Assembly (NCBI RefSeq): GCF_014696065.1
Contig: NZ_JACJPL010000018.1
Coordinates: 124,001-188,000 of the forward strand
Reading direction: 5' to 3'
Source of the DNA: Leptolyngbya sp. FACHB-261
Lineage (GTDB): Bacteria; Cyanobacteriota; Cyanobacteriia; FACHB-261
DNA length: 64,000 bases
The position numbers were made by a program, and so were the translations under genes. How positions within the stretch are numbered: the stretch's first letter is position 1; every line of letters begins with the position of its first letter. The notes under the pieces were generated by a model, which saw only the letters and a program-made list of their open reading frames with translations, was not told the DNA's origin and made no database searches. Of this stretch, positions 1 to 64,000 are shown piece by piece.

Positions 1-426
1 GAGTTTGTGCGTATGGGCGTGATGCACCGCAATACCTTTATTAATTCGCCCCAGCTACTCAAGCCCAGCCTGCAATTTCATCAACAGCCGACGTTGTTAG
101 CAGCAGGCCAACTGATTGGCACTGAGGGCTACACGGCGGCGGCGGCAGGGGGCTGGCTGGCTGGCACGAACGCGGTCAGAGTGCTGCGGGGTCTAGAACT
201 GCTCACGTTGCCTGAAGTCACCATGATGGGTGCGTTATTTGCATTTATTAGCTCGGCTTCTCCCAAGCACTTTCAGCCAATGCCCCCCAATTTTGCCATC
301 CTGCCGGAAATTCAACCCAAGATCCGCAACAAGCGTGATCGCTACGGGGCCTATCGGGATAGGGCATTAGCGGCATTAGCAACAGTGCTAACAGCGGCAG
401 ATCTGGAGCCTTCGCTTTCGAGCTAA
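1..426 (+). CDS. trmFO: TrmFO, tRNA (uracil-5-)-methyltransferase, C-terminal part (5' cut by window edge)
   Basis: This is the C-terminal 141 residues of the folate- and FAD-dependent enzyme that makes ribothymidine at position 54 in the tRNA T-loop. The reading frame is open from base 1, so the gene starts outside the window. Family-typical segments are visible: GVMHRNTFI near the left edge, then [18 protein letters not shown], the LTLP stretch and the [12 protein letters not shown] block near the C-terminus. The frame ends in TAA at 424-426. No truncation is seen apart from the window edge. The next gene is 111 bases downstream on the same strand. Confidence 0.93.
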
Positions 427-537
427 AGCTTCAGCCATCAAGCTAGACAGCTTAGACCAGACAAGCCAGCCAATTTTTCAAAAGCACTAGCAAAAGCACT
501 AGGTAATTCCTGACGAGGCCAACCGCAAAGACTAACG

Positions 538-1638
538 ATGAGCCAAATTGTGATTGTCGGCTGTGGTGTCGTAGGCGCAATGATCGCTTATGAACTCAGC
601 CGAATTTCGGGATTAGCGATTACAGTGGTAGACCGTCAACCGCCAGCACAGGCTGCTACAGGCGCAGCTCTAGGGGTGTTGATGGGTGTGATCAGCCAGA
701 AGATAAAAGGTCGTGCCTGGCAGATGCGCTTAGATAGCATTCAGCGCTACAACACGCTTATTCCAGAATTGCAAAAGTTGACCAGTCGAGAAGTTCCCTT
801 TAACCAACAGGGAATTCTGCTGCTTTGCGATGCTGATGAAAACCTAGACCAGTGGAAAACCCTCGCAAATGTTAGAGCTGCTCAGGACTTGCAGCTAGAA
901 ATTTTAGATCTAGAGCAAGTACGAGCTAGCTACCCACAAATTTGCACGGACCCATTCTCTGCTGCCATTTATTCCCCCCAAGACCGACAAGTCGAACCCA
1001 CTGCTCTGACCCTCGCTCTCGTTGACGCAGCTAGTCGTAATGGGGTTGCTTTTGAATTTGGTGTTGAAGCAGAGGTTATTCCTGCTTCAAATTCAGATGG
1101 CAACAATCTGCACTCAGTTTCTCAAGTTCAAACCAATTTTGGCACCTTAGATTGTGACTGGCTGATTATTGCTGCTGGACTAGGCTCCACGCCTCTAACT
1201 ACTGCCCTCGCTCAGCCGCTTGAGATTAAGCCTGTCTTAGGACAAGCCTTAGAGGTTCAACTAGAACAACCCCTGGGATTAGTGCAACCTGTCATTACGG
1301 CACACGATGTTCATGTTGTACCTGTAGGCCAGAGCAATTACTGGATAGGAGCTACGGTTGAATTTCTAGGGGATGCGCCTGAGCCGATCGCTGATGCAAC
1401 TAGGCTGCAAGCGGTGATGCGACAAGCTGTAGCGTTTTGTCCAGGGCTAGTTAAGGCTGAGATCTTGCGGAGTTGGTCAGGTTTACGTCCTCGCCCCGAA
1501 GGTCGACCAGCCCCCGTGATTGGTAGCTTACCGGGCTACTCTAATGTGCTTTTAGCAACTGGGCATTATCGCAATGGTGTCTTGCTTGCTCCGGCAACAG
1601 CTCAAGCGATTTGCAGCACGATTGTTCAAGATTATTAA
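538..1638 (+). CDS. thiO: FAD-dependent amine/glycine oxidase, ThiO-like
   Basis: A 366-residue FAD-dependent oxidoreductase of the D-amino-acid/glycine oxidase (DAO) family. The N-terminus IVIVGCGVVGAMIAYEL carries the GxGxxG dinucleotide fold at residues 8-13, followed by an acidic/basic beta-strand end (VVDR). The C-terminal part has GLRPRPEGRPAPVIG and ATGHYRNGVLLAPATA, which is typical of ThiO, the enzyme that oxidises glycine to the imine used for the thiamin thiazole. Many cyanobacteria have ThiO fused to ThiG; here it stands alone and ends at residue 366, with no ThiG nearby. Substrate is inferred from family; another small amino acid or sarcosine-like amine is possible. Confidence 0.8.
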   Translation: MSQIVIVGCGVVGAMIAYELSRISGLAITVVDRQPPAQAATGAALGVLMGVISQKIKGRAWQMRLDSIQRYNTLIPELQKLTSREVPFNQQGILLLCDADENLDQWKTLANVRAAQDLQLEILDLEQVRASYPQICTDPFSAAIYSPQDRQVEPTALTLALVDAASRNGVAFEFGVEAEVIPASNSDGNNLHSVSQVQTNFGTLDCDWLIIAAGLGSTPLTTALAQPLEIKPVLGQALEVQLEQPLGLVQPVITAHDVHVVPVGQSNYWIGATVEFLGDAPEPIADATRLQAVMRQAVAFCPGLVKAEILRSWSGLRPRPEGRPAPVIGSLPGYSNVLLATGHYRNGVLLAPATAQAICSTIVQDY

Positions 1639-1840
1639 TATCTTCAATCATTACCGAACGGAGCAACCTATATTAAGAAACATTGCCTAGCGCATAAGAG
1701 ACACTCTCTTGTCCGCTAGCTCGGCTTAGTTCTAAAGACAGAGCATCATAAATTTTATATAGGACTAAAGGCAGTAGCTATTAGGCAACAAGAAAGCTTA
1801 GTCTAAGTCATCTTAAATTTGCTGTTTGGAGATTCCGCAC

Positions 1841-2254
1841 ATGAATGATAAGACAGTTGACGCTAAAGATACAAGCCGCAATCAAGGCGATGCCAGCACA
1901 GGCCAGTACGATCGAGGTATTGTTCCTGCTGAAGTCGCAGCACGCCAAGAAAGAGAAGGGGCTTCGTTTAAGCAGACTCCTAGTTTGAAGAGCGAGGAAA
2001 ATGCAAGAACGAATGATCAGACCGAGGATGACAGCATTGATACAACAGACGGCTATACCGTAGACCAAGAGGGCCTGCTCAACAACTACGCTATTGAGCC
2101 GGAGATGTACGTTAACGAGCCAGGAGACCTGAGAGAGGAAGAGGCAGAACTGGCTAAAGAACGGGTCGGGGAATTAGAAGACGCGAATGAAGGTAGTGAG
2201 GGAGAACTCACTGCCAAGCGTGACCTGCGCGGCAAAGGCCCAGGCTTGGTATAG
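1841..2254 (+). CDS. Acidic, probably disordered conserved-type protein of unknown function
   Basis: A 137-residue strongly acidic hydrophilic protein without membrane segments or signal peptide. I chose ATG 1841 because GGAG lies nine bases upstream; a TTG at 1826 in frame would overlap that site. It is rich in Asp, Glu, Asn and Thr and poor in hydrophobics except for a central block, YTVDQEGLLNNYAIEPEMY, which looks like the only folded or interaction segment; it ends with RGKGPGLV. I do not recognise a named family. It is monocistronic: a 200-base upstream spacer and a strong bidirectional hairpin terminator 85 bases downstream. Confidence 0.7.
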   Translation: MNDKTVDAKDTSRNQGDASTGQYDRGIVPAEVAARQEREGASFKQTPSLKSEENARTNDQTEDDSIDTTDGYTVDQEGLLNNYAIEPEMYVNEPGDLREEEAELAKERVGELEDANEGSEGELTAKRDLRGKGPGLV

Positions 2255-2337
2255 CTTCAGTAGTCTTGAGGACTACCTTAAGCTCAGCTCAGGGATATTG
2301 TCTTCAACATTGCATAAGGTAACGTGAGACATCCCTA

Positions 2338-2371
2338 AAAGAAGCAGCGCTCTCATGAGAGCGCTGCTTTT
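2338..2371. terminator. Bidirectional intrinsic terminator
   Basis: A perfect 14-bp inverted repeat (2342-2355 with 2356-2369) is bounded by an A-run on the left and a T-run on the right. It therefore works as an intrinsic terminator in both directions. It lies between the convergent ends of the acidic protein gene (+) and the secreted protein gene (-). Confidence 0.85.
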
Positions 2372-2424
2372 GATGTAGCTATTTAATTGAGCTATATAAA
2401 CTGGCAGAGAAACTACGCGGCCAT

Positions 2425-3168
2425 TTAGCTCCAGCGCAGATGAACACGAGCCCATTCAATAAATTGATTCGCTTTGGTTGCAGTGGATAGATTTAGCATG
2501 GGAACGTTGTAAGGCCGAGGTCCCACGCTGCCAGTGTTGAGCGTGACTGACTGTGCTGGTCTCTCCCCGTAGGTCGTGAACAGTTGTTTGGCTTCGTCAC
2601 AGCTCAAGCGTAGACGGCCAAGATTGGCGCCATTGGTAGATTGGTAGAGCCAGTCAACCCCACGGCCCTGGGGCAGTGGCGCAGCACCACCGGCAGTCAA
2701 ACCGCCACCAGTACACAGAAACTGAGTAACGGCAACCATTCTGGCAGCATGGTCCTCATAACGTCGCAATGACGAACCACTGCCCGCAGGCGTGATGATA
2801 TTTGAGGTGGAAGCACTGAGTTGAGCGGTTGAGAAGCCATTGCTCAGTGTGAAAGGCGCGTAGACGACACTGACTGCTGGAGGGCTAGCTGCAGGGCTAC
2901 TCGTAGGGCTAGGCCTAGGAGTAGCCTGAGCCAATTGTCGGGCAGCAGGATTCGCTGTTAATCGCCACTGAGCAGCATCTGCCATAGAAGCAATCGCTGA
3001 TTGCGAGCTGCACATTGAGCCTAGGACAGCTAGCATCGCCAACCCTCTGGCACATTTCTTCCAACCGGAAATCACTGCCTGCTCCTGGAACTTAGGGGAG
3101 CTTTTGGACTTGCCTTTATCCAGTTGGTCTTGGTTGAGCTTGCCTCGGTTGAGCTGCACCATGGTCAC
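2425..3168 (-). CDS. Secreted protein of unknown function with Pro/Ser linker
   Basis: An exported hypothetical protein. It has a basic N-terminal region, then a hydrophobic signal core (ARGLAMLAVLGSMCSSQSAIA), a Pro/Ser/Ala linker (ATPRPSPTSSPAASPP), and a folded C-terminal part with two or more cysteines. The C-terminal region mentions a likely disulfide pair (FLCTGGG and LSCDEA). Start is uncertain. GTG 3168 has a perfect AGGAGG six bases upstream; GTG 3075 has AGGAG six bases upstream and would put the signal peptide directly at the N-terminus, which is attractive biologically. ATG 3162 is a third option. I do not recognise the family. It likely acts in the periplasm or cell surface. Confidence 0.7.
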   Translation of the reverse strand: MTMVQLNRGKLNQDQLDKGKSKSSPKFQEQAVISGWKKCARGLAMLAVLGSMCSSQSAIASMADAAQWRLTANPAARQLAQATPRPSPTSSPAASPPAVSVVYAPFTLSNGFSTAQLSASTSNIITPAGSGSSLRRYEDHAARMVAVTQFLCTGGGLTAGGAAPLPQGRGVDWLYQSTNGANLGRLRLSCDEAKQLFTTYGERPAQSVTLNTGSVGPRPYNVPMLNLSTATKANQFIEWARVHLRWS

Positions 3169-3229
3169 ATTCATCCTCCTCATCAACCCAACACCTTAAA
3201 TCAGACTTTCAGTGTCATTGCGTCTTAGC

Positions 3230-5317
3230 TTATACAGGCTGAGGCACATTGACATTCATATCTAGAGTCCGCACCAAAAAAGCCCAACGATCAGCGCTTT
3301 CTTCAATCACTTTAGCGGTGGGCTTCCCTGCTCCATGTCCAGCCTTCGTTTCAATGCGAATGAGAACAGGTGCAGACCCAGCATGGGCAGCTTGCAGAGC
3401 AGCAGCAAACTTAAAGCTATGAGCTGGAACTACGCGGTCATCATGATCGGCTGTAGTAATCAAGGTGGCAGGATAAGCAGTGCCCGATTTGAGATTGTGC
3501 AAGGGCGAGTAGGTGTAGAGTGCTTTGAATTCTTCAGGATTTTCCGACGAGCCGTAGTCAGACATCCAAGCCCAGCCAATCGTGAATTTCTGGAAACGCA
3601 GCATGTCCAGCACCCCAACTGCGGGTAGGGCCGCACCGAATAAATCGGGGCGTTGAGTCATGCAAGCACCCACCAACAAGCCACCGTTGCTACCGCCGCC
3701 AATGGCCAATTTGCGCGGTGAGGTGTACTGGTTATCAATCAACCATTCAGCCGCGGCAATGAAATCGTCAAAAACATTTTGCTTGTTGAGCTTAGTTCCT
3801 GACTGGTGCCAAGCTTCACCGTACTCGCCCCCACCCCGTAGATTAGACACAGCATAAACACCGCCCAGTTCCATCCACACCAAATTGCTAACTGAAAAGC
3901 TGGGGGTCAGCGATATATTGAAGCCGCCATAGCCATAGAGATACGTTGGGTTGCTGCCGTCCAGCTTGAGCCCTTTTTTGTAGGTGATAAACATTGGCAC
4001 TTGAGTGCCATCTTTGCTTTGGTAAAAGACCTGCTTGGTTTCAAAATCCTCTGGATTGAAATCTACTTGCGGTTGGCGAAAAACTGTGCTTTGGTCCTTG
4101 AGCAAATCGTAGCGATAGATTGTGGTCGGTGTGGTAAAGCCGGTGAAACTGTAAAAGGTTTCAGTATCGTGTCGCTTACCACCAAAACCGCCCGCAGAGC
4201 CAACTCCAGGCAGTTCAACTTCGCGAACAAGAGAGCCATCCAGGTCAAAGATTTTGATCTGAGTATGGGCATCCTTCAGGTAGGACGCTATAAATTGGTT
4301 GTTGAGCAAGCCAATGCCGCCCAAAGTCTCTGCTGCTTCGGGAATGATTTCACGCCAATGGCTACGGTCGGGGTTGGTAATATCAATGGCAATTACCCGG
4401 CCCTTTGGCGCATCGAGATCGGTACGCAACCAAAAAACTGAGCCCTCATTGTCAATCAAGCCATAGCTAGCTTCAAACTGATTGATCAATTCCACAACCG
4501 GCGCATTGGCCTGTGACAAATCCTTGTAAAACAACAAATTCTTACGTTCAGTTCCCATCCAGACTGAAACAATCAGATAGCGACCGTCCTCAGTCACATC
4601 ACCACCGAAGCCCCATTCTTTTTGGTCCGGACGTTCGTAGACCAACACATCTTCAGCCTGAGACGTACCGAGCTGGTGATAGAACAGCTTCTGGAAATAG
4701 TTGACGGCTTCTAATTGGGTTTTTGCATCAGGTTCGTCATAGCGGCTGTAGAAAAAACCCTGGCCATCATGAGTCCAGGAGGCTCCTGAAAATTTGACCC
4801 ATTTGAGATGGTCGTTTGAATCTTGGGCTGTTTCTACTTCACGGACCTTCCACTCTTGCCAATCTGAACCCGAAGAGGAAAGACCATAGGCCAAGAATTT
4901 GCCATCTTCGCTAATTGCCAAGCCGGAAAGGGCAACCGTGCCATCTTCAGACAAGGTATTAGGATCTAGCAAAACTGTTGGTTCAGCCTCAAGGGCTGTC
5001 AGGGTATAGAGCACACTCTGGTTTTGCAGGCCGTCATTCTTAAAATAGAAATAACGCTCTCCCTGCTTAAAGGGAATGCCGTATTTTTCGTAATCCCAAA
5101 GCTGAGTTAGGCGCTGCTTAATTGCCTCCCGAGCTGGAATTTGTTCTAGGTAAGCAAAGGTAATTTCGTTCTCGGCTTCTACCCAGGCTTTGGTTTCCTC
5201 GGAGTCTGGATCTTCTAACCAGCGATAGGGATCTGTAACCAAAGTGCCATGGTAGTCATCAACCTGCTCGACCGTATGAGGCTGGGGGTAGACCAGAGAG
5301 GCTTTGGCGTCGTTCAT
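3230..5317 (-). CDS. Prolyl oligopeptidase family serine peptidase (S9A)
   Basis: A 695-residue prolyl oligopeptidase, which cleaves short proline-containing peptides after Pro. The N-terminal segment PQPHTVEQVDDYHGTLVTDPYRWLED is the classic start of the S9A fold, followed by a beta-propeller and a C-terminal alpha/beta-hydrolase domain. Catalytic residues are visible: Ser543 in GGGSNGG, Asp626 in ADHDDRV and His661 in AGHGAGK. A longer frame to 5614 exists, but it would run over the yebC start on the other strand and adds 99 residues unlike the family, so I place the start at ATG 5317. Total length then matches the usual ~690 residues. No signal peptide is seen, so it is probably cytoplasmic. 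Confidence 0.92.
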   Translation of the reverse strand: MNDAKASLVYPQPHTVEQVDDYHGTLVTDPYRWLEDPDSEETKAWVEAENEITFAYLEQIPAREAIKQRLTQLWDYEKYGIPFKQGERYFYFKNDGLQNQSVLYTLTALEAEPTVLLDPNTLSEDGTVALSGLAISEDGKFLAYGLSSSGSDWQEWKVREVETAQDSNDHLKWVKFSGASWTHDGQGFFYSRYDEPDAKTQLEAVNYFQKLFYHQLGTSQAEDVLVYERPDQKEWGFGGDVTEDGRYLIVSVWMGTERKNLLFYKDLSQANAPVVELINQFEASYGLIDNEGSVFWLRTDLDAPKGRVIAIDITNPDRSHWREIIPEAAETLGGIGLLNNQFIASYLKDAHTQIKIFDLDGSLVREVELPGVGSAGGFGGKRHDTETFYSFTGFTTPTTIYRYDLLKDQSTVFRQPQVDFNPEDFETKQVFYQSKDGTQVPMFITYKKGLKLDGSNPTYLYGYGGFNISLTPSFSVSNLVWMELGGVYAVSNLRGGGEYGEAWHQSGTKLNKQNVFDDFIAAAEWLIDNQYTSPRKLAIGGGSNGGLLVGACMTQRPDLFGAALPAVGVLDMLRFQKFTIGWAWMSDYGSSENPEEFKALYTYSPLHNLKSGTAYPATLITTADHDDRVVPAHSFKFAAALQAAHAGSAPVLIRIETKAGHGAGKPTAKVIEESADRWAFLVRTLDMNVNVPQPV

Positions 5318-5470
5318 AGCTTGCAGAAGGTTTAAGGTCAGCAGTTCTAAGGCTATCGCCTTCTTCAACCTAGGCCCAACCAAGCAAGCTCCAACCTGAC
5401 AGCTCAGAATCTGCTCAGGTAAAATGACCTGACAAGCTTGAGGGATTTCCCACCTTTTAATTTTGCGATC

Positions 5471-6265
5471 ATGGCCGGACATAGTAAGTGGGCGAATATT
5501 AAGCGCCAGAAGGCGCGGGTCGATGCCGTTAAGGGCAAAGTCTTTACCAAAATCTCGCGCGAGATCATCGTTGCAGCTCGCAGTGGCGGTGGGGATCCTG
5601 CGGCCAATTTTCAACTGCGCACTGCCATCGACAAGGCTAAAGCAGCAGGCATTCCCAACGACAACATCGACCGGGCGGTTGCTAAGGGCAGTGGCACCTT
5701 CAACAGTGGCGATAGCCTAGAGTCCATTCGTTATGAGGGCTACGGTCCTGGTGGCATTGCAGTCTTGATCGAAGCCCTCACTGACAACCGCAATCGCACT
5801 GCTGCCGATCTACGTTCTGCCTTCAGCAAAAATGGCGGCAACCTGGGCGAAACGGGCTGCGTCGGCTGGATGTTTGAGAAGAAAGGCGTCGCCGTTGTTT
5901 ATGCCCCGCGCGATGCCAAAGGTCGCAGTACAGAGCTGGATGAAGAAGCTCTGCTAGAGATTGCCCTAGAAGGTGGAGCTGAATCCTATGAGCTGTTTGA
6001 AGACGATGAGGCCGATGAGACGGGGGCAGAGGTATTCACTGATGTCAGCAATTTAGAGGCGCTCACGCAGGCTCTGCAAACTCAGGGTTACCGCGTGACC
6101 AGTGAGGAGCGCTGGATTCCTAACAATCAGGTGAGTGTGGCTGAACCCGATCAAGCACGCGCCCTTCTGAAGCTGATGGATGCTCTAGAGGACTTGGACG
6201 ACATCCAAACTGTCACGGCGAATTTCGAGATGTCGGATGATTTGATGGCGGTTAGCATGCTCTGA
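5471..6265 (+). CDS. yebC: YebC/PmpR family (DUF28) protein
   Basis: A 264-residue YebC family protein. The start is set at ATG 5471 by the near-invariant N-terminus MAGHSKWANIKRQKA. Family-typical motifs follow: KVFTKISREI, ANFQLRTAIDKAKAAGIPNDNI, YEGYGPGG and NRTAADLRSAFSKNGGNLG. Members bind DNA as transcription regulators or relieve ribosome stalling at polyproline. It is divergent from the prolyl oligopeptidase with about 150 bases between starts, and is slightly longer than the usual ~250 residues, with an acidic C-terminal region. Confidence 0.95.
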   Translation: MAGHSKWANIKRQKARVDAVKGKVFTKISREIIVAARSGGGDPAANFQLRTAIDKAKAAGIPNDNIDRAVAKGSGTFNSGDSLESIRYEGYGPGGIAVLIEALTDNRNRTAADLRSAFSKNGGNLGETGCVGWMFEKKGVAVVYAPRDAKGRSTELDEEALLEIALEGGAESYELFEDDEADETGAEVFTDVSNLEALTQALQTQGYRVTSEERWIPNNQVSVAEPDQARALLKLMDALEDLDDIQTVTANFEMSDDLMAVSML

Positions 6266-6369
6266 ACCTGCCTCAGCAGACTCCTCCAGGACCCGCTCGG
6301 ACAATGTTAGAACACAATCCAAAACAGCCTATGCCAAAACAATCTAGGCCAAAACAACCCAGGAACATC

Positions 6370-6399
6370 TTGACAAAGCAGTTCCATATCCCTTAGCCT
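6370..6399 (+). promoter_or_regulatory. Possible sigma-70-type promoter of the first tRNA-Glu
   Basis: TTGACA at 6370-6375 is followed after 18 bases by TAGCCT (6394-6399), which fits the TAnnnT form of a weak -10 box. The expected start site falls about ten bases before the tRNA at 6418. This is pattern matching only. Confidence 0.35.
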
Positions 6400-6417
6400 A
6401 GCCAAGGTGATGGATAC

Positions 6418-6490
6418 GCCCCCATCGTCTAGAGGCCTAGGACACCTCCCTTTCACGGAGGCGACGGGGATTCGAATTCCCCTGGGGGTA
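6418..6490 (+). tRNA. tRNA-Glu (UUC), copy 1
   Basis: A 73-base cloverleaf: acceptor GCCCCCA pairs with TGGGGGT, discriminator A, anticodon loop CTTTCAC giving anticodon TTC, T-stem GGGGA/TCCCC with TTCGAAT loop. CCA is not encoded. In cyanobacteria charged tRNA-Glu also feeds 5-aminolevulinate synthesis for tetrapyrroles. A second, base-for-base identical copy lies at 7823-7895. Confidence 0.97.
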
Positions 6491-6616
6491 TCTTCAAAAT
6501 TTGAACTCTTGCGGAAGCCGTGTACACTGAGCCCGCAAGTCTTCTTTCAACCTCTACCTGGGTTGATCTAAGCTTACCTGCGGCCTACAAAGTTGGCCAG
6601 GAAACCGAGCAACGGC

Positions 6617-7210
6617 TCAGACGAAATTGCGCTTCCAGACTATGTTACGAAACGAGGCCATCAAGTTGATGCGTTCGGTCTGCCCCAAGACGCCAGAATC
6701 ACACAGCCCGGATAAAAGCTTTTTCAAGGCGACATTGGTCGAACAGTAGTCAATAAAGTTGCAGGCTACGAAAAGAGCTTCTGCTGCCGTCTCTCGCTTA
6801 GGAAGCAACAACTGATTAATCTGGGACTGCCAGCCTTCCAAGGTGTTTTCTACGCGGACTGAATAACCCCGATACTCAAACTCAATCTGCTCGGCCTGGT
6901 GCGTTTGTTCTTGAGTCGCAGTTTGTTGGGCATCAACTGCCTGAGCCAGAAGCGTTGCTGGCTCTTTGAGCAGTACTATACGAGCCACTACTGTCGGCTT
7001 ACGTTCTCTAGCCCAGTCTTGGGAAAGAGCGGCCAGCCTTCTGCGATTTTCGGCTAACTCTTTACGCAGCAGTTTCGATACCTGGCTATTTTCCGCTAGC
7101 CTCTCCCGTAGTGCTTCTGTTTTCCTGCAACCCTGCTGAAGGCGTTCATGCTTTTCATGCCACTCTTGCGAAACAGCCAACCACTGAGTTTGGATGGGAT
7201 TGCAGGCCAC
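6617..7210 (-). CDS. Hypothetical coiled-coil protein between the two tRNA-Glu genes
   Basis: A 197-residue protein of unknown function. Residues about 15-75 are rich in Glu, Arg, Lys, Gln and Leu and read as a coiled coil (RLQQGCRKTEALRERLAEN, RKELAENRRRLAAL). The C-terminal 90 residues look globular (FEYRGYSVRVEN, ALFVACNFIDYCSTN, KKLLSGLCDSG). No signal peptide or membrane helix is visible and I recognise no family. It lies alone on the minus strand inside the 1.3-kb stretch bounded by two identical tRNA-Glu genes, followed upstream by about 600 bases of AT-richer DNA without genes. This location suggests a recently acquired or mobile patch. Confidence 0.65.
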   Translation of the reverse strand: MACNPIQTQWLAVSQEWHEKHERLQQGCRKTEALRERLAENSQVSKLLRKELAENRRRLAALSQDWARERKPTVVARIVLLKEPATLLAQAVDAQQTATQEQTHQAEQIEFEYRGYSVRVENTLEGWQSQINQLLLPKRETAAEALFVACNFIDYCSTNVALKKLLSGLCDSGVLGQTERINLMASFRNIVWKRNFV

Positions 7211-7822
7211 AAAAGCTCTCTGATTATGGGCTGTCCCTCATTGTAGCGCTCAAAAAGCTTTTACTAGCTCATCATGCGCATCTGCGTTGGGTTTGATGAA
7301 GCCTGAAGCAATTTGGCGTGGCAATCAATAACAAGGAAAGATTCGTTTCTAGACAAAGATTAAAGCACTAAGTCCATTTTTATCAAACTCGAAAAAGCGT
7401 TTCTAAATGGGCCAGAAATAAGGATATTCGCTGAGTAATTTTAGATTCACCCTCGCTATTTTGCGAAACTTATGATATTCGAAGCGATGCCTTTTGTGAA
7501 CCAGGAAGGAACTGAATTTTCTCTCAGATTTTTCAGCAGTGATCTACTTTGTAGTGAATAAAGAAATTCTGGCAGCAAAGCTTAGGACGAGAGGAAATTC
7601 TGGCTGGGAATGACTGTGTGTGACTTCTTCGCGTCTTGCCACTTCTCCTTGGATTTAGAGACAGTCTAGAGAATGTGGAGGGTCAGCCAGAATCATGGTC
7701 GAGGAGGAGAGGGGAGGCAAGCAGTGGGGATTTGAGTGGTGTTTTCAATTTTCTGGCAATTTCCTGGGCTGCTTTTGAGACAAAAGAGACCTAAATCTGG
7801 CAAGATATTAGAACGAGGACAG
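7211..7822. other. Non-coding, AT-richer spacer before second tRNA-Glu
   Basis: About 610 bases with no frame I can support on either strand. The left part is visibly richer in A and T than the flanking genes; the right part is purine-rich (for example GAGGAGGAGAGGGG near 7704). I could not define a convincing promoter for tRNA-Glu copy 2: TTGAGA at 7775-7780 has no well-spaced -10. Confidence 0.5.
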
Positions 7823-7895
7823 GCCCCCATCGTCTAGAGGCCTAGGACACCTCCCTTTCACGGAGGCGACGGGGATTCGAATTCCCCTGGGGGTA
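7823..7895 (+). tRNA. tRNA-Glu (UUC), copy 2
   Basis: Identical over all 73 bases to the copy at 6418-6490, with anticodon TTC and the same stems. Flanking sequences differ on both sides from the first base outside the gene apart from one shared T downstream, so the repeat is essentially limited to the tRNA. A strong hairpin terminator follows eleven bases downstream. Confidence 0.97.
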
Positions 7896-7905
7896 TGCAA
7901 AAGAG

Positions 7906-7936
7906 AGGGCGCAGGTCGTACGACCTGCGCCCTTTC
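7906..7936. terminator. Strong hairpin terminator behind tRNA-Glu copy 2 (bidirectional)
   Basis: A perfect 14-bp inverted repeat, 7906-7919 with 7920-7933. On the plus strand it is followed by TTTCTC, and on the minus strand by TCTCTTTT. It can terminate tRNA-Glu transcription and also anything arriving on the minus strand from the open frame that ends at 7937. Confidence 0.85.
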
Positions 7937-8194
7937 TCATTGGGTAGCCAGATGTTCTTCGGCTGCACTCCTTCTCAGGTACTCAGGCAGGCTAGGTTCT
8001 CGGTAGTGCTGCTGCCAGATAACCCCACTATGGATGAGGTTTGGGTACCAGGGCTCAACTAGGCTTGGTGCTTGTTTAGGGCTCTTGGACGGACTGCTGA
8101 GACAAGACTTTACTCTGGCACCGGGAGTTGCCCAGCTGTTGTTTGAGGCAATGTCTTTACTCTCTGCTACAGGATAGAAGCTAGCGTAGCTGAC
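7937..8194 (-). pseudogene. Start-less open frame, possible remnant of a protein gene
   Basis: On the minus strand a frame of 85 codons is open between a TAA at 8195-8197 and a TGA at 7937-7939. It contains no ATG, GTG or TTG, so it cannot be called a normal gene. The translated tail looks protein-like: EPWYPNLIHSGVIWQQHYRE followed by PSLPEYLRRSAAEEHLATQ, rich in Trp, Tyr and charged residues. The stop codon directly abuts the hairpin at 7906-7936, which on this strand has a T-rich tail. I read it as the 3' remnant of a decayed gene, or a small gene with a non-standard start (ATT at 8149). The family is not recognised. Confidence 0.35.
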
Positions 8195-8305
8195 TTATGG
8201 CTTACTGGAGAAACAGGGCAGGACGAAATACTATTCATTGCAGACCTTAGGCAGACCTTACTATCACAGCTTTGATTTATAGGCTATTAGCACTGGACTA
8301 CAGTA
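7940..8305 (+). other. Leader/spacer before the Rcp-like gene
   Basis: On the plus strand this stretch holds no gene. Its only clear repeat is a tandem GCAGACCTTA pair around 8238-8260, shortly before the receiver start. On the minus strand its left two thirds are the start-less open frame described separately. Confidence 0.4.
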
Positions 8306-8740
8306 ATGAGTTTTGAGAGAAAAACTGTCCTAGTCGTGGAAGACAGATCAGATTTTTCTGGTCTAATTCAGTATGCTTTCCAGGAGATTGACTTAGAAGT
8401 CTCTCTGCAGATAGTTCATGACGGTAAGGAGGCAGTGTATTACCTTCGCGGTCAGCAACCCTATGAGAGTAGGCAGGAATACCCTCTGCCAGCGATGATC
8501 TTAACGAACAAAGACATGCCTGGCATGACAGGGCTTCAGTTAGTAGCTTGGGTAAAGAAGCAGCCTACCCTAAGTCATATCCCTGTGGTTATGATGACGG
8601 CGGCTAGTGAACCAGAGGAGAGGCGCAAAGCTAAAGATTTAGGCATTAGCTTCTACTTCGTTAAACCGGCTGACTTCGATGATCTGGTCAATACCGTAAG
8701 AATGCTGACTTCGGAACTCATCCCAGGAGACCAGCAGTAG
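8306..8740 (+). CDS. Rcp-like receiver-domain protein lacking the phospho-acceptor Asp
   Basis: A 144-residue single-domain response regulator of the Rcp1-like type (usual partner: a phytochrome or hybrid kinase). The acidic pair E12-D13 (VVEDRSD), the switch Thr in PVVMMTAAS and the Lys in FYFVKPAD are present. The phosphorylation site, however, reads PAMILTNKDMPGMTG: the position that should be Asp (four before the Pro) is Asn68. It is therefore probably not phosphorylated and may act as a constitutive or binding-only module. No output domain is attached. Its convergent neighbour is an isolated HisKA protein. Start ATG 8306 is weakly supported by an upstream site. Confidence 0.88.
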   Translation: MSFERKTVLVVEDRSDFSGLIQYAFQEIDLEVSLQIVHDGKEAVYYLRGQQPYESRQEYPLPAMILTNKDMPGMTGLQLVAWVKKQPTLSHIPVVMMTAASEPEERRKAKDLGISFYFVKPADFDDLVNTVRMLTSELIPGDQQ

Positions 8741-8805
8741 TTTAGCCTCTGGTCGCCCCTGGGAGAGAACCGTAGAATCGTTGTGAGGTAAGCGCATTAG
8801 GCTAG

Positions 8806-9135
8806 CTACGGCTGCTCTCTAGAACGCAACTCCTCAACTAATTCCTCGATCGCCAGTGCCTGCAATTTGGCACTGCGCTCGATATTTTCTGCTGCCCGAA
8901 TTGTGCTCCGCTCATCTAAGCGGCGGCTCCGTAGCAGCTGTGCCCAACCTAACATTACGGTTAGTGGCGTCCTGAGTTTGTGGGAAAGCTCAGCTAGAAA
9001 TTCGGCCTGGTTATGAGCTTCCTGCTGCACTTCACAGTTAGTCTGTTCTTCTGGATTAGCTGGACTAGTAGATGTCTTAGAGCTGGCATCAACATCTGGT
9101 GGAGTATTTTCGTTGAGCGGACGCAGCGGTTTCAT
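8806..9135 (-). CDS. Isolated HisKA (dimerisation/phospho-acceptor) domain protein
   Basis: A 109-residue protein holding only the DHp/HisKA part of a histidine kinase. The H-box is FLAELSHKLRTPLTVMLGW with His52, followed by a second helix (RAAENIERSAKLQALAIEELVEELR). The N-terminal 40 residues are polar and probably flexible (Ser/Thr/Pro/Glu). There is no ATPase (N/G box) domain, and only 65 bases separate its stop from the convergent receiver gene, so the domain is not hidden downstream in another frame. It could accept phosphate from another kinase, act as a dimerising decoy, or be a remnant. The clean stop and intact helix pair favour a real small protein. Confidence 0.8.
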   Translation of the reverse strand: MKPLRPLNENTPPDVDASSKTSTSPANPEEQTNCEVQQEAHNQAEFLAELSHKLRTPLTVMLGWAQLLRSRRLDERSTIRAAENIERSAKLQALAIEELVEELRSREQP

Positions 9136-9566
9136 GGCACAGGTTTCTCACAAATTGCTGAAGCTAAAAAAGTATTGATATAGAGACTTTCAGGAAATCA
9201 TAGAAAACCAATTTTTTCCCCTCCCCTAGGCATACCTAACAAAGCACCTAAAGTTAGAGCTATTGACTGAGCTTGATCAATAGTCTCGCAAAGCAACCTC
9301 GGCTGGGCGAGAGCAGTAGGTAGCGTTGCATTACAAGTCCAATAGTAAGTTCAACGCAGTGATAATAGACAGGAGAAGCTGTCAACGCAATAAGACGCAA
9401 TAGAGAAGATGGCAGCGCAAGCTTCTCCTACCCTAAGATTGAAGCCCCTACTTGCCTCTCTCCTAACCCTTATGCCTGGAGAGGCAGACTGACCCAAGGA
9501 CAAGAGCCAAACCAAGTTCTGGCTTTTGGACTCTTTTAGACTAGGTTCAAGCCTGCACGGACGGCA
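9136..9566. other. Spacer with two inverted repeats, likely 3' end of the glycosyltransferase run
   Basis: No supported gene in 430 bases. Two inverted repeats stand out: a 10-bp pair at 9371-9380 and 9420-9429 (AGGAGAAGCT with AGCTTCTCCT), and an 8-bp pair at 9453-9460 and 9479-9486 (TGCCTCTC with GAGAGGCA). They lie downstream of the minus-strand deoC-to-glycosyltransferase run and could end its transcripts. They are also upstream of the HisKA gene. Neither has a clean T-run. Confidence 0.45.
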
Positions 9567-10772
9567 CTACAGTGCTTGCAAGCCCAGCCGGTGGTGCTGC
9601 TGCAGCACCGCATCATAGAGCTTCTCCAGTTGACTGATGTTGCGGCTGAGGGTGTAGCGCTCTAGTACACGATCTCGGGCTTTTTGACCCAGCAAACTGC
9701 TCAGCTCTGGTTGATCTCGGAACAGCGGTAGCAGGGTAGCCAACTGGCTGGTGACTTGGTTGGCCTGCAGGACGACCCCAGCGCCATTGGCTAGTACCTC
9801 CCCATCTGCCCCAACATCAGTGGCAAGACAGGCAGTGCCACAGGCCATTGCTTCTAAAAGCGATAGCGAGAGACCTTCGACCAGCGACGGCAGAATAAAG
9901 GCATCTGCTCCTCGCAAAATCTCAATGCGCCGTTGTTCGTCGGCAATAAAGCCTAACCAGAGAACACCTTGTTCTGGCCCGTAGAAGGGCTTCAGAGTCG
10001 CCACTAGCGGGCCATCCCCCACCATTGCCAACTTGCAGCCATGACCTAGCTTGGCCTGCTTCCAGGCCTTTAGCAGCGCCTCTACATTCTTCTCAGCGGC
10101 AATGCGTCCCTGATAGACAAACAAGCGTTCTGCCTTAAGTTCCTCTTTAATCGATGAGGGACCGGGGGAGTAGCGCTCAGCATCGACGCCGTTGGGAATA
10201 ACTGCAAGGCGGCGCCGGGCAACTCCCAACCTCACCAGCAGCAAGCGCTGCACATCCGAGAAAACAATCGTGCGGTCGTAGTTTGCCAAGAATGGTGCGT
10301 ACAGCTGGTACATCAGCTGTTGCGTGCCCGAGGCTAAGTTGCGCCGTTTGGCATCAAAAGCTGGGTGAAAGGTCGCCACCAATGGCAACCCCAGCTCTTC
10401 ACAGAGCTCAGGCAACAAAAAATCTAGCGGCGATAGAGTCAGTGAGGCATGGATTAGATCAGGCTTGAGTTGCCGCAGCAACTGAGCCAAAACCTTACTC
10501 GCCCGCAGGGAAGGAATGGTGTAAACCTGAGAGCGATACAAAAAAGGCAGCGGAAATTCTGGGCAGTCCGGCCAATCGCCATGCTCATCGTCGGGTGCTG
10601 CCCCCAAACCAAAGGGGCGTAGTAACGGTTCGCCCTCCCGGGCCGCTTGATCCGGGGCAAAGTGTAGAAAGCTAACTCGGTAGCCCCGGTCCAGTAATGC
10701 GTTGGTTACTTCCCGGCTATAGGTGACGTTGCCGCAGAAGGGCGATTTCTTTCCAAGCCAGGCAATATGCAT
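9567..10772 (-). CDS. Glycosyltransferase family 4 (GT-B fold)
   Basis: A 401-residue GT-B glycosyltransferase of the GT4/GT1 type that transfers a sugar from a nucleotide-sugar donor to an unknown acceptor. The N-terminus MHIAWLGKKSPFCGN starts the acceptor domain. The C-terminal donor domain has YQGRIAAEKNV (about 220-230), MVGDGP (250-255) and the EX7E motif E299-GLSLSLL-E307. No membrane helix is present. It is the last gene of a minus-strand run (deoC, recO, MFS, GT), only 12 bases after the MFS gene, so it is likely co-transcribed. The product may be a glycolipid or polysaccharide; the sequence does not tell which. Confidence 0.9.
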   Translation of the reverse strand: MHIAWLGKKSPFCGNVTYSREVTNALLDRGYRVSFLHFAPDQAAREGEPLLRPFGLGAAPDDEHGDWPDCPEFPLPFLYRSQVYTIPSLRASKVLAQLLRQLKPDLIHASLTLSPLDFLLPELCEELGLPLVATFHPAFDAKRRNLASGTQQLMYQLYAPFLANYDRTIVFSDVQRLLLVRLGVARRRLAVIPNGVDAERYSPGPSSIKEELKAERLFVYQGRIAAEKNVEALLKAWKQAKLGHGCKLAMVGDGPLVATLKPFYGPEQGVLWLGFIADEQRRIEILRGADAFILPSLVEGLSLSLLEAMACGTACLATDVGADGEVLANGAGVVLQANQVTSQLATLLPLFRDQPELSSLLGQKARDRVLERYTLSRNISQLEKLYDAVLQQHHRLGLQAL

Positions 10773-10784
10773 TCAAAAACGGCA

Positions 10785-12371
10785 CTAATCCGTCACGAAA
10801 GTTCCTGTCCCGGAAATATACCAGGTCAAGATACCACTCGTGACGACAATCGCCCCTAAGCCCAGAATCACCAAGCGCAGACCAAAGAAGGTTTCAGCAA
10901 CCCCAGCCAGGGCCAGAGGCAGCGACAGAGCAATGTTAATTGCATTATTCTGCAGGCCAAACACCTTGCCACGCATAGCTTCAGGCGTTTCTTCCTGGAT
11001 CAGCGTCTGCATAGGAACACCCACGATTGCCGCACACAAGCCCAGCATTGCAATTAAGCCAAGGGCTGGCCACAGACGTTGGGTCATCAAGGCTAGGCCT
11101 CCCAAGGCTGTTGCCATGCCCAGCGAACCGTAAAGGCTGAGCTGACGCCGGGTGAAGCGTTGACCGAACTGTCCTACAAGAGCAGCACCAATCGCCATAC
11201 CAACGCCGCCTGCTGCCAGGAGGAAACCAAACTGGGAAGATTTGATGTTGGGCATGACCTCCGCCATACGCACCGAGATCACAGCGAGAGCAGCGAAAAT
11301 CGAGAACAAAATCACCAACTGAATCAGAGCAGCCCGCACTCCGCTCTGTGCTCTCAAATAACTCAGACCTTCACGAATATCAGCCCAGATGTGGGGAGTT
11401 GAGGATTGAGAATCAGAATTTTCAGAATTTGCGGATTCATCACCAGGGATGTGTTCTGGAGCATACCCCGCAGCCTGCTCAATCAGAGCCTGTTCCGGTG
11501 TCACAGCCGGGCGCCTAGCCCGTCCCTCCCGTACTTGCATCAAGAGCAAGAGCAGACCGGCCAGGATATAGCTGCCACCAACAACTATTTCTTTACCGGC
11601 TCCCCAGCCACCAAAGAGGGCATCTGCTAGAGCTAGCACCGGCTCACCCACTGCGAAACCAATGATCACCGAAGCCATCATCGTCGTGGTGTAAAGCGAG
11701 TTGGCCGACAGCAGATGACGACGCTCGACAATTAAGGGGATCACTGCCTGCTCGGCAGGGGAAAAAAACTGCGTTAAGGTCGACACGAAAAATGTGATCG
11801 CCAACAGCCCCCAGAAACCCATTGGTAAGCCCCACAGTGGGCTCCAATCCTTACAGAGCCAAAGAAGGGGCGGGACAGCCAGGACCAGGACTCCGCGCAA
11901 AACATTTGAGGCTACCAGGACTGGCTTCTTGGGCCAGCGATCCACAAATACCCCGGCAATAGAGCCAAATAGAATCGCTGGGATCGTGAAGGAAATCATT
12001 ACCGAGGACACCCAGCCACTAATAGTTTGCCCCGCCGTCTGAAACCGGGTAGAGACTAGGGCAATCATTAGAACCAGGTAGACCTTGTCTGCCAGCTGTG
12101 AGAAGACCTGACCGCTCCACAGGGCTAAAAAATCGCGGTTCTTTAGAACAGGTGTAAAGCCCGTCGCCGACACCTCAGGCTCTTGCGATGGGCTGGCTTG
12201 TAGCTCAGCTTCAGCCTCAGCACCAGGCTCCTCCTCATCAAGGACCTCTAGCGCCTGCTCATTCAGGGGACGGGCACCTCCGTGGCGAGGCCATGAAAAC
12301 TCTGAGGGCGGCTCAGCCGTCGCTCTTAGCGCTTCCAGATGGTCGAGGGCGGAGTCAGACAATCGGGTCAT
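10785..12371 (-). CDS. MFS transporter
   Basis: A major facilitator superfamily permease, 528 residues from ATG 12371. A polar acidic N-terminal tail of about 75 residues precedes the first membrane helix. Twelve hydrophobic segments follow. The segment FVDRWPKKPVLVASN matches the loop 2-3 signature of the EntS-like exporter group, and a long cytoplasmic loop lies in the middle (PEHIPGDESANSENSDSQ). An in-frame TTG at 12401 would lengthen it by ten residues and start two bases from the recO stop. The substrate cannot be deduced. It sits between recO and a glycosyltransferase in the same direction. Confidence 0.88.
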   Translation of the reverse strand: MTRLSDSALDHLEALRATAEPPSEFSWPRHGGARPLNEQALEVLDEEEPGAEAEAELQASPSQEPEVSATGFTPVLKNRDFLALWSGQVFSQLADKVYLVLMIALVSTRFQTAGQTISGWVSSVMISFTIPAILFGSIAGVFVDRWPKKPVLVASNVLRGVLVLAVPPLLWLCKDWSPLWGLPMGFWGLLAITFFVSTLTQFFSPAEQAVIPLIVERRHLLSANSLYTTTMMASVIIGFAVGEPVLALADALFGGWGAGKEIVVGGSYILAGLLLLLMQVREGRARRPAVTPEQALIEQAAGYAPEHIPGDESANSENSDSQSSTPHIWADIREGLSYLRAQSGVRAALIQLVILFSIFAALAVISVRMAEVMPNIKSSQFGFLLAAGGVGMAIGAALVGQFGQRFTRRQLSLYGSLGMATALGGLALMTQRLWPALGLIAMLGLCAAIVGVPMQTLIQEETPEAMRGKVFGLQNNAINIALSLPLALAGVAETFFGLRLVILGLGAIVVTSGILTWYISGTGTFVTD

Positions 12372-12403
12372 GGCGTGGCACAGCAGAAAACGACAGACCA
12401 ACC

Positions 12404-13204
12404 TCAGGCGCTTAGAGGAAAACAGCTCTCAATCAGAGCCGCCGAACGGATGGGTTGATCTAGGTGGTATTGGGCGTAGCGACGCAGCAACCGCTCTAAC
12501 ATAGCCCAAGAGGCGGGTTGCCTTTCTCTAGCTAGAGGAACCTCTAGCCCCTGATCGCAAGCTAGATGATCCCCAGCTAAGTGCTGAAAGGCAGCTAGCT
12601 CAGCAGCTCCCAGGTAGGTTTCTACCGCAACTTCCGACAAACGGGCAGGGCTGACAATACCACCCGCGCCCAAACTGAAGCCAACTCGCCAGTCTGGCTC
12701 ACTGAAATTTGGCAACAGAGCTTGCTGAGAGACTGCACAAGCGTGCACTTGAGGCGCAAGACCCGCTAGGGCCAGGAGGTGAAAACTACCTTGGACCAGG
12801 TTAGCCAAAACAGCCTGGGAGTCTGATACCTCTAACCGGCTCAAGTGAGCCGTGAGCAGCATGAACAGTTCTTCTTGGGGCTGATCGGTCAAGGCTTGCA
12901 ACAGTGCTAGCTCTGCCAAGTATTGAGCAGCAGTCAGCTTACCCAAGTCTTGACTGAGCCCCGTATAGGACTCTAAAGTCTCAGCCTGACTAATTTTGTC
13001 TAGAGTGCGGCCTCGGCTTAACAGTAGGTCATTAACAATGAACAAGCCCGAGCGCCCACCAAGTTTGGAGCCGTGCTTACGGGCGCCCGGAGCTACAACC
13101 CGAATTAGCCCCACTTCACGGGTCAGAACCGTCAACAGGCGATCAGCTTCGCCCAGTGCCATGCCTCGAAGGTTAATGCCAACGGCTCGATAGGTACGAC
13201 TCAT
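12404..13204 (-). CDS. recO: DNA repair protein RecO
   Basis: A 266-residue RecO, the mediator that loads RecA with RecR in gap repair. The N-terminal OB fold is typical ([36 protein letters not shown]), then a helical domain ([15 protein letters not shown]). The zinc-binding cysteines of many RecO proteins are largely missing in the middle ([14 protein letters not shown]), as in other cyanobacterial members. The start ATG overlaps the deoC stop by four bases (ATGA), which suggests translational coupling. Confidence 0.93.
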
Positions 13205-13932
13205 GAGGGCTCTTCTGAAAGGGCGCGTGCAGAGGCGCTGCGGCTAAGGGCTTCCCTCTGGTTCAATAACTCCAGGCTACGGGAGGTGCCTAAGCGAGTT
13301 GCCCCTGCGCCAATTAAGGCTAATGCCTGCTCAGCGGTCTTAATGCCACCTGAGGCTTTGATCCCGATCCGTCCTCGGGTAACCTCTCGTAGCAGTCTGA
13401 CATCTTCGACTGTAGCGCCCCCGGCCCAGCCCGTATTGGTTTTGAGGAAAGCGACGCCAGCATCCAGACAGATTTCCGCAGCCACCCGTTTTTCTTCAGG
13501 CTCTAACAGGTTGGTTTCCAGAATCGCCTTGACTGTCTGGCCGGTCGCTTCACAAATTGACGCTAGCTCTCGGTGTACGGCATCAGTCTGGCCTTGTTTC
13601 AGCCAGCTTAGGTTGATCACGACATCCAGTTCAGTAGCCCCGTTTTCAACTGCTTCCTGGGCCTCATAAAGCTTGACTGCCGAAGTGCTGGCACCACTAG
13701 GGAAACCAATGACAGTGCACACTTTTGGCCGCTTTTGATTGAGCAATTCAGCACAAAGCCGCACGTAGCTAGGAAACACACAAACCGCTGCAAACCGGTA
13801 ACGATCGGCCTGTTCACACCAAGCCCGCACCTGATCTGGTGTGGCAGTTGCACTCAGCAGTGTGTGGTCGATAAAAGGAGCCAGATCGACGTCTGGGTTA
13901 GTGCCTGATTCGAAGGTCGGTGGCACGAGCAA
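13201..13932 (-). CDS. deoC: Deoxyribose-phosphate aldolase
   Basis: A 243-residue class I aldolase that splits 2-deoxyribose-5-phosphate into acetaldehyde and glyceraldehyde-3-phosphate. Active-site residues are visible: Asp103 in [10 protein letters not shown], the Schiff-base Lys164 in FLKTNTGW and Lys192 in [10 protein letters not shown]. The N-terminus [15 protein letters not shown] and the CVFPSYV segment also match. It is the first gene of the minus-strand run with recO, an MFS permease and a glycosyltransferase. The length is a little above the usual ~220 residues because of tails at both ends. Confidence 0.95.
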
Positions 13933-14069
13933 TCCCCACTCTCACTAGCAAAAGGTCGGCTTCTCCCTTTTTACCAGAACTGACCAAGGGTTTCCCGTCC
14001 TCTATAAGGGAGAAACTAAGACCTGGCGCCTTAACTTATAGATCTTTAGAGCAAGGCAGATAGAAAAGC

Positions 14070-14294
14070 TTATGAGAGTTTGCGCAACTCGCGACAGCTA
14101 GCTGCGATTGGACGAGCTTCACCGTCGATCTGCACAATCACGCCACCAAAGCGCACGAGTTCCAGCACCGTTGCCATTTTGCCCACGAGATGACGCCCAA
14201 ACTTGCGGTCAGGTTCGCCAGGCGGTGGAGGGCTAGGGTCGATGAACTGTACACGGTCGCCAACCGCGATAGTCATCCGAAACCGAGTGGGCAT
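14070..14294 (-). CDS. Small unknown protein, SH3-like
   Basis: A 74-residue protein. It contains the pattern VGDRVQFID, a Pro-rich turn, then HLVGKMATVLELVRFGGVIVQIDG, which reads as the alternating short beta-strands of an SH3-type barrel as in several small cyanobacterial photosynthesis or redox subunits. It is not NdhO or the FTR variable chain as far as I can compare from memory. The most likely start is ATG 14294; ATG 14276 (MTIAVGDRV) is an alternative. No signal peptide is seen. Confidence 0.65.
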   Translation of the reverse strand: MPTRFRMTIAVGDRVQFIDPSPPPPGEPDRKFGRHLVGKMATVLELVRFGGVIVQIDGEARPIAASCRELRKLS

Positions 14295-14470
14295 TGGTTT
14301 GGCCTATTGGTGTCTCTTAGGTCTGTCTTGGTGGGTTATCGAGGGCACGCCTGATACAGGCCCTTACAGGGGCAAGTATGCATCAACTAACGGGAAATAA
14401 CGGGCAGAAAAAATACACTTTCAAGGTCATTCAAGACTCAATGAAGGACATAGCTCCAGGGAAGGTGGCT

Positions 14471-14773
14471 CTAATGAGCAAACTTGCGAATTTGATACTC
14501 CCGGCTCTCTGCAATTGGAATTAGCAAATCTCCCATGCGTCGGTCTAGAGCGTCGAGTTCGCTCTGAGGAATTGTCTTCCACTGTTCTCGGGTCTCCCAA
14601 CGAGTGACGGCGACTACATCTGTGGATTGATTCGGGTCAATCCAGATCTCTTTGCCCAGAAACCCAGGGAACTTTTGCAGGCCTGCCGTCCACACTTCTG
14701 CATCCCGTTGAATAAATGCTTCCCGCTGTTCGGGACGCATCCTGAACCTTAACCACTCAATGACCATGCCCAA
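14471..14773 (-). CDS. TIGR03792 family protein (ABM-like fold)
   Basis: A 100-residue protein of the dimeric alpha/beta-barrel type. It opens with MVIEWLRFRMRPEQREAFI and continues with KFPGFLGKEIWID, DVVAVTRWETREQWK and a C-terminal helix. This matches the cyanobacterial family TIGR03792, which resembles antibiotic-biosynthesis-monooxygenase domains. Function is unknown. The start can be ATG 14773 or ATG 14767 (third residue). It stands alone. Confidence 0.8.
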   Translation of the reverse strand: MGMVIEWLRFRMRPEQREAFIQRDAEVWTAGLQKFPGFLGKEIWIDPNQSTDVVAVTRWETREQWKTIPQSELDALDRRMGDLLIPIAESREYQIRKFAH

Positions 14774-14884
14774 CGACCATACAAATCAGAACTACAACGA
14801 ATGACAACTTCTTCAGAATGTACAGCCTGGGGCAGTTAAACCTTGCCTTTAGCCTAATTGCTTGGTCGCCTGGTAGCGTCTACC

Positions 14885-15880
14885 TCAAGAGCCACCCCCG
14901 GGCTCAAAGCGCACCGCTAGCATCACTCGGCAGTCCCGCGCGATCCCACCACTCAAGGCAGGACTGAACTGCCAAGTTGCGATGGTGCTTCGGGCAGCCT
15001 CATCGAGTTCGGCATAGCCACTGCTTTGAAGCACGCTGACGTTGACCACGCGACCGGTTTGATCAAGCTCTACCATCAATTCAGTGCGTCCTCTCTGACC
15101 CAAGCGCAAAGCCTCGGCGGGGTAGGGTGGCAGAGGCTGATTCGGCTGAACGGTAGGGGGCACCTCAGGCACATCCCGCAGTTCTGGAGACACAAACTCC
15201 AAGGTGCCGGTCAGGGATTGGTTAGGGTCGGAGGCCACCGGCTCCGTCGTAGCTCCTGCCTCCGGTAGCGGTTGAGCTTCGGGGTTCTGAGCTGGATCAG
15301 GCTGAGTGGGAAGCGGTTCAGCCGCAACCGGCAAATCAGCAGGTGATTCGCTGGTTGACGCAGCAGGCGGGGCCGGAGCTGAAGCAGCAGGGCTGGAGGG
15401 AGCTCCACTCACTTCTGCGGCAGTTGCAGCAGGCCTACCTGCTTGGGATGCAACGGGACTAGACAGGGCTGGCTGAGGCTGCGTTGTCACTTGAGGTTGG
15501 GTCAGGGGGTCAGGAGGGCGAGTGGGAGTTGTGGCCCCTTGCAGGGGCTCTGAGCCAGAGGCCGCTGAGTTAAGCGGAGCAGAGCTAGCTCCCGAACTGT
15601 CAGCGGTGCCTGTACTGCCTGTGTCGGGCGAATCTGAGCCTGAGCTGGCACTAGCCCCTGAGTTGGCCTCAGCACTAGCCCCCGTACTGCTGAACGCTGC
15701 TGTTGGTCCCACATCAACCAGCTCTATAGCTATCGGTTCTGAGGGGGCTGGCTGAGCAACTGAAACTAAGGTTTGAGGGAAGCTCAAAGCCAGAGTTGCA
15801 TGGGCTGCTAAGGAACCGGTTAGTACCAGTCCCCATAGTTCCGGCGGATCAGTGTGCCGTCTGAGAGTCATGTCCAACAC
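14885..15880 (-). CDS. TonB-family energy-transducer-like protein
   Basis: A 331-residue protein with the TonB layout. A short cytoplasmic N-terminus and one membrane helix (about 16-40, WGLVLTGSLAAHATLALSF) are followed by a long Ser/Ala/Pro/Thr-rich periplasmic linker (about 50-240). The C-terminal TonB domain is about 245-331 (PPYPAEALRLGQRGRTELMV, GRVVNVSVLQSSGYAELDEA, ATWQFSPAL). TonB passes membrane energy to outer-membrane receptors. No exbB, exbD or receptor gene lies nearby. The linker is long and lacks the usual Lys/Glu-Pro repeats. Some TonB C-terminal proteins are not true transducers. Confidence 0.85.
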   Translation of the reverse strand: MLDMTLRRHTDPPELWGLVLTGSLAAHATLALSFPQTLVSVAQPAPSEPIAIELVDVGPTAAFSSTGASAEANSGASASSGSDSPDTGSTGTADSSGASSAPLNSAASGSEPLQGATTPTRPPDPLTQPQVTTQPQPALSSPVASQAGRPAATAAEVSGAPSSPAASAPAPPAASTSESPADLPVAAEPLPTQPDPAQNPEAQPLPEAGATTEPVASDPNQSLTGTLEFVSPELRDVPEVPPTVQPNQPLPPYPAEALRLGQRGRTELMVELDQTGRVVNVSVLQSSGYAELDEAARSTIATWQFSPALSGGIARDCRVMLAVRFEPGGGS

Positions 15881-16041
15881 AAATCTGTGAACAGGTAATG
15901 CACCAGTTGAGCATTGCTACTTTTGTGGTACTCCGTTGTGAATGACTTGGCATCCGTTTAAATTTCTAAATTAACTTTGTTGATCTTTAAGCAGCTTGCA
16001 GTGGTTAACGATGACAGCGCACCCTAACAGGCAGGATTCCC

Positions 16042-16446
16042 GTGCGCAAAGCTAAAGGCAGGGGAATACTGAACGACATGCAGGTTCATGACGGAATTTC
16101 TCAAGCTGTGGCAGAAGAGTTTCCTGGCACAGCGCCAGTGCTGAGTTTTTTTAACCGGCACTACGAATGTCACGTGCGGCAGACTATCAATGGCCTGCCC
16201 CAAGTTGCAGTCTGCCTAGAAAGTCAAGAACTGCCTTTACTGCTTATACAGCTCCTAAAGCGCCAAGGCTTGCCTCGCCTGCCGCTCGAGGTCGAAGTTT
16301 TAATGCAGCCCAGCGATTACGGTGGCTGGCAGCTCTTGGTTTCTACGGCACGACGTTATAACCTGCTTTATCAGGTGGATGTACCAGGAGATCTCCTGGT
16401 ACTAGAGGCACCAGAGCCGCAAATGTTGCTGACCTATCTGAACTAG
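16042..16446 (+). CDS. Hypothetical protein, start uncertain
   Basis: A 134-residue protein of unknown family, divergent from the TonB-like gene. It seems to be one small globular domain with beta-strands (HYECHVRQTINGLPQVAVCL, LPLEVEVLMQPSDYGGWQLL, NLLYQVDVPGDLLVLEAP). GTG 16042 has AGGA five bases upstream; ATG 16078 (residue 13) has AGGGG at a poorer distance of 13 bases. I kept the GTG. There is no signal peptide or membrane helix. It ends 43 bases before the repeat-rich membrane protein and may be co-transcribed with it. Confidence 0.65.
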   Translation: MRKAKGRGILNDMQVHDGISQAVAEEFPGTAPVLSFFNRHYECHVRQTINGLPQVAVCLESQELPLLLIQLLKRQGLPRLPLEVEVLMQPSDYGGWQLLVSTARRYNLLYQVDVPGDLLVLEAPEPQMLLTYLN

Positions 16447-16489
16447 AGCCAATCTAGGGGACGTACAAACCCAGGCTTAGGCCAGCCGG

Positions 16490-18466
16490 ATGCAAAGCAA
16501 CGGCACGGGCTGCTCTAACATGACATCTATGCCGAATGGACCTGCCCAGCCCCATCGCCGCCCTAAAGCCGTACCCGGAGCAGTGCCCGCCGATGGGCGT
16601 CGCTCACCTGAAGACCGGCGAGCTAAGACACCGCTTCTATCTGGTCAAGAAGCAGGACGTGCCCCATCCAAGCCTCCAGCCCAAGGCCTGCTAAGACTAC
16701 CGGCAATGCCACAGCTCTCCTGGTTTCAGTGGGGCTTGGTGGGCCTATTGGTCACCAGCACTATGGGAGTGGCTTCGGTGATCCTGCTCCTGCAAATGCC
16801 AGCCTTGCCAGACTGTCTAACCGCTCGCTGGCCCCTAGCATCCGGTGGCCAAAAGCTTTACTGTGCGGGTGCTCTAGCCCGCCAAGATACACTTGATGCC
16901 TTGAAGCAGGCGATTGCCTTGGCCGACAGCTTGCCCAAGGATCATCCACTGCGTAACGAAGCGGAGCGGTCGATCAACAACTGGTCCCGACAGGTGCTCA
17001 AGCTAGCCGATGACCTGTATCAGAGTGGCGAACTCGACCAGGCGATTGAAGCGACCACCATGATCCCTCGCAGCAGTCAAGCCTACGGGCAGGTAGGGGT
17101 TGCCGTGGCCCGTTGGCAGAGCGAATGGCGGCGAGCGGAAGGGATTTACCAGGAGGCACAATCATCGCTGCGCCAGCAGCAGTGGCGTGAGGCAGCTTTG
17201 TCAGCTAACCGATTGCTTGGCGTAGACAACGAGTATTGGCGAGTTACCCGATTTGATGCCCTGAGAGCCGAGATCGACTTAGAACGACAAGCTAGTGTGG
17301 CTCTTGATGCAGCTGAAGCCAAAGCGAGTTCTGGCAGATTGGACGACCTGCTAGCCGCAATTGAGCTCGCTCGCAAGGTGCCGATGGAGCGTTACGCTCG
17401 CAGTCGTGCTCAGTCACAAATTAGCCTTTGGACCCGAGCAATTTTGGATATTGCTCAGGCCCGTTTGGACAAGCGCGATCTCGATGGCGCTCTGGCAGCA
17501 GCTAGTAAGGTGCCAGCCGATAGCTCTTTACGCGAAGAAGCGGCAGATTTCATGGTGCTGGCTCGGGCCTACGAGCCCACTTGGTCCGACACGGCGGAAG
17601 GTTTGCGGGAAGCAATCGCTCAGGTTCGCAAAATGGCAACTGACCGACCGCTGTTTTATAAGGCCCAGGACTTGGCAACCCGTTGGCAGGACGAAATTGC
17701 TGATCTAGAGATTTTGGACAAGGCTCGGGAAACGGCCCGTCCGGGCACCGTTACTGCGCTGCAAAGCGCCATTGCCCAAGCCGGAAACCTCTCTGCTGCC
17801 CGTCCCCGCTGGGAGCAAGCCCAGAACTTGATGCGCGGCTGGCAGCAACGTATTGAGAAGATTGAGGACAGCCCCTACCTAGACCAGGCAAGGACGATTG
17901 CCCGACAGGGAACTGTAGAAGCGTATTATGCGGCGATGAGCACAGCGGCTCAGATTCCACCAGGACGAGCCCTGTATGACGAAGCGCAAAAGCAGATTGA
18001 GGCTTGGCGAGACCAGATCGAAACCATTCAGGATCAGCCCTTCCTGGACCGAGCTGAACAATACGCGGACCAAGGCAATCTGCGGGAGGCGATTGCTGAG
18101 GCATCTCGCATTAGCTCTGATCGCTCCCTGCACCGTCAAGCTCGTCGACGGGTGCGAGTTTGGCAAGCAGAACTCGATGGTTTCGCTGACCTGCAACAGG
18201 CCATTGAGGTCTCAGCCCCAGGCACTGCGGATGCCCTCAGCCAAGCCATCCAACTGGCTAGCCCCTTGACTAACAGTGGTACTTACGGGTCACAGGCCAA
18301 GTCCCAAATTGATGTCTGGAGTGCTCGGTTACTAGCCATTGCCCGCTCCCAAGCTAACTATGATCTTCCATTGGCCGTAGCGACTGCTCAGAAGATCCCT
18401 GCCAACAGTGATGTTTATACTGAGGCCCAAGACCAGCTGCGTCGCTGGCAACAGGGAAGCCAATAA
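16490..18466 (+). CDS. Membrane-anchored helical-repeat protein
   Basis: A 658-residue protein with a basic/Pro-rich cytoplasmic N-terminus (about 1-75) and a single membrane helix (about 80-103). The rest is alpha-helical and composed of degenerate repeats of about 65-80 residues. The repeat signature is a Y-x-E-A-Q type helix, then x-x-I-x-x-W, then D-A-I/L-x-x-A-x-x-I-P; examples are ALYDEAQKQIEAWRDQIE, PRWEQAQNLMRGWQQRIE and DVYTEAQDQLRRWQQ. It resembles TPR-like solenoids for protein binding. Similar cyanobacterial proteins are often labelled chromosome segregation ATPase, but no Walker motif is present. Start could also be ATG 16520 or 16529. Confidence 0.75.
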   Translation: MQSNGTGCSNMTSMPNGPAQPHRRPKAVPGAVPADGRRSPEDRRAKTPLLSGQEAGRAPSKPPAQGLLRLPAMPQLSWFQWGLVGLLVTSTMGVASVILLLQMPALPDCLTARWPLASGGQKLYCAGALARQDTLDALKQAIALADSLPKDHPLRNEAERSINNWSRQVLKLADDLYQSGELDQAIEATTMIPRSSQAYGQVGVAVARWQSEWRRAEGIYQEAQSSLRQQQWREAALSANRLLGVDNEYWRVTRFDALRAEIDLERQASVALDAAEAKASSGRLDDLLAAIELARKVPMERYARSRAQSQISLWTRAILDIAQARLDKRDLDGALAAASKVPADSSLREEAADFMVLARAYEPTWSDTAEGLREAIAQVRKMATDRPLFYKAQDLATRWQDEIADLEILDKARETARPGTVTALQSAIAQAGNLSAARPRWEQAQNLMRGWQQRIEKIEDSPYLDQARTIARQGTVEAYYAAMSTAAQIPPGRALYDEAQKQIEAWRDQIETIQDQPFLDRAEQYADQGNLREAIAEASRISSDRSLHRQARRRVRVWQAELDGFADLQQAIEVSAPGTADALSQAIQLASPLTNSGTYGSQAKSQIDVWSARLLAIARSQANYDLPLAVATAQKIPANSDVYTEAQDQLRRWQQGSQ

Positions 18467-18800
18467 CCCTGAAACGCCAGTCTCACGGGTCGTGGGTTAG
18501 CCTAGGCCCGAGATGCTGGTGCTACTTGTTAGCACGTCAGTACTTGTCTCAAGTTTTACCAGCTAACTCCTAGCTAACTCACTCACTAGCACTCACTCTT
18601 AGTATTAGGTTTGCGCTTGCTGAAACAGATGGTAGTCTATGGTTGTTATGGCTGTGGGACTGTTTTTGGGACATAAGCCGGGATAGATTTTTTCAAATTC
18701 GTCCTGACTTTGCTACTGTTCTTAGACATTCACTGTCCCCCCGTAATGCTCTCCCTAGGGAGAGTTGATCCGTTCGGAGAGCGTTCGGAGCCCAAGTTAG
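18467..18800 (+). promoter_or_regulatory. Long leader of the RRM gene with palindromic hairpin
   Basis: No gene fits in these 334 bases. They contain a repeated AGCTAACTC (18561-18569 and 18572-18580), ACTCACT repeats, and a perfect palindrome at 18749-18764 (CTCTCCCTAGGGAGAG) 36 bases before the rbp start. A GTTCGGAG repeat (about 18772-18790) leads into the ribosome-binding GGAG (18787-18790). Cyanobacterial rbp genes are known for cold-regulated long leaders, so an RNA thermosensor or binding site for the protein itself is plausible, but inferred. Confidence 0.45.
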
Positions 18801-19088
18801 ATGACGATTTACGTTGGCAACTTATCCTTCAGTGCAACAGAGCAAGACCTTCGAGAAGTTTTTGCGGAGTATGGCACAGTTAGCCGAGTTAGTTTGCCCA
18901 CTGACCGGGAAACAAACCGAGTCCGTGGCTTCGCCTTTGTAGACATGTCTACCGAAGCAGAGGAGGATGCAGCAATCGCAGACCTAGATGGAGCCGAGTG
19001 GATGGGACGACAGATTCGGGTTAATAAAGCTAAGCCACGGGAAGGCGGAGGCCGCGATAGCGGTCAGATTCCTAACCGGCGTAGCTAA
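18801..19088 (+). CDS. RRM-type RNA-binding protein (Rbp)
   Basis: A 95-residue protein with one RNA recognition motif: RNP2 is IYVGNL (3-8), RNP1 is RGFAFVDM (about 42-49). A short tail (GGGRDSGQIPNRRS) contains Gly and Arg but is not the long Gly-rich type of RbpA1. These small cyanobacterial proteins bind mRNA, and many are induced by cold. The start is set by GGAG ten bases upstream. Confidence 0.95.
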   Translation: MTIYVGNLSFSATEQDLREVFAEYGTVSRVSLPTDRETNRVRGFAFVDMSTEAEEDAAIADLDGAEWMGRQIRVNKAKPREGGGRDSGQIPNRRS

Positions 19089-19210
19089 AAGACTCAAGCC
19101 AGCCATTAATCGTTATTCCAACGGGCATGCCAACGGACAGCGATTGCAGGGTCGATCTAGCCTAGTTCCTAGCCTAATTTCTTGGGGCAACACGAGATAA
19201 GGACCATCAG

Positions 19211-20281
19211 ATGCGACGGCTTGACCAACTTCAGCGTCTGGTGCTTCTTGGTCTGTTGGGGCCGGTTTTGGCACTCAACGCCTGGTTGCTGCTGCAAGTT
19301 TTTCACTACTTCCAAACAACCCTGACCATTCTAGTAGCAGCAGGGCTGTTAGCCTTTCTGTTGCACTATCCTCTGCATATCTTCCGGCGCTTAGGACTAC
19401 GGCAGGGGGAGGCAGTAGCGGTCGTCTTTCTAGTTGCGCTGCTAGGTTTGGTGTTGCTCTGGCTCACGCTAGTTCCTATCGTTGCCGACCAAACCGTTCA
19501 GTTTCTTGAACGCCTACCTGCCCTAATCCAGTCGGGAGAGCAGCAGATTAGCGGCTTAGATGCCTGGGCAAACCGCTCGCGATTGCCTGTAGATTTAGGT
19601 CGGCTCAATACGCTGATTAGCAATCGACTAGAAAGCCAGCTACAACTCTTAGCAGCAGGAGTTTTGGGATTTGCCTTGGGTACGATTAGCAGCGTGCTCA
19701 ACGCCGTGTTGGTAATTGTTCTGACTTTTTACATGCTGCTAACGGGGAACCAGCTTTGGCACGGCTTACTGAGCTTTCTACCCCCCCGCATCAAGACTGT
19801 AGTGCAGGAAGAACTGCATCGCAATTTCCAGCAGTTCTTTATCAGTCAGATCTTGCTGGGGCTGTTTATGCTGGGCAGCTTGGCTCCGATCTTCCTAGTT
19901 CTTGAAGTTCCCTTTGGTCTGTTGTTCGCTCTGCTAATTGGCTCATCTGAGCTGATTCCATTCATTGGTGCAACGATTGGCATTAGCCTAGTTACGCTGT
20001 TGGTGGCCCTACAGGATCTATGGCTAGCGTTGCGGGTTGTGTTGGTTGCAGTTGCTCTACAGCAGATTAAAGACAATTTAATAGCCCCTCGCTTGCTAGG
20101 CAGCTTTACTGGCCTCAATCCGGTGTGGATCTTTGTAGCGCTGCTGGTAGGGGCTCAAGTTGGGGGGCTACTGGGGGTGATTTTGGCAGTTCCAGTCGCG
20201 GGCACGCTGCGCGGTCTTTGGGAAGCCCTATTAAAGCCATTAGCTCAGCCACCGGAGCCCCCCATCCTGCCCAAGGGCTAA
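19211..20281 (+). CDS. AI-2E family (PerM-like) permease
   Basis: A 356-residue integral membrane protein of the AI-2E/UPF0118 family with about eight helices. Helices cluster at residues 10-90 and 140-345, separated by a soluble segment (QFLERLPALIQSGEQQISG) typical of the family. GSSELIPFIGATIG and KDNLIAPRLLGSFTGLNPVW are family-typical C-terminal motifs. Members export small molecules or ions (AI-2, Na+/H+, siderophores); the substrate is not predictable. It follows the RRM gene by 122 bases. Confidence 0.92.
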   Translation: MRRLDQLQRLVLLGLLGPVLALNAWLLLQVFHYFQTTLTILVAAGLLAFLLHYPLHIFRRLGLRQGEAVAVVFLVALLGLVLLWLTLVPIVADQTVQFLERLPALIQSGEQQISGLDAWANRSRLPVDLGRLNTLISNRLESQLQLLAAGVLGFALGTISSVLNAVLVIVLTFYMLLTGNQLWHGLLSFLPPRIKTVVQEELHRNFQQFFISQILLGLFMLGSLAPIFLVLEVPFGLLFALLIGSSELIPFIGATIGISLVTLLVALQDLWLALRVVLVAVALQQIKDNLIAPRLLGSFTGLNPVWIFVALLVGAQVGGLLGVILAVPVAGTLRGLWEALLKPLAQPPEPPILPKG

Positions 20282-20356
20282 GCCAAAGAGGGGTAAGCCA
20301 AAGATTTAGGCCAGGTTCCGAAGCCAAACGCTGACCAGCCTAAACACTGACCAGAG

Positions 20357-21085
20357 CTAAGCCAGCCGCGACAGGATTGACAAAGTTCCAAAACTGATCA
20401 AGACAAGGCCACTGGCCCAAGTTAGCCAACCTGACCAGCGGCGAACCTCCAAAAACTTTTTGATCGCAGCAGTAAAAGTTCCAGCTACAACCAGAGGAGA
20501 CACGTAACCGACGGCATAAGCTAACAGCAGTCCTGCACCCACCACGGGGTTACCGGTACTGGATACCCAAGCCAGCAGCGTGATCAGAACTGGCGTGCTA
20601 CATGGAGAAGCAACGGTACCAAAGGTTAAGCCTACTAAGTAGGAGCGCAGGCCCCGGGGTAACTTTTCAGAGATCTCAATCTCTTGTCCCAGCGAGGGCA
20701 ACCGCAGTGGCAGGACCTCCAGCAGGTTTAATCCCATCAAAATCGCGACTGTCCCTACCAGAAAGCCCCAGCCTGCACCCACCTGACCGTAGATGCCGCC
20801 TAACCAGGCCACAGCAAGACCCAGGGCAGTTAGGGTTGTCGCTAGCCCTAGAGCAAACCACAACGATTGCAGTGCCGCTTGCCAACGATTTGGCGTCTCG
20901 TAGCCACCGATATAACTCACTGCAATTGGCAGCATGGAAAGCATGCAGGGAGTCAAGCTCGTTAGAAGACCTGCGCCAAAGACAATGCCCAGCGAGAGCA
21001 GACTGAGGTGGGTGAGTTGATCAGCCACCAAACGATCGGAGAACTCGCTTAGCCGGTAGAGCCAGAGGTCTAGCGTGTCCAACAT
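20357..21085 (-). CDS. ccdA: CcdA, cytochrome c biogenesis thiol-reduction protein
   Basis: A 242-residue six-helix membrane protein that carries reducing equivalents across the thylakoid or plasma membrane for cytochrome c maturation (system II) and disulfide chemistry. The redox pair is visible as Cys47 in SLTPCMLSMLP and Cys162 in ASPCSTPVL, both in helices flanked by prolines as in the family. The partner Ccs1/ResB gene is not downstream; the next gene is convergent. It lies 86 bases after ftsW on the same strand. Confidence 0.93.
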   Translation of the reverse strand: MLDTLDLWLYRLSEFSDRLVADQLTHLSLLSLGIVFGAGLLTSLTPCMLSMLPIAVSYIGGYETPNRWQAALQSLWFALGLATTLTALGLAVAWLGGIYGQVGAGWGFLVGTVAILMGLNLLEVLPLRLPSLGQEIEISEKLPRGLRSYLVGLTFGTVASPCSTPVLITLLAWVSSTGNPVVGAGLLLAYAVGYVSPLVVAGTFTAAIKKFLEVRRWSGWLTWASGLVLISFGTLSILSRLA

Positions 21086-21171
21086 AAATCCATTTGGAGG
21101 GGTAGCCCCTTCATCTTACTGGAGCGCTATGACTGGTTTCTGGATGGGGACACTAGCAGACATTGCAGATG

Positions 21172-22503
21172 TTAACGGAGCACCCGGCGTTGTGGGCGAG
21201 TTGGACCGCGGCGAGAGCGAGGGCGCAGCGGTTGGACCGACGGGCTAGGACGATCTGCTCGCTGGGGCAGTCCTACTAAATTCTCCGGCTGCTGTCCTAG
21301 GTTGATCACTTGAGCCCCACTAGACTCACGTGCTACGCGCACTAATAAGCCTGCGGAAAACAAACTAGAGAGCAGGGAGTTGCCACCGTAACTAAACATA
21401 GGTAGGGGCAAGCCTGTGGTGGGTAAGGCGCCAGTAGCAACCCCAATATTCAGCAATGACTGACCGACCAGCAGAACCCCGATGCCAATTGCCACTAACC
21501 GATGCACCGGATCCTTACACTTCAAGGCAACCCGTAGCGCCAGAGTGGCATAGGTTGCCAGGAGCAGGAGCAAGACTAGGCCCCCGATGAGACCAAACTC
21601 CTCGGCATAGACCGCAAAGATAAAGTCGGTGTACTGGATGGGCAAATAGAAATGCTTTTGCTGAGATAGACCAAAGCCGGTGCCCCAAAGACCACCGGAA
21701 CCTACTGCCAGCAAACTTTGAATCAGCTGATAACCATCTCCCTGCGGATCAGCCCAGGGGTTCATAAAAGATAAGACACGACGTCGCTGGTATTCCCGAG
21801 CGCCAATGCTGATACAGGCCACGAGCACCCCTAAGGCAGCGGTTCCACCCAGGTAAGTCGCAGGCAGATCGGCAGCTAGGGCTACCAGCCACAGCAAAAT
21901 TCCACACAAAGCGGTAGTACTGAGGTTGGGCTGCAACAAAATGCCCAGCAGCACGGCGGCAAAGGTGCCAATCCAAAGCAGGCGTCTTAACCAGCTCAGC
22001 CGCTCCCAACGGCCAAAGACTAGGGCACTCTGAAGTACCAAAAAGGGCTTGATCAGCTCGGAGGGTTGAATTGGCACGGGTCCCAGAGACAACCAGCGCG
22101 AGGCTCCATTGATCGACTGCCCTAACCCTGGAATGTTGGTCGCAACCAGTAGCCCTAGGCAGATGACAACGCAAAAGCCGCTGGCACGCAGAACATAGCG
22201 TAGCGGCAAATGCACGATCAGATTAAAGCCAGCCAGCCCCAGAACAGCCCACAGCAGTTGACGCTTGAGGTAGTAAAGCCCATCGCCCTCGGTTGCATAG
22301 GCTACAGGGTAGGAAGCCGAGAACAGCATTGCCAGTCCAAGGCACAACCATAGCAACGTTAGCCAGCGCAGCACTCGGGCTTCGGTGGCCCAGCGCTCTA
22401 CAGAGCTGTCTGTAAAGAGGATTAGGCGGTGCAGGTTCACTCTAGGGATGGTGGCCTCGCTGAAACTGCCCGCTAGTATAGCGGACCTGTTTACCTGCTC
22501 CAT
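21172..22503 (-). CDS. ftsW: FtsW/RodA/SpoVE family peptidoglycan polymerase
   Basis: A SEDS-family membrane protein of 443 residues from ATG 22503, with GAGG ten bases upstream; a longer frame to 22569 exists but lacks such support. Ten hydrophobic helices are visible. Typical segments are LFSASYP in helix 1, PIQPSELIKPF, RRRVLSFMNPWADPQGDGYQ and LPTTGLPLPMFSYGGNSL near the C-terminus. SEDS proteins polymerise glycan strands with a class B PBP; the FtsW form acts in septation. The C-terminal tail (SVQPLRPRSRRGPTRPQRR) is basic and Arg/Pro-rich. Confidence 0.9.
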   Translation of the reverse strand: MEQVNRSAILAGSFSEATIPRVNLHRLILFTDSSVERWATEARVLRWLTLLWLCLGLAMLFSASYPVAYATEGDGLYYLKRQLLWAVLGLAGFNLIVHLPLRYVLRASGFCVVICLGLLVATNIPGLGQSINGASRWLSLGPVPIQPSELIKPFLVLQSALVFGRWERLSWLRRLLWIGTFAAVLLGILLQPNLSTTALCGILLWLVALAADLPATYLGGTAALGVLVACISIGAREYQRRRVLSFMNPWADPQGDGYQLIQSLLAVGSGGLWGTGFGLSQQKHFYLPIQYTDFIFAVYAEEFGLIGGLVLLLLLATYATLALRVALKCKDPVHRLVAIGIGVLLVGQSLLNIGVATGALPTTGLPLPMFSYGGNSLLSSLFSAGLLVRVARESSGAQVINLGQQPENLVGLPQRADRPSPSVQPLRPRSRRGPTRPQRRVLR

Positions 22504-22594
22504 AAAGGTCAAGCCTCTTTCGGCTACCTGGGCCGAGAAGCCACAGCGCTCAGTAGATCTGGACCTCAATAAATCTAGACCTGCGTTATTGCTG

Positions 22595-22624
22595 CTGATT
22601 AACTTAAATCTGATTAACTTAAAT
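22595..22624. repeat. Tandem 15-bp repeat in the ftsW/STAS divergent region
   Basis: CTGATTAACTTAAAT occurs twice in direct tandem (22595-22609 and 22610-22624), between the divergent starts of ftsW (22503) and the STAS gene (22740). It could be a binding site. It does not have Pho-box spacing (15 rather than 11). Confidence 0.8.
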
Positions 22625-22739
22625 TAAGAAACAGGCCTAGAAGGCCAGCCCACAAGCTTACTAAGTAGCGTAGTAGGTAGCAGCTCGTAAGGGCAGGGAA
22701 CATTAGGGGTAATTACAGAAAGCAACCGGTGCAGGCACC

Positions 22740-23099
22740 ATGATTGATCTCCGCCGGATCGGTGATTTGAACTTTGCAGTCGTGACCTTGCCTACCAAGC
22801 TGGACACGACCAATGCAGTCGAGGTGCGCTCAATGCTGAGCAAGGTCATTGACTGGGGCCACTACCACCTATTTCTGGACAGTCGCTCGGTCACTTTCCT
22901 TGATAGCTCTGGCTTAGGGACACTGGTGGCAATTTTTAAGGTCTGCCGGCAGAAATACGGTAGCCTAACGCTCTTTGGCCTCAGCGGCAATCCAGCCCTG
23001 GCTTTACAGCTCAGCGGGCTGGATAGTTTATTACTAAACTTTGCGACTGAGGAAGAGGCGATCACAAACCTGCAAGTCAAGCTGTCGTGCTCACCCTAG
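22740..23099 (+). CDS. STAS-domain anti-sigma factor antagonist
   Basis: A 119-residue single-domain STAS protein of the SpoIIAA/RsbV type. The conserved phospho-acceptor loop is FLDSSGLGTLV with Ser56-Ser57, so it should be switched by a serine kinase. The order of strands and helices (FAVVTLPTKLDTTNAVEVR, HYHLFLDSRSVTFLDSS) fits the family. Partner-switching kinase or phosphatase genes are not adjacent. It is divergent from ftsW with a tandem repeat between them. Confidence 0.92.
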   Translation: MIDLRRIGDLNFAVVTLPTKLDTTNAVEVRSMLSKVIDWGHYHLFLDSRSVTFLDSSGLGTLVAIFKVCRQKYGSLTLFGLSGNPALALQLSGLDSLLLNFATEEEAITNLQVKLSCSP

Positions 23100-23125
23100 A
23101 GCCCTTAGGGAATTAACACTTTTTC

Positions 23126-24121
23126 CTAGCTTGACCAACTGCCTGTATTGGATGAGCTGCTAATTTCTTCACTGCTTGTGCGGGGCACCTCGCCAATCAT
23201 CGCCTTCATTCCTTCTAAGGTTGAGGGAATGCTGCGTGGGTCCATAAACATCACTTTGCTGCTGCCACTGGTGCCAATGGTTGCGCCCATATCGATATAG
23301 CTCTGGGCTAACAGGAATTTCAGAGCTTCTTGGGCTTCTGGGTCTGATTTCAAGCTCCGCATTAGTACCTGAATCGCTTCTGCTGTGCCTTGAGAGCGCA
23401 GAATTTTCTCTTGCCGCTCGGCCTGCGCTCTCAGAATACGAGCTTTTTGTTGGCCTTCTGCTTCCAGAATGGCAGCCTTCTGAGACGCTTCTGCCCCCAA
23501 TAGCTGAGCATCTGCCTGCCCTCTGGCCTTGTTGATTGCGGCCTCTCGCTCGCCCTCTGAGGTCAAAATGGAGGCCCGCTTACGCCGCTCTGCAGTCATT
23601 TGCATTTCCATTGCCTCCTGCACAGCTCTGGCAGGCACAATGTCACGCAGTTCTACTCGGGTTACTTTCACACCCCAGGGATCCGTGGCCTCGTCCAGTT
23701 CGTGCAGCAACACCTCGTTGATCTGGGTTCTAGCTGTGAAAGTTTCATCCAATTCCAATTGGCCCAGCTCAGCTCGAATTTGGGTAAGCACCAAATTGGT
23801 CATGGCTTGACGCAGATTTTCAACTCGGTAAAAGGCTTTTTCCATGTCCACAATCCGCCAATAAACCACAGCATCAGCGGTGATTGAAACATTGTCTCGG
23901 GTAATACACTGTTGAGGTGGAATGTCGAGAACACGCTCCCGAATTGTATCTTTGTAGGCGATTGTATCGACAATTGGAATAACAAAATTCAGGCCCGGCG
24001 AGAGCTTGCGTTTGTATTTGCCATAAGTTGCAACTAGCGCCTCATCACCTTGATTAATAACTTTGACGGAACCAAAAAGCGTGATGCCAAGTGCACCTAA
24101 TAAAACCAGCACTGCTTCCAT
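23126..24121 (-). CDS. SPFH/stomatin-like protein (paraslipin type)
   Basis: A 331-residue prohibitin/stomatin family protein. It has a hydrophobic N-terminal anchor (about 1-20), a band-7/SPFH domain (about 21-190: [39 protein letters not shown]) and a long Ala/Glu/Gln-rich coiled coil (about 190-265: [20 protein letters not shown]). The C-terminal tail is Ser-rich. It forms membrane-associated oligomers. The upstream gene in the same direction encodes NfeD, the usual stomatin partner. Confidence 0.93.
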
Positions 24122-24239
24122 ATCACTTTTATGCTCTAAAGTTCTTTGAACGTTGCTTCAGTTGCAGTCTAGAAAAGATTGGACTGGCTTGCAAAAAACT
24201 CCTACGAAATTTCAAGAACTAGATTTCAGAATTGAAGTT

Positions 24240-24659
24240 TCACAACTCGACTAGTTGGCTGGGTAAAACAACTAAAGTAGTACCCCTGCGGGCAATGACA
24301 TAAACCTTTTGGTCAGGGGCAATGGCTAACCCAGGATCGTCACAGCGGGCACTCCAAGAGCTTCCTTCGTAGCGAACCCGCCCGGCGCGACCCGCTGGAA
24401 TTTCAGTCAGGGTGACTGCTTCAGTTGCATCTTTCAGGAGCGCAGATTCTTTAGGAATTAGCAGCCGAGACAACCAAACGAATAGAACTGAAAGTAATAG
24501 CCAGACTACAACTTGAACAGCAACATTCGCCATTACCAATGTGAGCAGTGCCACAAGCAAAGCGCTGAGCCCTGCAGCAAAGGCAATAAAGGCAGTGGGA
24601 ATCGGAATCGCTAGCTCAACAAACAAAAGAACAACGCCAAGCGCTAACCAGGCTTGCAT
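24240..24659 (-). CDS. NfeD family protein
   Basis: A 139-residue short-form NfeD: two to four hydrophobic segments (about 1-70) and a C-terminal OB-fold domain (RAGRVRYEGSSWSARCDD, QKVYVIARRGTTLVVLP). NfeD acts with stomatin-type proteins in membrane quality control. It is directly upstream of the stomatin gene with 118 bases between, forming the familiar pair. Confidence 0.9.
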   Translation of the reverse strand: MQAWLALGVVLLFVELAIPIPTAFIAFAAGLSALLVALLTLVMANVAVQVVVWLLLSVLFVWLSRLLIPKESALLKDATEAVTLTEIPAGRAGRVRYEGSSWSARCDDPGLAIAPDQKVYVIARRGTTLVVLPSQLVEL

Positions 24660-24778
24660 GATAATGAGGGTCGTAAAATTGAGGTGTTATTGGCTCTCAG
24701 CTTAACTCAGCGCAGAAGCCGAGAGCAACTGTTCTAGCCTGGCTTGCCTAAGCAGTGCCAGCCAGGCTTCAAATTAAT

Positions 24779-25450
24779 TCAAAAAGCACCAATTTCAACC
24801 AAACCGTAAAGGCAAGCCGCCAACCAAATACCACCTGCAGCCCAGCCGCTCAACACATCCGTCGGCCAATGCACACCAAGATACATCCGGCTAAAGCCTA
24901 CAGCAATGCTCAAAACGGCCCCCAGCGGAAATGTGAGCCACGGCGTAATGTTTAAAAAGCGAGTTCCATAAACCGCCAGCAACCCATAAAAGGAGATAGC
25001 ACTCATGGAGTGACCACTGGGATAACTGTAATCAAGAGGGCGTTTGGGAGAGGCCCATAACTCCGGTCGTTTGCGCCGAAAAAACCCTTTGAAAATCCAG
25101 TTTAGTAGCCAGGAACCTGCCAAATTGATGCCTAAAACTAGGGCGGAAGCCGATTGGTGATAATAGATTAAGAGGCTGCCAACCAGTCCTAACAGAGGGC
25201 CTGCAACTTCCCGTTGCCCTAGTAGGGTCACTGCAAACATCCATCGATCCAAGATAGCCGTTGATCGAGCATTGATGGCTAGCAGCAAAGATTTTTCGAA
25301 GGCCAGCAACCATTCCCACAACCAATAGCGAGCCAGCAGCACGCTAAGGGCTAGAACTACAGCCCCGGCCACGAGGCCACCAATCAGGTAGGGAATAAAG
25401 GCAATCAGAGCTTGGGCCAACCAGTAGAGGCGGTCGCTAACCTCTGTCAT
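24779..25450 (-). CDS. PAP2 superfamily phosphatase
   Basis: A 223-residue membrane phosphatase of the PAP2/type 2 acid phosphatase family. The three motifs are visible: KGFFRRKRP, YPSGHSMSAISF and SRMYLGVHWPTDVLSGW. The helices are typical for lipid phosphatases acting on undecaprenyl diphosphate, phosphatidate or phosphatidylglycerol phosphate. The exact substrate is open. It precedes nfeD on the same strand with 119 bases between. Confidence 0.92.
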   Translation of the reverse strand: MTEVSDRLYWLAQALIAFIPYLIGGLVAGAVVLALSVLLARYWLWEWLLAFEKSLLLAINARSTAILDRWMFAVTLLGQREVAGPLLGLVGSLLIYYHQSASALVLGINLAGSWLLNWIFKGFFRRKRPELWASPKRPLDYSYPSGHSMSAISFYGLLAVYGTRFLNITPWLTFPLGAVLSIAVGFSRMYLGVHWPTDVLSGWAAGGIWLAACLYGLVEIGAF

Positions 25451-25525
25451 TGCTCACGTCCAAATCCACTTTTTCCACCCTACTCAGGTTTCTGACTGAG
25501 ATCGACCGCTTCCGGCTGCAAGATT

Positions 25526-25810
25526 CTAGTTTTGGGCCAGAAAGCTCACCTGGGGCACCAAAGGATCGCGAACCACCCCAATGCCTGCAAAGCCCCAGCG
25601 ATTGAGTAGCGTCGGTAACTGAGATTGGGGCAAAGTCTCCACCGCAAAGCGGTCCCGCAGTTCTGGGGCATGGGCATTCAGGTAGCTGAGCGCATCAGCA
25701 TATTCAGCAAACAGCAATAGATAACCCGAGTCGGCAGCCCCGTGAGGTCGGGCAATGAGGTAGTTACCATCTGTGCGAGACCGCAGCAAGTAGTGGGTCT
25801 GAATCATCAC
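25526..25810 (-). CDS. Small conserved-type hypothetical protein
   Basis: A 94-residue protein that I cannot assign. It is compact and hydrophobic enough to be globular (THYLLRSRTDGNYLIARPHG, GYLLLFAEYADALSYLNAHA, LLNRWGFAGIGVVRDPLV). Start can be ATG 25810 or 25807. It is the first gene of a four-gene minus run with PAP2, NfeD and stomatin, 75 bases before the PAP2 start. It is divergent from rlmD by about 115 bases. Confidence 0.75.
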   Translation of the reverse strand: MMIQTHYLLRSRTDGNYLIARPHGAADSGYLLLFAEYADALSYLNAHAPELRDRFAVETLPQSQLPTLLNRWGFAGIGVVRDPLVPQVSFLAQN

Positions 25811-25926
25811 GGTCAGAAGAAAGTGCGTTTAGTGTAATGGACAAGGTAGTTGGTAGGTCCAAGTCTGCTCTATCCCTCCTTCAATCTAGAGTTAGACTAG
25901 ATCTCTGGTGATTTTTTAACGAATTG

Positions 25927-27339
25927 ATGCAGAACTCTGCGCTCCCAAACCTTTGGCAGCAGGGAGCCGTTATCCCTCTGACGATTACAGACCTTTCAGA
26001 TAACGGGGATGGCGTCGGGCGCTTCGAGGGACGCGTGGTCTTCGTGCCCGATACAGTGCCAGGGGATGAATTGGAAGTGCGCCTGGTCCGAGTCAAGCCA
26101 GGTTATGCCCATGCCCAGCTCCTGCTGATCATGACGCCATCGCCGCATCGAGTACGGCCCAGTTGCATGGTGGCCGACAAGTGTGGGGGCTGTCAGTGGC
26201 AGCCAGTGAGCTATGACTATCAGCTTCAGGCCAAGCAAAATCAAGTCGTGCAGGCTTTAGAGCGCATCGGTGGCTTTGACTTGAGCAGCGCTGAGCTGAG
26301 TGGCTGCTTGTCGCCAATTCTGGCTGCGCCTGAGCCCTTACGCTACCGCAACAAAGTAACCTACCCGCTCGACGAGCGCCACGGCAAAGTGCGGGCGGGC
26401 TACTACCGTAAGGGCACTCATCGCTTGGTGAACCTCAATCATTGCCCGGTGCAGGACCTACGGCTGGATCCCTTGCTGGCTCAAGTCAAGCAGGATATTC
26501 AGCAACGGGGCTGGACGATCTACAACGAGAAGACGCATCGCGGTTTGGTTCGCCACTTGAGCCTACGCGTCGGCCGTAGAACAGGCGAAATGCTCTTGAC
26601 TCTGGTCGTGCGTAACTGGGATCTGGAGGGGTTGGAGGATCAGGCGCATCTGTGGCTACGCCGCTATCCCGGCTTGGTAGGTGTGACGCTCAACCGCAAC
26701 CCGGAGCGGACCAACGCTATTTTCGGTAGCGAGACCCGGACTATAGCGGGACGGGATTACTTGGAGGAGAGCTTTGCAGACCTGCGCTTCCAGATCCGAC
26801 CTGACACATTTTTCCAGGTCTACACGGAGCAGGCAGAAGCGTTAATGCGGGTGATCCAAGACCACCTCAAGCTTGAGGGGAATGAGACCTTAGTGGATGC
26901 CTATTGCGGCATCGGCACTATGACCCTGCCTCTAGCACGGCAGGTCCGTCAGGCTATTGGCATTGAAGTACAACCTGAGGCGGTTGCTCAGGCTCAAACC
27001 AACGCCAAGCTAAATAACATCACTAACGTCAGTTTCCAGACCGGCACTGTAGAATCGCTGCTACCCCAGCTTGGCTTTGTCCCTGATGTGGTCTTGATCG
27101 ACCCACCACGCAAAGGCTGCGATGCCTCAGTGCTAGCTCAACTGCGTTTATCACCAGCGAAACACTTGGTTTATGTCAGTTGCAATCCCGCGACCTTAGC
27201 CCGTGATTTGCAACAGCTTTGCCGTACCGACGAGGAGCTGAATGGGGGACACTACAAGCTGCGCAAAGTTCAACCTGCAGATTTCTTTCCCCAAACAGCT
27301 CATGTGGAGTCTGTGGCCTTTCTGGAGCGAGCGGTTTAA
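25927..27339 (+). CDS. rlmD: 23S rRNA (uracil-5-)-methyltransferase RlmD/RumA-type
   Basis: A 470-residue SAM-dependent RNA methyltransferase of the TrmA/RumA family. It has an N-terminal TRAM domain (about 10-70: IPLTITDLSDNGDGVGRFEG), cysteines for a 4Fe-4S cluster (CMVADKCGGCQW and a later NHCPVQDL), and a Rossmann domain (TLVDAYCGIGTMTLPLA). Catalytic motifs are VLIDPPRKGC and YVSCNPATLARDL with the nucleophilic Cys. ATG 25927 is preferred over the adjacent TTG 25924. The exact uridine (1939 or 747) is inferred from family only. Confidence 0.92.
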   Translation: MQNSALPNLWQQGAVIPLTITDLSDNGDGVGRFEGRVVFVPDTVPGDELEVRLVRVKPGYAHAQLLLIMTPSPHRVRPSCMVADKCGGCQWQPVSYDYQLQAKQNQVVQALERIGGFDLSSAELSGCLSPILAAPEPLRYRNKVTYPLDERHGKVRAGYYRKGTHRLVNLNHCPVQDLRLDPLLAQVKQDIQQRGWTIYNEKTHRGLVRHLSLRVGRRTGEMLLTLVVRNWDLEGLEDQAHLWLRRYPGLVGVTLNRNPERTNAIFGSETRTIAGRDYLEESFADLRFQIRPDTFFQVYTEQAEALMRVIQDHLKLEGNETLVDAYCGIGTMTLPLARQVRQAIGIEVQPEAVAQAQTNAKLNNITNVSFQTGTVESLLPQLGFVPDVVLIDPPRKGCDASVLAQLRLSPAKHLVYVSCNPATLARDLQQLCRTDEELNGGHYKLRKVQPADFFPQTAHVESVAFLERAV

Positions 27340-27445
27340 GACCAGAGAAAGCGATTCAGCCGGTGGTGGAAGGGACGCACAGGATTAGACCCCATCCAAG
27401 AGGGCTTTTTCAACTCAAGAAACCCCACAAATCCATCACTGGCTC

Positions 27446-27477
27446 ACAAAAAACCGGAGTGACGCAGCACTCCGGTT
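27446..27477 (-). terminator. Intrinsic terminator of gap2
   Basis: A 10-bp stem (27452-27461 with 27468-27477, loop of six) is followed on the minus strand by a run of six T. It lies 40 bases beyond the gap2 stop and fits a rho-independent terminator for that gene. Confidence 0.88.
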
Positions 27478-27516
27478 CCAACAGTGATCACTCCGTTCTA
27501 GAAGTAGCAGGAGTTA

Positions 27517-28530
27517 TTAAGCCACCCAGCTACGGCCTACGAGTTCGGCCAAGTCAACTACCCGCTGGGAATAGCCCCATTCGTTGTCATACCAGGCGAT
27601 GACTTTGACCATGTTGCCACCCATGACCAGGGTCAAAGCAGCATCCACGATTGAGGACTCGTCAGTACCGCGATAGTCGATTGAGACCAACGGCAGTTCG
27701 CTGTAGGCCAAAATGCCCTTCATTGAGCCTTCAGCGGCCTGCTTGAGAACTTCGTTGACCTGTTGAGCAATCGTCGGCTTCTCAACTTCAACCACCAAAT
27801 CAACCACGGATACGTTCGGGGTAGGTACCCGCATGGCGAAGCCATCAAGCTTACCCTTGAGTTCTGGCAGCACCAGAGCTACAGCCTTAGCAGCCCCCGT
27901 GGTGGTCGGCACAATGCTTAGGGCTGCCCCTCTCGCCCGACGCAGATCGCGGTGGCTAGCATCTAGCAACCGCTGGTCGCCGGTGTAGCTGTGGGTCGTC
28001 GTCATTGTGCCCTTGACGATCTTGAAGTTCTCGTGGATTACCTTGGCGACGGGAGCTAGGCAATTGGTAGTGCAGGAAGCGTTGGAGATGATGTTGTGTT
28101 TGGCATGGTCGTAATCGCCGTCATTGACGCCCATGACGAAAGTGCCATCGTCTCCTTTAGCTGGAGCTGTAATCAGCACCTTTTTGGCCCCCGCTTCTAG
28201 GTGCTTAGTCGCACCCTCACGGTTAGTGAAGACACCAGTGGCCTCGATGATCAAGTCGATGTCCCAGGCCTTCCAGGGCAGGTTCAAAGGATTGCGGTCA
28301 GAAACGGTCTTGATCATGTTGCCGTTGACCGTGATCGAGTTGTCATCCGCACTGATGTCGGCTTCAAACGGCCCCAGGATCGAGTCGTACCTCAGCAGGT
28401 GGGCATTGGTCCGTGCGTCGGAGGTGTCGTTGATTGCTACAACTTGAAGCGGGCTGTCAGTACGGCCCAGCCAGCACCTGAGGAAGTTACGTCCAATGCG
28501 CCCGAAGCCGTTGATTGCTACCTTAATCAC
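27517..28530 (-). CDS. gap2: Glyceraldehyde-3-phosphate dehydrogenase, Gap2 (Calvin-cycle, NAD(P))
   Basis: A 337-residue GAPDH. The N-terminus [15 protein letters not shown] is the dinucleotide fold, and the catalytic Cys153 is in SNASCTTNC. The coenzyme-selecting segment [20 protein letters not shown] is of the plastid/Gap2 type that accepts NADPH for carbon fixation. The sequence [36 protein letters not shown] also matches that group, so this is the photosynthetic isoenzyme. It has its own terminator and lies 67 bases after ureD on the same strand. Confidence 0.96.
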
Positions 28531-28597
28531 TGCGGGTGGCCCCCATGTAATAAATACTTACTGCTGCCCAAAATCATATCGCAAAGCCTCGCTTCTC

Positions 28598-29380
28598 TTA
28601 GATCAATTTTTGACGAAGAGAAAGCGACGGGGATCGCACCGGGATCTCCAAGCTCTGAAACAGCTGCCAGATCTGCTGGGCGCTGGCTCCTATGCAGCGA
28701 ACTAGGCGATCACCTGCGTCATTGTCCAGGCTCCAAGTCTGAAGTCCAGACGACTTAGGCAGATCCGGTAGCGCTTTGCTCCAGGGGCCAAAGCAGCAGA
28801 GGGTACCCCAAGCTTGGGCCTCTCCCAGCGAGGGCAGACTTTGCACAAGGCTTAGGTCTGGCCCTAGGCACTGAGTTTCCCACAAAATAGGGCAACCATC
28901 GCGATAAATCCGCAAGCGGCTTTCTAAGCCTTGAAATTGCCAGCATTCGCCCATTGCCACCCGTCCACTGGCCCAGACTTCGCTGTAAAACAGGCAGGCA
29001 GTCGGAGCGAGATCAATGTGCGTGGTCTGACAATAGTGGGCTCCCTGGCCTGGAATTAAGGGGTGAGGACAATAGGTCAGGCTGGCCCCATCTTCAAGCC
29101 GGATCTGTTGGTGCTGTTCGCTGCTACCGGGATGCAGACGAGTCGCTGACTGGGTGCGAAGCTCAAGCTGAGCCCCTGCTTCCAGAACTACGGAGAGTTG
29201 ATGGACATCGCCGCCTAACAAACCACCGTTAGGATTACGTAGGTAGAGCGTAGGCCGGTGCGGTTCTAAGTACAGAGGTGCACTGAGCTGGAGCGGCGCT
29301 TGTGAATATTGATGGGTCACAACGGTGCGACCGGCGCGGTCACAGGCGACGAGCTCAGAGCGGCCAAGGTTCTTCAACAC
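28598..29380 (-). CDS. ureD: Urease accessory protein UreD
   Basis: A 260-residue UreD (UreH), which with UreF and UreG helps to insert nickel into urease. Visible family motifs are QYSQAPLQLSAPLYLEP, LYLRNPNGGLLGGD, TQSATRLHPG and YCPHPLIPGQGAHY. The start is a GTG whose first base pairs overlap the TAG of the upstream gene (TAGTG), which indicates translational coupling. No urease structural or other ure gene is in the window. The downstream neighbour is gap2. Confidence 0.93.
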   Translation of the reverse strand: MLKNLGRSELVACDRAGRTVVTHQYSQAPLQLSAPLYLEPHRPTLYLRNPNGGLLGGDVHQLSVVLEAGAQLELRTQSATRLHPGSSEQHQQIRLEDGASLTYCPHPLIPGQGAHYCQTTHIDLAPTACLFYSEVWASGRVAMGECWQFQGLESRLRIYRDGCPILWETQCLGPDLSLVQSLPSLGEAQAWGTLCCFGPWSKALPDLPKSSGLQTWSLDNDAGDRLVRCIGASAQQIWQLFQSLEIPVRSPSLSLRQKLI

Positions 29381-29850
29381 TAGCGGCTTCGGTTCAGGCG
29401 TTCCTGCTCCGTGCGGAGTTTGTTCCAGCTCGCTTCTAGCTCTTTTTCGCGGCGGCTGAGCGTGTCTTCTAGCAATTGCAATTGCTCGCGCCGGGCTTCA
29501 ATCTCTAGCTGACGCCGGCTAAACTCCTGACTTTGCAGGGTGAGAGACTGACGCCAGCCCTCCACAACTTTGAACTCTTCTTCCAAACTGGCCGAATTGA
29601 CGCCAGGAGCCATATGGCGTTGCAGCAGGTCCAAAACCCATTTGCCGGCATCCCGGACGTTCTGGACCTGCCGATTGCTGTTGACCTCAACCAACACCAG
29701 CATGTTCTCAGGGAAATTAACATCGCTGGCGGTAACAAATTCCTCTTCGATGAGGACGACCCACGTGTGCTCGTTGCGCTCAAACGCCAACAGGCGCAGC
29801 TCCGTTTTGCCTAGAAATCCCTTCTTTTGGACCTGTGCAAGGTGGAGCAT
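29380..29850 (-). CDS. Short protein resembling the N-terminal part of HmpF
   Basis: A 156-residue protein. Residues 1-85 form a compact domain (MLHLAQVQKKGFLGKTELRLLAFERN, MLVLVEVNSNRQVQNVRDAG) and residues about 95-156 a coiled coil (SQEFSRRQLEIEARREQLQL and beyond). From memory this layout is like the start of HmpF, a cyanobacterial protein needed for type IV pilus motility, but HmpF is several hundred residues long and this one stops early. The stop overlaps the ureD GTG start, so the two are coupled. Assignment is by recall and uncertain. Confidence 0.75.
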   Translation of the reverse strand: MLHLAQVQKKGFLGKTELRLLAFERNEHTWVVLIEEEFVTASDVNFPENMLVLVEVNSNRQVQNVRDAGKWVLDLLQRHMAPGVNSASLEEEFKVVEGWRQSLTLQSQEFSRRQLEIEARREQLQLLEDTLSRREKELEASWNKLRTEQERLNRSR

Positions 29851-29901
29851 GGTGAGCTGTCTCTAACGCCAAAATCCTGGTTAACCAGCTGATCTTAGCC
29901 C

Positions 29902-31812
29902 TCAACGACGGTTGGCGACAGGTCCCAGAACTGGGGTACTGCTCCCAAAGCCGGTTGCAATGTAGGGCGAGTTAATTGGCTGTAGCCGTCCGGTGCTAAC
30001 TAATGCCTGGTATACAAAGGCTGCAACATCCGCACGGGTAGCAGGACGATTCGGATTGAGCCGATTTAGATCAGGGTAAGTTACGACCAGACGCCGTTCA
30101 GTAGCGGCAGTAGCACCATTAACAGCATAACTAGGAACTTCTGCTGCATCCTGAAAACGACTGAGCACATCAGGATTGGTAGGCGTTAAGCCCAAGCCAC
30201 TGGTTAGAGCAACGAGCACCTGAACACGCGGGATGTTTTGCTCTGGTTGAAACTGGCCGCCATAACCAGACATGAAACCGCTGCGATAGGCTCCCTGAAT
30301 AGCAGCATTAGCCCAGTAGTTGGCTGGTACATCACTAAAGGTGGTGCCGGGGCGTTGTGCAGTAGGCTGAAAGGCCTTTTGTAAGATCGTGGCAAACTGC
30401 GCTCGGGTAACGGGGGCATCGGGCCGGAAGCTGCCATCCGGAAAGCCGCCAATGATGGCACTCTGAGCCAGAGCCTGAATGTAGTCAGCCGCCCAACTGG
30501 CTGCCACATCACTAAATTGCCCTGGTGGCAAGCTAGAGACGATATTGACCTGCCCACTGGTTTTGTTGGCTGGAATCAGGTTGCCATAGGATGTCAGGGT
30601 TATGGTGCGAGTGGCGTTTTTGATCGCCAGTCCGGCATTGTTGGCGAATACATTGGCGCCTGGTTCTGCCGCAGTACCCAGATCCGGTTGCGCATCAGCA
30701 ATCAACACCAGACCATCACGGCGGTTGTCGGCAACGATGTTACGGCGCAGAACGGGCCGAGCCGTGTTTTGCACGACAATGCCATCCTCGTTAAGACGCA
30801 CCTGATTGTTAACTAGCTGAGGTGCAGAAGTCTGTCCGACGTTGATGCCAAAGCCGGTTTGTTGAAACAGGCTATCGCGCACGATTGGCTGAGAACTGCC
30901 TGCAATCGAGATCCCGTTGCCCCTATTGCCTTGGAAGATGTTCAGCGTCAGCGTCGGCGTTGCCCTACCGGCCACAAACACCCCTTCGCGCCCGTTGCCG
31001 GTGAAGGTGCTGGAGCTAACGGTAGCGTTGGCATCCTCGATCCACAAGCCAGTGCCGCGCTGGTCAGTGTTAGTCAGAGTGACTCCACTAATGCGGGTAT
31101 TATTGGCCGCTTGAATCGTGACACTCTGCCGCGCAAAGGTAGGGCTGATAATTTGCCCACCCCCATTGATGACCACGGTGGCCCCTCGGCTTGCGTCATC
31201 ACCCTGGATACTAATGCCCGGTTTCAGCACCAGGGGAAACTGTTCACCGCTCTGAGTGGTGTAGCGACCGGGAGCCAGCTGGATCGTGGTCCCAGGCTGA
31301 GCTTGGGACAAAGCATAGCTAATCGTGCGGAATGGCGCATTTTGGCTACCCGCCCCAGGACTGTCGGCCCCCGCAGCAGGGTTGACATAGATAACGGTCT
31401 GCGACTGAGGCGAGGTCGAACTGGAACCTGGAAGGGTTGGGGCTGGGCTAGGGCTCGGCGTTGGTCGAGGAGTCGGAGTAACTGCTGGTGCTGGGGTCAG
31501 GGTGGGGCTAGGAGCGGACGTCGCACCTGGCGTCGGGCTAGGTGTCGGGCTAGGAGTTGGTGCAGTCGTGGGGCTTGGTGTAGCTGCAGGACTGGGTGTA
31601 GCCACCGGAGTCAGGCTGGGAGTTGGCGTACCTCCTGGCGTTGAACTAGGGCTGGGAGTTGGGCTGGGGGTTGAGCCTGGAATTGGGCTTGGGTTGGGGG
31701 TTGGCGTTTGTGCCAGCACTGGCACAACTAAGCTGCTAACCAACATGCCCAGACTGACAGAGCCACTGAGCCAGCAGCAAAATATAGCTCGACGATCCCG
31801 AACTTGATGCAT
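29902..31812 (-). CDS. Secreted SLH-domain protein with right-handed beta-helix
   Basis: A 636-residue surface protein. A signal peptide ends at VLA|Q (residues 34/35). It is followed by a low-complexity linker of Thr-Pro-Ser-Pro repeats (about 36-135), a DUF1565-type region (about 138-225: VIYVNPAAGADSPGAG, PFRTISYALSQAQPG), parallel beta-helix repeats (about 225-420) and S-layer homology domains (FSDVAASWAADYIQALAQS, TFSDVPANYWANAAIQGAY, a third with RPATRADVAAFVYQALV). SLH domains bind secondary cell-wall polymers or peptidoglycan. AAGGA lies six bases before the ATG. Long plus-strand frames opposite it are shadows. Confidence 0.92.
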   Translation of the reverse strand: MHQVRDRRAIFCCWLSGSVSLGMLVSSLVVPVLAQTPTPNPSPIPGSTPSPTPSPSSTPGGTPTPSLTPVATPSPAATPSPTTAPTPSPTPSPTPGATSAPSPTLTPAPAVTPTPRPTPSPSPAPTLPGSSSTSPQSQTVIYVNPAAGADSPGAGSQNAPFRTISYALSQAQPGTTIQLAPGRYTTQSGEQFPLVLKPGISIQGDDASRGATVVINGGGQIISPTFARQSVTIQAANNTRISGVTLTNTDQRGTGLWIEDANATVSSSTFTGNGREGVFVAGRATPTLTLNIFQGNRGNGISIAGSSQPIVRDSLFQQTGFGINVGQTSAPQLVNNQVRLNEDGIVVQNTARPVLRRNIVADNRRDGLVLIADAQPDLGTAAEPGANVFANNAGLAIKNATRTITLTSYGNLIPANKTSGQVNIVSSLPPGQFSDVAASWAADYIQALAQSAIIGGFPDGSFRPDAPVTRAQFATILQKAFQPTAQRPGTTFSDVPANYWANAAIQGAYRSGFMSGYGGQFQPEQNIPRVQVLVALTSGLGLTPTNPDVLSRFQDAAEVPSYAVNGATAATERRLVVTYPDLNRLNPNRPATRADVAAFVYQALVSTGRLQPINSPYIATGFGSSTPVLGPVANRR

Positions 31813-31842
31813 AGGTTTCCTTGGCAGTAGTTTGACAAGATC

Positions 31843-31858
31843 CTGACGGCATCGTCAG
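31843..31858. promoter_or_regulatory. Small hairpin in the leader of the SLH gene
   Basis: CTGACG (31843-31848) pairs with CGTCAG (31853-31858) about 30 bases before the SLH gene start. It would form a 6-bp hairpin in the mRNA leader. Role unknown. Confidence 0.35.
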
Positions 31859-31954
31859 CGCTGATTCAGTCAGACTTTACCGGCTGACGGGTACCGAGCG
31901 CGATCAGGTTCCCATGTCACTCACCCAACCGGCCCTGATTTTCTGCTTATAAGT

Positions 31955-31985
31955 GTTTGGGACCCCCTTATGGGAGGTCCCAAAC
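31955..31985 (-). terminator. Hairpin behind tRNA-Arg
   Basis: A 10-bp stem (31955-31964 with 31976-31985) with extra G/C pairing towards the loop, 22 bases after the tRNA-Arg 3' end on the minus strand. There is no clear T-run, so it may be a processing or pausing structure rather than a classic terminator. Confidence 0.5.
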
Positions 31986-32006
31986 GACGCACTTTTGTCT
32001 TTTAGA

Positions 32007-32080
32007 CGGGCTAGGAGGGATTCGAACCCCCGACACCGTGGTCCGTAGCCACGTGCTCTAGTCCACTGAGCTACAAGCCC
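32007..32080 (-). tRNA. tRNA-Arg (ACG)
   Basis: A 74-base cloverleaf on the minus strand: acceptor GGGCTTG with CTAGCCC, D-arm GCTC/GAGC, anticodon stem CGTGG/CCACG with loop CTACGGA (anticodon ACG, read as ICG after deamination by TadA), T-arm GGGGG TTCGAAT CCCTC, discriminator G. The sixth acceptor pair is a T-T mismatch and the T-stem has one G-T pair. CCA is not encoded. Confidence 0.95.
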
Positions 32081-32121
32081 TTACCAAGGCGAATATAACC
32101 ATAACATACATCCAGCAAATT

Positions 32122-32664
32122 ATGAACTCTTTTCCCCTCACGCATTTAGATAGCAGCGGTCAGGCCCAGATGGTCGATGTCTCAGCCAAGGCTCAGACCC
32201 TGCGTCAGGCGGTCGCCGCAGCCCAGGTGCGCATGCAGCAGAGCACCTTTGAGGCGATCGAGAACGGCAATGCTCCCAAAGGCGACGTTTTAGGGACAGC
32301 TAAGCTTGCAGGCATCATGGCAGCCAAGCAAACCGCTAACCTGATTCCCCTCTGTCATCCGCTGCCCCTGACCAAGGTGCGGGTTGAGCTGAGCCCAGAC
32401 CCAGAGCTACCGGGTTACCAGATTCGAGCGGAGGTAAAGACCCGCGCTGAGACTGGGGTAGAGATGGAGGCCCTAACCGCCGCCTCAGTAGCGGCTCTCA
32501 CGCTATACGACATGGCGAAAGCTCTAGAGAAATCGATCCAAATCGAGCACATTCGCTTGGTGAGCAAAAGCGGCGGCAAGTCAGGTGATTATTTGGCATC
32601 CGAGCCAGTAGAGGACCCGGCCCCGATGCAGAACCAGGAGCCACCTGCTCCATCAGCTCAATAG
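32122..32664 (+). CDS. moaC: MoaC, cyclic pyranopterin monophosphate synthase
   Basis: A 180-residue MoaC, acting with MoaA in the first step of molybdenum cofactor synthesis. Conserved parts are [40 protein letters not shown] and the active-site region [20 protein letters not shown] with KSGGKSGD near the end. A Pro-rich acidic tail of about 20 residues is extra. No other moa gene is adjacent. Confidence 0.95.
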
Positions 32665-32774
32665 CAAGGTCAATCGCTTAGCCGAGACCTGAAAACTGTG
32701 TGATCTAAGCACTTCAGCCTTGAGAACAGGGCTAGGATCGAGGTTGGTTACGGTTCTTCACACCCTGCCCCTTT

Positions 32775-33551
32775 ATGAACCTTTTTACCCACGTCCTGCA
32801 TATCCTGGGCTCAGGTGCGGTTGCGTTTGTGTCTGCTCGCAGTCTGCGCGATCCGCTAACCCGACCCAATACCTTAGCAGGGCTGCAACTGGCAGAGTCT
32901 GGCTCTGTCCCCTTTCTAGAGGCGCTGAGTGCGCGAGCTGCTGCCGAGGGCGATACTTGGTTGGCCGAGAAGCTGGCAAAGCATGCTTCTGATGAGAACC
33001 GTCACGGTCAAATCTTTGCCCATGCCCTCAAGCAGCTCAACAAGCAGGTTATTGATTTCAAGAGCTTGGCCCAAGCTCAGGAAGGCAAGCCAAAGGAAGC
33101 CAAGCCGGATGATCGCAGGCGCAGTCCCTTCTTTGAGGCTTACTTTGAGGGTTACTCCCAAGAGACCTTCAAGCCGCAAAACATCGACTGGACAGTATTC
33201 ATGGCTAGCACCTACATTCTGGAATTAGATGCTAGCCGTGACTTTGTGCGCATGGCCCACGCTCTGCCCGATGATCCGGTCAGCGTCAATATCCGCAAGG
33301 GCATGCTCAGCGTGGCTCAAGATGAGACTGGCCATGCCGCCTACCTGCGCGAAGCTCTAGAGCGACGCCTGTCTCCCGCTGCGGTTACAGCCGTGATCGA
33401 CGAGTGGCGCACGCGCAAAGTCAACGCCATGCTAGCCATGGTCAGCAACCTGCTCCAGAAGGGTGGCAAGATGCCCGAACTCGCTCGCGATGGCGTTCCC
33501 ATTGAGATGACCGCTGAGCCTGACGCGGCTTCAACCCCAGTCGCAGCCTAA
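32775..33551 (+). CDS. Ferritin-like di-iron protein
   Basis: A 258-residue four-helix-bundle protein with a full set of di-iron ligands: Glu41, Glu74-x-x-His77 (DENRHGQIF), Glu150 and Glu184-x-x-His187 (DETGHAAYL). This is the EX2H pattern of ferritin-like oxidases and rubrerythrin-type proteins (COG1633-like). The insertion with Lys/Glu/Pro (about 100-118) is unusual and probably disordered. Possible roles are hydroxylation, peroxide handling or iron redox; the substrate is unknown. The next gene starts 15 bases later on the same strand. Confidence 0.82.
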   Translation: MNLFTHVLHILGSGAVAFVSARSLRDPLTRPNTLAGLQLAESGSVPFLEALSARAAAEGDTWLAEKLAKHASDENRHGQIFAHALKQLNKQVIDFKSLAQAQEGKPKEAKPDDRRRSPFFEAYFEGYSQETFKPQNIDWTVFMASTYILELDASRDFVRMAHALPDDPVSVNIRKGMLSVAQDETGHAAYLREALERRLSPAAVTAVIDEWRTRKVNAMLAMVSNLLQKGGKMPELARDGVPIEMTAEPDAASTPVAA

Positions 33552-33566
33552 ACAAGGTCCGATTCT

Positions 33567-34931
33567 GTGCCTGCAATTGTTGTTGCCTATCTCTACAGTG
33601 AGCCTGGCTTGGAGCCAGCCCCCGAGCTGTTTTCTGAGAACCGGCCCTCCGAAAAATGGCCCCTTAAGAACTGGCCCCTTGAGGACTGGTCCATTGACCG
33701 GGTCTACCAGGATTTGGGAGGGCGACAACAATTGCAGGCACTTCTCACTGACGCCCAAGCGGGACAGTTTTCTCACTTGCTGCTGCCCCGATTGGCCGAT
33801 TTGGGTGACACAGTCGAAGAGGTCTGCCAGCGGTTGCAACAGCTGGAGGCACAAGGCATTTGTCTAATCGCAACTCACCAGAGCTACCGTTCGGATGCAG
33901 GCACAAGCAACGTGGCGGCACAACTCGACTTGCTGCGAGAAATTGAAGCCAACCAGCAACAGCGCCGTTTGCGTTTAGGACATGCGCGGAAGCGGCTGCA
34001 AGCCCTGCCTCCGCCTGGAAAGGCCCCCTACGGCTACCGTCGCGGCAAAGAGCACTACATCATTGACCGCAGTGCCGCGGTAGTGGTGAAAGACTTTTTC
34101 GAGCAGTTTTTGCTCTACGGCTCTCTGCGTGGTGCTGTCCGCTATCTGGCCAAGAAGCATGGCAAACGTATTTCTGTAGCGACAGGACGGCGTTGGTTGA
34201 CCAGTGCGGTTTATCGCGGCGACTTATCTCATCCAGCGCCAACCCCAGCAGGCAAGCCGCAGGTTCTACGGGATACCCACCCGGCCTTGCTATCGCGTCA
34301 AGACGCAGCTCAGGTTGACCGTTTGTTGCGGCGCAATGCCTCGTTACCTCGACGTACAGTGAGCGCGCCCCGGTCGTTAGCGGGGCTGGTGAGTTGTGCT
34401 GAATGTGCGCAACCATTAACCATTTCGCGGGTGACCACCCATGGCAAAAGCCGCGAGTATCTGTATTTGCGCAATCCCAAGTGTTCAAGAGCGCCTAAGT
34501 GTCCAGCGATAGCCTATCAGCAGGTGTTGGAACAAGTCATTGAGGCGATCTGCACCGATTTGCCGCGCACGGTTTCTGGACTGGATTTCTCACGACTGGG
34601 ACAGGCGAGAGCCGGCATGATGGCGGTGATCGCGGATAAGGAGCGCATTCTGGAGCAGATTCCTAGCCTTGAGGCAACTGGGGTGCTGGATTCTGAAACC
34701 GCAACTTTACGCACCTACAACCTGCGCACAGAACTGGCAGACCTGCAAACTCAAATGGCACAACTGCCACCGATTAGTTTGAGTGCGATTGCGCAAACAG
34801 CTTCCTTGCCCCAGTTCTGGCAAGATTTATCAGAGACAGAACGACGGTTCTTCTTTCGGGAATTTATTCGTCAAATTGGCGTCCGGCAGTCTCCTGATGG
34901 TGTGACTGTAGAGCTGAAATTTGTCTTCTGA
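33567..34931 (+). CDS. Large serine-recombinase-like protein with lost catalytic residues
   Basis: A 454-residue protein with the layout of a large serine recombinase: N-terminal resolvase-like domain (1-125), Recombinase domain (about 145-225: PPPGKAPYGYRRG, AVRYLAKKHGKRISVATGRRWL), a zinc ribbon (LVSCAECAQPL with CSRAPKCP), then a coiled coil and C-terminal region. The catalytic YxRxS reads YLYSE (Arg to Tyr10, Ser to Glu12), and the LDRLGRS helix reads LADLGDT, so two active-site arginines are Asp78 and Asp81. It should bind DNA but not cleave it. A short internal repeat (KWPLKNWPLEDW) inserts near residue 30. Start GTG 33567. Confidence 0.85.
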   Translation: MPAIVVAYLYSEPGLEPAPELFSENRPSEKWPLKNWPLEDWSIDRVYQDLGGRQQLQALLTDAQAGQFSHLLLPRLADLGDTVEEVCQRLQQLEAQGICLIATHQSYRSDAGTSNVAAQLDLLREIEANQQQRRLRLGHARKRLQALPPPGKAPYGYRRGKEHYIIDRSAAVVVKDFFEQFLLYGSLRGAVRYLAKKHGKRISVATGRRWLTSAVYRGDLSHPAPTPAGKPQVLRDTHPALLSRQDAAQVDRLLRRNASLPRRTVSAPRSLAGLVSCAECAQPLTISRVTTHGKSREYLYLRNPKCSRAPKCPAIAYQQVLEQVIEAICTDLPRTVSGLDFSRLGQARAGMMAVIADKERILEQIPSLEATGVLDSETATLRTYNLRTELADLQTQMAQLPPISLSAIAQTASLPQFWQDLSETERRFFFREFIRQIGVRQSPDGVTVELKFVF

Positions 34932-34952
34932 CCGCCTTCGCCCAAGCACACC

Positions 34953-35750
34953 ATGTTCCAATACCTATCTAAGCTCTTGCCCCCGTTTTTTTATCCGTTG
35001 GGGCTGAGCTGTTTGTTGCTGCTGATTGGGGTGTTTACTTTTTGGCGGCGCGACTGGGGACGACGGCTGAGTTTTGCCTGTGTGCTGACGGCCCTCCTGC
35101 TGCTGTTGCTGAGCAGTAACAAAGCGCTGTCGGACAGTGCCGTGCGTTCGCTGGAGTGGCGCTATCGAGCGGATCAGACCACGCTGCCTAAAGCAGATGC
35201 GATCGTGGTTCTGGGAGGCGGCATCCAGGCCCAACTGCCACCTCGAACTTGGCCCGAGGTAGCGGAGGAAGGAGATCGAGTGATTTATGGGGCGAGGCTC
35301 TACCGGGCAGGCTTAGCGCCCTGGCTAGTCATGTCTGGCGGTCGGGTGGACTGGCTCGGCGTCGGTGGTCCGCCTGAGTCGGGCGATATGGCAGCGCTAG
35401 CTGAGGCGATGGGGGTTCCCCGCCGAGCCATTTTGGAGGAGCCAAGCTCCTTCAACACCTACGAGAACGCCCGCAATGTCAAGGCAATTCTGCAGGAGCG
35501 AGGCTTGCGGCGGGTGCTGCTGGTGACTAGCGCACTGCATATGCCCCGTTCGCTGGCTATCTTTGCCAAGCAGGGCATTGAGGCCATACCCGCGACAACC
35601 GATTATCTGGCGGTGGAGAGCCAAGCGCGTAAGAATGCTTGGGAGGCTGGGATTGACTGGCTACCCAATGCAGATGCGCTGCGCAACACCAGTCGCGCTC
35701 TGCGGGAATATGTGGGCCTTGGTGTGTACAAGCTGCGGGGCTGGCTTTAA
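34953..35750 (+). CDS. YdcF/ElyC-type DUF218 membrane protein
   Basis: A 265-residue protein with two N-terminal membrane helices (about 10-28 and 36-55) and a DUF218 domain: DAIVVLGGGIQAQ, APWLVMSGGRVD, EEPSSFNTYENARNVKAIL and LLVTSALHMPRSLAIF. The conserved acidic/basic motifs are complete. ElyC-type members influence envelope carbohydrate or lipid carrier metabolism. It follows the recombinase-like gene by 21 bases. Confidence 0.9.
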   Translation: MFQYLSKLLPPFFYPLGLSCLLLLIGVFTFWRRDWGRRLSFACVLTALLLLLLSSNKALSDSAVRSLEWRYRADQTTLPKADAIVVLGGGIQAQLPPRTWPEVAEEGDRVIYGARLYRAGLAPWLVMSGGRVDWLGVGGPPESGDMAALAEAMGVPRRAILEEPSSFNTYENARNVKAILQERGLRRVLLVTSALHMPRSLAIFAKQGIEAIPATTDYLAVESQARKNAWEAGIDWLPNADALRNTSRALREYVGLGVYKLRGWL

Positions 35751-35788
35751 TCGCTAAGCATTAAGCATTGGACATTAAGCATTGGGCC

Positions 35789-36883
35789 TTAAGCGTTAGT
35801 AGTCACCGGTTCACTGAGAGCTTTACTGGCTTTGGCCTCAGACTCACTGCTGCCATCTCTGACCCCAGAATCTTCTGGCCCAGAATCTTTTGGTGCGGAA
35901 GAGGGCTGGGGCGTCGCCTCCAGGTTGGCATCGAGAATGAGCTGCCGCAGGTGCCGGCGGAAAGCAGGGTCTAAATGCTGTTGCCGCACTGTTTCCCAAT
36001 CGGTCATGGCTTGGGACTGTCGCTGCTGAACGAGTTCTTGTAGGCCAGGCAGCTTAGTGCCACGTGGCAGTTCTTCGAGCAGCAGTTCCAAGAGCACCTG
36101 GGTATCTTGCACAACGCCCAAGTTGTCTTGAAGCTTGCGCACATCCTCAACCCAGTTGGTGAATGCTTCACCATAAAAGGGAGTGAAGAACTCTGCTTCA
36201 TAACGCACGTGCTTAAGCGTTTTGCGCAGCTCGTGTAGGGTTGGCGCAGAGCTACCCAAGGCTTCTTCCACAGGTAACAACCAACCAGGATGCAGAAGCA
36301 AGGTTGAGAGCAGAGGACTCAGCAGGTCGGGCACCAAAGGCAGCAAAGGGCTCTCAGCGAGTGCTTTCAAGCGGGGCTCAGCCAACCAGACACTATACGC
36401 TTCTTTGAGTTTCTGGTAGCGGGGCTGGCTCAGGACAAATTGCACCCCTGATAAAGTCTTGCGTCGCTGTTTAGTTAGAGCATCTAAAACCCGGTCCAAG
36501 CTCTGTTGCTCCCCAGACTCGAGATGAGGACGATACTCCGTTTTCAGCGTAGCTGTTTGTACATCTAAATCACGCAGTTCACCTAGCACTCGCGCCAGGT
36601 CGCGCACCCGATCTGCACCGGCAGCTTTCGGCAATTCCACAGCGACTGCAAACACCTGGAGCGCTGTTCGCAAACGACGACTGCTCACCCGCATCTGGTG
36701 CAGGGCTTCTGGATCTTTATCAGCTAAAACCTTCTTTTCGGGCTTGATCAAACGACGATACTGTTCGCCAATCACAACACGAGCATACTCACCCAGGGTC
36801 GGCCCTGAGCTGGCATTGGTTGACAAGTCAACCTTAGCTTTCAACTTTTCTTTACTCAAAATGGAGGTCCAACGCAGCAGCAA
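35789..36883 (-). CDS. CHAD domain protein
   Basis: A 364-residue CHAD (conserved histidine alpha-helical domain) protein. CHAD spans about 30-310: PEALHQMRVSSRRLRTALQ, LARVLGELRDLDVQTA, LHELRKTLKHVRYEAEFF and VEDVRKLQDNLGVVQDTQ, with the basic and His residues that bind phosphate polymers. Known CHAD proteins bind polyphosphate and sit on polyphosphate granules. The C-terminal 45 residues are Ser/Glu/Pro-rich. The TTG start at 36883 is uncertain (TTG 36859 also possible). It is divergent from the PhoX-RTX-GDPD gene with a Pho-box-like sequence between. Confidence 0.88.
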   Translation of the reverse strand: MLLRWTSILSKEKLKAKVDLSTNASSGPTLGEYARVVIGEQYRRLIKPEKKVLADKDPEALHQMRVSSRRLRTALQVFAVAVELPKAAGADRVRDLARVLGELRDLDVQTATLKTEYRPHLESGEQQSLDRVLDALTKQRRKTLSGVQFVLSQPRYQKLKEAYSVWLAEPRLKALAESPLLPLVPDLLSPLLSTLLLHPGWLLPVEEALGSSAPTLHELRKTLKHVRYEAEFFTPFYGEAFTNWVEDVRKLQDNLGVVQDTQVLLELLLEELPRGTKLPGLQELVQQRQSQAMTDWETVRQQHLDPAFRRHLRQLILDANLEATPQPSSAPKDSGPEDSGVRDGSSESEAKASKALSEPVTTNA

Positions 36884-36891
36884 ACTCTAAA

Positions 36892-36910
36892 TTTAACCCT
36901 ACCTTAATTT
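36892..36910 (+). promoter_or_regulatory. Pho-box-like site (two 8-bp repeats, 3-bp spacer)
   Basis: TTTAACCC (36892-36899), spacer TAC, CTTAATTT (36903-36910). The cyanobacterial Pho box for SphR/PhoB-type regulators is tandem PyTTAAPyPy(T/A) with 3-bp spacers. The second copy fits fully, and the first fits at all but the last base. It is oriented towards the PhoX-RTX-GDPD gene about 300 bases downstream and lies beside the CHAD start. A third isolated match, TTTAACTA, is at 37108-37115. Function is inferred. Confidence 0.5.
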
Positions 36911-37210
36911 CGAGACAACTATATTGCGATAGATGCCGGTTTTGTTGTCCAACTTTCAAACCGAAGCCGTGTCAGCTACCCCAGCATTTCTGGGGCTAGT
37001 CCAAGCATAGCCAGACTATCGAGGCTAGTTTGAACTAACTTTTCAATGTCTCAAAAACTTCCCATATTTAGACATCTGAGTCTCTAATTCAAGCTTTTTC
37101 CAATTAATTTAACTAAGACGTTTCTTAAAGAGATGATAGCAATCTCTTAGCATTGCTGTGGGAACCTAGCGAGGGTGCAAAAACGAGTCCTAGAAATTGG
37201 GGAAAGCTTA

Positions 37211-40200
37211 ATGGCTAATGTGATCGACGGGCAGACAAACGCTGCTGCTTACGTTGCTAATGTACCCGGCAACGGTGGTTATCAAGTGACTCCTTTGCTC
37301 ACCGTGGGCGATGAGTTTCCGCTGCTCACTGGCGAAGGTTTAGACGACTTGAGCGTGGTTGAAGGTAAAACCTTTGCTTTTACTGGAGTACCAGATGGCA
37401 TTGGCCTGTTTACCACGGAAGAGGCTTATTATGTCTTCGTCAATCATGAACTAAGTCCTTCTGCAACTTCTGATATTTCCAGTACCGTTCCTGGACAAAT
37501 TAAGGGAGCGCAAGTCTCACTGCTGAAGTTCGATAAGGATTGGAACGTTATCGGCGGCAAGAGCCTGATCGAACAGGCAGTAGACAGCACTGGCACCTAT
37601 GTTCTAGACACCACAACTGGCACCTATGTCAACGCCGCAACCGGCGCAAGCTTTAGCTTTAATCGCTTCTGTTCGGGCTATCTAGCTGAATATGGTTTCG
37701 AAGATGGCCCCATTTACTTCGCCCCGGAGGAATTTACCCCTAACGGTCGGGCTTGGGCTGTTTCTACCGATGGCACCGCTCAGGCGATTGATGGCTTAGG
37801 CCGCTATGCCAAAGAAAACATCCTCGCAGCTTCTCAATATCGAGCTGAAAACTCCGAGAAAACAGTTCTGATCAGCACCGAGGACTTCGCCGACGGTGAA
37901 GTCTACATGTTTGTTGGCGAGCAAACCGCAGAAGATCCCAATGGCTTTAAGCGGGGCGATCTGTATGTGCTGAAAGTTGAAGGTCACAGCAACGAAACCC
38001 TAAGCGAAGGCGTCAGAACTGGCGCAACCTGGACCCAGGTTGACAGCAATGTCGTCCTCAATCCAGACGGTAAGGTTTTGAGCGATTGGGTGAACACCGA
38101 GAGCCGCTCGACCAATTTCCGCCGCCCTGAAGATATTCACGAAGATCCCAATAATGCGGGGACCTTTTATTTCGTTACTACTGGGGCTGAGCAACGCCTA
38201 GATGGCTCAGCAACCGAGAATGCTAACGAAGCCGAAAACCCTTACGGCAAACTCTATCGCTTCAGCTTAAATGCTGACGATCCCACTGGAGCCATCAATG
38301 ATTTTGAACTATTGCTGTCTGGTGGTCCTGGTAAAGGCGTCAGCTACGACAACATTGTGGTTGACAGCAATGGCAATGTCTTAATTCAAGAAGACGCAGC
38401 TGCTTTTGGTGATGACGTCATGGCGGCTGAGGGCCGCGACGCGCAGATTTGGTCATTCAACCCTGAATCCGGCGAGATTGTGCCACTGTTTGAAGCCATT
38501 GAAGGCGCAGCCGGTCCAAAGTTTAACGATCCGGAGCCTGGTAATTGGGAGACCTCGGGCATTATCGAGGTGCCTACTGACAGCCAAGGTCGCAGCGCCT
38601 ATTTATTCGATGTCCAGGCCCATAGTATTCGTGATCCACAATATCTGGGCGGCAACTATGTTCAGGGTGGCCAGTTGCTGCTGGCAGTGCCGGTCGCTAA
38701 CGACCCCACGATTGGCGGCGACAACGGTCGTGATCAGCTCAGCGGCAGCCGCCGGAGCGACACGATTTGGGGCGATAAAAGCCTCTATGGTCCTGGTGGC
38801 AATGATCGCATCAACGCCAATTCCGGCAATGATCTAGTGTTTGCAGGCGGCGGCAATGACTCTGTTAAAGGCGGTCGTGGCGACGACATCATTTACGGCG
38901 GCGCTGGCGACGATTCCATCGACGGCAATAGCGGCAACGACAAGATCTACGGCAATGACGGCAACGATTACCTGAAGGGCTCCGAAGGCAATGATGAGAT
39001 CTTCGGAGAAGCAGGCAATGACAACATCGAAGGCGGCAGCGGCAACGACAAGCTATACGCGCAAGATGGCGACACCTTAACCGGCGGTGCTGGCAGTGAC
39101 CAGTTCTGGATCGTTGACAGCGAAGTTCCCACCGCAGGCAGCCGGATCACTGATTTCCAGGCGGGCAAGGACATCCTCGGCTTGGGAGCTGGGCTAGCCT
39201 ATGCCAATCTCAAAATCAATCAACTGGGCGACGATACCCTGATCAGCCTTAAAGATGGCAACAAAGCTCTGGCCATTCTTGAGGGCGTCGATGCTGGTAG
39301 CCTATCGATCACCAATTTCGTGAGCACCGCTGCTCGGCCTTTGGTCATCGGGCACCGGGGCGCTAGTGGTTTACGGCCTGAGCACACACTGGCTGCTTAT
39401 GAGCTAGCAATTGAACAAGGCGCTGATTTCATCGAGCCTGACGTGGTTTCCACCAAAGATGGCATCCTGATTGCCCGCCACGAAAACGAGATCTCGGGCA
39501 CCACCGATGTAGCTGATCGGCCTGAGTTTGCCAGCCGCCGCGCCACCAAAATTATTGACGGCAGCGAGGTGACCGGCTGGTTCACTGAAGACTTCACGCT
39601 GGCGGAGATCAAAACCCTGCGGGCCAACGAGCGGCTACCCTTCCGCGACCAGTCCTTCAATGGCCAGTTTGAGGTGCCGACCCTCCAAGAAGTGATCGAT
39701 CTGGCCAAGAGCAAGAGCGCTGAACTTGGTCGCACAGTTGGCATCTATCCAGAAACCAAGCACCCCACCTATTTCGATTCGATTGGGCTGTCTCTGGAAG
39801 AACCTTTGGTAGCAGTGCTGGATGCCAATGGCTATACCAGCGCTGATTCGCCAGTGTTCATCCAGTCGTTTGAAGTGAGCAATCTACAACAGCTCAATGA
39901 GCTCACCAAGGTGCCGCTAGTCCAGCTCTTCGATGCAGCAGATGTGCAGCCCTACGACTTTGTTGCCACTGGTGACACGCGCACCTACGGCGATTTATTG
40001 GCTCCAACTGGTCTGGCAGAAATTGCCACCTATGCCGATGGCATTGGCCCTTGGAAGCGGTTGATTATTCCTGCTGAATCCGTAGATTTCGACGGTAATG
40101 GGCAGCCGGATGACCTCAACGGTGACGGCCAAATCAGTGATGCTGATCGGTTGCTGCAAGCACCAACGACCCTGATCGAAGATGCCCATGCCGCCGGTCT

Positions 40201-40429
40201 ATTGGTGCATGCCTACACCTTCCGCAACGAGGACTTTTACCTGGCTCCGGATTACAACGGCGACCCAGCACTGGAGTATCAGCAGTTCTTTAGCCTTGGC
40301 CTGGACGGGCTGTTCAGCGACTTCCCTGGCACTGCAGCTCAAGTCGCCAATCAGCTCTATCCCTTCACCCAAGCCGATCCGCTCAATGGCGTTGGTCTAC
40401 TCGCACCGAGCCCTGAAACTAGCGTGTAG
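37211..40429 (+). CDS. PhoX/DUF839 - RTX - glycerophosphodiester phosphodiesterase fusion protein
   Basis: A 1072-residue three-part enzyme. Residues about 1-500 are a PhoX/DUF839 beta-propeller phosphatase region (FVNHELSPSA, FNRFCSGYLAEYGF, IYFAPEEFTPNGRAWAV, FRRPEDIHEDPNNAGTFYF). Residues about 503-635 are RTX calcium-binding nonapeptides (GGxGxDxxx type). About 710-1050 is a glycerophosphodiester phosphodiesterase with His715 (VIGHRGASG), Glu742-Pro-Asp744 and His757 (ARHENE); a calcium-loop-like insert (DFDGNGQPDD, DLNGDGQISDADR) is near 959-983. No N-terminal signal is present; RTX suggests type I secretion. ATG 37211 has GGGGAA upstream. A terminator follows at 40485. Confidence 0.9.
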   Translation: MANVIDGQTNAAAYVANVPGNGGYQVTPLLTVGDEFPLLTGEGLDDLSVVEGKTFAFTGVPDGIGLFTTEEAYYVFVNHELSPSATSDISSTVPGQIKGAQVSLLKFDKDWNVIGGKSLIEQAVDSTGTYVLDTTTGTYVNAATGASFSFNRFCSGYLAEYGFEDGPIYFAPEEFTPNGRAWAVSTDGTAQAIDGLGRYAKENILAASQYRAENSEKTVLISTEDFADGEVYMFVGEQTAEDPNGFKRGDLYVLKVEGHSNETLSEGVRTGATWTQVDSNVVLNPDGKVLSDWVNTESRSTNFRRPEDIHEDPNNAGTFYFVTTGAEQRLDGSATENANEAENPYGKLYRFSLNADDPTGAINDFELLLSGGPGKGVSYDNIVVDSNGNVLIQEDAAAFGDDVMAAEGRDAQIWSFNPESGEIVPLFEAIEGAAGPKFNDPEPGNWETSGIIEVPTDSQGRSAYLFDVQAHSIRDPQYLGGNYVQGGQLLLAVPVANDPTIGGDNGRDQLSGSRRSDTIWGDKSLYGPGGNDRINANSGNDLVFAGGGNDSVKGGRGDDIIYGGAGDDSIDGNSGNDKIYGNDGNDYLKGSEGNDEIFGEAGNDNIEGGSGNDKLYAQDGDTLTGGAGSDQFWIVDSEVPTAGSRITDFQAGKDILGLGAGLAYANLKINQLGDDTLISLKDGNKALAILEGVDAGSLSITNFVSTAARPLVIGHRGASGLRPEHTLAAYELAIEQGADFIEPDVVSTKDGILIARHENEISGTTDVADRPEFASRRATKIIDGSEVTGWFTEDFTLAEIKTLRANERLPFRDQSFNGQFEVPTLQEVIDLAKSKSAELGRTVGIYPETKHPTYFDSIGLSLEEPLVAVLDANGYTSADSPVFIQSFEVSNLQQLNELTKVPLVQLFDAADVQPYDFVATGDTRTYGDLLAPTGLAEIATYADGIGPWKRLIIPAESVDFDGNGQPDDLNGDGQISDADRLLQAPTTLIEDAHAAGLLVHAYTFRNEDFYLAPDYNGDPALEYQQFFSLGLDGLFSDFPGTAAQVANQLYPFTQADPLNGVGLLAPSPETSV

Positions 40430-40484
40430 AACTTAGCGCTCTCATAACGCGCTTAATCCGGCTCACAACACATACATCTCATAG

Positions 40485-40512
40485 GCACCTCTACTACGGA
40501 GGTGCTTTTTTT
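40485..40512 (+). terminator. Intrinsic terminator of the PhoX-RTX-GDPD gene
   Basis: GCACCTC (40485-40491) and GAGGTGC (40499-40505) form a 7-bp stem with a 7-base loop, followed by seven T. A classic rho-independent terminator 56 bases after the stop. Confidence 0.93.
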
Positions 40513-40592
40513 GTTCGTGAGATGCTTATAAGAAGACACCGTCACTAAGCAGCAGACAAACGACAAACTTGTAGTATCTAGGGCCACTAAAG

Positions 40593-41090
40593 ATGCACTT
40601 ACGACCAGCTCAGTCAGAGGATCTGGATTTTATTGTCGCGCAGGAAGCCCGGAACGAGGTTGCAGAGTTTATCCTGCCTTGGAGCTTAGCCGAACACCAA
40701 ATCAACCTACAGCAGCTAGACAAACAGTACAAAATCTTTGAGAGCAACCAGGGCGAAAAGCAAGGCTACGCAATCTTAGCGGGCTTCCAGTTACCTCATC
40801 AATGCATTGAGTTAACTCGCATTGTGATTGCTCAGCCGGGTCGAGGCTATGGCAAAACTGCTCTGCGGCTATTGATGCAAGAAGTCTTTGTGCAGCATCA
40901 AGCCCATCGCCTTTGGCTGGATGTTTTTGAGCATAACCAGCGAGCTAGACAGGTCTATGAGTCGATTGGCTTTCAAACGGAAGGCAAGCTACGCGAAGCT
41001 GTGAAGCGAGGGGAGAAATACTATCCTTTAGTGATTATGTCCATTCTAAAGTATGAGTATTTTGAGCGCTTAAGCCATAAGTTAGTCTAA
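40593..41090 (+). CDS. GNAT family N-acetyltransferase
   Basis: A 165-residue GNAT acyltransferase. Motif A is LTRIVIAQPGRGYGKTALRLL (acetyl-CoA pyrophosphate loop), followed by HRLWLDVFEHNQRARQVYESI and GFQTEGKLREAV, which is the RimJ/RimI-like ending. The acceptor substrate (protein N-terminus, small amine or antibiotic) is unknown. It starts 80 bases after the terminator and is an independent unit. Confidence 0.9.
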   Translation: MHLRPAQSEDLDFIVAQEARNEVAEFILPWSLAEHQINLQQLDKQYKIFESNQGEKQGYAILAGFQLPHQCIELTRIVIAQPGRGYGKTALRLLMQEVFVQHQAHRLWLDVFEHNQRARQVYESIGFQTEGKLREAVKRGEKYYPLVIMSILKYEYFERLSHKLV

Positions 41091-41197
41091 GTTAGTGATT
41101 CTGGCCCAGTTAGCCCGAACTATCAGTCAGCCGGAACTATCAGTTAGCCTAAGCCAATATTCTGAACTAAAAGCACCATTCGTAAAAGCAGCCACCT

Positions 41198-42127
41198 ATG
41201 GGGTTACGGTATCCTCCCAAGCGCTCCTGGTTTGCCCTTAGACAAGGGATGCGGTCTGTGTTGCTGTTTGCCGTGGTGTCTCTATTGTTGACCTGGAGCT
41301 GCTCAGCAGGTTCGAGTAGCTTAGCCTACAGCGACAGTGCCTGGACTCTTGTTCAGGGTCAAGAGAAAGCGCACCTATTCACCTCTGGTGATTTGCTAGG
41401 GCTAAGCAATCCCAGAGTTTATACAGCTCCAGGCAATCAGGAAGAGATCTTTCTCACCGAGGTTTTACCCGACGGGACCTATGTACCTGGATTTACTTGG
41501 AACTCGGAGATCTTAGGCGCTAAGCCCAAGGTTTGGCAGGTCAATCTTCAGAGCTTTGCAACTGAATCGATTTCTTTTGAAGACTTTCAGACGCTAGCGT
41601 CCCAGGCTCAAGCAGACGCCTCAGAGCCAACCTCTCTCGACCAGTTTCCGACTTTGCAACTGGCAGGCAAAGACAAACTTGTATTTACTTTTGACTCAGA
41701 ATCAAGAAATCAATCCGGTTACCAAATTGCGCCTGATGCCCCTCTGACCGAAGAGCTGCGCAGTCCGGAGCTGAGAGTTTACGCCAATCAGGCCCGCCGC
41801 TATGTCATTGCTCTTTCGCTCTCAGAGCTGAGTATTGTCAGACAGCGACAATATGATTCGCGCTTCCCGTCTTCTCCCCTTAGCGGGTTTAAAGGCTGGC
41901 GCACAGAGCCTTATTATTCAGGCACTATGCATCTTGAAGTCTTTGATGCTGCAGTTCCCCAGCAGGCGCTCATTCACCTGAGCAAGCAGTTTAAAAATTG
42001 GGGCTTATTGCCAAACTTGCTGGAGTTCATTGAGGTCGCGACTTTACCCAATGGCGGTCCCTGTCTTGTTCTTAACAACTCACTGTTTGTTACTCAGGTT
42101 AAAACCTCCGGCCTATTGATCCCCTAG
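41198..42127 (+). CDS. Exported protein of unknown function
   Basis: A 309-residue protein with an N-terminal basic stretch and a hydrophobic core (SVLLFAVVSLLLTWSCSAGSS, about 20-40), so it is exported; the Cys after LLLTWS could be a lipobox Cys, but the -3 to -1 positions (T-W-S) are not canonical. The mature part is mostly beta-strand-like, without recognisable domain. An in-frame ATG at residue 18 (MRSVLLF) would also give a clean signal peptide. I do not recognise the family. Confidence 0.7.
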   Translation: MGLRYPPKRSWFALRQGMRSVLLFAVVSLLLTWSCSAGSSSLAYSDSAWTLVQGQEKAHLFTSGDLLGLSNPRVYTAPGNQEEIFLTEVLPDGTYVPGFTWNSEILGAKPKVWQVNLQSFATESISFEDFQTLASQAQADASEPTSLDQFPTLQLAGKDKLVFTFDSESRNQSGYQIAPDAPLTEELRSPELRVYANQARRYVIALSLSELSIVRQRQYDSRFPSSPLSGFKGWRTEPYYSGTMHLEVFDAAVPQQALIHLSKQFKNWGLLPNLLEFIEVATLPNGGPCLVLNNSLFVTQVKTSGLLIP

Positions 42128-42261
42128 TGGGTCCATATCAACAGCTTTGAGTTTCTGGAGCGACCTCATAAACTTAAAGCTAGGTAGAGAAGTGGGTCAG
42201 GTCCAGTGATCAAATAGGCCATCCCAATTAAGAGCAGTTAGCATCCTTGTAAGGTGGAACG

Positions 42262-43713
42262 ATGATCGACATCCTGCGTCAGTTTCCGCTATTTGCGAAA
42301 TTGTCCGACAGCAAGTTGCAATGGTGGGCAGAACACGGCGAAGAGAGCTGGCTAGAGCCAGGAGCAATCCTATTTAAGGAAGGCGACCCAGCCGAGACTA
42401 TGTTCTTCTTCGTGCTGCTGGAAGGGGAATTACAACTCACCAAGCAGATCGGCGGCAGCGAGGTCATGATCACCTATCAGCCAGGTGAGTTTACAGGTGA
42501 GATCCCCATCCTGACTGGCAAGCCCTGTGGCTCTACAGTTCGAGCGGTTCATCCTTCTCGGGTCTTGCAAATTAGTGCAGAGTCATTTAAGAGCCTGATG
42601 CTTAATTGCTCGCCCATGCGGGACATTATTTTGCCCACGATGATGCAGCGCCTCCAGGACAAGGAAGCAATGCTGTGGCAGCGAGAGAAGATGGCCGCGC
42701 TAGGCAAACTTTCAGCGGGACTGGCCCATGAGCTCAACAATCCGGCAGCAGCAGGCCGTCGAGCCGCAGAGCAATTGTACGAAACAGTTCAAAGCTTGCA
42801 ATCCCTAGCCCTCAATCTCAGCGCTCAAGCCGGGGCATCGGTCCCCCTCGATTTCTTCACCGAGTTGCAACAAGAGGCGTTGCAGCGGGCCAACACTTCT
42901 TTGCGTTTGGATCCGTTGGCGCAAAGCGACCAAGAGGAAGAGTGCAGTGACTGGCTCAGTTCCAGTGGCATCCAGAACGGTTGGCGACTGGCCCCCACTT
43001 TGGTCAGAGCGGGGCTGAATACCACCTGGCTCGACAGCTTGGCTGCCCGCATTGCTGCTCAGTCCAGTAACCCAGCACCCACGCTCCACTGCGTCTTGGC
43101 CTGGCTAGAGGCAACCCTATCTACAGTGTCACTGCTTCAAGAAATTGAGCAGAGCACCAGCCGCATCTCTAATCTGGTCAGCGCCGTCAAGTCTTACTCC
43201 TACATGGACCAGGCTTCGGTTCAGGAGATCGATGTGCATGACGGTCTGGAAAGCACAATGATCGTGCTGGGCCATCGGCTCAAGCAGGGCATCACCGTCA
43301 TCCGTGAGTATGACCAGAGCTTGCCCCGCTTTGTTGCTTATGGCGACGAGCTCAATCAGGTCTGGACCAATCTGATTGACAATGCCATCGACGCGATGCA
43401 GGGACGCGGACAGCTCCGCATCCGCACAGCCCACGAGAACCATTGCGTTCTCGTCGAAATTGCAGATGATGGCCCTGGCGTGCCAGCCGAAATTCAGTCG
43501 CGCATCTTCGAGCCGTTCTTCACCACGAAGGGAGTTGGTGAGGGCAGTGGTTTGGGGCTGGACATCAGCTACCGCATCGTAGTGTCGAGACATCGGGGCG
43601 ACATTAGAGTTGTTTCTTGCCCAGGTGACACCCGATTTCAGGTGCGTCTGCCTCTGATTGTGCAGCCTGAGCTGAACCGAGAGCCCATGCTCGTGTCTGT
43701 GCCCAGTGTTTAG
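42262..43713 (+). CDS. Histidine kinase with N-terminal cyclic-nucleotide-binding domain
   Basis: A 483-residue soluble kinase. Residues about 5-125 are a cNMP-binding domain (FPLFAKLSDSKLQWWAEHG, QPGEFTGEIPILTGKPCGST). HisKA has His156 in AGLAHELNNPAAAGRRAAEQ, then a long helical insert (about 165-300), then an HATPase: N-box LNQVWTNLIDNAIDAM, G1 DDGPGVP, F-box FEPFFTTK, G2 GSGLGL. The lack of membrane segments suggests a cytoplasmic ligand such as cAMP or cGMP. No response regulator is adjacent. Confidence 0.92.
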   Translation: MIDILRQFPLFAKLSDSKLQWWAEHGEESWLEPGAILFKEGDPAETMFFFVLLEGELQLTKQIGGSEVMITYQPGEFTGEIPILTGKPCGSTVRAVHPSRVLQISAESFKSLMLNCSPMRDIILPTMMQRLQDKEAMLWQREKMAALGKLSAGLAHELNNPAAAGRRAAEQLYETVQSLQSLALNLSAQAGASVPLDFFTELQQEALQRANTSLRLDPLAQSDQEEECSDWLSSSGIQNGWRLAPTLVRAGLNTTWLDSLAARIAAQSSNPAPTLHCVLAWLEATLSTVSLLQEIEQSTSRISNLVSAVKSYSYMDQASVQEIDVHDGLESTMIVLGHRLKQGITVIREYDQSLPRFVAYGDELNQVWTNLIDNAIDAMQGRGQLRIRTAHENHCVLVEIADDGPGVPAEIQSRIFEPFFTTKGVGEGSGLGLDISYRIVVSRHRGDIRVVSCPGDTRFQVRLPLIVQPELNREPMLVSVPSV

Positions 43714-43734
43714 AGTCGCTTAACGGCAATTCAG

Positions 43735-43773
43735 GTTCGCAATCACCTTGATCCCCTAAGGGTGATTGCGAAC
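43735..43773. terminator. 13-bp hairpin between convergent genes
   Basis: A perfect 13-bp inverted repeat (43735-43747 with 43761-43773) lies between the convergent histidine kinase and S41 peptidase genes. It has no T-run, so it is a transcript-end hairpin or a weak terminator for both sides. Confidence 0.6.
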
Positions 43774-43858
43774 GCATGATCTAACGCATTGATCTGCTGA
43801 TTTGCTTGTGCCTGATCTACTAACTCACTTCGCAGTTTTAGTTTTCAAGGCGCTAGAG

Positions 43859-45154
43859 CTATCGGGGCCGCTGAAGCGTTTCTAGGGCAACCTGGATAGC
43901 CCGCTCTTTTTGTGGATCTGCTCCCTGTGCGTAAGCCAGAGGTAGGGGCACCTCGACATCAGGAGTGACTCCGACCCCCTCCAAACGCTGGTCATCGTCA
44001 ACGTAAACATCGGCAACAGCAACGTAAAGCACACTGCCATCTGACATTAGAAACGGACGACCGGCCACCACAGCACCCGCCGTTTTAGAACCTACGACAG
44101 GTCCGATTTTGTATTGCTGAAAGCTGTAGGCCAGAACCTCTTTGGCACTTCTGCTGCCTTCATTGACCAACATCACCACTGGCTTATTCCACTGCGTTCT
44201 ATTGGTGTAGCGCTTGCGATCGCGTGGAATATTGGTCACGCTAGGTCCCCGCGCTGTATAGATATTAAGAACCGAGAGGGGTGCCCCACCCCATCCTTCG
44301 CGCAGGTCCAAAATCAATGCGTCCGCGTCTTTGAGATCACCATAAAATAAGTCCTCCTCTAATTGTTGCTGGTACTGGTCGCTGGCGTAGGACCAAATGT
44401 GAACATAGCCCAATTTCTTACCCGCTCGCTCAATCACTTGGGTACTGGCTTTCTGTGCATCCAAAAACATCGTGGTTGCGTCAAGCAGCTTGGGCGTAAC
44501 GGCAATTTCTCGCTGCGAATTGAGATCAGGTGAACGCTGAATTAGAAGTTTGACTTTTTGACCGGCTTTACCAGCAAAAGATTGAATGGGTTCGAATGGG
44601 CGTCCTTCAGCATTCAAAATTTGATCGCCCAGGCGCAGCCCTGCCTCAGCCGCAGGACTGCCCTCCCAGACCCCACTGACAAAGGTTTTGCCATCAATAT
44701 CTCGGGTAAAAATGCCAATGCCACTGTACTCAAGCTTGTCATTGGGAAAGAAGGGCTTGAGCTGCTGCTGCAACTCAGAACTCCTGGGTCGAAAGATGCC
44801 CAAAATCTGATAGTACGCAGGCTGATCGGAGGTGTAGAAATAGGTGTGGGAAGTCTTGAGTTCCGCCAACATTTGGTTGATTACAGCTGCTGTTGCTGGC
44901 TTAGAGCGGGCTTGTCTAACCTGAGGCTCGTACTTTCGTCTGATCGCTCTCCAATCAACCCCCTTCAAGTTAGGGTCGTAAAAGGAATCATTGACTGTTT
45001 GCCAGACCTGCTCAAAAACTTTTAAATCCGGTTCTGAAGCCCGTGAAAGCATGGGGGAAAAGCCGTAGCCCAGCAGGATTGAAAGACCTACCAAGGCAGT
45101 GATCAATAGCGTTGTTGCTAGGCTGGCATTGCGAGCGAGTCTCAATCTTTTCAT
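43859..45154 (-). CDS. S41 family carboxy-terminal processing peptidase-like protein
   Basis: A 431-residue S41 peptidase. It has an N-terminal signal anchor (about 10-38), a PDZ domain (about 145-205: YSGIGIFTRDIDGKTFVSGV, GSPAAEAGLRLGDQI) and a tail-specific protease core (DALILDLREGWGG, VVMLVNEGSRSAKEVLAYSF). The Ser/Lys dyad fits Ser336 and Lys357 (VVGSKTAGAVV). It is unlike photosystem II D1 processing CtpA in the SAKE motif, so the substrate may be another periplasmic protein. Confidence 0.9.
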   Translation of the reverse strand: MKRLRLARNASLATTLLITALVGLSILLGYGFSPMLSRASEPDLKVFEQVWQTVNDSFYDPNLKGVDWRAIRRKYEPQVRQARSKPATAAVINQMLAELKTSHTYFYTSDQPAYYQILGIFRPRSSELQQQLKPFFPNDKLEYSGIGIFTRDIDGKTFVSGVWEGSPAAEAGLRLGDQILNAEGRPFEPIQSFAGKAGQKVKLLIQRSPDLNSQREIAVTPKLLDATTMFLDAQKASTQVIERAGKKLGYVHIWSYASDQYQQQLEEDLFYGDLKDADALILDLREGWGGAPLSVLNIYTARGPSVTNIPRDRKRYTNRTQWNKPVVMLVNEGSRSAKEVLAYSFQQYKIGPVVGSKTAGAVVAGRPFLMSDGSVLYVAVADVYVDDDQRLEGVGVTPDVEVPLPLAYAQGADPQKERAIQVALETLQRPR

Positions 45155-45554
45155 GCCATCTTCCTTGGGCCAAACTGAATGCTGTCCTATGATTGGCGCA
45201 CTGTGCGTACTACTGTAAGCCGTGGGTGTAAGTCTTGAGCGAGGTGTTAAACTTCGGCATCGTCACTAGCGCCAATTGCTCCTAAAACCTTCACCGGAGG
45301 CAATTCTGGTCACAGCGGGAAGCTGAAAGAGCAGGGCTGAGTTCTATTAACCGCACATTAAGGTAAATCTGCTACCTGCTATTAATTAGAGACTGGCAGG
45401 TTCCAAGGCCTTGCGACCTGTCCTCGCTCAATTTCTGCCACCCCAATCTGAACCTGTCTCAACTGACAGACGTCTAATAGGGGTGTGAGGTGTAGTTTTG
45501 TAAACAACCGAAGCCCGCCCGCCAACGCCCTTGGTGCCGAGGAAAGACCCTGCC
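45155..45554. other. Spacer between the S41 peptidase and the RND operon
   Basis: About 400 bases between divergent starts, with no supported gene. A short inverted repeat, CTGTC (45454-45458) and GACAG (45465-45469), lies just upstream of a possible -10 TAATAG (45475-45480) before the RND operon and could be an operator. GTG 45531 is an alternative start of the adaptor gene. Evidence is weak. Confidence 0.4.
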
Positions 45555-47021
45555 ATGCCACAGCCTGTTGTTCGATTGGCCGAAAGAGCCCCGAGCAGAA
45601 CGTCCAAGCACTTCAAGCTGCCGCTTGTCGCCAGCCGTCTATTTCCCCTATTCATCGTTAGCCTGCTGTTGCCGCTGACTGGCTGCGGTCTGTTGCCCAA
45701 GCAAGAAGCCGAAGCGCAGGCTCAGCCACAGGGAGCCGAGCAAGGTGGTCCAACTCCTGTCGATGCTGCTATTGCGCGCACCGGTTCTCTAGGGAATCAG
45801 CTAGAGTACACCGGCACCACTCAGCCTGCCCGGGAGGTCTCTCTACGCGCTCAAGTTGAGGGACGCCTGATCAACCTCAACGTCGATGTGGGAGACCGGG
45901 TGCGACAGGGGCAAACCTTAGCTCAATTAGACGATGACCTGCTCCAGACTGCTGTGCTGGAAGCGCAGGCCGAATTGGCGGCGCAGCAGTCAGAGGTTGC
46001 CAGAGCCCAAACTGAGGTGAGCAATGCTCGGACTCAGCTGGAACAAGCGCGTCTCGAATTGCAACAGGCCCGTGCCGATGCCAGTCGCCTGCAACAGTTA
46101 CTCCGAGAAGGAGCAATCGCAGAGCAAGAAGCAGAATCAGCCCTGACCGAAGCACGAACGGCTGAGCAAGCGGTGCGAGCTGCCGAATCTCAGATCCGCA
46201 CCCAGCAAGCAGCAGTAGCCGCGACCCAGCGCCGAGTCACTGCTCAGCGGGCTGTAGTGGCGCAGTCACAGGAACGGCGTTCCTATACTCTGCTCACGTC
46301 CCCCTTGAATGGCTCGGTTTTGGAGCGGGTGACCGAGCCGGGGAATCTGGCCCAACCGGGCAGTGAAGTTTTAAGGCTCGGTGACTTCAGCCAGGTCAAG
46401 GTCATCGTTCAAGTTTCAGAACTGGAACTGAGAGCGATCCGGGTAGGACAACCCGTGCAAGTTCGCCTGGATGCGATGGGCGACCGGCGCTTGACAGGAC
46501 GAGTCAGCCGCATTTCTCCGGCAGCTGACCCGACTGCCCGCCTGATTCCGGTTGAAGTGACAATGGCGAATCCCGGTAATCGCATTGGCAGTGGTTTACT
46601 AGCGCGCGTTAGTTTTACCCAGCAAACCGCTCAACGAGTTGTCGTGCCCCAAACTGCTCTGGTACAAAACGAGCAGCGAGGCGGACAGGATAACGCTAAT
46701 CGCAATACTCAAAACGGCTCACAGAATAACTCGCAAAATAATTCACAAAATAACAACCAGGGCAATTCACAAAACAGCTCACAAAACAACGCTGATAACA
46801 ATCAGTCCACGCTGTTTGTAGTCACAGGCGAGGGTGAGCAAGCCAAAGTCGCAGCCAGAACCGTCAAACTAGGCGAACGCAACGACGCTCAAGTCGAGAT
46901 TCTATCGGGTTTGAAGCCTGGGGAACGTTTTGTTGCCCGCAGTGGCAGACCCCTTAAAGATGGGCAGCCGGTGCGTCTGAGCATTCTGTCAGAGACTAGC
47001 CAGCGGGAGAGCCAACTGTAA
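45555..47021 (+). CDS. RND efflux periplasmic adaptor (MFP) lipoprotein
   Basis: A 488-residue membrane fusion protein from ATG 45555. A lipobox is visible (LPLTGCGL), then the barrel-sandwich/lipoyl half ([34 protein letters not shown]), a long helical hairpin coiled coil (about 130-255), the beta-barrel domain ([30 protein letters not shown]) and a membrane-proximal domain. An Asn/Gln/Ser-rich insert ([15 protein letters not shown]) of about 35 residues separates beta-barrel and end. It overlaps the permease gene by one base (TAATG), an operon with coupled translation. Substrates unknown. Confidence 0.9.
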
Positions 47022-50000
47022 TGCAACACGCCAAACCTACGGGATTTAGCTTTAGCGGCATTGCCATTCGCCAACACATTGGCACCCTCATGCTCACCCT
47101 GGCAGTGCTCGTGCTGGGCTTCTTTTTTGTGACTCGGTTACCAGTTGATTTATTACCTTCAATTACCTATCCCCGGATTGGTGTGCGCCTAGATGCACCA
47201 GGTGTATCACCCGAGGTGGCTGTAGACGAAGTAACTCGACCGCTGGAAGAGGCTTTCTCGGCAACTGAAGGCGTTGTTCAAATCTTTTCGCGAACCCGTG
47301 AGGGACAGGTCAGTTTGGACCTGTTTTTTGAAACGGGTGGCAACATCGACCAAGCCCTCAATGATGCGACCGCTGCCTTTAACCGAGCACGAGGAAACCT
47401 ACCCGACACGATTGAAGAACCCCGCATCTTCAAATTTGACCCTTCGCAGTTGCCAGTCTATGAGTTCGCGCTCACCTCTGAGACACTGCAGGGCGTGGAC
47501 TTACGCGTATTCGCCGATGAGGAATTATCGCGGGAGCTGAGTGTGGTGCCGGGGGTGGCAGCAGTAGACGTGGCCGGGGGTGTGCAAGAAGAAGTCCGGG
47601 TCATCGTCGATCTCAACCGGCTGCAAGCCTTAGGCGTTGGCTTAACCGATGTTCTAGATGCCCTAACCGAGCGCAACCAGGATATCTCTGGCGGTCGCAT
47701 CTTGGGTGAAACCACAGAGCCACTGACCCGAACTGTGGGTCGATTCCGAGACGCTCGCGAAATCCGTGACCTCTCGTTTGAAGTCGGCAATAGCTCTTCT
47801 CAGAATTCAGGTTCATCGGGTTCATCCAGTTCATCAGGCGAACAGAGCGACAACTCAAGCCAACCTCAGACTGCTCAGCCCGGTCAACGCGTTTATCTGC
47901 GGGATTTCGCCGAAGTCAATGACGGCACGGAGGAGCAACGCATCTTCGCCTCCCTCAATGGTCAACCGGCAGTCAAGGTCAGTGTCCAGAAGCAGCCTGA
48001 TGCCAACACCATCTCTGTCGTGGATGGCGTTAAGCAGCGCCTTGAGTCTCTGCGGCAGTCAGGCTTGATTCCGGAAGACATGGTGCTGACGGCAACTAGC
48101 GACGAGTCTCGCTTTATCCGCAACTCGATCTCGAACGTGACCAGTTCAGGTCTGGTGGGCATGGGGCTGGCTGCTCTAGCGGTGCTGCTGTTTTTGGGCT
48201 CGCTGCGCCAAACCTTGATCATCGTGTTCGCAATTCCGCTCGCGACGCTGGCCGCAATTATTTTGATGGGCTTGTTCGGCCTATCGATTAACGTATTCAG
48301 CTTGGGCGGTTTGGCCTTAGGTGTGGGCATTGTCGTGGACAACTCGATCGTGATGCTGGAGAGCATCGCCGAAGGCGCAGGCATGACCCCGGGACGGGAT
48401 ACCAAAAGTAATCTCGACCCCAAGCAATTGCTAGACCAGGCGGAGCAGAGCGGTCGGGAGGTAGAGTCAGCTCTAGTGGCCTCCACGGCGACCAACCTAG
48501 TGGCAGTTCTGCCCTTCTTGCTGATCGGCGGCTTTATCTCGCTGCTGTTCAATGAGTTGATTCTCACGATCAGCTTTGCCGTTGCCGCTTCGATTTTGAT
48601 CGCGGTGACCGTGGTTCCGATGCTGACCTCGCGTTTGCTGGCCGTACGCTGGTCGAGCGGTGTCAGTCGCTTTTGGCTGCTGCAACAATTCAACCGCCGC
48701 TTTGAGGATTCCACGCGCGGTTATGGCTCGCTGCTCAATCGCGTTCTGCGGATGCGCTGGCTGATCACGGGCCTCACGGTGGCCATTTTGGGCGGAGGCA
48801 GTTGGTGGTTAGGTGGCCAGATTTCCCAAGAAATCCTGCCCCGGATCAACACAGGGCAAGCCGAGCTGAGGGCGCAATTCCCTCCCGGTACCCCCTTGAG
48901 CACCAGCCGCAAAGTCATGGCTGCCGTGGATGAGATTTTCCAAAAGCAGCCAGAAACCGACTATGCCTTCACCGTGGTTGGGGGTGCGCTATTTGGCAGT
49001 AACACCAGCGAGAATCCGCTGCGGGCTTCCAGCACGGTTACGCTCAAGCCCAATACGGATGTCGAAGCTTATGTGCAACGGGTGAATCAGGAGCTTAACC
49101 AGCTCAATCTGGCCGGGATCCGGCTGCGGCTGAACCCTGGTCAGGTGCGGGGTCTGGTCCTGACCAACTCGCCAACCCAAGGCTCAGAAGTCGATGTGAT
49201 TCTCCAGGGCAATGACGAACAGCAGCTGCGTCGGGCGGGTCGTCAAGTGCTCAGTGCGCTGGATGAGGGTGCAGCCTTGGCTAGTTTCCGACCCGATGCC
49301 GACGACCGCCAGCCAGAAATTCAGATCCGTCCCGACTGGGAACGGGTTGCAGCAGTTGGACTGACCGCCCAGGAGATTGGCGAGACGATTCAGACCGCGA
49401 TTGAAGGCTCAGTTCCCACTCAATTGCAGCGCAATAATCGGCTGGTCGATGTGCGGGTAGAGCTCAACCAGGAAGCCGTGCAACGGGCTTCACAGTTGGA
49501 GCGCCTGCCTCTGTTTGTCGAAAACAACCGGCCTATTCGCCTTAGTGATGTTGCCCGGATCGAAGAAGGCCAGGCCCCCGGCGAGGTGCAGCGCATCAAC
49601 CAACGGCAGGTATTTCTGATTGCAGGCAACCTCGCTGAGGGAGCCAGCTTGGGAGAAGCTCTGGCTCAAGTCGATACGGTTATCAAAAACGTAGAGTTGC
49701 CTGAAGGTGTCACCCTATTGCCCAGTTCTGCGGCTGAGGCCAATCGCCAGCTTCAGAGTTCACTGCTGCTTCTAGGCGGCTTGGCTAGCTTCCTGGTGTT
49801 TGTAGTGATGGCGGTTCAGTACAACTCGCTGGTGGACCCGCTGATCATCATGTTCACCATTCCCTTGGCGCTGGCAGGGGGCATTTTCGGTCTCTACGTC
49901 ACCAAAACGGCTGTTGGTGCAACGGTTATTGTCGGTGCCGTGTTGCTGGTGGGTATTGTGGTGAACAACGCGATCATCATGGTGGAGTTGGCCAACCAGT

Positions 50001-50329
50001 TGCGGGAGCGGGAGGGACTAGACCGTCGCACTGCCATTCTCAGGGCAGCTCCTCAACGGTTAAGGCCAGTGCTGATGACTACGATCACCACAGTGTTAGG
50101 CATGTTTCCCTTAGCCCTGGGCATTGGGCAGGGTGCAGAATTTCTACAACCGTTGGGGGTAGTGGTGTTCTCGGGTCTGTCGCTGGCAACGCTGTTGACC
50201 CTGTTCATCATTCCCTGCTTCTACGTCATCTTCCATGACTTCTTTGGTGGCTTCGGTCGCAAGCGTTTGGCAACCATTCCTGTGGCTCCTGTTGAACGCC
50301 CCTCCGACCCAATCTCTCGCAGAAAATAA
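47021..50329 (+). CDS. RND (HAE1/AcrB-type) efflux permease
   Basis: A 1102-residue twelve-helix RND pump. The N-terminus FSFSGIAIRQHIGTLMLTLA and RLPVDLLPSITYPRIGVRLD, the first porter domain, and TM4 with GVGIVVDNSIVMLESI (proton relay Asp, the second Asp replaced by Asn as in many of these pumps) are visible. The second half has VGAVLLVGIVVNNAIIMVEL and APQRLRPVLMTTITTVLGMF. A Ser/Asn-rich low-complexity insert occurs at about 260-290 in the first periplasmic loop. It lacks an outer-membrane channel gene in the operon. Confidence 0.94.
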   Translation: MQHAKPTGFSFSGIAIRQHIGTLMLTLAVLVLGFFFVTRLPVDLLPSITYPRIGVRLDAPGVSPEVAVDEVTRPLEEAFSATEGVVQIFSRTREGQVSLDLFFETGGNIDQALNDATAAFNRARGNLPDTIEEPRIFKFDPSQLPVYEFALTSETLQGVDLRVFADEELSRELSVVPGVAAVDVAGGVQEEVRVIVDLNRLQALGVGLTDVLDALTERNQDISGGRILGETTEPLTRTVGRFRDAREIRDLSFEVGNSSSQNSGSSGSSSSSGEQSDNSSQPQTAQPGQRVYLRDFAEVNDGTEEQRIFASLNGQPAVKVSVQKQPDANTISVVDGVKQRLESLRQSGLIPEDMVLTATSDESRFIRNSISNVTSSGLVGMGLAALAVLLFLGSLRQTLIIVFAIPLATLAAIILMGLFGLSINVFSLGGLALGVGIVVDNSIVMLESIAEGAGMTPGRDTKSNLDPKQLLDQAEQSGREVESALVASTATNLVAVLPFLLIGGFISLLFNELILTISFAVAASILIAVTVVPMLTSRLLAVRWSSGVSRFWLLQQFNRRFEDSTRGYGSLLNRVLRMRWLITGLTVAILGGGSWWLGGQISQEILPRINTGQAELRAQFPPGTPLSTSRKVMAAVDEIFQKQPETDYAFTVVGGALFGSNTSENPLRASSTVTLKPNTDVEAYVQRVNQELNQLNLAGIRLRLNPGQVRGLVLTNSPTQGSEVDVILQGNDEQQLRRAGRQVLSALDEGAALASFRPDADDRQPEIQIRPDWERVAAVGLTAQEIGETIQTAIEGSVPTQLQRNNRLVDVRVELNQEAVQRASQLERLPLFVENNRPIRLSDVARIEEGQAPGEVQRINQRQVFLIAGNLAEGASLGEALAQVDTVIKNVELPEGVTLLPSSAAEANRQLQSSLLLLGGLASFLVFVVMAVQYNSLVDPLIIMFTIPLALAGGIFGLYVTKTAVGATVIVGAVLLVGIVVNNAIIMVELANQLREREGLDRRTAILRAAPQRLRPVLMTTITTVLGMFPLALGIGQGAEFLQPLGVVVFSGLSLATLLTLFIIPCFYVIFHDFFGGFGRKRLATIPVAPVERPSDPISRRK

Positions 50330-50361
50330 GTAAGCTCGTAAAATTAGGCTCGTAAGCCCTC

Positions 50362-50395
50362 AATGCCCTAAACTGCTTCGACAGTTTAGGGCATT
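50362..50395 (+). terminator. Hairpin behind the RND operon
   Basis: A 14-bp perfect stem (50362-50375 with 50382-50395) and a six-base loop with TTCG, 33 bases after the RND permease stop. No T-run follows. It also precedes the end of the minus-strand receiver gene by 47 bases and may serve both. Confidence 0.65.
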
Positions 50396-50441
50396 AGAGT
50401 TTGGGGCATTATTCATATCCGACAAACCTCAGGCCTATGGG

Positions 50442-50873
50442 CTACCGACGTTCAGTTAAGCTCAAAACGGCTGCTACCAACTGGTCTGGTGTGATTGGCT
50501 TACTCAAGCACATCTGAAACCCGGCTGCTAGGACAAGCTTATGGCTTACAGCCCCTGCATAACCCACCACGGCAAGCGCCGGGGTCTGACTGCCTTGCTC
50601 TAGCAAATTCGAGCGGAGTTTTCTTATGAGGGTGTAGACATCGGCATCGGGCAGCTCAATGCTACTGATTAAAAGATCTGGCTTGAAGGATCTTAAGGCA
50701 GTTAAGGCATCGCGGGCTAGCCCTACAGCTGTCACCTCTGCCCCATCGCACTCCAGAATCACAGTCATTAATTCTGCCGAATCAGGTTCATCCTCAATAA
50801 CGAGTACCCTTAATCCTTCAAGGCCCATCTCTGCCTGATGTAAAATGGCCTCAGTCTTATTTGGTTTCAGCAT
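50442..50873 (-). CDS. Receiver-domain protein lacking the phospho-acceptor Asp
   Basis: A 143-residue single receiver domain. The acidic pocket is IEDEPDSAELM (Glu27-Asp28), and Lys in CLSKPI is retained. The phosphorylation site, however, reads PDLLISSIELPDADVY, with Ser71 where the acceptor Asp should be, and the switch Thr segment reads AVVGYA. It is therefore a non-phosphorylatable pseudo-receiver. Its closest canonical relatives have PDLLISDIGLPD. There is no output domain. Upstream lies the repeat-rich 571-base spacer described separately. ATG 50873 is the start. Confidence 0.88.
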   Translation of the reverse strand: MLKPNKTEAILHQAEMGLEGLRVLVIEDEPDSAELMTVILECDGAEVTAVGLARDALTALRSFKPDLLISSIELPDADVYTLIRKLRSNLLEQGSQTPALAVVGYAGAVSHKLVLAAGFQMCLSKPITPDQLVAAVLSLTERR

Positions 50874-51444
50874 TATTTATGGTAAATTGTTTATTATTAA
50901 TTAATAAATTGATTTAGCTGGCTGCCAGCCCAGCCAAATCTGCTAGTTAGCTTCAAGAGTTACTGTGCAAAACGATGGCTATATTACAGTTACTCCTATT
51001 AGATCTAAACCCGAGATAAACTTAGCAACGGCCTAGATTCAACAGGAGTAACTGTCAAGCTGATTCTTTGATTTTAAGTTCTTAGTATCCACATTAGACC
51101 CCCGTAATAGACTATTGTAATTCTCAGCTGGGCAGCATCGTTCTATCGCCTGGCAGGTTGAATATTAAGGCCAACTGTGCTGAAGAACACAACGACTTTG
51201 TATGAACTATCTATATCCACTAAAACTTTTAGAATTTTTCGAACTCGCATGGGCAGCCTCAGGCTCGCACAGACTCCTTCGCTGAACTAAACGTCGCATC
51301 AACACTAGAGCAATCCCTCCAGAATTGTTAAGGCCAACTGTGCTGGTTGACACAGTGGTCTTCTACAACTTCAACATTGCAGTGATGAGCCTACTCAGTC
51401 GGGGGCTAAACGGTTGGCAAAACTAGGCTAATTTAGGTTCAGCC
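50874..51444. promoter_or_regulatory. Repeat-rich intergenic region upstream of the pseudo-receiver gene
   Basis: No gene fits in this AT-rich stretch. It contains a 12-bp inverted repeat, ACAGTTACTCCT (50986-50997) and AGGAGTAACTGT (51044-51055), and an 18-bp direct repeat, TTAAGGCCAACTGTGCTG (51165-51182 and 51328-51345). The repeats are perfect and unlike coding sequence. They may be regulator-binding sites for the minus-strand receiver gene, or part of a small non-coding RNA. No database match can be claimed. Confidence 0.6.
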
Positions 51445-52695
51445 CTAACTAGCCAGAATCATATGGCGCTTGGGACAGAACGATAGTTTTCCTTGCCTCT
51501 GCAACTTGCTCAACAAACGGGTGATCGTCACCCGGCTCGTGCAACAAGCATTAGCCAGATCTTCATGAGTCAGACGAACACCCAGCCGAGTTCCCTCAGC
51601 CGTCGGTTCCCCAACCTCCCGTTTAAGCAACTGTAGAAGTTGATGCAGGCGGTCATTAACACGTAGCTCACCGGAAATCGCTAACAGAGCTTCGGTATGT
51701 TGCAGCCGTTGGTTAAAGCTCTGTAGCAGGGCTTGCGCAAGTTTGGGCGAGGCCGCAACTTCTACCAGCGGAATCGAGACCAGTTGCACTTGCTCTGAGA
51801 GCGCAGTCGCCTGAAAAACTGGCAGAGCAGTCAAGTCAGGTCCAAAGGGCATGGACGATCCTACTAGGCCAATCAACACTTCTTCGCCACGGGCTGAGAC
51901 CGTCGTCAGCTTGACCAGACCCTGACGAATTTGCCATACGCTCTGCGGTACCAACGGAATCACTTCGCCCCGAACATAGCTCTGCACCATCCGATCTGAG
52001 TCGGCATTGTTAGGTTCAGCCAGAGCTGAGTTTGACCCCTTGCGCTCTGCCAACGCATGAAACCAGCACAGAATTACAGGGTCGCCTACTTGGTTATGGG
52101 AGCTAACTAGGCTCAAAGCCGCATCGAAGACTTGCCCATGATGCGGCTGCAAGCGCATGGTCCATTCCTGGCGCCGCCCAGACAGACTCAAAGCCGAGCG
52201 TTCTATGGCCTGCCGAAATTGCAGCAATTCTGTGTTGAAGGACTGACGTGCATCTTTTGCAACAAACAGACTCAAGGGCTTGCCCACTAAGAACTGGGTT
52301 TGAGCATTGAGTAGAATCGCAGCCGCTCGGTTTGCCTCTTGGATCGTGCCTTGCAAATCGATCACCACATAGCCATCCGGCGCAAACTCGAACAGATTGC
52401 GATAACGTTGGCGTTCGGTTTCTAGGCTATGCAAAGCCTCGGCCAATTTTTCGTTCTGCCGACACAATTCCTCAGCCGCAACCTGTAGCTCTTCTGAAGC
52501 TCTGCCAATTTCCAGAAAGGTTTGAGGTGGCAACATTGGATGAGGCTTGGCAACTTTTTCAGCTTGCTCATAAAGAGTAGCTAAGCGCCAATGCATTGCC
52601 CTCATCTTGGTCGAAAACAGATCTGCACTAACACTCATTGTTTGTTCTGGACCCTTGGACCTATTGTTCGCACCCTGCTCAATTGACCCAGCCAT
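51445..52695 (-). CDS. PAS-domain Crp/Fnr-type transcription regulator
   Basis: A 416-residue regulator from ATG 52695 (AAGG eight bases upstream; TTG 52719 and ATG 52713 are alternatives). Residues about 55-95 are a coiled coil (EIGRASEELQVAAEELCRQN), then a PAS domain (about 95-210: YRNLFEFAPDGYVVIDLQGTI, GKPLSLFVAKDAR), then a Crp-type effector domain (about 250-340) and a C-terminal winged helix (about 345-408: LTHEDLANACCTSRVTITRL). No kinase domain is present. PAS with Crp/Fnr in one protein suggests redox, light or ligand sensing directly controlling transcription. Confidence 0.85.
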   Translation of the reverse strand: MAGSIEQGANNRSKGPEQTMSVSADLFSTKMRAMHWRLATLYEQAEKVAKPHPMLPPQTFLEIGRASEELQVAAEELCRQNEKLAEALHSLETERQRYRNLFEFAPDGYVVIDLQGTIQEANRAAAILLNAQTQFLVGKPLSLFVAKDARQSFNTELLQFRQAIERSALSLSGRRQEWTMRLQPHHGQVFDAALSLVSSHNQVGDPVILCWFHALAERKGSNSALAEPNNADSDRMVQSYVRGEVIPLVPQSVWQIRQGLVKLTTVSARGEEVLIGLVGSSMPFGPDLTALPVFQATALSEQVQLVSIPLVEVAASPKLAQALLQSFNQRLQHTEALLAISGELRVNDRLHQLLQLLKREVGEPTAEGTRLGVRLTHEDLANACCTSRVTITRLLSKLQRQGKLSFCPKRHMILAS

Positions 52696-53375
52696 CTGTA
52701 CGCCTTGGCACATAAGCAATCTCGGAATCAGAGGGCTTCTTAGTAATAATCACAAAACTTTTTGAGTTTGGCAAACAGCTACTCAAAACATTTTAGGTTA
52801 GCTCAATTTCTTCAATATAAAAGGCCTGAAAGTTTTTATAACCTTTGCCTGTTCAGCCTTCTGTACTGCTAGCAACATACTAGATTTTAGGGCTTTTTTA
52901 GGCCGACATCTACCCAAAGATAGATTTTGAGAAAAAAGTGCGATTTTGTTGCCCCAGATTCGCCTCCACTGCCCAAATTCCTGGACTTCTAAACGTCCCA
53001 GACCCCTAAATTCTCGGGCTCAAGGTTCAGTCAATACCAACCACAAAGCCAAGTTAATTACATTCGATGTGATAGCTACAGATAAGCACTAATTTAGACT
53101 TCTCTATCCTGCTGTAATCTACCCTGCTATAGTCTGTCGTTTTAGCTCTCCCCCCAGAGGGAAGCCAATAGGGAAACATTCTGTTTCAGCTTTCCCTTGA
53201 GAACAGCTCTCTTGCTTATTAGAAAGCCTTTTGCATATTGGAGCACCTATTAAATTCACTCCAGATCAATCCATATTAATATTAGATCTTATCTAATCTT
53301 CTCATATATTTCCAATTCACCTTTTTACCTTGCACTCACTTAAAATCACTGTCAATCTAACTGGCAATTTAACTG
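52696..53375. other. AT-rich spacer without supported gene
   Basis: About 680 bases. It is AT-rich, especially at 53230-53375, and includes the promoter region of the PAS-Crp gene on the minus strand and CTGTCAATC in two copies near 53350-53385. I see no frame, tRNA-like fold or clean terminator. Confidence 0.45.
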
Positions 53376-54041
53376 TCAATCCATCGGATAAAAACGTTGA
53401 GTTTCCGGAGAATACTGCCAAGCGATGTTCTCCGGATCTCTAGTTTTGGACCACTCCGAGAAATTGGGTCTACGTTTTTTGCTACTAATGCTACTTGGGC
53501 TTACTTCTAAGCGTCGTGCTAACTCGGCTTGGATTAGGGATGCGATAGGCTCACCTGAGCCCGTAGACCCTGAGACCGGAGTAGCCAAGGTTCGAGCAGT
53601 TGCAAAACGATAGATAATTTCGCCCTGCTCAGTGACATCAAAGTGAGCGGCAAAATCACAGGCTTGGCGCTTTAGATACCGTTGAGCAATGTCCCCAGAT
53701 AAATTGGCCTGCATCGCCAAATCCAGAGCAGTAATCTGTCCTTGATTTTGCTGAACCAATTGATAAAAGGCCGCATTGAGCAACGCCTGTCGGTTCTTCT
53801 CCAACCCTTGGTAGTAGCCCCAACCGCGCCACGCTAATAACCCTGCGACTAGAGCCGCACTGCTGCCAATCAAAGTCGGAATCAGTGGTACAACCGCTTG
53901 GGTTACCGATTGGATGACGCCAACAACGAACAGAAGGGCGAAAAGGCGAGTCAGCCATTCGCCGAGCCGGGGCTCCGGTTCAGATTTCTGGGCAGATTTG
54001 TGGTTAGGCATACCTTTGCTTGCTTGATACAGCCTCCTCAC
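53376..54041 (-). CDS. Membrane protein of unknown function with C-terminal helical domain
   Basis: A 221-residue protein with two close hydrophobic segments (about 33-52 and 55-76: LFALLFVVGVIQSVTQAVVP, IGSSAALVAGLLAWRGW) and a soluble C-terminal part with a winged-helix-like stretch (ALDLAMQANLSGDIAQRYLK, DFAAHFDVTEQGEIIYRF). GTG 54041 has GGAG nine bases upstream; ATG 54011 is an alternative start with a poorer site. I do not recognise the family. It follows ilvB by about 200 bases in a convergent-like spacing on the same strand, with a hairpin between. Confidence 0.7.
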   Translation of the reverse strand: MRRLYQASKGMPNHKSAQKSEPEPRLGEWLTRLFALLFVVGVIQSVTQAVVPLIPTLIGSSAALVAGLLAWRGWGYYQGLEKNRQALLNAAFYQLVQQNQGQITALDLAMQANLSGDIAQRYLKRQACDFAAHFDVTEQGEIIYRFATARTLATPVSGSTGSGEPIASLIQAELARRLEVSPSSISSKKRRPNFSEWSKTRDPENIAWQYSPETQRFYPMD

Positions 54042-54166
54042 TCAGGCTCTCTCCATTAGGTCTCGTTATCGGGCCTCGCATCAGGGACCAAACGGACCTG
54101 TCCAGCTTTGTTGTGAGGGAGCGGGAGAGGGTTAGGTTTCTGAGTCTATCAAGCCTCTAACCAGTT

Positions 54167-54206
54167 AGCCCCCCGCGTTGGTCCTTAAAGAGCCAACCCG
54201 AGGGGC
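54167..54206 (-). terminator. Imperfect hairpin behind ilvB
   Basis: AGCCCC...GTTGG (54167-54181) pairs with CCAAC...GGGGCT (54193-54206) with a few mismatches, 40 bases beyond the ilvB stop. No T-run. Probable transcript-end hairpin. Confidence 0.5.
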
Positions 54207-54247
54207 TATGCAATCCCAATTGCAATCAAGCTCTCAGGCAGAGCCGC

Positions 54248-56056
54248 CTACAGCTTGGTGCCGCACTCTGGGCAGAAGTGGTTGGTTGTGACATTTTTTG
54301 TGCCGCAACTGGCGCAATAGATCAGTTCTGTCGCCCGCTCTAGTTTTTTCAACTCTGGCAAACCGAGCATTTGTGAATTGTTCTTGCCAGGAGCCACCAT
54401 GGGGTAGCAGTTTTGGTTTCTCACCACCCGGAAGTCAGCCAGCATCGGGCCATTATGGGCCAGGATTTCGGCCACTGCATCCTTCAGTTCATCGCGGTAA
54501 CGCACGACGATTCCTTTGATGCCATAGGCTTCTCCCAACTTGATCAAGTCAGGCATCCCCACTTCCATGTTGGACTGTGAGTAGCGCTCTTGGTAGAAGG
54601 TTTCCTGCCACTGGCGGACCATGCCCTGCCAGCCGTTGTTAATGACAGCTGTCTTCACGTGGATACCGTACTGCACTAGCGTTCCCAGCTCTTGCAGGTT
54701 CATCTGAAAGCTAGCGTCGCCGCTGATGCAAACGACCTGCTCATCTGGCAGAGCCACCTTCGCCCCCATAGCTGAGGGCAGGCCGAAGCCCATCGTGCCC
54801 AAGCCGGCACTCGAGATCCAATGACGCGGCCCGTTCTTAAGAAACTGAGCCGACCACATCTGGTGCTGACCCACATCAGTGGTGTAGTAGGCCTCAGGAG
54901 CCTGCCGGGCAAACTCGACAATGACCTCTTGAGGCGAGAGGGCGCCTTCGGGTTGGGGCACAACTAGGGGATAGTCCTGCTTCCAACGCTCAATTCGCTC
55001 TAACCAGGCACTGGTCTTGCCATCAGCTTCAATACCTTGAGATTGCAGATGGCGCAGCAATTCTGCGAGCACTTGCTTGACGTCGCCCACAATTGGCACC
55101 TGCGGTCCCCGATTCTTGCCCACCTCAGCCGGGTCAATATCGATATGGATCACCTTGGCGTGGGGGGCGAACTCATTGAGTTTGCCGGTCACCCGGTCGT
55201 CAAAGCGAGCCCCAACCGCAACGAGTAGATCACACTCTTGCACGGCAAAGTTGGCATAGGCGGTACCATGCATGCCCAACATGCCCACCGCTAAGGAATG
55301 GTTCTCGTCAAAGCAGCCTTTACCCATCAAGGTCGTAGTAACGGGCATCTGAAGACGCTCAGCAAGCTGCTTGACCTCGGCATGCGCACCTGCCATCACC
55401 GCACCGCCACCCGCATATAGCAGAGGTCGATGGCTCTCTTGCAGCAACTTCAGCGCTTGTGAGACCTGACGAGGATTGCCTTTAACTGTGGGACGATAGC
55501 CTGGGATGTTGATTTGACCCGGTTCCACGGGCTCATAATCAAATTCTTCGACCCCCACATCCTTAGGGATGTCGACTAAGACCGGACCCGGTCGCCCTGT
55601 GGCAGCAATGTGGAAAGCTTCGGCGATGATTCGGGCCATATCGCGAGGATCGCGCACCACATAAGAGTGCTTCACGATAGGCAGTGTGATGCCGTAGATG
55701 TCAGTTTCCTGAAAAGCGTCAGTGCCAATGGCATTACGCGGCACCTGACCTGTAATCACCACGATCGGAATTGAGTCCATCTGAGCCGTGGCAATGCCAG
55801 TCACCAAGTTGGTCGCCCCTGGACCAGAGGTAGCCACACAGACACCAACCTGCCCAGTGGCACGCGCATAGCCATCAGCGGCATGGGCCGCACCTTGTTC
55901 ATGCCGCACTAGAAGGTGCTGCAAATCGCCCCGTGCTTCCGCTCGGTAAATTTCGTCGTAAATCGGCAGAATCGCGCCGCCGGGGTAGCCAAATACGTGT
56001 TTGACTCCATGTCGTTTGAGACTGTCTACCAGAGCGAAAGCGCCAGTTGCTCGCAC
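54248..56056 (-). CDS. ilvB: Acetolactate synthase large subunit with C-terminal zinc ribbon
   Basis: A 602-residue ThDP-dependent acetohydroxyacid synthase, the first enzyme of branched-chain amino acid synthesis. Glu53 ([18 protein letters not shown]) activates ThDP. The FAD/central domain is about 200-335, and the Mg-binding motif [17 protein letters not shown] is followed by [15 protein letters not shown]. The unusual part is the C-terminus: Cys581, Cys584, Cys595 and Cys598 (YCASCGTK and FCPECGTKL) form a zinc ribbon not usual for IlvB. Start GTG 56056 has GAGG five bases upstream. The small regulatory subunit IlvN is not adjacent. Confidence 0.94.
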
Positions 56057-56267
56057 AGAAACCTCTCAGGATTCAATTCAGAAAAGCCTTCGAATAGCTC
56101 TTAATCATATCCCCGACCCTGATCCCTGTCGAGAACTGGTATCTCAGGCTACTAACAACTAAACGGCCAGGATGCACAAGTGCCGCTTAGGCCAGGAAAA
56201 AGTAACAAAACTTTATTGAGCCAGGGCAATTCGACGACTTGATTAGCTGACGATTGGACAATTGATG

Positions 56268-56500
56268 TTAGTGAACAGCTGCTCCAGCCACTGCACGAGT
56301 CTTCTTGCAGAAAAGGATGGCAATGCCGCTCAGCAACAGCGCAATCGCAATGAAATAGAAGCAGTCATTGTAGGCCATCACATAAGCCTCGCGGCGCACC
56401 GTATTGCTAAGAGCTGCTGAGCTGTACTGAGATCGGCTCCCCGGCTGACAAAAGCCTGGGTGAGCTGCTCTAAGCGCTGCTGGGTTTCGAAACTAGAGCG
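56268..56500 (-). pseudogene. Frameshifted C-terminal remnant of an EmrB/QacA-type MFS transporter
   Basis: Two minus-strand frames continue each other. One (about 56418-56500) reads SSFETQQRLEQLTQAFVSRG then ADLSTAQQ; the next reads ALSNTVRREAYVMAYNDCFY, then FIAIALLLSGIAILFCKKTR to a TAA at 56268-56270. Together they match the C-terminal end of 14-helix DHA2 transporters, joined by a -1 shift (one base missing) near 56413. Only about 75 of ~500 residues remain; the left part is replaced by the DUF1995 promoter. It sits between ilvB and the DUF1995 gene. Confidence 0.7.
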
Positions 56501-56558
56501 CTTTACACCACCCAATGCCCAGCATAATAAAAGGAGCTTTACCCAGCGCTGCCTACCC

Positions 56559-57272
56559 ATGACTGCCCTGCCCAACTCTCTAGATGAAGCGGTTGACCAC
56601 GCCGTTGAGGCGACCCGTGCTGCTCTCGCTGCGGGCTACAGCCGACTTCAGATTGAGCTGCGCTTCCCTGAGCTGAATTCGATGCCTCTAGCGCGCAACT
56701 TCACCCGCGCCTTCAGTGACCTGACTCGCGAGGATGGGTCGCCTGGTCTAAAGGTGCTATTCGCTGATGCGGGTGCAGCGGCCCTAGCCCGACGCGATTG
56801 GGAAGGCGAAGGGTTTGAGATGCGCGGGATTAATGAAGGCCGAACCAAGATCGAGCCAGAGGATCGGGCGGTGCTAGTGGTTGCACCTACCTCTGTGGAG
56901 CTGAACACAGCAGAAAAACACGCAGTTGAGGCGGGTGAACGGCCCTTTGTGCTGTTTAATCCACAGCTAGAGGACATCGGTAGGATTGGCATTGGCTATG
57001 CAGGCCGCCAAGTTCGCGAGCGCTTTCTCAACACTTTCGAGCCCTGCTACTTTGTGCAACCTCTAGATGAGGATGTAGCCCTGCTGCGCTGTTATCCTGC
57101 CCCCTGGCAGGTGTGGCAACGTCAAGGCGAGGAGTTTCAACTGGTTGCAGAACAGCCCCTCAAACCCAACACCGACGATCTGAATCGCATTTTTCAGGCA
57201 GAAACTGGTGGCAGACGCAGTGAAGGCCTATTGGCGAGTATGAGCCGCTTCCTCAGAGCCTTGAGCCAATAA
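56559..57272 (+). CDS. DUF1995 family protein
   Basis: A 237-residue protein of the cyanobacterial/plant DUF1995 family (LPA3-like). Start ATG 56559 (MTALPNSLDEAVDHAVEA) matches the usual N-terminus. Further motifs are LQIELRFPELNSMPLARNFT, ADAGAAALARRDW, ERPFVLFNPQLEDIGRIGIG and LLRCYPAPWQVW. In plants the family is linked to photosystem I or chloroplast assembly; the cyanobacterial role is open. Its last 45 bases overlap the convergent sensor kinase. Confidence 0.9.
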   Translation: MTALPNSLDEAVDHAVEATRAALAAGYSRLQIELRFPELNSMPLARNFTRAFSDLTREDGSPGLKVLFADAGAAALARRDWEGEGFEMRGINEGRTKIEPEDRAVLVVAPTSVELNTAEKHAVEAGERPFVLFNPQLEDIGRIGIGYAGRQVRERFLNTFEPCYFVQPLDEDVALLRCYPAPWQVWQRQGEEFQLVAEQPLKPNTDDLNRIFQAETGGRRSEGLLASMSRFLRALSQ

Positions 57273-59645
57273 AGGCAACAGGGGCGGCTCAAGCAGAGGC
57301 AACCAGGCCGAGAAGGTACTGCCCACCCCGGGGGCCGAAGCTACCGACACGGTACCACCATGCAGCTCGGCTAGACGCCGAGTTAGCGCTAGCCCCAGAC
57401 CTGTACCCTCGTAATGCCGGTCGATGGCTCCATTCACCTGTTGAAAACTCTGGAACAGCAGATGTTGCTTGTCTGGAGGAACGCCAATGCCGGTGTCGCT
57501 GACGGACAACACAAGAAAACGCTCCTCGCCACTGGGCTCAGCCACAATTTCTGAACTCAAGTTAGGTCTAGGTAGAGCCTGAGCAATGGACTCTGGGCAG
57601 GTGGACCAACCAGCACGCAAGACAATACGGCCGCCTTCAGGGGTGAACTTCACCGCGTTGGACAAGTAATTCAGCAAGATTTGCACCACTCGTTGCCGGT
57701 CTATTACCACCTGCTCCCTGCTCTCTGGCAGTTCTAAGTGGAGGTGCTGGCCCTTCTCAACAACCCGCACCTCGATCATCTGAATGACATCGTGGCAGAG
57801 GCTTTCTAAGTCCACGACTTCCAAGTTCAAGGCCATCTTGCCAGCTTCAATCTTGGCCAGATCTAAGAGGTCGTTAATCAAATCAAGCAGATGCTCACCG
57901 CTGAGGTGAACCAGAGACAGGTATTCCTGCTGCTTCAGACTTAGGGGACCGAAGATTTGCTGGAGCAATACACTGGAGAAACCCAAAATCGAGGTTAGGG
58001 GCGTGCGCAGCTCGTGGGACATGGTCGTCAGAAACTCTGACTTCAGCTGCGATACTTCTGCCAGTTGCTCATTCTGCTGTTGCAGTTGCTCCGTGAGGGC
58101 TTGCAGCCGTTCTTCATTCTGCTTGCGCTCTGTGATGTCCATGGCAATGCAACCAATCGCTCGAATTCCATTTGCTGCATCACGTAAGGGAAATTTGAGC
58201 TTCAAATAAGTGCGCAGTCCCTCAGGTGTGGCAATCTCTGCCTCAAAGGACATGGCTTTCCCCTGAGCTGCAACGGTCTGGTTCTCATGTAAAAAGACAG
58301 CAATCTGCTCAGGGCCAAAGACATCCTGCAGCACCTGCCCGACTGGAGCGGCGTAGTGGGAGCCAAACAAGCGTCGCCATTCGGCATTGGATAGCAACAT
58401 TTGGCCCTCTAAGTCATCCAGGTGAACAAAAGCTGGAACGTGATCCAAAATCGCCTGCATTTGCGCTTGTGAGGCAATCAACTCAGCTGTTTGTCGTTCG
58501 ACCTGTTGTGCTAGCTGAGCATTGGCCTGCAACAGCTCTTGTTCGGACCGCTTGCGCCAGCTAATATCCTCGATTTGGCCGAGCAGATAGAGGGGTTCGC
58601 CCTGCTCAGAACGCACCAGAGAAACCGTGAGGTTGGCCCAGAGAAGACTGCCATCTTTGCGACAGTAACGCTTTTCTAGCTGGTAACTGTTGAGCTCACC
58701 GTTGAGCAATTGCTGTACCAGAGTCAAGTCTGAACTCAGATCCTCAGGATGGCTAATGCTTTGGAAATCTCGGCTCAGCAGTTCTGTTTCTGTGTAGCCT
58801 AACAAGTTGCAAGACGACTGATTCACTTGCAGAAACTGGCCTTGCGGTGAGGCAACGGCAATCCCCAGGGCTGACTGCTCCACAATCTGGCGCAGGGCTT
58901 CCGAATCGCGTAGTTTCTGATGGAGCTGCACTTGCTGGATCGCCATCGCTAACTGTTTTGCCAGACTCAGCAGAAAGGCCTGTGGTCCAGGGGTCCAAGG
59001 CCAATTGGGTGTAACCAGGCCTAATACTCCCACCAGGGTTTGATCAAGGAGTAACGGGGCATGTAGCGTTCGAAAGCTTAGGGGGTTGAAGCGTTGACCA
59101 GCCTCACATCGGACAGGGAACTGCTGATCGCCCAGCACCTGACTGGCCAGCACCTGATTGGCCAGCACTGTCACAACCTGCCCCCGGCGTAACTGCTCAA
59201 CTAGTAGAGGCACATCCCAGCTAGACTCCTTTGACGATCGGCTTAGTTTATCGGCCTTGCCAGCCGCTGCGTGGGGTTGAAAGTGGGAGCCATCCTCGCT
59301 CAGTAGATCAACCCAAACCCAATGGGCTCCAAGGCTCTCTTGCACAATATGGATGGCCTGCCGCAACAACATATCTAGGTCAGTAATGCCCTGCAGAGCT
59401 TGAGCCAAACGGTTTAAGGCTCTTTCTCGCTGAAGCTGCTGACACAAGTGATAGACCGTAGCTAGCCAAGCGAGCAGGAGGAGCCACAAGAGCAATTCAG
59501 GCCAGAGCCTACCGACTGTAGTCCAGGAGGACAAAACCACGGTCAAGAACAAGCTAGTTGTTGCTACTGTTGCTGCAAGCACAAGGCTCACAAATAAAGA
59601 GAAGGTGAGTGGCCAGAGGCTGACCAAGAGCTTAGATTGGAGCAT
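57228..59645 (-). CDS. Sensor histidine kinase (2 TM - GAF - PAS - PAS - HisKA - HATPase)
   Basis: An 805-residue kinase. Membrane segments are at about 8-38 and 46-66, a GAF-like domain at about 85-240, PAS domains at about 250-365 and 390-505, a coiled-coil linker, and HisKA with His544 (TTMSHELRTPLTS). The HATPase has ILLNYLSNAVKFTPEGG, VSDTGIGVPPDKQ, SFQQVNGAIDRHYEGTGLGL. A short repeat in the GAF region (LANQVLASQV) is due to a DNA duplication. The C-terminus overlaps the end of DUF1995 by 45 bases in antisense. Input ligand unknown. Confidence 0.93.
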   Translation of the reverse strand: MLQSKLLVSLWPLTFSLFVSLVLAATVATTSLFLTVVLSSWTTVGRLWPELLLWLLLLAWLATVYHLCQQLQRERALNRLAQALQGITDLDMLLRQAIHIVQESLGAHWVWVDLLSEDGSHFQPHAAAGKADKLSRSSKESSWDVPLLVEQLRRGQVVTVLANQVLASQVLGDQQFPVRCEAGQRFNPLSFRTLHAPLLLDQTLVGVLGLVTPNWPWTPGPQAFLLSLAKQLAMAIQQVQLHQKLRDSEALRQIVEQSALGIAVASPQGQFLQVNQSSCNLLGYTETELLSRDFQSISHPEDLSSDLTLVQQLLNGELNSYQLEKRYCRKDGSLLWANLTVSLVRSEQGEPLYLLGQIEDISWRKRSEQELLQANAQLAQQVERQTAELIASQAQMQAILDHVPAFVHLDDLEGQMLLSNAEWRRLFGSHYAAPVGQVLQDVFGPEQIAVFLHENQTVAAQGKAMSFEAEIATPEGLRTYLKLKFPLRDAANGIRAIGCIAMDITERKQNEERLQALTEQLQQQNEQLAEVSQLKSEFLTTMSHELRTPLTSILGFSSVLLQQIFGPLSLKQQEYLSLVHLSGEHLLDLINDLLDLAKIEAGKMALNLEVVDLESLCHDVIQMIEVRVVEKGQHLHLELPESREQVVIDRQRVVQILLNYLSNAVKFTPEGGRIVLRAGWSTCPESIAQALPRPNLSSEIVAEPSGEERFLVLSVSDTGIGVPPDKQHLLFQSFQQVNGAIDRHYEGTGLGLALTRRLAELHGGTVSVASAPGVGSTFSAWLPLLEPPLLPLLAQGSEEAAHTRQ

Positions 59646-60063
59646 GAAGAGGCTTGGATATCACGGGAACAGACAGATAAGGCTCCAACTTAGGTATCCC
59701 CAGCTCAGTGCTTAGCACTCGATGCCAAGTTCAAAGCCAAGTTCAAAGCCAAGTTCAAAGACTACTGGTGCATTGATTCGTCACGATAGTAGATTTGCAA
59801 AATCAATAGTCTGAGCAATAGTCTGAGAGGCCGCCACGCTAACCCTTACACCAGCACTTATGCCAACACCTGAAAGCAAACAAAGGCGTGAGCCTTCTAG
59901 CCTGAATCGAGAGATTCTAGGTTTCAGAAGCTGGAATTCAGTCATTAAGCTCAAGGCCACTCCTGAATCTGAAAAACGCACGGAAGCATCGCTAAGGTCG
60001 TGGCATAGAATTGCACGTATCTGTACCCACCTTTGACCAAAAGCTAAGGGCCGCCACAGACAA
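59646..60063. other. Divergent promoter region of two sensor kinases
   Basis: A 418-base spacer holding the promoters of both kinases and the tandem repeat. A minus-strand frame at 59781-59981 (66 codons) lacks protein-like composition and a good ribosome site, so I do not call it. Confidence 0.5.
59724..59759. repeat. Tandem 12-bp repeat (three copies)
   Basis: GCCAAGTTCAAA is repeated three times directly (59724-59735, 59736-59747, 59748-59759) in the spacer between divergent kinase genes. It may be a regulator site or replication-slippage tract. Confidence 0.85.
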
Positions 60064-62676
60064 GTGTTATTTCAAATTCTCTTGCGTTCCCTTGCCAACC
60101 ACCCGTTTAGAGTACCGTTACGCACTGCACTTGTGGTGCCCTTCGTGCTTCAAGTTGTTGCTGCGGTAGGGCTAACTGGCTATTTTTCCCTGCGAAATGG
60201 ACAGAAGGCAGTTAACCAGGTTGCTATGCAGCTCAGAAATGAGGTCACAGCGCATATTCAGCAACAAATCTCTAATTACATCCAAACGCCTCAACTGGTG
60301 GCTCAAATGAATGCGAATGCCATTCATTTCGAGGAGATCAGTCTACAGGATGCCAGCAATTTAGAGCGCCGTTGTTGGCAGCAAATGGCCTTATTTCAGT
60401 CTCTACGCCCTATCGCTTTTAGTAATGTCCAAGGGGGTATTCATGCAGTTGATCGGCTCAATGACGGCACACTGGTTATCCGCGTCATTGATGCATCTAC
60501 TGGCGGCAAGTATCACACCTATAGGACTGATGACCGAGGTAATCGGGCTAGCTTACTAGAGGTTAATCAAACCTTTGATCCTCGCACCCGTCCCTGGTAT
60601 CGCGCGGCAGCAAGAGCTAGCAAACCAACTTGGAGTGAAGTTTATCCGTATTTTTCCACAGATGCTCTAGCAATCAGCGCCGTGCAACCTTTATATGAAA
60701 CTAAGACAAAGAAACTGCTTGGCGTTACCAACGCAACGTTATCACTCTCCCAAATTAGCCAGTTTTTGCATACTTTAAAAATTGGTCGTTCTGGACAAAC
60801 ATTTATTGTAGAGCGCTCTGGAAATTTAGTAGCCAGTTCAACAACCGAAAAACTCTTTACATTGAGTTCAGGAAAAGCAAAGAAACAAAGACTGGCAGCA
60901 ACCCGTAGCCGGGATCGCATCACTCGTCTCACCGCCCAGTATTTGCAAGAACATTTTAGTGATCTGCGCAGAGTTAAGCACAGCCAGCAGCTTGATTTTG
61001 AAATCGGCGGCGAACGGCAACTTCTACAGGTGACACCATTTGCAGATGCTTATGGGCTGGATTGGCTCATTGTGGTGATTGTGCCAGAAGCCGACTTCAT
61101 GGAGCACATTGAGGCTAATACGCGGATCGCGATTTTGCTGTGCTTGGGCGCATTACTCGTGGCTACAGCAATTGGGATGGCCACATCCAACTGGATTGCC
61201 CAACCTATTCTACGTCTGAGCTTGGCGTCTAAATCTTTGGCAGAGAAGGCTTTAACAGCAAATTTAGCGAGTGGGCAGCTAGGTCAAAGTGTTGAAGCCA
61301 ACAATATTATAGAACTTGAGGTTTTGGCTCAGGCTCACAGTCAAATGTCAACCCAACTGCAAGGATCTTTTGCAGCACTAGAAAAGGCCAATGAGGAACT
61401 AGAACTACGTGTCGAACAGCGAACTTCTGAGCTAGAGAAACGAACGTTTCAGTTACAACAAGCATTTGACTTTGAGGCGATGCTGAAGCGAATCACTGAC
61501 AAAGTTCGTGACAGCCTGGATGAAGGTCAGATTTTGCAATCTGCTGTGCAGGAATTAGGGCTTATCCTAAAAGTGGATTCCTGTGACACTGGCAAGTATA
61601 ACTTTGAGCAAAGCACTTCCACAATTTGCTACGAATACATTACGCCGGGGATGCCCTCGGCTCAGGGCTACGTCTTATTAATGACGAATCTTCCTGAGAT
61701 CCATCATCAATTGCTAGAAGGTCAACCGGTCCAGTTTTGTAAATTACAATCTCAGGCGCGTTGGGGCCAAAAGACTTTGCTGGCCTGTCCAATTTTCGAT
61801 GATCAAGGAGTATTGGGAGATCTCTGGTTAAGCCGCTCCAAAGATGCCATTTTTGAGGACTTGGAAATTCGGCTCGTACAGCAAGTCGCTAATCAGTGTG
61901 CTATTGCCATTCGTCAAGCGCGACTTTATCAATCTGCTCAAGCACAGGTAGAGGAATTGAGAGAGCTTCACCAGCTTAAAGACGACTTTTTAAGCACTGT
62001 ATCCCATGAGCTACGCACCCCCATTTCTAATATGAAGCTGGCAATTCATATGCTGAAGTTAGGCCCTGAACCGGTGCGATTTCAGAAATATCTAGACATT
62101 CTACAAGCTGAGTGTAATAAAGAAGCTGCATTAATCAATGACTTGCTAGATTTGCAGAAATTGGAAGCAGAGCGTTACTCCATATTCGCGGGAACTATCG
62201 TTTTACAGGATTGGATACCCGCGTTGGTTGAGCCGTTTCTATCTCGGGCTCAGAGCCAACAACAAACGCTTCAAGTTGATCTATCGCCTGAGCTACCGCC
62301 AATCGTCTCAGACTGCAATAGTTTGAGTCGCCTTCTAGCAGAGCTGCTCAATAATGCTTGCAAATATACGGCTCCGGGCGGTGGCATTCGGTTACAAGTT
62401 CACTCGGCCTCGGCCTCAATTGATGCAGATTCAAACACCACGCCTCTTACTATCTTTGCCGTCAGTAATGAAGCTGAGATTTCTGACGCTGAGTTACCGC
62501 GTATTTTCGAGAAGTTTTATCGTGTTCCTCAGGGAGACCCGTGGCGACAAGGAGGCACAGGCTTAGGACTGGCATTGGTGCAGAAGCTAGTTGAACAGCT
62601 CGGAGGCACTCTTCATGTCAAAAGTCAGGCTGGTTGGACGACATTTACAGTCGCGCTAGCAAACCTGGCAGAATAG
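60064..62676 (+). CDS. Membrane sensor histidine kinase (dCache - HAMP - GAF - HisKA - HATPase)
   Basis: An 870-residue kinase. The first membrane helix is at about 20-45, followed by an extracytoplasmic double Cache sensor (about 46-350: TRPWYRAAARASKPTWSEVY, YFSTDALAISAVQPLYE), a second helix (about 353-378), HAMP and a coiled coil, GAF (about 475-630) and HisKA with His648 (STVSHELRTPISN). The HATPase has LLAELLNNACKYTAPGGG, a degenerate G1 (FAVSNEAEISDAELPRIFEK) and GGTGLGLALVQKLVEQLG. The NEAEIS loop is a variant common in cyanobacterial kinases. GTG 60064 is the start. Confidence 0.92.
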   Translation: MLFQILLRSLANHPFRVPLRTALVVPFVLQVVAAVGLTGYFSLRNGQKAVNQVAMQLRNEVTAHIQQQISNYIQTPQLVAQMNANAIHFEEISLQDASNLERRCWQQMALFQSLRPIAFSNVQGGIHAVDRLNDGTLVIRVIDASTGGKYHTYRTDDRGNRASLLEVNQTFDPRTRPWYRAAARASKPTWSEVYPYFSTDALAISAVQPLYETKTKKLLGVTNATLSLSQISQFLHTLKIGRSGQTFIVERSGNLVASSTTEKLFTLSSGKAKKQRLAATRSRDRITRLTAQYLQEHFSDLRRVKHSQQLDFEIGGERQLLQVTPFADAYGLDWLIVVIVPEADFMEHIEANTRIAILLCLGALLVATAIGMATSNWIAQPILRLSLASKSLAEKALTANLASGQLGQSVEANNIIELEVLAQAHSQMSTQLQGSFAALEKANEELELRVEQRTSELEKRTFQLQQAFDFEAMLKRITDKVRDSLDEGQILQSAVQELGLILKVDSCDTGKYNFEQSTSTICYEYITPGMPSAQGYVLLMTNLPEIHHQLLEGQPVQFCKLQSQARWGQKTLLACPIFDDQGVLGDLWLSRSKDAIFEDLEIRLVQQVANQCAIAIRQARLYQSAQAQVEELRELHQLKDDFLSTVSHELRTPISNMKLAIHMLKLGPEPVRFQKYLDILQAECNKEAALINDLLDLQKLEAERYSIFAGTIVLQDWIPALVEPFLSRAQSQQQTLQVDLSPELPPIVSDCNSLSRLLAELLNNACKYTAPGGGIRLQVHSASASIDADSNTTPLTIFAVSNEAEISDAELPRIFEKFYRVPQGDPWRQGGTGLGLALVQKLVEQLGGTLHVKSQAGWTTFTVALANLAE

Positions 62677-62910
62677 AGTGTGAATAGCAAGACCGCGAAG
62701 CGATTCGAGAATGGCGCGAGGATGCTAGCGTTTTGACCCAAGCAATGATTCACCTCAATTACTAGCGCAAGTCCCAATTGCTAAAAGGGTAAGCTTGCTA
62801 AAAGGGTGAGCAACTTCAGCTCACCCTTGCATCATTCCAATGTTAAGCGCTCAGTTCTCCAAACCAGTTCTCTAGAGATATCTAGATATCAGTTAAGCCC
62901 TAAGTGGTTT

Positions 62911-63774
62911 CTAGGCAGCTCCGTATTGTTTGAACCAAGCTTGCAGACGCCGCCAACCATCTTGAGCCGGTCCACGCCGGTAACTGGGGCGATAGTCAGC
63001 ATGGAAGCCGTGGGGGGTATCAGGATAGACAATAATCTGTGAGGGATTATTAGTAGTGCGCAAGGCAGAGCGCATTTGCTCCACAGTGTTTAGCGGAATG
63101 CCTTCGTCGCTGCCGCCATAGAGACCTAGGACTGGAGCCTTGATTGAGGCAGCGAGATCTACTGGATACTGTGTCTGTAGCTCGTTGGCTTGACCGACCA
63201 AGCGTCCATACCAAGCGACTCCCGCCTTCAGCTTGGGGTTATGAGCTGCGTATAGCCAGACAACGCGTCCGCCCCAGCAAAAACCTGTGATGCCTAGCTT
63301 ATCAGCATTGCCCTTGCCAGAGGCGGCAGCCCAAGCCACCGTCGCATCCAAATCTGACATCACCTGGGCATCTGGCACTTTGGAGACGACCTTGGCAACA
63401 ATCTCCTGAGCATTGCTCAAGCGCGACACATCACCCTGACGGGCAAATAACTCTGGTGCCACTGCAAGATAACCGAGTTTGGCAAAGCGGCGGCAAACAT
63501 CCTTGATGTGCTCATGCACGCCGAAGATTTCCTGCACTACCAACACGACCGGAAATGGTCCTCCGGTTGCAGGCATGGCTCGGTAGGCTGGCACTTCGCC
63601 ATCGCTGACCGGAATTCTGACTTCACCGGCCACTAAGTCCCGCTCATCCGTTCTAACGGTCTGGCTGGAAATGGGTTGAACAGCCAGGGCAAAGCCTGTC
63701 GCCAGCCCCGCCATAATAAAGGCTCTGCGCCTGAAGGCAGGCTGCAACAATGGGTTCCTGTCTTTTTCCTGCAT
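62911..63774 (-). CDS. Dienelactone hydrolase family protein, probably Tat-exported
   Basis: A 287-residue alpha/beta-hydrolase from ATG 63774. The N-terminus has a twin-arginine motif in [18 protein letters not shown] followed by a hydrophobic core, so it is likely a Tat substrate. Catalytic residues fit the family: Cys in [10 protein letters not shown], Asp in YGGSDEGIP and His in [10 protein letters not shown]. Members open dienelactones; exported cyanobacterial members have unknown substrates. An in-frame TTG at 63798 adds eight residues and has no better support. Confidence 0.9.
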
Positions 63775-63863
63775 CTCGCTAGGGCAATCAGCGCCCAAAT
63801 AACCAACTTTGCAATCCTACTGACTGCGGTCGGGTTTTGGCAGTGGTTCGGTTTTGGCCTTGT

Positions 63864-64000
63864 TCAAGGCTTGGCCCGTTCGTACTGCGACGGCCAGGAC
63901 CCCGCTTGCTTTAGTTCTAGGGAAGCCCGCAACGGCCAGTAGGGATCGCGCAGCAACTCACGGGCGAGCATCACCAAGTCGGCCTGCCCAGTGCGAATAA
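63864..64000 (-). CDS. NADH:flavin oxidoreductase / Old Yellow Enzyme, C-terminal part (5' cut by window edge)
   Basis: The minus frame is open from the right edge and ends with TGA at 63864-63866. Its 45 residues read IRTGQADLVMLARELLRDPY, then WPLRASLELKQAGSWPSQYE, ending RAKP. The DLVMLARELLRDPYWPLRA block is the typical last beta/alpha segment of FMN-binding OYE/YqjM-type reductases, which reduce activated C=C bonds with NAD(P)H. It is cut by the window edge. Confidence 0.8.
   Translation of the reverse strand, partial: IRTGQADLVMLARELLRDPYWPLRASLELKQAGSWPSQYERAKP

Follow-up and report, generated by a model that had tools for sequence, protein, structure and literature searches.

The 64,000-nucleotide window, i.e., the whole stretch of Leptolyngbya sp. 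FACHB-261 DNA analyzed here, carries a gene whose product is probably a large serine recombinase that has lost catalysis and acts as a site-specific DNA-binding protein; most searched genomes of its class retain the gene on the chromosome. Domain content alone would class such proteins as products of mobile-element genes; what we found instead is a conserved chromosomal family.

The open reading frame was confirmed on the plus strand at 33567–34931 (stop codon included) and encodes 454 amino acids from a GTG start. An in-frame stop lies just 5′ of this GTG, namely the TAA ending the preceding ferritin-like gene, and in the alignment the GTG is at most two residues off the start used by most orthologues. 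Pfam recognized a Resolvase domain (35.1 bits, cut-off 23.3) and a Recombinase domain (30 bits, cut-off 21.1) in the 454-residue protein, and Zn_ribbon_recom scored slightly below its cut-off (24.4 versus 25.3 bits). The Resolvase match covers profile positions 32–141 of 145, hence the stretch aligned with the YxRxS motif went unrecognized. By descent and predicted fold the protein is a large serine recombinase, with the Resolvase N-domain, the Recombinase domain and the zinc ribbon on one chain.

All parts are encoded on the plus strand. The N-terminal resolvase-fold domain (residues 1–115, 33567–33911) is followed by a long helix and linker (residues 116–155, 33912–34031), which is basic and contains the family motif GHARNRLxALPPPGKAP. 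Next come the Recombinase domain (RD; residues 156–262, 34032–34352) and the zinc-ribbon domain (residues 263–335, 34353–34571) with C277, C280, C306 and C312. A two-helix, coiled-coil-like insertion (residues 336–402, 34572–34772) is found at the same position as in phage serine integrases, and a C-terminal tail (residues 403–454, 34773–34928) consists of helices plus a β-hairpin.

The AlphaFold model, computed with a 40-row alignment, had a mean pLDDT of 91.3. Foldseek and VIA-align matched it to the serine integrases of SPbeta, phiC31, Bxb1 and A118, and the domain order is the same as in the A118/LI integrase (4kis), SPbeta YokA (9dxd), Bxb1 (9iu2) and phiC31 (9rah) structures. The C-terminal half superimposed on 4kis with a Z-score of 15.7 (286 residues, 5.2 Å) and the N-domain on 3guv with a Z-score of 12.9 (102 residues, 2.5 Å). 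Whole-chain superpositions gave rmsd values of 15 Å or more, as expected if the domains sit at differing angles. DSSP assigned the helices of the insertion to residues 341–370 and 376–398 of the predicted model. Residues 12–42, following the nucleophile position, form no long helix and contain the least certain part of the model. Moreover, the spacing between nucleophile and D49 has a family median of 21 residues versus 27–30 in seven active relatives; together with the model, this suggests that the usual first helix is replaced by a loop.

To describe the former active site, we aligned 78 orthologues from named genomes and 60 further orthologues with seven catalytically complete cyanobacterial recombinases (L061–L067). 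Columns were set by the active relatives and numbered after gamma-delta resolvase. YLYSE aligned under YxRxS and LADLGDT under LDRLGRS, just as the preliminary description had proposed. The window protein thus carries E12 in place of S10, Y10 in place of R8, A77 in place of D67, D78 in place of R68, and D81 in place of R71. The same description had held the catalytic serine and arginines to be gone; this stood for the serine and three arginines, and did not for the R45-type arginine, which is kept as R53. The serine, R8, R68 and R71 expected of an active large serine recombinase are hence absent from the protein, and R45 is present. Neither a Ser or other nucleophile at that position nor relocated arginines, which would have refuted the described loss, emerged from the alignment. 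We also weighed the Ser one residue earlier, within YLYS, as a nucleophile and dismissed it, since this column varies across the family (S, T, Y, Q, N, R, C, G, H and others).

The predicted loss of the active site is not peculiar to the window locus and is shared across a widespread cyanobacterial family. In the S10 column, the 138 orthologues have D in 99 rows, E in 13, N in 10, a gap in 10, S in two and other residues in four. The R8 column reads Y in 129/138 rows and R in one; the R68 column E or D in 130/138 and R in one; the R71 column D or E in 122/138 and R in none. Acidic residues hence make up 112/128, 130/136 and 122/136 of the ungapped rows at S10, R68 and R71, respectively. From these counts we conclude that loss of catalysis is a family trait and that the replacements are mostly acidic. 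R8, S10, R68 and R71 were all present in 7/7 active relatives, and the full catalytic set in 0/138 orthologues. Of these four residues, three members (L036, L039 and L060) retain one or two, and none of them is complete. Ser in the nucleophile column occurs in L036 and L039 (both of family f13), the latter with the motif YTRLS, and Arg in the R68 column in L060. The R45-type position is Arg in 137/138 orthologues, the exception being L055, which has no N-domain, and the R125-type position is Arg in 89/138. The D49 position is Asp in 136/136 ungapped rows and is kept in the window protein.

A search with the single sequence matched 61 of 96 genomes at E 1e-3 or better. The match in G013 was the active-type recombinase L062 only, so the family occurs in 60 of 96 genomes, at one place in each, sometimes in two pieces, and with strong E-values. 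A profile search matched 274 of 388 genomes of the class at E at most 1e-3; about 240 are strong matches once 34 with E above 1e-40 are subtracted, some of which may be fragments. Identity of the strong matches was roughly 36–58%. As about 148 of the 388 genomes were without a strong match, the gene seems dispensable in many lineages; the f14 genomes G013, G032, G046, G071 and G082 were without one. In a search of the phylum, strong matches were found in 98 of 292 genomes, the listed matches all falling in the same class; the listing omits 174 of the non-matching genomes. Named members, drawn from the best 80 of 446 relatives, come from Nostoc, Fischerella, Moorena, Microcoleus, Calothrix and Acaryochloris, among others. 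A plasmid search gave no match. Nine phage records were matched in part, never over as much as 80% and never by an orthologue, and among 22 pattern hits in IMG/VR viral contigs there was one weak partial match and no orthologue.

A 93-row tree places the 83 family rows and the 10 catalytically complete relatives at opposite ends of a branch with 100/100 support. Rows of the same taxonomic family mostly group together, which suggests mainly vertical descent; several active rows sit on long branches. The best NCBIfam match of the window protein was XisF, the cyanobacterial fdxN-element excision recombinase (NF041201), with 111.9 bits over residues 53–441, and the family member L041 reached 115.5 bits. 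The cut-off of this model is 375 bits, and catalytically complete relatives taken as controls scored above it (L171, 536.6; L173, 533.3; L176, 488.3; L063, 462.6); we therefore conclude that the window protein is not XisF. XisF-level proteins keep YxRVS and DRLGRS and are separated from the family by the 100/100 branch.

Some family members deviate from the full-length form. L033 (G087) and L055/L186 (G064) have about 340 residues and are missing the whole N-terminal resolvase domain, with RD, zinc ribbon and tail kept in an open frame; no separate N-domain piece was matched for L033 and L055 in their genomes. Copies that are split (L177 in G183), in pieces (L179 in G371) or reduced to a remnant (L180 in G177) were also seen, and in G177 another copy with an open frame, L181, lies about 16 kb from the remnant. 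In the genome of the window, the gene was the only match to PF00239 at E 0.01, and a family member was likewise the sole match in G018, G021, G030 and G034. In G142 and G149 this search did not pick up even the family member, so it can overlook divergent proteins, though it should detect an active one. Its control, Synechococcus elongatus, also gave a PF00239 protein, a candidate member of the family. G078 (2.9 Mb) has 20 further PF00239 matches in open frames of 200–280 amino acids, which suggests an expanded insertion-sequence family.

The neighbors of the gene are of the housekeeping type, as previously described. A gene for a ferritin-like/rubrerythrin-type protein (32775–33551, plus strand) ends 15 nt before it and one for a DUF218 (YdcF/ElyC-like) protein (34953–35750, plus strand) begins 21 nt after it; a MoaC gene lies further upstream of the ferritin-like gene. 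No phage or transposon genes were recognized among the three neighboring proteins scanned. tRNA genes are common integration sites, and a tRNA-Arg gene is located at 32007–32080 on the opposite strand, about 1.5 kb upstream. Within 31900–36900 no long repeat pairing with this tRNA gene was found; the longest well-matching repeat of this interval is an inverted repeat inside the gene itself. Further downstream, at 37175–40429, a 1084-residue open reading frame has, judged by eye, glycine/aspartate-rich repeats and a glycerophosphodiester phosphodiesterase-like stretch near its C-terminus.

Could the protein still recombine DNA, with another nucleophile or moved arginines? The intact predicted fold of the N-domain, the retained R53 and the YTRLS motif of L039 would speak for it. 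However, almost all of the 138 rows have other residues for the nucleophile and the three arginines, L039 itself is without the DRLGRS arginines, the Ser preceding the nucleophile position is not conserved, the top repeat within 31900–36900 is internal to the gene, and the three neighboring proteins scanned include no recognized phage or transposon product; we consider residual recombination very unlikely. It is similarly improbable that the protein assists an active serine recombinase of the same cell or acts as its dominant-negative partner. G008, G033, G064, G065 and G083 do carry both a family member and an active enzyme, but in several genomes, including that of the window, the family member is the only PF00239 match, and a helper role is therefore hard to sustain. 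The few broken copies are what a decaying pseudogene of an integrated phage would leave behind, yet the listed rows of the class have open frames, dN/dS is well under 1 and the distribution is class-wide, so that the chance of mere decay is close to nil.

Across 639 pairs of named orthologues, dN/dS was 0.217 for the N-domain and 0.067 for RD (both medians), while the zinc domain came to 0.152 and the C-terminal part to 0.123; these are rough values from a Nei-Gojobori-type count with gene-wide dS and pairs that are not independent. The whole protein is under purifying selection, strongest in RD. Mean column conservation likewise peaks in RD (0.81 versus 0.63–0.74 in the other parts), and the mean majority fraction is lowest in the two-helix insertion (0.63), next to 0.65 in the N-domain. 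Columns conserved at 95% or more take similar shares of RD (29/107), zinc ribbon (19/73) and tail (13/52). C277, C280, C306 and C312 are Cys in 138, 138, 138 and 131 of the 138 rows, the other seven being gaps. Together with the Pfam matches, the zinc ribbon being near threshold, and the predicted fold, these near-invariant cysteines agree with the earlier view that Recombinase domain and zinc ribbon look intact. The N-domain has a median net charge of −9 in the family versus −6 to +6 in the seven active relatives, and linker, RD and zinc domain have +8, +9 and +5, respectively. These three parts are positive in most active relatives also, and the positive charge of RD and zinc domain is hence no special sign; the charge pattern fits a C-terminal half that holds the DNA and a former active site that does not.

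Repurposing as a DNA-binding protein, which the preliminary description had put forward, would fit the conservation of RD, the zinc cysteines, the two members without an N-domain and the absence of a second PF00239 match from the genome, and these same observations lead us to favor binding without cutting by an old pseudo-recombinase inherited mainly vertically. We infer DNA binding, dimerization and the effect of binding as follows. Recombinase domain, zinc ribbon and coiled coil would together form a site-specific DNA-binding unit, and the N-domain would be kept as a structural or dimerization module. A dimer would most likely bind one or a few conserved chromosomal sites without cutting, and the bound protein may regulate transcription or local DNA structure, i.e., serve as a regulator or a DNA bridge. 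However, the dN/dS of 0.217 shows constraint on the N-domain as well, which hence does something that the preferred reading leaves unexplained. Phage integrases often change their target sites; set against this habit, the conservation of RD hints at one and the same target throughout the class.

We searched for such a target in the surroundings of the orthologues. The gene neighborhood varies across the class and hence suggests no target pathway. A pattern for the VOC/glyoxalase motif (Pfam Glyoxalase) placed such a gene at most 900 nt upstream, often close, in 62 of 77 named loci (loci L091–L170). Of the 60 rows with a located target (61 rows, with one genome occurring twice), 14 have this gene as the immediate upstream neighbor. 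In the genome of the window, the homologue is on another contig. Downstream of the gene, the f5 genomes have a chlL-like gene (Fer4_NifH) and two more that, by eye, are POR-like and chlN-like, and glgA and hrcA, also by eye, surround it in L048–L051. As neighbors differ between genomes, we did not conclude on any conserved operon partner, VOC/glyoxalase included. Some 9-mers were common to up to 26 of 78 upstream regions versus 3–6 at most in ten shuffles. The top ones turned out to be coding sequence of the upstream VOC gene (EKWGRN, DGN-IEL) and were rejected as a regulatory footprint, and the k-mer search upstream of the 78 orthologues yielded no binding site. The HIP1 octamer was discarded as target as well, since its counts in 96 genomes do not track the family: they are low in G004 (57), G078 (67), G090 (29), G034 (52), G064 (134) and G000 (375) despite a family member and high in G022 (8811), G051 (7470), G010 (6745), G045 (5796) and G074 (8376) without one.

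Instead of acting at a promoter, the protein could be architectural, its dimers pairing via the coiled coil to bridge or loop DNA and thereby organizing the chromosome. In phage integrases the two-helix insertion serves protein–protein contacts, and its retention in the model would agree with such a role, as would the missing operon partner, which argues against a local regulator. On the other hand, the insertion is the least conserved part of the protein, no repeated site was found and HIP1 does not follow the family; we regard an architectural function as possible, though rather unlikely. Alternatively, the former active site might have become an acidic pocket for a metal or small ligand, making the protein a ligand-sensing regulator or a metal-dependent nuclease. 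The mostly acidic replacements at S10, R68 and R71 and the invariant D49 point in this direction. However, the D49 and R53 positions are conserved in active relatives too and are maybe structural, the acids may merely neutralize the retained arginines, and two members do without the whole N-domain. We hence consider this a doubtful proposal with a low probability. A bolder form of the preferred reading, the DNA-binding pseudo-recombinase, is unlikely on our estimate: here the protein would bind the same site class-wide, would have been captured before most of the class diversified, and would be switched by the acidic ligand or metal pocket. If true, it would define a new class of global or chromosome-organizing factors built on the serine-integrase fold.

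How does the catalytically dead, DNA-binding recombinase proposed here relate to known systems? With phage serine integrases it shares the predicted fold of N-domain, RD, zinc ribbon and two-helix insertion. In contrast to them, the family has the catalytic Ser and three Arg replaced and is chromosomal, with no mobile-element genes recognized in the scanned neighborhood of the window. In PHROGs the protein matched the integrase family phrog_95 (143.6 bits), which reflects descent, and the PADLOC defense library gave no match for it. According to PMC10516654, MrpR (YopR) of Bacillus phage SPbeta has a tyrosine-recombinase fold without recombinase function and became the SPbeta repressor; it is alike in that a recombinase fold has lost catalysis and works as a DNA-binding regulator. 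Vaccinia F16 is listed as a predicted inactive serine recombinase in PMC11980589, and PMC9845703 names slr8029 as a Synechocystis 'recombinase family protein'. MrpR is unlike the window family in its fold, which belongs to another superfamily, and in being encoded by a phage gene, and F16 is unlike it as an animal-virus protein. F16 presumably also has neither the Recombinase nor the zinc-ribbon domain. Our literature search, by title and start of abstract on serine recombinases and essential genes of S. elongatus, with subscription journals thinly covered, returned no paper on this cyanobacterial family. Recombinases turned regulators and an inactive serine recombinase are thus already known, and the cyanobacterial family is without a paper in the literature searched. 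The family would offer a putative natural DNA-binding module of an integrase that is free of cleavage. If a fixed site is bound in many cyanobacteria, a DNA-binding factor of photosynthetic bacteria would so far have been overlooked, and the protein would clearly exemplify how a host can exapt a large serine integrase.

The inverted repeat inside the gene has two 21-nt arms that match at 20/21 positions with 133 nt between them. The left arm (33567–33587, plus strand) begins at the GTG start codon and the right arm (33721–33741, minus strand) lies in codons 52–59. The best inverted repeat in 150 codon shuffles reached 16/21, and no further place in the genome comes within two mismatches of the arms. 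Testing 20 orthologues gave at most 15/21 matching positions and thus no such repeat, for which reason we give it no weight in the interpretation. As RNA, the repeat region has a predicted fold with a z-score of −3.81 and a stem that covers the start codon; inversion of the segment would give a stop at codon 26. Candidate explanations for the repeat are an RNA switch, a segment that inverts, and mere chance.
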